Shown here: piece by piece, positions 1 through 11,858 of the stretch
Numbering within the stretch: position 1 is the stretch's first letter
Layout: the number at the start of each line of letters is the position of its first letter
The notes under the pieces: generated by a model
What the model saw: only the letters and a program-made list of their open reading frames with translations
What the model was told of the DNA's origin: nothing
The model's database searches: none
Translations under genes and position numbers: made by a program
From: Ahrensia sp.
GTDB taxonomy: Bacteria > Pseudomonadota > Alphaproteobacteria > Rhizobiales > Rhizobiaceae
Assembly (NCBI GenBank): GCA_003233475.1
Contig: QILU01000118.1
Span: 1-11,858 of the forward strand
Direction: 5' to 3'
DNA length: 11,858 nt

Positions 1-1476
1 CGGCCTCTTCTTCCTGCGGGTCGCTGTCATACAACAATGTCGCCCCGGCCCGTACTTCGGCAATTCCGTTTTTAATCCGCACCGTGCGCAATGTCAGCCC
101 GGTGTTCATATCTCCATTGAAACCCACCATGCCTACCGCACCACCATACCAGGCCCGCGGGCTCTTTTCATTTTCCTCAATAAACCGCATGGCCCAAAGC
201 TTAGGAGCGCCTGTTACAGTCACCGCCCACGCATGGGAAAGAAACGCGTCGAACGCGTCCATGTCTTCACGCAACCGCCCTTCAATATGATCCACCGTGT
301 GAATTAGCCGCGAGTACATTTCAATTTGCCGCCGTCCGATAACCTTAACCGACCCCGGTTCGCAAACCCGGCTTTTGTCGTTTCGGTCCACATCCGAACA
401 CATGGTAAGTTCGGATTCATCTTTCTTGGAATTGAGCAGTTTTAGAATTTGCTCACTGTCTTCAATCGGGTCCTGCCCCCGTTTGATGGTACCGGAAATC
501 GGGCAGGTTTCCACCCGCCTGCCCTGCACCCGTACAAACATTTCCGGGCTTGCTCCGACCAGATATTCACTCTCTCCTAAATTGATAAAAAATGAATAAG
601 GAGAAGGGTTTATTTGTTTTAGCTTATGTGAAATCTTGGAAGGAAGATTGATACAGCGCTCGGTAAACACCTGGCCTGGAACCACTTCAAACAAGTCCCC
701 TTTGACAAATTTTTTCTTGGCTTTTTCAACCAGTCGCGCATACTCCCCCGGTTGATGATCGCCGCGCCCGGGGTCAAATCCGGCCGGAACAAAAGGCACA
801 TCCTTACCGTCCCTTTCCAACCCCATTGTCGATTTTCCACCCACTGTAAATTCATATACCGTTCATGCCAGGCTTGCGCCGCATGGTGGTCAACAATGAG
901 AATTTCATCCGGCAGAAACATCACCATATCACGCTGATCATCCGCCCGTTTTTGCGTCAATTCTATTGCATCAAATTGGAAACAAAGGTCGTATCCAAAC
1001 GCACCATAAAGCGCCAGATTGGGGTCGGCGTCGCTGCGGAATAAATCAACAATTGCGCGTAGAACAGAAAACACCGTTGGCGCGCGTGACCGCATTTCCT
1101 CCTCCACCACACCTGTTGGCTCCTTCACCTGCAAGTGAGCCACCGTCTTTTTTTGGGAGAATTCAGCCACATGCTCATGGGATTTCAGCACATCACAAAT
1201 GGCTTCAAGTAGGATTTCACCGCGTTCATTATACGCCTCAATTGTCACCGCCCTACCCTTCGACGACACCCCAAGCGGCGGGTCGATCATCGCCGTATCC
1301 CAACGGGTATAGCGGCCCGGATATTCATAATTGGATGAAAATACTGCACCACGGCGCGTATCCAACCGGTCAATATACGATTTGACGGCATCCACATAAG
1401 GCGTTGCAAAACGCTCCCGGCGAACGCTTACCCCACCCTGGGTTTCATATTCAAACACGACATTATCAGTTTTCAT
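1..1476 (-). pseudogene. trpE: Anthranilate synthase component I (TrpE(G)-type), frameshifted, 3' end beyond window
   Basis: Anthranilate synthase makes anthranilate from chorismate and glutamine, the first step of tryptophan synthesis. The first frame (1476 to about 858) gives the N-terminal domain, including [20 protein letters not shown] and [18 protein letters not shown], typical of fused rhizobial TrpE(G). After HER the frame is lost and stops at 619. Reading on one frame over from about 856 gives an uninterrupted chorismate-binding domain to base 1, with [68 protein letters not shown] and [17 protein letters not shown]. One missing base restores a continuous protein of about 491 residues up to the edge; a TrpG (glutaminase) domain would lie outside. 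The ATG at 1476 is preferred over the one at 1503 because it follows a GGAG ribosome site 8 nt upstream and begins [12 protein letters not shown]. The gene is controlled by the upstream trpL attenuator. The frameshift may be a real mutation or an assembly error. Confidence 0.9.
854..860 (-). other. Frameshift site in trpE
   Basis: On the minus strand the reading frame gives His-Glu-Arg-Tyr and then an unrelated tail ([15 protein letters not shown]). One frame over, starting at the overlapping TAT, it gives [20 protein letters not shown], the expected continuation in TrpE. The two frames meet in the short repeat TATAT, so loss of one base (or gain of two) here explains the break. There is no homopolymer and no slippery heptamer, so programmed frameshifting is unlikely. 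Confidence 0.85.
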
Positions 1477-1508
1477 TCCAAATACTCCGCCACCCCAAAT
1501 CAAGACAT

Positions 1509-1533
1509 AAAAAAACCGCCCGTTCTGGGGCGG
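1509..1533 (-). terminator. trp attenuator, intrinsic terminator
   Basis: Read on the minus strand this is CCGCCC, a 6-nt loop, GGGCGG and then seven Ts, a textbook rho-independent terminator. It lies between the trpL stop codon and the trpE start, ending 33 nt before the trpE ATG. It would end transcription early when charged tRNA-Trp is plentiful. Its 5' arm (1528-1533) is shared with a competing antiterminator stem. Confidence 0.92.
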
Positions 1534-1587
1534 CCTGGGTTATACAATTAAGCAAATTTCTCCCGTAGCCGCGCTTAGCGAGCCCAC
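1530..1587 (-). promoter_or_regulatory. trp attenuator: antiterminator and 1:2 pause hairpin
   Basis: Segment 2 (1562-1572, RNA GCGGCUACGGG) can pair with segment 3 (1530-1539, RNA CCCAGGCCGC), with a small bulge. This uses bases of the terminator's 5' arm, so the two folds exclude each other. Segment 2 can instead pair (1565-1575) with segment 1 (1577-1587), which contains part of the Trp codons and the leader stop codon; that stem has two mismatches and one G-U pair. A ribosome stalled at the Trp codons would cover segment 1, free segment 2 to pair with 3, and allow read-through into trpE. The pairings were found by eye, without energy calculation. Confidence 0.8.
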
Positions 1588-1619
1588 CACCAGAGAATGT
1601 TTACATTAAAATTATTCAT
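1575..1619 (-). CDS. trpL: trp operon leader peptide peTrpL (14 aa)
   Basis: The 14-codon frame encodes MNNFNVNILWWWAR followed by TAA. Three consecutive TGG codons (1584-1592) lie just before the stop. Length and WWWAR ending match the Sinorhizobium meliloti peTrpL peptide as I remember it ([14 protein letters not shown]). Its translation senses charged tRNA-Trp: stalling at the Trp codons favours the antiterminator. No good Shine-Dalgarno sequence lies at the usual distance (the nearest purine stretch, AGGG, is about 14 nt upstream), which fits a leaderless mRNA beginning at the AUG, as reported for S. meliloti. In that organism the attenuated transcript also acts as a trans-acting small RNA (rnTrpL); that role is only inferred here. 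Confidence 0.95.
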   Translation of the reverse strand: MNNFNVNILWWWAR

Positions 1620-1625
1620 ACCAGA

Positions 1626-1654
1626 TCAGTAGCCCTGCCAGAACCTAAATACAA
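1626..1654 (-). promoter_or_regulatory. Putative trpL promoter for a leaderless transcript
   Basis: On the minus strand a -35-like TTGTAT (1649-1654) and a weak -10-like TACTGA (1626-1631) are separated by exactly 17 bp. The first base of the trpL ATG lies 7 nt after the -10 element, where a start site is expected. The -35 resembles the consensus only partly and the -10 poorly, so the call rests mainly on spacing and on the precedent of a leaderless rhizobial trpL. Confidence 0.45.
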
Positions 1655-1687
1655 GAGTGAAATGGGGGGATTTGGCTGAAATACGTT

Positions 1688-1725
1688 GAGGTGAACCGGA
1701 CATTAGGGATGTACCGGTTCACCTC
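1688..1725. repeat. Perfect 12-bp inverted repeat (hairpin A)
   Basis: Arms GAGGTGAACCGG (1688-1699) and CCGGTTCACCTC (1714-1725) are perfectly complementary, separated by 14 bases that can pair a little further. It lies 33 bp upstream of the putative trpL -35 element. On the plus strand it is followed by GGGTTTTG, a weak terminator-like tail, but no plus-strand gene is visible. It could be a bidirectional transcription barrier, part of a structured RNA, or a protein-binding dyad. Confidence 0.8.
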
Positions 1726-1757
1726 GGGTTTTGCTGTCCCACTCTCCTCACCATATT

Positions 1758-1784
1758 CCTGTTCAGTCGTCCAAAACAAACAGG
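1758..1784. repeat. Short 6-bp inverted repeat (C)
   Basis: CCTGTT (1758-1763) and AACAGG (1779-1784) are complementary with a 15-base spacer. Alone this could be chance; it is listed because it sits between two long perfect hairpins in the same gene-free stretch. Confidence 0.4.
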
Positions 1785-1805
1785 TACATGGGCAGAAGTT
1801 GGAGT

Positions 1806-1840
1806 GAGACCTCGGATCGGGCGGATTGATCCGAGGTCTC
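1806..1840. repeat. Perfect 13-bp inverted repeat (hairpin B)
   Basis: Arms GAGACCTCGGATC (1806-1818) and GATCCGAGGTCTC (1828-1840) are perfectly complementary with a 9-base loop. This is a very stable hairpin for either strand. Neither side has a clear T tract, so it is not a classical intrinsic terminator, although it could stabilise the 3' end of the upstream operon's mRNA. Confidence 0.85.
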
Positions 1841-1847
1841 AAGTTTA

Positions 1848-1891
1848 CCCGCTTGGCGCGGGCACACTCACTGCCCTGAGGAAAAGCAGGG
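1848..1891. repeat. Two short GC-rich hairpins (D and E)
   Basis: Hairpin D is CCCGC, a 5-base loop, GCGGG (1848-1862). Hairpin E is CCCTG, an 8-base loop, CAGGG (1874-1891). On the minus strand the E loop is CTTTTCCT. They lie next to hairpin B and continue the run of inverted repeats. Each is only 5 bp and is weak evidence alone. Confidence 0.45.
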
Positions 1892-1969
1892 GGAATCAGA
1901 AGCAGTGGGTTCACTTACGAGAGAATCAATGAGACACTCGCATTGGTTGTAAATACATATATAGATTGC

Positions 1970-1998
1970 ATTTGTAAACAAAATACTACCATTGGTAG
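1970..1998 (-). terminator. Possible weak terminator after the DUF2333-like gene
   Basis: On the minus strand, CTACC, a 3-base loop and GGTAG (1998-1986) are followed by TATTTTGTTT. It lies 14 nt after the last gene of the five-gene cluster, where a terminator is expected. The stem is only 5 bp and the T tract is interrupted, so the call is weak. Confidence 0.35.
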
Positions 1999-2011
1999 AA
2001 ATTATTTAATT

Positions 2012-3124
2012 CTAGCGATCCAGTATATCCCGCGCTTCAACAAGGTTCGATCGCACCCTAAGGACATAAAACCCCATGGTGGCCAAATGGGTTGGCATAA
2101 TCCACCCGTCTTCTGCCCCATTGGAAATGACCAGGGGACGGATACTTAAAGCGGACTTCACCTGACTTTCCATTCTGGTCCACAAGGGCGCAAGCCCGCG
2201 GATTTTCACCACATCAGCAAAGTCCGCCCGCATGGCTTTCAACAGCCCCGAATAAGCGTAAAGCTGTCCATAGGCGAACCAAAATCGGTCATCGGCCCGC
2301 ATATCAAACCAACCGCTGTCAAAATTCTCAGATCGCTTCAACAATATGTCCGAAGTAGAACCAATATCGCTGGTGATACGGTCCAGCAACTGAATGAGAT
2401 TGTCCGCACGGGCATCAAAAACCGCATCGCATTTTTCCAACCGCCCGTTAAAATTATAAAGCGCCTTTTGTGCAGCGCGATAAAAGCTCGGTGTGGGTGT
2501 TTTAGGGCCAAACGGGTCAATCCCAAAATACCAGGTGTATTCATCAAACTGCAAATTCCCTCGCGCATCCTGCAGGCTTTTATCAACCTGGCTGGTTCCG
2601 CGAATACGCCCAAGACGGTCCACCAGTTCCACGCCGATACGCCGCGTTGCCTGATGAATTCCGCGCTGAAAACTCGCCTGGTTATCAAGAAACGGAGTGC
2701 GATCCCAACTCAGGCCGAAAAGCCCGGTTTTATAAAGCAGCATGGAGGAAATCCAACGGTTCTCATTAACAGTTTTATCAATCAAATCCGCGGTTACGTG
2801 CACAATCGCCGAGGGCTGGCATTTCTTTTCGTCCCCGTCCGACACGCCATCACCAGACAATGTTACCCGCGGAGGAAAATTGTAAGCCTGTGCATAATTC
2901 GGGTCAAAGCCCGCCCATCTCTGAGTTTGATAGATAAAGAACCCGTACCCGACCAACAGCGCCAGCAACAGCAGCCCGATAGGGCCCTTGATCAACCATC
3001 CGCGCCGCTTGTACCATTTTCCAAATGCCACAAACGGCCATAGAATTACAGCAATGACCCAGCCAACTCCGCGACCCATCCAATTGAATATCTTTACAAA
3101 AAACTCGATTACCGGATCAAGCAT
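2012..3124 (-). CDS. DUF2333 family membrane-anchored protein
   Basis: This 370-residue protein resembles the DUF2333 family of proteobacterial proteins of unknown function; the assignment is from memory of the family's look, especially the N-terminal membrane region followed by WAGFDPNYAQ. Two hydrophobic stretches (about residues 17-34 and 47-65) are separated by a basic KWYKRRGWLIK segment. The rest (about 70-370) is soluble, mostly helical, and ends SNLVEARDILDR. No catalytic motif is visible. The ATG at 3124 is preferred over a GTG at 3151 because AAGGA lies 8 nt upstream of it and the protein then begins MLDPVIEFF. It is the last gene of the cluster, 29 nt after the DUF6638-like gene. 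It may anchor the AAA+ machinery to the inner membrane, but that is inference from context. Confidence 0.75.
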   Translation of the reverse strand: MLDPVIEFFVKIFNWMGRGVGWVIAVILWPFVAFGKWYKRRGWLIKGPIGLLLLALLVGYGFFIYQTQRWAGFDPNYAQAYNFPPRVTLSGDGVSDGDEKKCQPSAIVHVTADLIDKTVNENRWISSMLLYKTGLFGLSWDRTPFLDNQASFQRGIHQATRRIGVELVDRLGRIRGTSQVDKSLQDARGNLQFDEYTWYFGIDPFGPKTPTPSFYRAAQKALYNFNGRLEKCDAVFDARADNLIQLLDRITSDIGSTSDILLKRSENFDSGWFDMRADDRFWFAYGQLYAYSGLLKAMRADFADVVKIRGLAPLWTRMESQVKSALSIRPLVISNGAEDGWIMPTHLATMGFYVLRVRSNLVEARDILDR

Positions 3125-3153
3125 ACTGGTTTTCCTTATACAAGATTTCACCC

Positions 3154-4440
3154 TCAGCCGTGCATACCATAGCGCAACCGCCGTAACTCTTCTTTGTTAT
3201 TGAGATAGTTATCACGAACCATCTCCACAACATGATCCTTCAATTTATCGCCCCATTTTTCATAATCAGCATAAAACGCCGGCTTGTTGAAGATAAAGCG
3301 CGATATAAAATCAAACGGCACATTATCTGAAATCAGCCGGTTCACCAACCACTGATCATCATGTCCAGGTTTGGCCCGCGAAAGTATAAAACGCCCGCGG
3401 GCATCAATTTCTTCAAGATCAACATTCGCCCAGGATTCGTATTCCCGCTGCGCCCAAAGAAGAAACGGCAAAGTGCCCTCTTCCTCAAGCATTCTGGTAT
3501 TCCTGTTCACCCACGCCTTTGCCCAGCGATTTGAATCGGGGTTGTGTTTTTTATTGGGCTCATGGTGAAAGGCCAACATGGTGATCAGCATTTCAATTCT
3601 GTGTTTCAAATAGCCGGAGCGTTCGATCCAGGAACCGCGCGGCTGATCCACCCGCCCGGTCTCCACCAGAAACCGATACACCAGTTCCGTGTCATTGCGA
3701 TCAATATAACTCACCTGCCAGGGTCGCGAACGGCGGAACCCCGGTGCTGACGGGTCACCAATCACGGTTGTTTGCGTCTCATCGATAAACACATAAACCC
3801 CGCCAAAATGGCTTGACCAGAATGTGTTGTGGCGAAACACAACTTCCTTCGGCACAAGATTATTGTTGCGAATATCCCCCGTTGCTTTTGAAAGCTCCAC
3901 CATCTTGTGCAACATTTCATCATCGCGCCAGGCATCCGGTTCCTTTTTCAACCTGTCCATAAGCAGGCGTAAATCCAGCGCCTGCTGCGCCAGATTTTTT
4001 CCCGTGAAAACTTTGAATTCCACCTGCTCAATCCTCAACAGGTCTTCAATATCACGGGCCTCCAGTATCGGGTCATCAATTTCCCCGTAGATCACATCTT
4101 TGATCGTGAGCGCATTGATGGCTTTCACATTGGCGGTAAAAAACTGGTGCATCAGCTTTCCGGTGTTGGAAAAAGCCGTGTTCACGCTGGGCAATTCAAA
4201 TTGCGTGGGAAAAAGAATAATGAACCGCCGGTTGATCCCGTGGGGATCAAGATATTGGGGATCATCTAATTCTTTGGCGATTTCCGGAGAGTATCCGGTC
4301 ATGTCAATCCGAAACGATTTAAGCTTGGTTTTTTTCAAACCAAACCCTTTTAGCGCCTGATTGTAGCGCTCAATCAAATGGGGTGCGGATACTGTTATCA
4401 TCCGTCCAAATATCAACTGCGATTCCTCAAGCCGCTTCAC
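3154..4440 (-). CDS. DUF6638 family protein of unknown function
   Basis: This 428-residue protein resembles what I recall of DUF6638, especially the N-terminal pattern GRMITVSAPHLIERYNQALK, IDMTGYSPEIAKELDDPQYL and INRRFIILFPTQFELP. No membrane segment or signal peptide is seen, so it is probably cytoplasmic. No catalytic motif is recognisable. The C-terminal half is rich in Trp, Arg and acidic residues (for example WAKAWVNRNTRMLEEEG). The start is a GTG at 4440: an in-frame TGA lies just upstream, AAGG precedes it closely, and the residues it adds (KRLEESQLIFGR) look like part of the conserved domain. An ATG at codon 14 is the alternative. The gene begins 33 nt after the AAA+ ATPase gene and is probably co-transcribed; a functional link with the ATPase is inferred. 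Confidence 0.7.
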   Translation of the reverse strand: MKRLEESQLIFGRMITVSAPHLIERYNQALKGFGLKKTKLKSFRIDMTGYSPEIAKELDDPQYLDPHGINRRFIILFPTQFELPSVNTAFSNTGKLMHQFFTANVKAINALTIKDVIYGEIDDPILEARDIEDLLRIEQVEFKVFTGKNLAQQALDLRLLMDRLKKEPDAWRDDEMLHKMVELSKATGDIRNNNLVPKEVVFRHNTFWSSHFGGVYVFIDETQTTVIGDPSAPGFRRSRPWQVSYIDRNDTELVYRFLVETGRVDQPRGSWIERSGYLKHRIEMLITMLAFHHEPNKKHNPDSNRWAKAWVNRNTRMLEEEGTLPFLLWAQREYESWANVDLEEIDARGRFILSRAKPGHDDQWLVNRLISDNVPFDFISRFIFNKPAFYADYEKWGDKLKDHVVEMVRDNYLNNKEELRRLRYGMHG

Positions 4441-4473
4441 TTGCCTTCACCCACGCTTTGATAGGGTCTGAAT

Positions 4474-6384
4474 TCACTCATTCCAGTGCCCGTCCGCTTT
4501 CATGGTTTTAATTTCGGCAACTGCCCGTTCCCGCTGCCGTTCGCGGCGAATAATTTGCTCCACCGCCGCCGCATCGCTCTTATCGGTGTAACGGAATTCT
4601 GAATCCGCATAGCGGTTGATCTCCTGCATAACCATGGCCATTGTGAACGGCCCGCGCAGTTCTTCGATCATGGCCTTTTTATCATCGTAACTTTTGTGCA
4701 TAAAAGCTTCCGGCGTTTCAAACCATTCGTCCGGCAGCTCAATATCCATGGCCCGCATTTTTACCGCATCGGTAATGTTCTTGATCGCCCGCCCGGTGAA
4801 ACGGGGCTCGGCTTTTTTAATCAAATGCAAATAAGTGCCCACATCCGCCATGGTTTTGGGCTCGCCATTGTCTTCCATAAACCGTTCATAAACTGCGACC
4901 AGGCCCTCTTCTTGCGGCTTTGAATATTTCTCATAGGCTTCACTGACTGCGCGCTCAATCACCTGCGCCTCGAACAAATCATGTTTGCCCAGTTTGATTT
5001 TGTGGTTTTTTCCGGCGAGCAAAACAAATATATCAATGTAATCGTCACGGGATTGGGGCCCATCCACCAACCAGCGCGCACCTGCCCTTTGGCGCAGGGC
5101 ATCGTCCACATTTTCCGGGTAGTTGGAAAACATACCGAAAGAACAATTGCCGCGCACAACCGTTTTTGCCCCGGCAAAACTTTCCATCAACACGGCGGTT
5201 ACTTCCTGTTGCCCGGCAGAAGCGCGATCATCCGAACGCTTGGCGGCAATCTGGTCAATATCATCCACCGTACCAAATCCGATTGTCTTAGTGTTCAACA
5301 CATTATCGATAAACTGCTTGCAGTTCTGGCCCGATTTCCCCTGATAGGATGAAATCTGATCAACCCCGAAATTTTCATACGTAAATCCATAATCGGCAAT
5401 CTGACAATAATCATTGATCATGCCCGCGATCATTTGAATAAGAATGGTTTTACCGGTGCCCGGCGCGCCATCACCAATGAACGTGAACAAAAACCCGCCC
5501 AGTTCCACAAACGGGTTCAACTGCCGATCAAAATCATAAGCCATCAGCATTTTAGACAGTTTGATCGCCTGATATTTGGCAATGTGATTGCCGATAATTT
5601 CGTTCGGCTGTTTGAATTGCATCACCAGCTTGGATCGTTTGGCCCCCGGCGACACGTCAAATCCGTTCAGCTCAAACCCATCGCTTTCCAGCCGTAAATG
5701 GGTTTGCTCGAACGAGCCAAGAGCGGTGAACCGCGCCTTGCGCTGCAGCAACTCGTCCATTGCCACCCGGGCCGCTTCGCGGGCACGCGCGCCCATAATC
5801 TTATCGTCCGGCGCATCTTGAATGGCGCTATCCAAACCGGCAACCAGGCCCTTTAACGCATCCTGTGGTGTGTCGAACAGAAAGTCCGGCTCCCCAACAT
5901 CGCTTGCCGGCTCCCCTTCTTCGGGCAGCATTTGCAGCAAATAAGCGGTGGCAGCAAAAGCGCTGATATAGGCGGAGGATTCCACCAGTGCCCGAAACCG
6001 CTCCGTGTCACTGGAGGACAAATCTCCGCTGACATTCTTTTTTGTCAACGCATCCAGCCCGGTTTGTTCACCAAACAAGTTGGCAACCGCCAGCGCCACA
6101 GCAACAGCGCGACGGGTTTTATAAACCAGCCCGTGTTGAGCCAAAGACAACATGGTATCATCCGCATTCACCGCGGAAACGCTTTTGGTGAACTCAATTT
6201 CGCTGGTGGATTTTGCACCACCCGAGGATACGGTTGAAACAAAACGGCGCCGGGTTCCCGCTAGCGCGGTTTTACTTTCCGCCCGCCCGGTGGTGATCCG
6301 CACAAAACGGGTAACCAGCGATTGTGCTACCGCAAGGTTTTTTTCAATCTCAGATTCTTTTAATGTGGTTAGGCCTACATCCAT
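4474..6384 (-). CDS. AAA+ ATPase, classical-clade-like
   Basis: The 636-residue protein uses ATP hydrolysis to remodel or move an unknown substrate. The Walker A motif GAPGTGKT is at residues 306-313 (Lys312). A Walker B-like VDDID is at 373-377. Sensor 1 is probably Asn421 in FGMFSNYP, and VDDALRQRAGAR (426-437) resembles the second region of homology with its arginine fingers. RFTGRAIKNI, about 110 residues further on, resembles a sensor 2 motif. The first 300 residues are a helical region rich in Ala, Ser and Leu that I do not recognise; there is no clear membrane segment or signal peptide. The ATG at 6384 follows GAGAGA about 9 nt upstream. Only 2 nt separate it from the preceding stop codon, so translational coupling is likely. 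It is the only visible motor of the cluster. It does not look like a ClpX, FtsH or MoxR protein. Confidence 0.9.
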   Translation of the reverse strand: MDVGLTTLKESEIEKNLAVAQSLVTRFVRITTGRAESKTALAGTRRRFVSTVSSGGAKSTSEIEFTKSVSAVNADDTMLSLAQHGLVYKTRRAVAVALAVANLFGEQTGLDALTKKNVSGDLSSSDTERFRALVESSAYISAFAATAYLLQMLPEEGEPASDVGEPDFLFDTPQDALKGLVAGLDSAIQDAPDDKIMGARAREAARVAMDELLQRKARFTALGSFEQTHLRLESDGFELNGFDVSPGAKRSKLVMQFKQPNEIIGNHIAKYQAIKLSKMLMAYDFDRQLNPFVELGGFLFTFIGDGAPGTGKTILIQMIAGMINDYCQIADYGFTYENFGVDQISSYQGKSGQNCKQFIDNVLNTKTIGFGTVDDIDQIAAKRSDDRASAGQQEVTAVLMESFAGAKTVVRGNCSFGMFSNYPENVDDALRQRAGARWLVDGPQSRDDYIDIFVLLAGKNHKIKLGKHDLFEAQVIERAVSEAYEKYSKPQEEGLVAVYERFMEDNGEPKTMADVGTYLHLIKKAEPRFTGRAIKNITDAVKMRAMDIELPDEWFETPEAFMHKSYDDKKAMIEELRGPFTMAMVMQEINRYADSEFRYTDKSDAAAVEQIIRRERQRERAVAEIKTMKADGHWNE

Positions 6385-6386
6385 GA

Positions 6387-7544
6387 TTAAATATCTCTCA
6401 ACACCTGCCCGCCGCTAACAACGTGCGTTTTATATCCGGAAAAAATACTGTCCCTTTCCCCGCTTGCAAATATCTGCTGGTAGGCTTCGTGGGGCACAAG
6501 CGCGTGGCGTTCATACCCACTCACCCCCTGGCGCACCGCTTCCAGATCATTCGTATCAAGATGGTAAGTTTGGCGCGACGGAGTGGAATTCCACAAGCCC
6601 CATTTAGCCGGGGCTTCGGAGATGGAGAACAAGACTTGCTGCGTCCAGGTCAGCATCCAAGCATTTTTTTCGCTTCTTACTTGTTCAAGAATTTTTTCAA
6701 CCACCTGTCCATGGCTGGTCATTTTGGCCGAATAAAACGGCCCCATGACAATACGCCTGATTTGGGTTGGATGAAGAGTTTCAAAATCCTTGTCCATATT
6801 GTCCGCGATGGTCATCAGGGTCAGGCTATAGCTGGAATTTTTCTCGCAAAAACTATCAAACTGATGCGCCAATTCCGGATTAAGCAATCCCTCAATCGGG
6901 AATGGAATATCAAGCCCCTTTTTTAATTCTTTACCGTCCAGCAGTTGTTTTAGCATTTTGGGGGAAGAATCTTCAATCACAGCAATATAGATCAACGGAA
7001 GATTGGCCGTACCATCAAAAGCACCCCAGTGAACAATAAAATACGGCCTCCCGGTCTTTGGATTTACTGACACCTTAACGGTTTTGGGCAAAATAAACGG
7101 CTGAAAGACATCGCCCTTTTGAACTTCCTCCAGATAAAGCCGTTTCGACAGGGCTTTTCTCACGGGTGCCGGAAATTTCTTTTTCAGGAGAATGTAGTCG
7201 ATCATTTCCTGGCGCAGCTCATCCGCTTCCGGCATGGCTGCCAGTTGTTTTTCCGCGTTTTTCGAATCCCGTTCCAAATCCAGCACATTTTGAAAGAGCG
7301 GGTAGCCGCTCTCCGCCCTGTTGATACGAAAACGGTCGGCGTATCCGGCACGGCTTTCCCACGCTTCAAAAGAATGGCGCAAGCGCTCAATATATCCGGT
7401 TAAAATACGCCCGGTCATCTCGTGTTGATAAAGCGGGGACGCCTCCTCATCACCAAGATAGACATCAAGACCGCTCAACGCCGAATCTATGGCACGGAAA
7501 TAGCGCTCAACCGAATTGGGTTTGGTTTTTTGTTTAACGGCCAC
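6387..7544 (-). CDS. Protein of unknown function in AAA+ cluster
   Basis: I do not recognise this 385-residue protein. It has no signal peptide or membrane segment. The N-terminal third is charged and probably helical (VERYFRAIDSALSGLDVYLG, LDLERDSKNAEKQLAAMP). The middle contains alternating hydrophobic residues suggesting a beta-rich core (KVSVNPKTGRPYFIVHWGAF, NLPLIYIAVIED), followed by mixed segments and WGLWNSTPSRQTYHLD near the C-terminus. No catalytic motif is evident. The start is taken as the GTG at 7544, with GAG 8 nt upstream; the start codon is less certain than the frame. It lies 19 nt after the coiled-coil gene and 2 nt before the ATPase gene, suggesting that it works with the ATPase, perhaps as adaptor or subunit. 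Confidence 0.8.
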   Translation of the reverse strand: MAVKQKTKPNSVERYFRAIDSALSGLDVYLGDEEASPLYQHEMTGRILTGYIERLRHSFEAWESRAGYADRFRINRAESGYPLFQNVLDLERDSKNAEKQLAAMPEADELRQEMIDYILLKKKFPAPVRKALSKRLYLEEVQKGDVFQPFILPKTVKVSVNPKTGRPYFIVHWGAFDGTANLPLIYIAVIEDSSPKMLKQLLDGKELKKGLDIPFPIEGLLNPELAHQFDSFCEKNSSYSLTLMTIADNMDKDFETLHPTQIRRIVMGPFYSAKMTSHGQVVEKILEQVRSEKNAWMLTWTQQVLFSISEAPAKWGLWNSTPSRQTYHLDTNDLEAVRQGVSGYERHALVPHEAYQQIFASGERDSIFSGYKTHVVSGGQVLRDI

Positions 7545-7563
7545 GGACAGTACTCGCGACCAC

Positions 7564-8652
7564 TTACGCCGGTTTCAAATAATCTGCTTTGTTGTGTTTT
7601 TCCAATACCTCTGCAAACCGGCGGGCAAAGGCTTCATCGGCCAACTGTTTGCGCCGTTGAATATCCTTGGTGGAAACCATGTTTTTCTCATGCATTTCCA
7701 ACAGATCACCAATATGGCTTTGGGCGGCGGCACCAATTCCGGCCATGGTGCTTTCAGCCGCCGTATCAACCTTATTACCAAGGGTGTTGATCTTGTGGGC
7801 CACATCCTGTTGGGCTGCGGTTTTCAACGAATCTTCCAGCGCCTTATACAAAACAATGCGCTGCTCGGTATCAATCGTCAGTTTGTTAATCAGCGTCGCT
7901 TGCGCGGCTTTTTGATTGTTCAATGAATCAACAAAGGTTTGGAACATGGAAGTATAGCGCTCCAATGTCTGGCTTTCCGCCAGAAGCTCCTGCTCTTTGG
8001 CCTGTTTGGCATTGTATTCGGTTGCCAGTTTAGAGCGTTCACCCTCAAGGTTTGCGCGTTTTTTCTGATTGGTGGAGACTGAAATCTGATTTTCCAGATC
8101 AAGCAACATGGGGTTCAGTTCTTCAATACGCTTTTGGGTTTCCTCCAGCGTGTTGATTGTTGATTTACGCCGTTCAATAACTTGCCGCAGGCTGGCTTCT
8201 GAAGTTTCATAGCGTTCCTCAAGAACTTTTTCCTGGTCCTGGAGAATACCGGTAATCGTATTGGATTTTGTCAGCAACTCCTGCAAGTTTCCGGAAAGCG
8301 ACATGTTGCGAACCCGTTCGGTGCGCATGCGTTGGGCTTTTTGCTTAGAGAAAATACCAATGAATTTTTCATAAGTCGTATAACTTTTCATCGATTCAAA
8401 TTCAGCGCCAAATACGTTTGTCGCATCTTCCAACCCGATTATAAGGTCAGCAATATTGCCTTCCATCAGCTTTTGCTGTCGCAAGACGTCGTCTATTCGA
8501 GCATTTTCAATATCAAAATCCGCATCACCAATGGTTTTGGCCTTGGCCAGTTTATCCATAACCACCCCGCTTTGTTCAAGCTTGGAGCGCATTTCATCAA
8601 CGGTGGTTCTGGTTTTTTCGATCTCGTGATCAAATTTTGACATGTCGGCCAT
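7564..8652 (-). CDS. Coiled-coil protein, possibly distantly TelA-like
   Basis: The 362-residue protein is almost entirely predicted helix. Heptad-like coiled-coil stretches are clear at about residues 5-40 and 135-235, rich in Glu, Lys, Gln and Leu. The C-terminal part, about 265-352 (IVLYKALEDSLKTAAQQDVA, IGDLLEMHEKNMVSTKDIQR, then ADEAFARRFAEVLEKH), faintly resembles the end of TelA/KlaA toxic-anion-resistance proteins in length, helical layout and the E-x-G/N-x-V-x-x-x-x-L/I turn; this is a weak, by-eye similarity. No membrane segment or signal peptide is present. The ATG at 8652 (MADMSKFDHEIEK) is preferred over an upstream start at 8679 because GAGAGAGG lies 8 nt before it. It is the first gene of the cluster, downstream of a dyad that may be an operator. 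A scaffold role for the AAA+ system is inferred. Confidence 0.85.
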   Translation of the reverse strand: MADMSKFDHEIEKTRTTVDEMRSKLEQSGVVMDKLAKAKTIGDADFDIENARIDDVLRQQKLMEGNIADLIIGLEDATNVFGAEFESMKSYTTYEKFIGIFSKQKAQRMRTERVRNMSLSGNLQELLTKSNTITGILQDQEKVLEERYETSEASLRQVIERRKSTINTLEETQKRIEELNPMLLDLENQISVSTNQKKRANLEGERSKLATEYNAKQAKEQELLAESQTLERYTSMFQTFVDSLNNQKAAQATLINKLTIDTEQRIVLYKALEDSLKTAAQQDVAHKINTLGNKVDTAAESTMAGIGAAAQSHIGDLLEMHEKNMVSTKDIQRRKQLADEAFARRFAEVLEKHNKADYLKPA

Positions 8653-8678
8653 GGAATATCCTCTCTCTTTTGCCCGCA

Positions 8679-8707
8679 ATATTGAGCATCACTATTTTGC
8701 TCAATAT
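8679..8707. promoter_or_regulatory. Perfect 10-bp dyad upstream of the five-gene cluster
   Basis: Arms ATATTGAGCA (8679-8688) and TGCTCAATAT (8698-8707) are perfectly complementary with a 9-base spacer. The dyad lies 27 nt upstream of the coiled-coil gene. On the minus strand a weak promoter match, TTGAGC with 17 bp to TATTGC, is built from its two arms. It could be an operator over a promoter or an mRNA hairpin. No T tract follows, so a terminator is unlikely. Confidence 0.55.
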
Positions 8708-8766
8708 AGGGATAAATGCAGAGAACTCCAGCTAGAACCGACTAAAATCAGTCCTTATATGAAGAA

Positions 8767-10911
8767 TTAAACGCCGATTTCACGAACGAGGATTTTGAGA
8801 ACCTGGCGTTTTACCCGGGTGTAAAAGCTTTCCGGCGCGCCTGTTATTACCGACACCCCCCGCACAACCTTTTGCGGTACCGCCACCCGGTCGCTTTTTG
8901 CCGTAGCCATTGCCACCGCGTAAAACGCTTCAAGGGGTCGTAATGCCTCGTTTTGCGTTTCCTCAATGGCAATGCTCCCACCGTAGGGAAGCGCCAGATA
9001 GGGTTCATCCAGAGATTCAGAACTGGCTTCAGCCACATTCACCACATGAATTTTTACAATCGGCAATTCCGGATTATCCGGAATAAATTTAGCCACCGCT
9101 CCGGATTTGAACCGAAACACGCTCTGCTCGCTCACATAGCCTTTTATGCGGGGTGAATTGCGGGTTTGCAAAACCGCCATCGGGGTTCTTGAATTAACCC
9201 ACAAATCGGCATGAAGTTCGGGATCCAGATCGGCAACAACACCGGCAAACCGGGCGCGCACGGTAAGCTTTTGAGTAACCCTTTTAAGGCCCTCAATTTC
9301 TTCCACCACTTCTTTCAACTCATTGGTCAAAACAATCAGGGATGCCCGGTCTTCAACATCTGATCCAATTCTATCGATCCGCGTTTCCAGCAGGGACTTG
9401 CGTTCTTTTGCCAATACAAAATCCCGCATCAGTTTTGGCGAACTGAGTTGAAACAACACCTGCTCTTTTTTTACTGAATCCCCATTGGCAACCTTGATTG
9501 CGGTAACTTTCGCCGCAAAGGGGGCAAAGATTGCCTGTTCCTGTTCGGCAGTCATTAATGCCGGGATGGTGATTTTTGTGGACCAGGGAATAACAGCCAA
9601 AACCCCAAAACCGGCCACAATACCTGCGGATATCCAAAACCGTAATGAAAACATGATTTTTCCTTTTATTGACCACCAGTGCTTCATTTCGCGCCCTATT
9701 GGCATCAAAATGAACCAGACAATTTCAATGACAAACAACAATATGCCGATGAGTTTAATAAAAAATGTGTAGACCAGCAGGGCAATCCCCAGGAACAAAA
9801 AGAACCGGTAAATCCAGGTTGCCCATGCATGAACAATAATTATGCGTCGCAACTTTGGTGAAAGTTCTTCCGGCGCCGGTTCCCCCAGCTTAAAAAACAA
9901 TTCCCGCATGCGCCAGCGCGCCATATCAAAACCACGGTTTTGCATGTTGTGAAAACCCAGCATATCGGACAGAATATAATACCCGTCAAACCGCATCAGC
10001 GGGTTCAAATTCACCACCAGTGAAGTGATCCACGACGTGGTGGCAATAGCAAAGAAAGAAAGTCGCAACCCGCCCTCTGGAAGAAACACCCAGATCAATG
10101 TGGCGATGGACGCAAGAGCAAGTTCCGTAAACACCCCTGCCCCGTCAATCATCAGCCGTTTGCGCCGTGAGTTCAGCCGCCATGCACCGCTTGTATCGGT
10201 ATAAAGAACCGGCATCAGCACCATAAATGCAATGCCAATCGTCGGCACCCGCAGGCCATAGCGCACACTCATATAAGAATGGCCAAGCTCATGCAGAGAT
10301 TTCACAATCACCAGACTGATCCCGTAAAGCGCCGCCCCCTGCCAGGAAAGCATGAACTGAAACGTACCGCTGAATTGCTCCCATTGGCGCGAAACAAGAT
10401 ACAGCCCCGTAATCCCGATCAGTACATAAATCCACACCGCTGTGCGCGTGAACAAGGGCGAAACAAACGGCCAGGTCGCCTGCAAAAATCTATCCGGACG
10501 AAACAACGGTATCCGAAAAAACAAATAGGAATGCATGGCCCTGGAGAACCATGATTTTTTGGCCCCCGCTTCTTTCTCTGCCATGGTTTTATAATCGGCA
10601 CCGGGAATATCGCGCACCAAAGCATTGGATATCAGAAAGTGGATCGCCTCCCCCACTTCATCTTCTGTCACAATGCGGCCAAATTCCACCTGCACCCGGC
10701 GCACCAGTTTTTCCACCGTGCCCACCCGCCATAACATAAGCATGTCGAGCAGCTCCCGGCCAATTTCAAAATAGCGATTGGAAACGGCGTCATAAATGAC
10801 CCAGGCAGGCGCACCATTGCTTTGGGCGGCCGTTGGAACAATCTCCAGATCATCCCGCAATATGGGAAGCGGAGCGCTCTCTTTTTCTTCCTGTTTTAAT
10901 AGCCCGTCCAT
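8767..10911 (-). CDS. PqqD-like / M50 metalloprotease / HlyD adaptor fusion
   Basis: This 714-residue inner-membrane protein has three parts. Residues about 15-105 look like a PqqD-type winged-helix domain (PILRDDLEIVP, WVIYDAVSNRYFEIG, AIHFLISNALVRD), a fold that often binds peptides. Residues about 155-445 are a polytopic M50 (site-2-protease-like) domain: HELGH (207-211) gives two zinc ligands and the catalytic Glu208, and NPLMRFDGYY supplies the third ligand, Asp309. At least six membrane segments surround these motifs. Residues about 446-714 resemble a HlyD-type periplasmic adaptor: a lipoyl-like half motif (APFAAKVTAIKVANGDSVKK), a helical hairpin (500-548) and the returning half (VRARFAGVVADLD). 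All active-site residues are present, so it may be catalytic. The gene starts inside the end of the upstream HlyD gene (16-nt overlap), with a weak GGTGG ribosome site, suggesting translational coupling. Such fusions are usually linked to peptide or protein export; the substrate is unknown. Confidence 0.9.
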   Translation of the reverse strand: MDGLLKQEEKESAPLPILRDDLEIVPTAAQSNGAPAWVIYDAVSNRYFEIGRELLDMLMLWRVGTVEKLVRRVQVEFGRIVTEDEVGEAIHFLISNALVRDIPGADYKTMAEKEAGAKKSWFSRAMHSYLFFRIPLFRPDRFLQATWPFVSPLFTRTAVWIYVLIGITGLYLVSRQWEQFSGTFQFMLSWQGAALYGISLVIVKSLHELGHSYMSVRYGLRVPTIGIAFMVLMPVLYTDTSGAWRLNSRRKRLMIDGAGVFTELALASIATLIWVFLPEGGLRLSFFAIATTSWITSLVVNLNPLMRFDGYYILSDMLGFHNMQNRGFDMARWRMRELFFKLGEPAPEELSPKLRRIIIVHAWATWIYRFFLFLGIALLVYTFFIKLIGILLFVIEIVWFILMPIGREMKHWWSIKGKIMFSLRFWISAGIVAGFGVLAVIPWSTKITIPALMTAEQEQAIFAPFAAKVTAIKVANGDSVKKEQVLFQLSSPKLMRDFVLAKERKSLLETRIDRIGSDVEDRASLIVLTNELKEVVEEIEGLKRVTQKLTVRARFAGVVADLDPELHADLWVNSRTPMAVLQTRNSPRIKGYVSEQSVFRFKSGAVAKFIPDNPELPIVKIHVVNVAEASSESLDEPYLALPYGGSIAIEETQNEALRPLEAFYAVAMATAKSDRVAVPQKVVRGVSVITGAPESFYTRVKRQVLKILVREIGV

Positions 10912-11858
10912 TGCCGAACCACCGAAAGAGGTTTGCGAAACAGATAATATGCCAGGGAGACTTCTTCGCCAAATATTTTGGCCGTACCGCGCAATCCAAT
11001 GCGGGGCACTTTGCTATTCTCATCCGTCAGAAATCTTGCCCGCACACGATAACTCAAAATACCTTCACCATCGACCTGGGCATTAAAACTTGCGCTGATC
11101 AACACAGCCTCGATCGATTGCAGCGGGGCACTTTCGAGGTAGAGTTCAACCCGTGCGCCTTTGTTCAAAACAATCGCATCAGAAATCGGCAGATTAACCG
11201 TTACCTCAACTTTGGAAGGATCCGCAATGCGCATAATGCGTTCACCGGTAGAAACCGGGCGGCCTGTCCAGGTATCCTTGTTGGCGAATATAACCAGTCC
11301 CGAACGGCCAGCTTTTACCGCGGTGTTTTTCAACAACTCACGGGCATAATCATATTCACCCGCCTTCAACTGAAGTTCGGATTTCGATATGGACAACTCA
11401 CGCTTGGCGCGGGGGTCTGAAAAAGAAGTACGCAGGTTTTGCTGATAACGGGCTTCAGCCACCCCGACCGCCTGGCCGGCAAGCTTCACCCGGTTACGCA
11501 AATCCGTATCGTTATAATTGAAAAGAAGATCGCCTTTTTTAACTTTGGTATTAGGGTCAATCGCAATTTTTTCGACGGTGCCATCAATCGGAGCCGCCAC
11601 GATAAACGCATTCAAAGGCGTAACTTCCGCAGGCGCAAGCACAGACAAAGGCAGCGGAATAAAGGCCGCACCAAACATTCCAACCAGAGCAATCGACCAA
11701 AGAAGCGATTTGGAACGCAGCTTGCGTTTTGCTCTTTTAGGCCCGCTCAACGCTTCCCATGAGTGGGAAAATGTTTCGCACAATCGGGCAGCCGCCACCA
11801 GGCTCTTTTCATCCCATTCACTCTCGCGGGTGAACATCATATTGGCAAACACCGTTCC
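10896..11858 (-). CDS. HlyD-family membrane-fusion adaptor, 5' end beyond window
   Basis: The frame is open to the right edge, so the start lies outside; the in-window GTG at 11852 is probably internal. Counting from it, residues 1-35 are a charged cytoplasmic stretch that could be the end of a larger N-terminal domain. A membrane segment follows at about 49-70, then a lipoyl-like half motif (APIDGTVEKIAIDPNTKVKK, 87-106), a helical hairpin (about 115-172), the second half motif (VKAGRSGLVIFANKDTWTGR) and a beta-barrel-like end (209-300). This is the layout of periplasmic adaptors that connect inner-membrane transporters to outer-membrane channels. The gene overlaps the M50-HlyD fusion, so the two adaptors probably form one complex. 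No ABC transporter or TolC-like channel is visible in the window. Confidence 0.88.
   Translation of the reverse strand, partial: GTVFANMMFTRESEWDEKSLVAAARLCETFSHSWEALSGPKRAKRKLRSKSLLWSIALVGMFGAAFIPLPLSVLAPAEVTPLNAFIVAAPIDGTVEKIAIDPNTKVKKGDLLFNYNDTDLRNRVKLAGQAVGVAEARYQQNLRTSFSDPRAKRELSISKSELQLKAGEYDYARELLKNTAVKAGRSGLVIFANKDTWTGRPVSTGERIMRIADPSKVEVTVNLPISDAIVLNKGARVELYLESAPLQSIEAVLISASFNAQVDGEGILSYRVRARFLTDENSKVPRIGLRGTAKIFGEEVSLAYYLFRKPLSVVRQWTGY

What the first reader, a model, noticed from the sequence alone, without database searches (positions are those of the whole stretch)
2012..8652. Five-gene AAA+ cluster as a candidate undescribed envelope-linked machine
Five minus-strand genes lie with gaps of 2-33 nt: coiled-coil protein, unknown protein, AAA+ ATPase, DUF6638-like protein and membrane-anchored DUF2333-like protein. 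One motor, one coiled-coil scaffold and one membrane anchor suggest a multi-protein ATP-driven complex. Four of the five have no assigned function that I know of. Motifs and spacing are seen; family names come from memory; the joint function is inference.
Basis: partly seen in the sequence, partly recalled or inferred. Interest (0 to 1): 0.72.

Follow-up and report, generated by a model that had tools for sequence, protein, structure and literature searches.

The report
Conserved undescribed AAA+ motor gene set
Four neighbouring bacterial genes of unknown function, one of them an ATP-driven motor, travel together in the same order in quite different bacteria and probably build one machine that pulls on a coiled-coil partner, usually beside a membrane protein.

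Summary
Five co-directional genes lie at 2012-8652; none has a known function.

The conserved unit is four genes: A1 (coiled coil), A2 (no family), AAA+ and DUF6638. Of 68 loci examined by profiles, 56 hold all four, always on one strand in this order, two near-identical Vibrio loci included; 8 are cut near contig ends and 4 are reduced. In 299 Pseudomonadota genomes AAA+ and DUF6638 each occur in the same 20, A1 in those plus four.

Another alphaproteobacterial clade has DUF1523 there; the Vibrio loci have neither.

The four reduced genomes keep A1 and DUF2333. Their A1 lacks part or most of a segment that is complete in 61 of 61 loci with the AAA+ gene: a candidate motor contact.

The AAA+ keeps Walker A, a pore-loop aromatic residue and arginine fingers, but has Asp-Asp at Walker B. 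Best guess: a motor that threads or dismantles an A1 assembly, working like Vps4/ESCRT-III. Kinship of A1 with PspA or TelA was not shown. Function is untested.

The parts
7564..8652 (-). A1: coiled-coil protein, 362 aa, first gene of the core; no known family; its C-terminal half is the best conserved part
   Evidence: ORF; ATG at 8652; no family; 38% identity to the Vibrio protein; conservation by position
7759..7836 (-). A1 residues 273-298, candidate contact for the motor or its companions (coordinates computed from the residue numbers)
   Evidence: no gap in 61 of 61 loci with the AAA+ gene, 14-21 of 26 positions missing in the 4 reduced loci; L156 and L157, cut at contig ends, keep it
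6387..7544 (-). A2: 385 aa, no known family; helical N-terminal part and a beta-rich C-terminal part with weak T-fold-like resemblance
4474..6384 (-). AAA+ ATPase, 636 aa: unknown N-terminal region (about 1-260) and one AAA module (Walker A 304-313, pore loop 346-354, Walker B 372-378, arginine fingers about 431-437)
3154..4440 (-). DUF6638 protein (PF20343), 428 aa; confident model without a solved structural relative found
2012..3124 (-). DUF2333 protein (PF10095), two predicted membrane segments near the N-terminus; clade-specific accessory, candidate inner-membrane tether

Best explanation
The locus encodes one cytoplasmic ATP-driven protein-remodelling machine. Core: a classic-type AAA+ motor (hexamer inferred), a long coiled-coil protein A1, and two companions, A2 and DUF6638. 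Most likely A1 is the substrate or scaffold: it assembles into an oligomer or filament, the motor engages the conserved C-terminal segment of A1 (about residues 273-298) and pulls A1 through its pore with the Tyr-Gln-Gly pore loop, taking the assembly apart or reshaping it. A2 and DUF6638 act as adaptors or regulators. In Alphaproteobacteria the last gene of the operon ties the machine to the inner membrane: DUF2333 in one clade, DUF1523 (usually with a small membrane protein) in the other. Shown: the conserved unit, the co-occurrence, the motor motifs, the partner swap, and the A1 deletion where the motor is missing. Inferred: physical complex, hexamer, threading, A1 as substrate, membrane tether. 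Odds by step: conserved functional unit about 0.95; physical complex about 0.8; A1 as what the motor acts on about 0.45; membrane tether in Alphaproteobacteria about 0.5.
For: Same order in 56 of 68 loci, the other 12 being 8 cut near contig ends and 4 reduced. AAA+ and DUF6638 in the same 20 of 299 genomes, A1 in those plus 4. Vibrio core in the same order, AAA+ 38% identical. Walker A in 182 of 182 aligned sequences and pore loop aromatic-Gln-Gly in the 173 of 182 that the listing shows; the pore loop aligns with YVG of an i-AAA protease and YLG of Rpt2. A1 segment complete in 61 of 61 loci with the motor, 14-21 of 26 positions missing in 4 of 4 reduced loci. A1 dN/dS 0.01-0.10 in five pairs with the motor against 0.19-0.33 in three pairs without it, DUF2333 steady at 0.10 in the latter. 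Membrane partner differs between the two alphaproteobacterial clades of the AAA+ tree.
Against: No experiment. No complex was predicted. Walker B has Asp-Asp instead of Asp-Glu, so hydrolysis could be slow or altered. A1 shows no significant kinship with a known filament former. Three of the four reduced loci share one deletion, so the correlation is one or two events; L156, whose genome gave no AAA+ match, keeps the segment, though its contig ends inside A1. The Vibrio loci have no membrane protein next to the core by hydropathy of the two upstream genes, so a membrane role is not general.
Confidence: 0.4

Rival explanations
1. The AAA+ protein is an assembly or repair chaperone for an enzyme formed or served by A2 and DUF6638, in the way that CbbX-type and MoxR-type AAA+ proteins serve their enzymes (recalled); A1 is only a tether or adaptor.
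Confidence: 0.25
2. The core is a sensor or signalling complex: A2 binds a small ligand (for example a purine or pterin), DUF6638 and A1 pass the state to the membrane protein, and the AAA+ protein is a slow switch rather than a threading motor.
For: Asp-Asp at Walker B in 181 of 181 sequences with letters there; weak T-fold resemblance of A2; a ChvI-bound DNA fragment inside SMc02733, which gene order places in this operon.
Against: The pore-loop motif is kept, which a pure switch would not need; the T-fold signal is weak; the tag SMc02733 was not looked up.
Confidence: 0.15
3. The set is an anti-phage defence system or part of a mobile element.
For: PADLOC models IetA and TRIP13 match the AAA module weakly (E 1e-4 at best); the Vibrio copies lie on unnamed replicons of about 0.9 Mb.
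Against: Those matches cover only the ATPase fold. No relative of the Vibrio AAA+ in 50,697 phage records; no relative confirmed in viral contigs. One match per genome for all but one of the core-bearing genomes (the exception, G402, is one gene split over two contigs), and strong purifying selection.
Confidence: 0.07
4. The genes are only neighbours: five separately acting core genes that share a transcript.
For: Insertions between AAA+ and DUF6638 are tolerated; DUF2333 also occurs alone.
Against: Order kept from Hyphomicrobiales to Vibrio although the flanking genes differ; AAA+ and DUF6638 present or absent together in 299 of 299 genomes.
Confidence: 0.05

Closest known systems
Vps4 with ESCRT-III (Snf7), and bacterial PspA operons with classical AAA+ ATPases
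   Same: A single-module classic AAA+ protein encoded beside a long coiled-coil protein, with a membrane protein in many loci; PMC11237479 section 18 (read) describes PspA and Snf7 genes next to AAA+ genes
   Different: A1 has no PspA_IM30 or Snf7 match in Pfam and only weak profile similarity to PspA (27-36%, 1% for Vibrio A1). The core also has A2 and DUF6638. That section describes a two-AAA-domain partner of PspA and archaeal-type Vps4; the supplement was not read.
i-AAA protease (Yme1/FtsH group) and proteasomal Rpt ATPases
   Same: Nearest solved sequences to the AAA module: 5ubv E 6e-4, Rpt2 chains E 0.006 and weaker; pore-loop aromatic and Walker A kept
   Different: Catalytic Glu of Walker B replaced by Asp; no protease family found by Pfam in the protein; unrelated N-terminal region
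TelA (PF05816), another coiled-coil family of the same genomes
   Same: Length and coiled-coil character
   Different: TelA proper is encoded elsewhere in 7 of 19 genomes tested; profile comparison with A1 gives under 1%
IetAS and CBASS TRIP13 defence ATPases
   Same: AAA module
   Different: Match covers only the ATPase fold; no protease or HORMA-type partner recognised by Pfam or PADLOC among the neighbours in the window
T-fold (tunnelling-fold) enzymes such as urate oxidase and dihydroneopterin aldolase (class name recalled)
   Same: A2 residues about 160-347 give these enzymes in 40 of 50 listed rows; element order strand-strand-helix-helix-strand-strand

Membership tests
Classic AAA group of AAA+ ATPases | Pfam AAA match over the curated cut-off | tested here: met
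   44.4 bits against a cut-off of 21.2
Classic AAA group of AAA+ ATPases | Walker A P-loop | tested here: met
   GDGxPGTGKT in 182 of 182 aligned sequences
Classic AAA group of AAA+ ATPases | Walker B with catalytic glutamate (hhhhDE) | tested here: not met
   Asp-Asp in 181 of 181 sequences with letters there; aligned with Asp-Glu of 5ubv and Rpt2
Classic AAA group of AAA+ ATPases | Sensor-1 / arginine-finger region | tested here: met
   R431, R433 and R437 invariant in the 14 rows; the commonest form DDALRQRAGAR in 151 of 182; assignment as arginine fingers is by position, recalled
ESCRT-III / PspA superfamily (for A1) | PspA_IM30 or Snf7 sequence match | tested here: not met
   No such family at E up to 1 in Pfam
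ESCRT-III / PspA superfamily (for A1) | Profile-level kinship | tested here: inconclusive
   hhalign 27%, 36% over 121 columns for alpha A1 and 1% for Vibrio A1; control alpha A1 against Vibrio A1 100%, against TelA 0.6%
ESCRT-III / PspA superfamily (for A1) | Filament formation on membranes, disassembly by the AAA+ partner | not testable with these tools
   needs protein work
TelA | Profile match to TelA proteins | tested here: not met
   (0.1-0.6%)
T-fold superfamily (for A2) | Fold match to T-fold domains | tested here: inconclusive
T-fold superfamily (for A2) | Conserved ligand-anchoring acidic residue and barrel oligomer | not tested
   model coordinates were not at hand
DUF6638 (PF20343) | Pfam match over cut-off | tested here: met
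   227.8 bits, cut-off 27; Vibrio protein 199.1 bits
DUF2333 (PF10095) | Pfam match over cut-off | tested here: met
   69.4 bits, cut-off 22

The most novel reading that the evidence does not exclude
A bacterial machine that works like ESCRT-III/Vps4 but is built from families not recognisably ESCRT-III: A1 forms a membrane-side filament held by interchangeable inner-membrane proteins (DUF2333 or DUF1523), a dedicated AAA+ motor strips A1 subunits from it through a docking segment at A1 273-298, and A2, possibly a ligand-binding T-fold protein, together with DUF6638 decides when this happens.
Probability: 0.12. Interest if true: 0.85.

Novelty: new variant of a known kind. Interest (0 to 1): 0.6.

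Why it matters
Rhizobia, Rhodobacteraceae and some Vibrio share a multi-gene ATP-driven machine for which the searches made here found no function in print. It is under strong purifying selection and present in genetically tractable species such as Sinorhizobium meliloti, so its role can be tested directly. The natural loss series (full set; A1 with DUF2333 only) and the membrane-partner swap give ready-made predictions about which parts touch.

Tried and rejected
TelA identity for A1: rejected by profile comparison. In some searches one of seven TelA rows (L113) was a wrong antisense frame; one search repeats the test without it, with the same result.

PspA identity for A1: not established (27-36%, 1% for Vibrio A1 alone). 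A search of the A1 profile against 12 PspA proteins with filters off gave weak matches (best E 3e-4 in that tiny set, 9.5 bits with 7.9 bits of composition bias).

PspA beside DUF2333 looked a strong lead after two cases but held in only 3 of 40 fetched DUF2333 loci (40 of the 55 genomes with DUF2333 and no core gene). In two of the three, genes looking like PspC, a small membrane protein and a copper chaperone lie between (read by eye). Kept as a hint only.

M50 and HlyD genes upstream: seen by tblastn in 3 of 33 loci, the nearest ones, so not part of the unit.

Defence or phage origin: no support.

Papers: what was seen is passages of PMC5256989, PMC8343143, PMC3568095, PMC3687685 and PMC11237479, and section 18 of the last (108). 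The other papers were seen as listings only.
Full report
WHAT IS THERE. On the minus strand the window carries an HlyD-like protein (10896-11858), a protein with M50-peptidase-like and HlyD-like parts (8767-10911), A1 (7564-8652), A2 (6387-7544), an AAA+ ATPase (4474-6384), DUF6638 (3154-4440), DUF2333 (2012 to 3124 or 3151), and a trpE split over two frames further on. The named nearest relatives come from Rhizobiaceae and other Hyphomicrobiales. No whole genome is held for the window.

FAMILIES. Pfam places three of the five genes: DUF2333, DUF6638 and AAA. NCBIfam, PHROGs and PADLOC add only weak matches. A paper search finds DUF2333 in one paper, as an unstudied gene in an orphan hcp locus of Pseudomonas fluorescens (PMC5256989, passages seen), and DUF6638 in none. 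A search for the Pfam accessions of DUF2333, DUF6638 and DUF1523 found no further paper.

THE CONSERVED UNIT. A scan of genome contigs with the AAA+ protein returned 33 loci; in each, the genes held by the contig are in the order A1-A2-AAA-DUF6638, and DUF2333 follows in every non-Rhodobacteraceae locus where DUF6638 was found. I then examined 68 loci with profiles (window, L001-L033, L100-L109, L118-L121, L152-L171). Result: 38 A1-A2-AAA-DUF6638-DUF2333 (one of them, L024, with two DUF2333 matches); 15 with DUF1523 instead of DUF2333, 12 of these with a small membrane protein before it and 4 with another one between AAA+ and DUF6638; 3 with the four core genes alone (two near-identical Vibrio loci and one Rhizobium leguminosarum plasmid); 8 incomplete at or near contig ends (L018, L027, L030, L031, L156, L157 cut; L033 and L022 ending about 0.1 and 0.65 kb after the AAA+ gene), all consistent with the order; and 4 with A1 and DUF2333 only. 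All matches of a locus lie on one strand. Insertions occur between AAA+ and DUF6638, for instance a gene that looks like a phospholipase D on the other strand in L004 (by eye) and an IS with a DUF559 gene in S. meliloti, so the unit survives interruption.

CO-OCCURRENCE. In 299 Pseudomonadota genomes, DUF6638 occurs in 20 and the AAA+ protein in 20, the same 20. A1 occurs in those 20 and in four more. A2 was not surveyed on its own at this level. In 150 genomes of one order, partly the same genomes, A1 occurs in 28 and AAA+ in 25; of the three without AAA+, two are of the reduced type and one (G421) has A1 running into a contig end. DUF6638 and DUF2333 occur in none of 14 control genomes.

BEYOND ALPHAPROTEOBACTERIA. 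Four Vibrio records of about 0.9 Mb match both the AAA+ protein (38% identity over 94%) and DUF6638. In the two opened, V. vulnificus and V. parahaemolyticus, the order is A1, A2, AAA+, DUF6638, then mfd. A protein search from the Vibrio AAA+ lists relatives named Vibrio splendidus, V. owensii, Neptuniibacter, Spartinivicinus and Psychromonas (the best 120 of 3479 shown, candidates capped; one row is labelled Mycolicibacterium, which I take for a mislabelled or contaminant record). Their neighbourhoods could not be seen. Only one phylum was surveyed by genome. A tree of 52 AAA+ proteins separates a group of 16, in which all six rows whose organism I could name are gammaproteobacterial, from an alpha group of 36, which splits into a DUF1523-type clade (16 rows; partner seen in 13) and a DUF2333-type clade (20 rows; partner seen in 19, absent in the R. 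leguminosarum stretch), each fork at 100/99 (partners; root by midpoint only). On that rooting the membrane partner changed about once.

THE MEMBRANE PART. Hydropathy finds no membrane segment in A1, A2, AAA+ or DUF6638, here or in Vibrio; DUF2333 has two, DUF1523 two, the small proteins two and three. DUF2333 occurs in 68 of 299 genomes: in 9 of the 20 core-bearing genomes, in none of the other 11, in all four reduced genomes, and in 55 without a core gene. It is an independent family that one clade has recruited.

THE REDUCED LOCI. In G256, G046, G110 and G268 the locus keeps A1 and DUF2333 side by side, and AAA+ and DUF6638 were not found in the genome; absence of A2 was tested only within the 17-20 kb stretches. 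A1 there is divergent (28-29% identity in the two aligned) but still clearly A1 by profile (99.9%). The segment EDSLKTAAQQDVAHKINTLGNKVDTA (residues 273-298 of the 362-aa A1) has no gap in 61 of 61 loci with the AAA+ gene; 21, 21, 21 and 14 of its 26 positions are missing in the four reduced loci. Two loci cut at contig ends, L156 and L157, keep it although no AAA+ gene is visible in them; the genome of L157 has the AAA+ gene on another contig, in that of L156 (G421) it was not found. The segment lies in the best conserved stretch of A1 across alpha and gamma sequences. dN/dS of A1 is 0.01-0.10 in five pairs with the motor and 0.19-0.33 in three pairs without it, while DUF2333 in the latter stays at 0.10 (the window/L001 pair has dS above 2 and is rough). 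The simplest reading is that this segment serves the lost partners and that the rest of A1 still serves DUF2333. Three of the four reduced loci share the same deletion, so this is one or two events, not four.

THE MOTOR. Against solved structures the profile matches the ATPase domain of an i-AAA protease (5ubv, E 6e-4) and Rpt2 (E 0.006 and weaker); there Walker B reads IDELD or IDEID, and YVG or YLG stands where this family has YQG. A threading motor is plausible, with an unusual Asp at the catalytic position. That Bcs1 also has Asp there is recalled.

MECHANISM. Best-supported reading: one cytoplasmic machine in which the AAA+ motor acts on A1 through its C-terminal conserved segment, with A2 and DUF6638 as companions and an exchangeable membrane protein as anchor in Alphaproteobacteria. 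Shown here: unit, motifs, swap, correlated deletion. Inferred: complex, hexamer, threading, polymer, tether. It would work like AAA+ disassembly systems such as Vps4 with ESCRT-III. Membership there is not shown: A1 has no Pfam match to PspA or Snf7 and only weak profile similarity to PspA (27-36%; 1% for Vibrio A1), while the same method gives 100% between alpha and Vibrio A1 and under 1% for TelA. The PspA-AAA+ operons described in section 18 of PMC11237479 concern other AAA+ proteins as far as that section tells; its supplement was not read.

REGULATION HINT. A DNA fragment picked up as bound by the S. meliloti regulator ChvI lies inside SMc02733 (PMC3687685, passages seen). By gene order from shmR = SMc02726 this tag should fall within the operon, perhaps on A2. 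The tag itself was not looked up.

Noticed in passing
window 2-1503, minus strand, around 810-850: trpE (TrpE-clade3) is split over two frames: the model matches only its first 199 positions in the ORF 619-1503 and the reading goes on in another frame in the ORF 2-844. Frameshift in the organism or an assembly error.
   Followed up: partly
window 8767-11858, minus strand: A pair with M50-peptidase-like and HlyD-like parts stands upstream of A1; by tblastn it is there in the three nearest loci (L001-L003) and in none of the other 30. Its best NCBIfam hit, below cut-off, is a daptide-maturation metalloprotease.
   Followed up: partly
L196 6474-8905, L197 6303-9510, L199 3770-7449: In 3 of 40 fetched DUF2333 loci without the core, DUF2333 lies within about 2 kb of a pspA gene on the same strand, with genes that look like pspC in between (by eye).
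   Followed up: partly
L120 10100-11845: In S. meliloti Ak57 a DUF559 endonuclease-like gene and an IS4-type transposase sit between AAA+ and DUF6638.
   Followed up: no
L028 2666-5098: In a Rhodobacteraceae contig three genes in a row that look like peptide deformylases and one like methionyl-tRNA formyltransferase stand upstream of the core (by eye, not searched).
   Followed up: no
L118, L119: The Vibrio copies lie on unnamed, non-mobilizable replicons of about 0.9 Mb that hold many unannotated genes.
   Followed up: no
P0345: One AAA+ relative is labelled Mycolicibacterium aubagnense although it is 41% identical to Vibrio like the rhizobial ones; probably contamination or a label error.
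   Followed up: no
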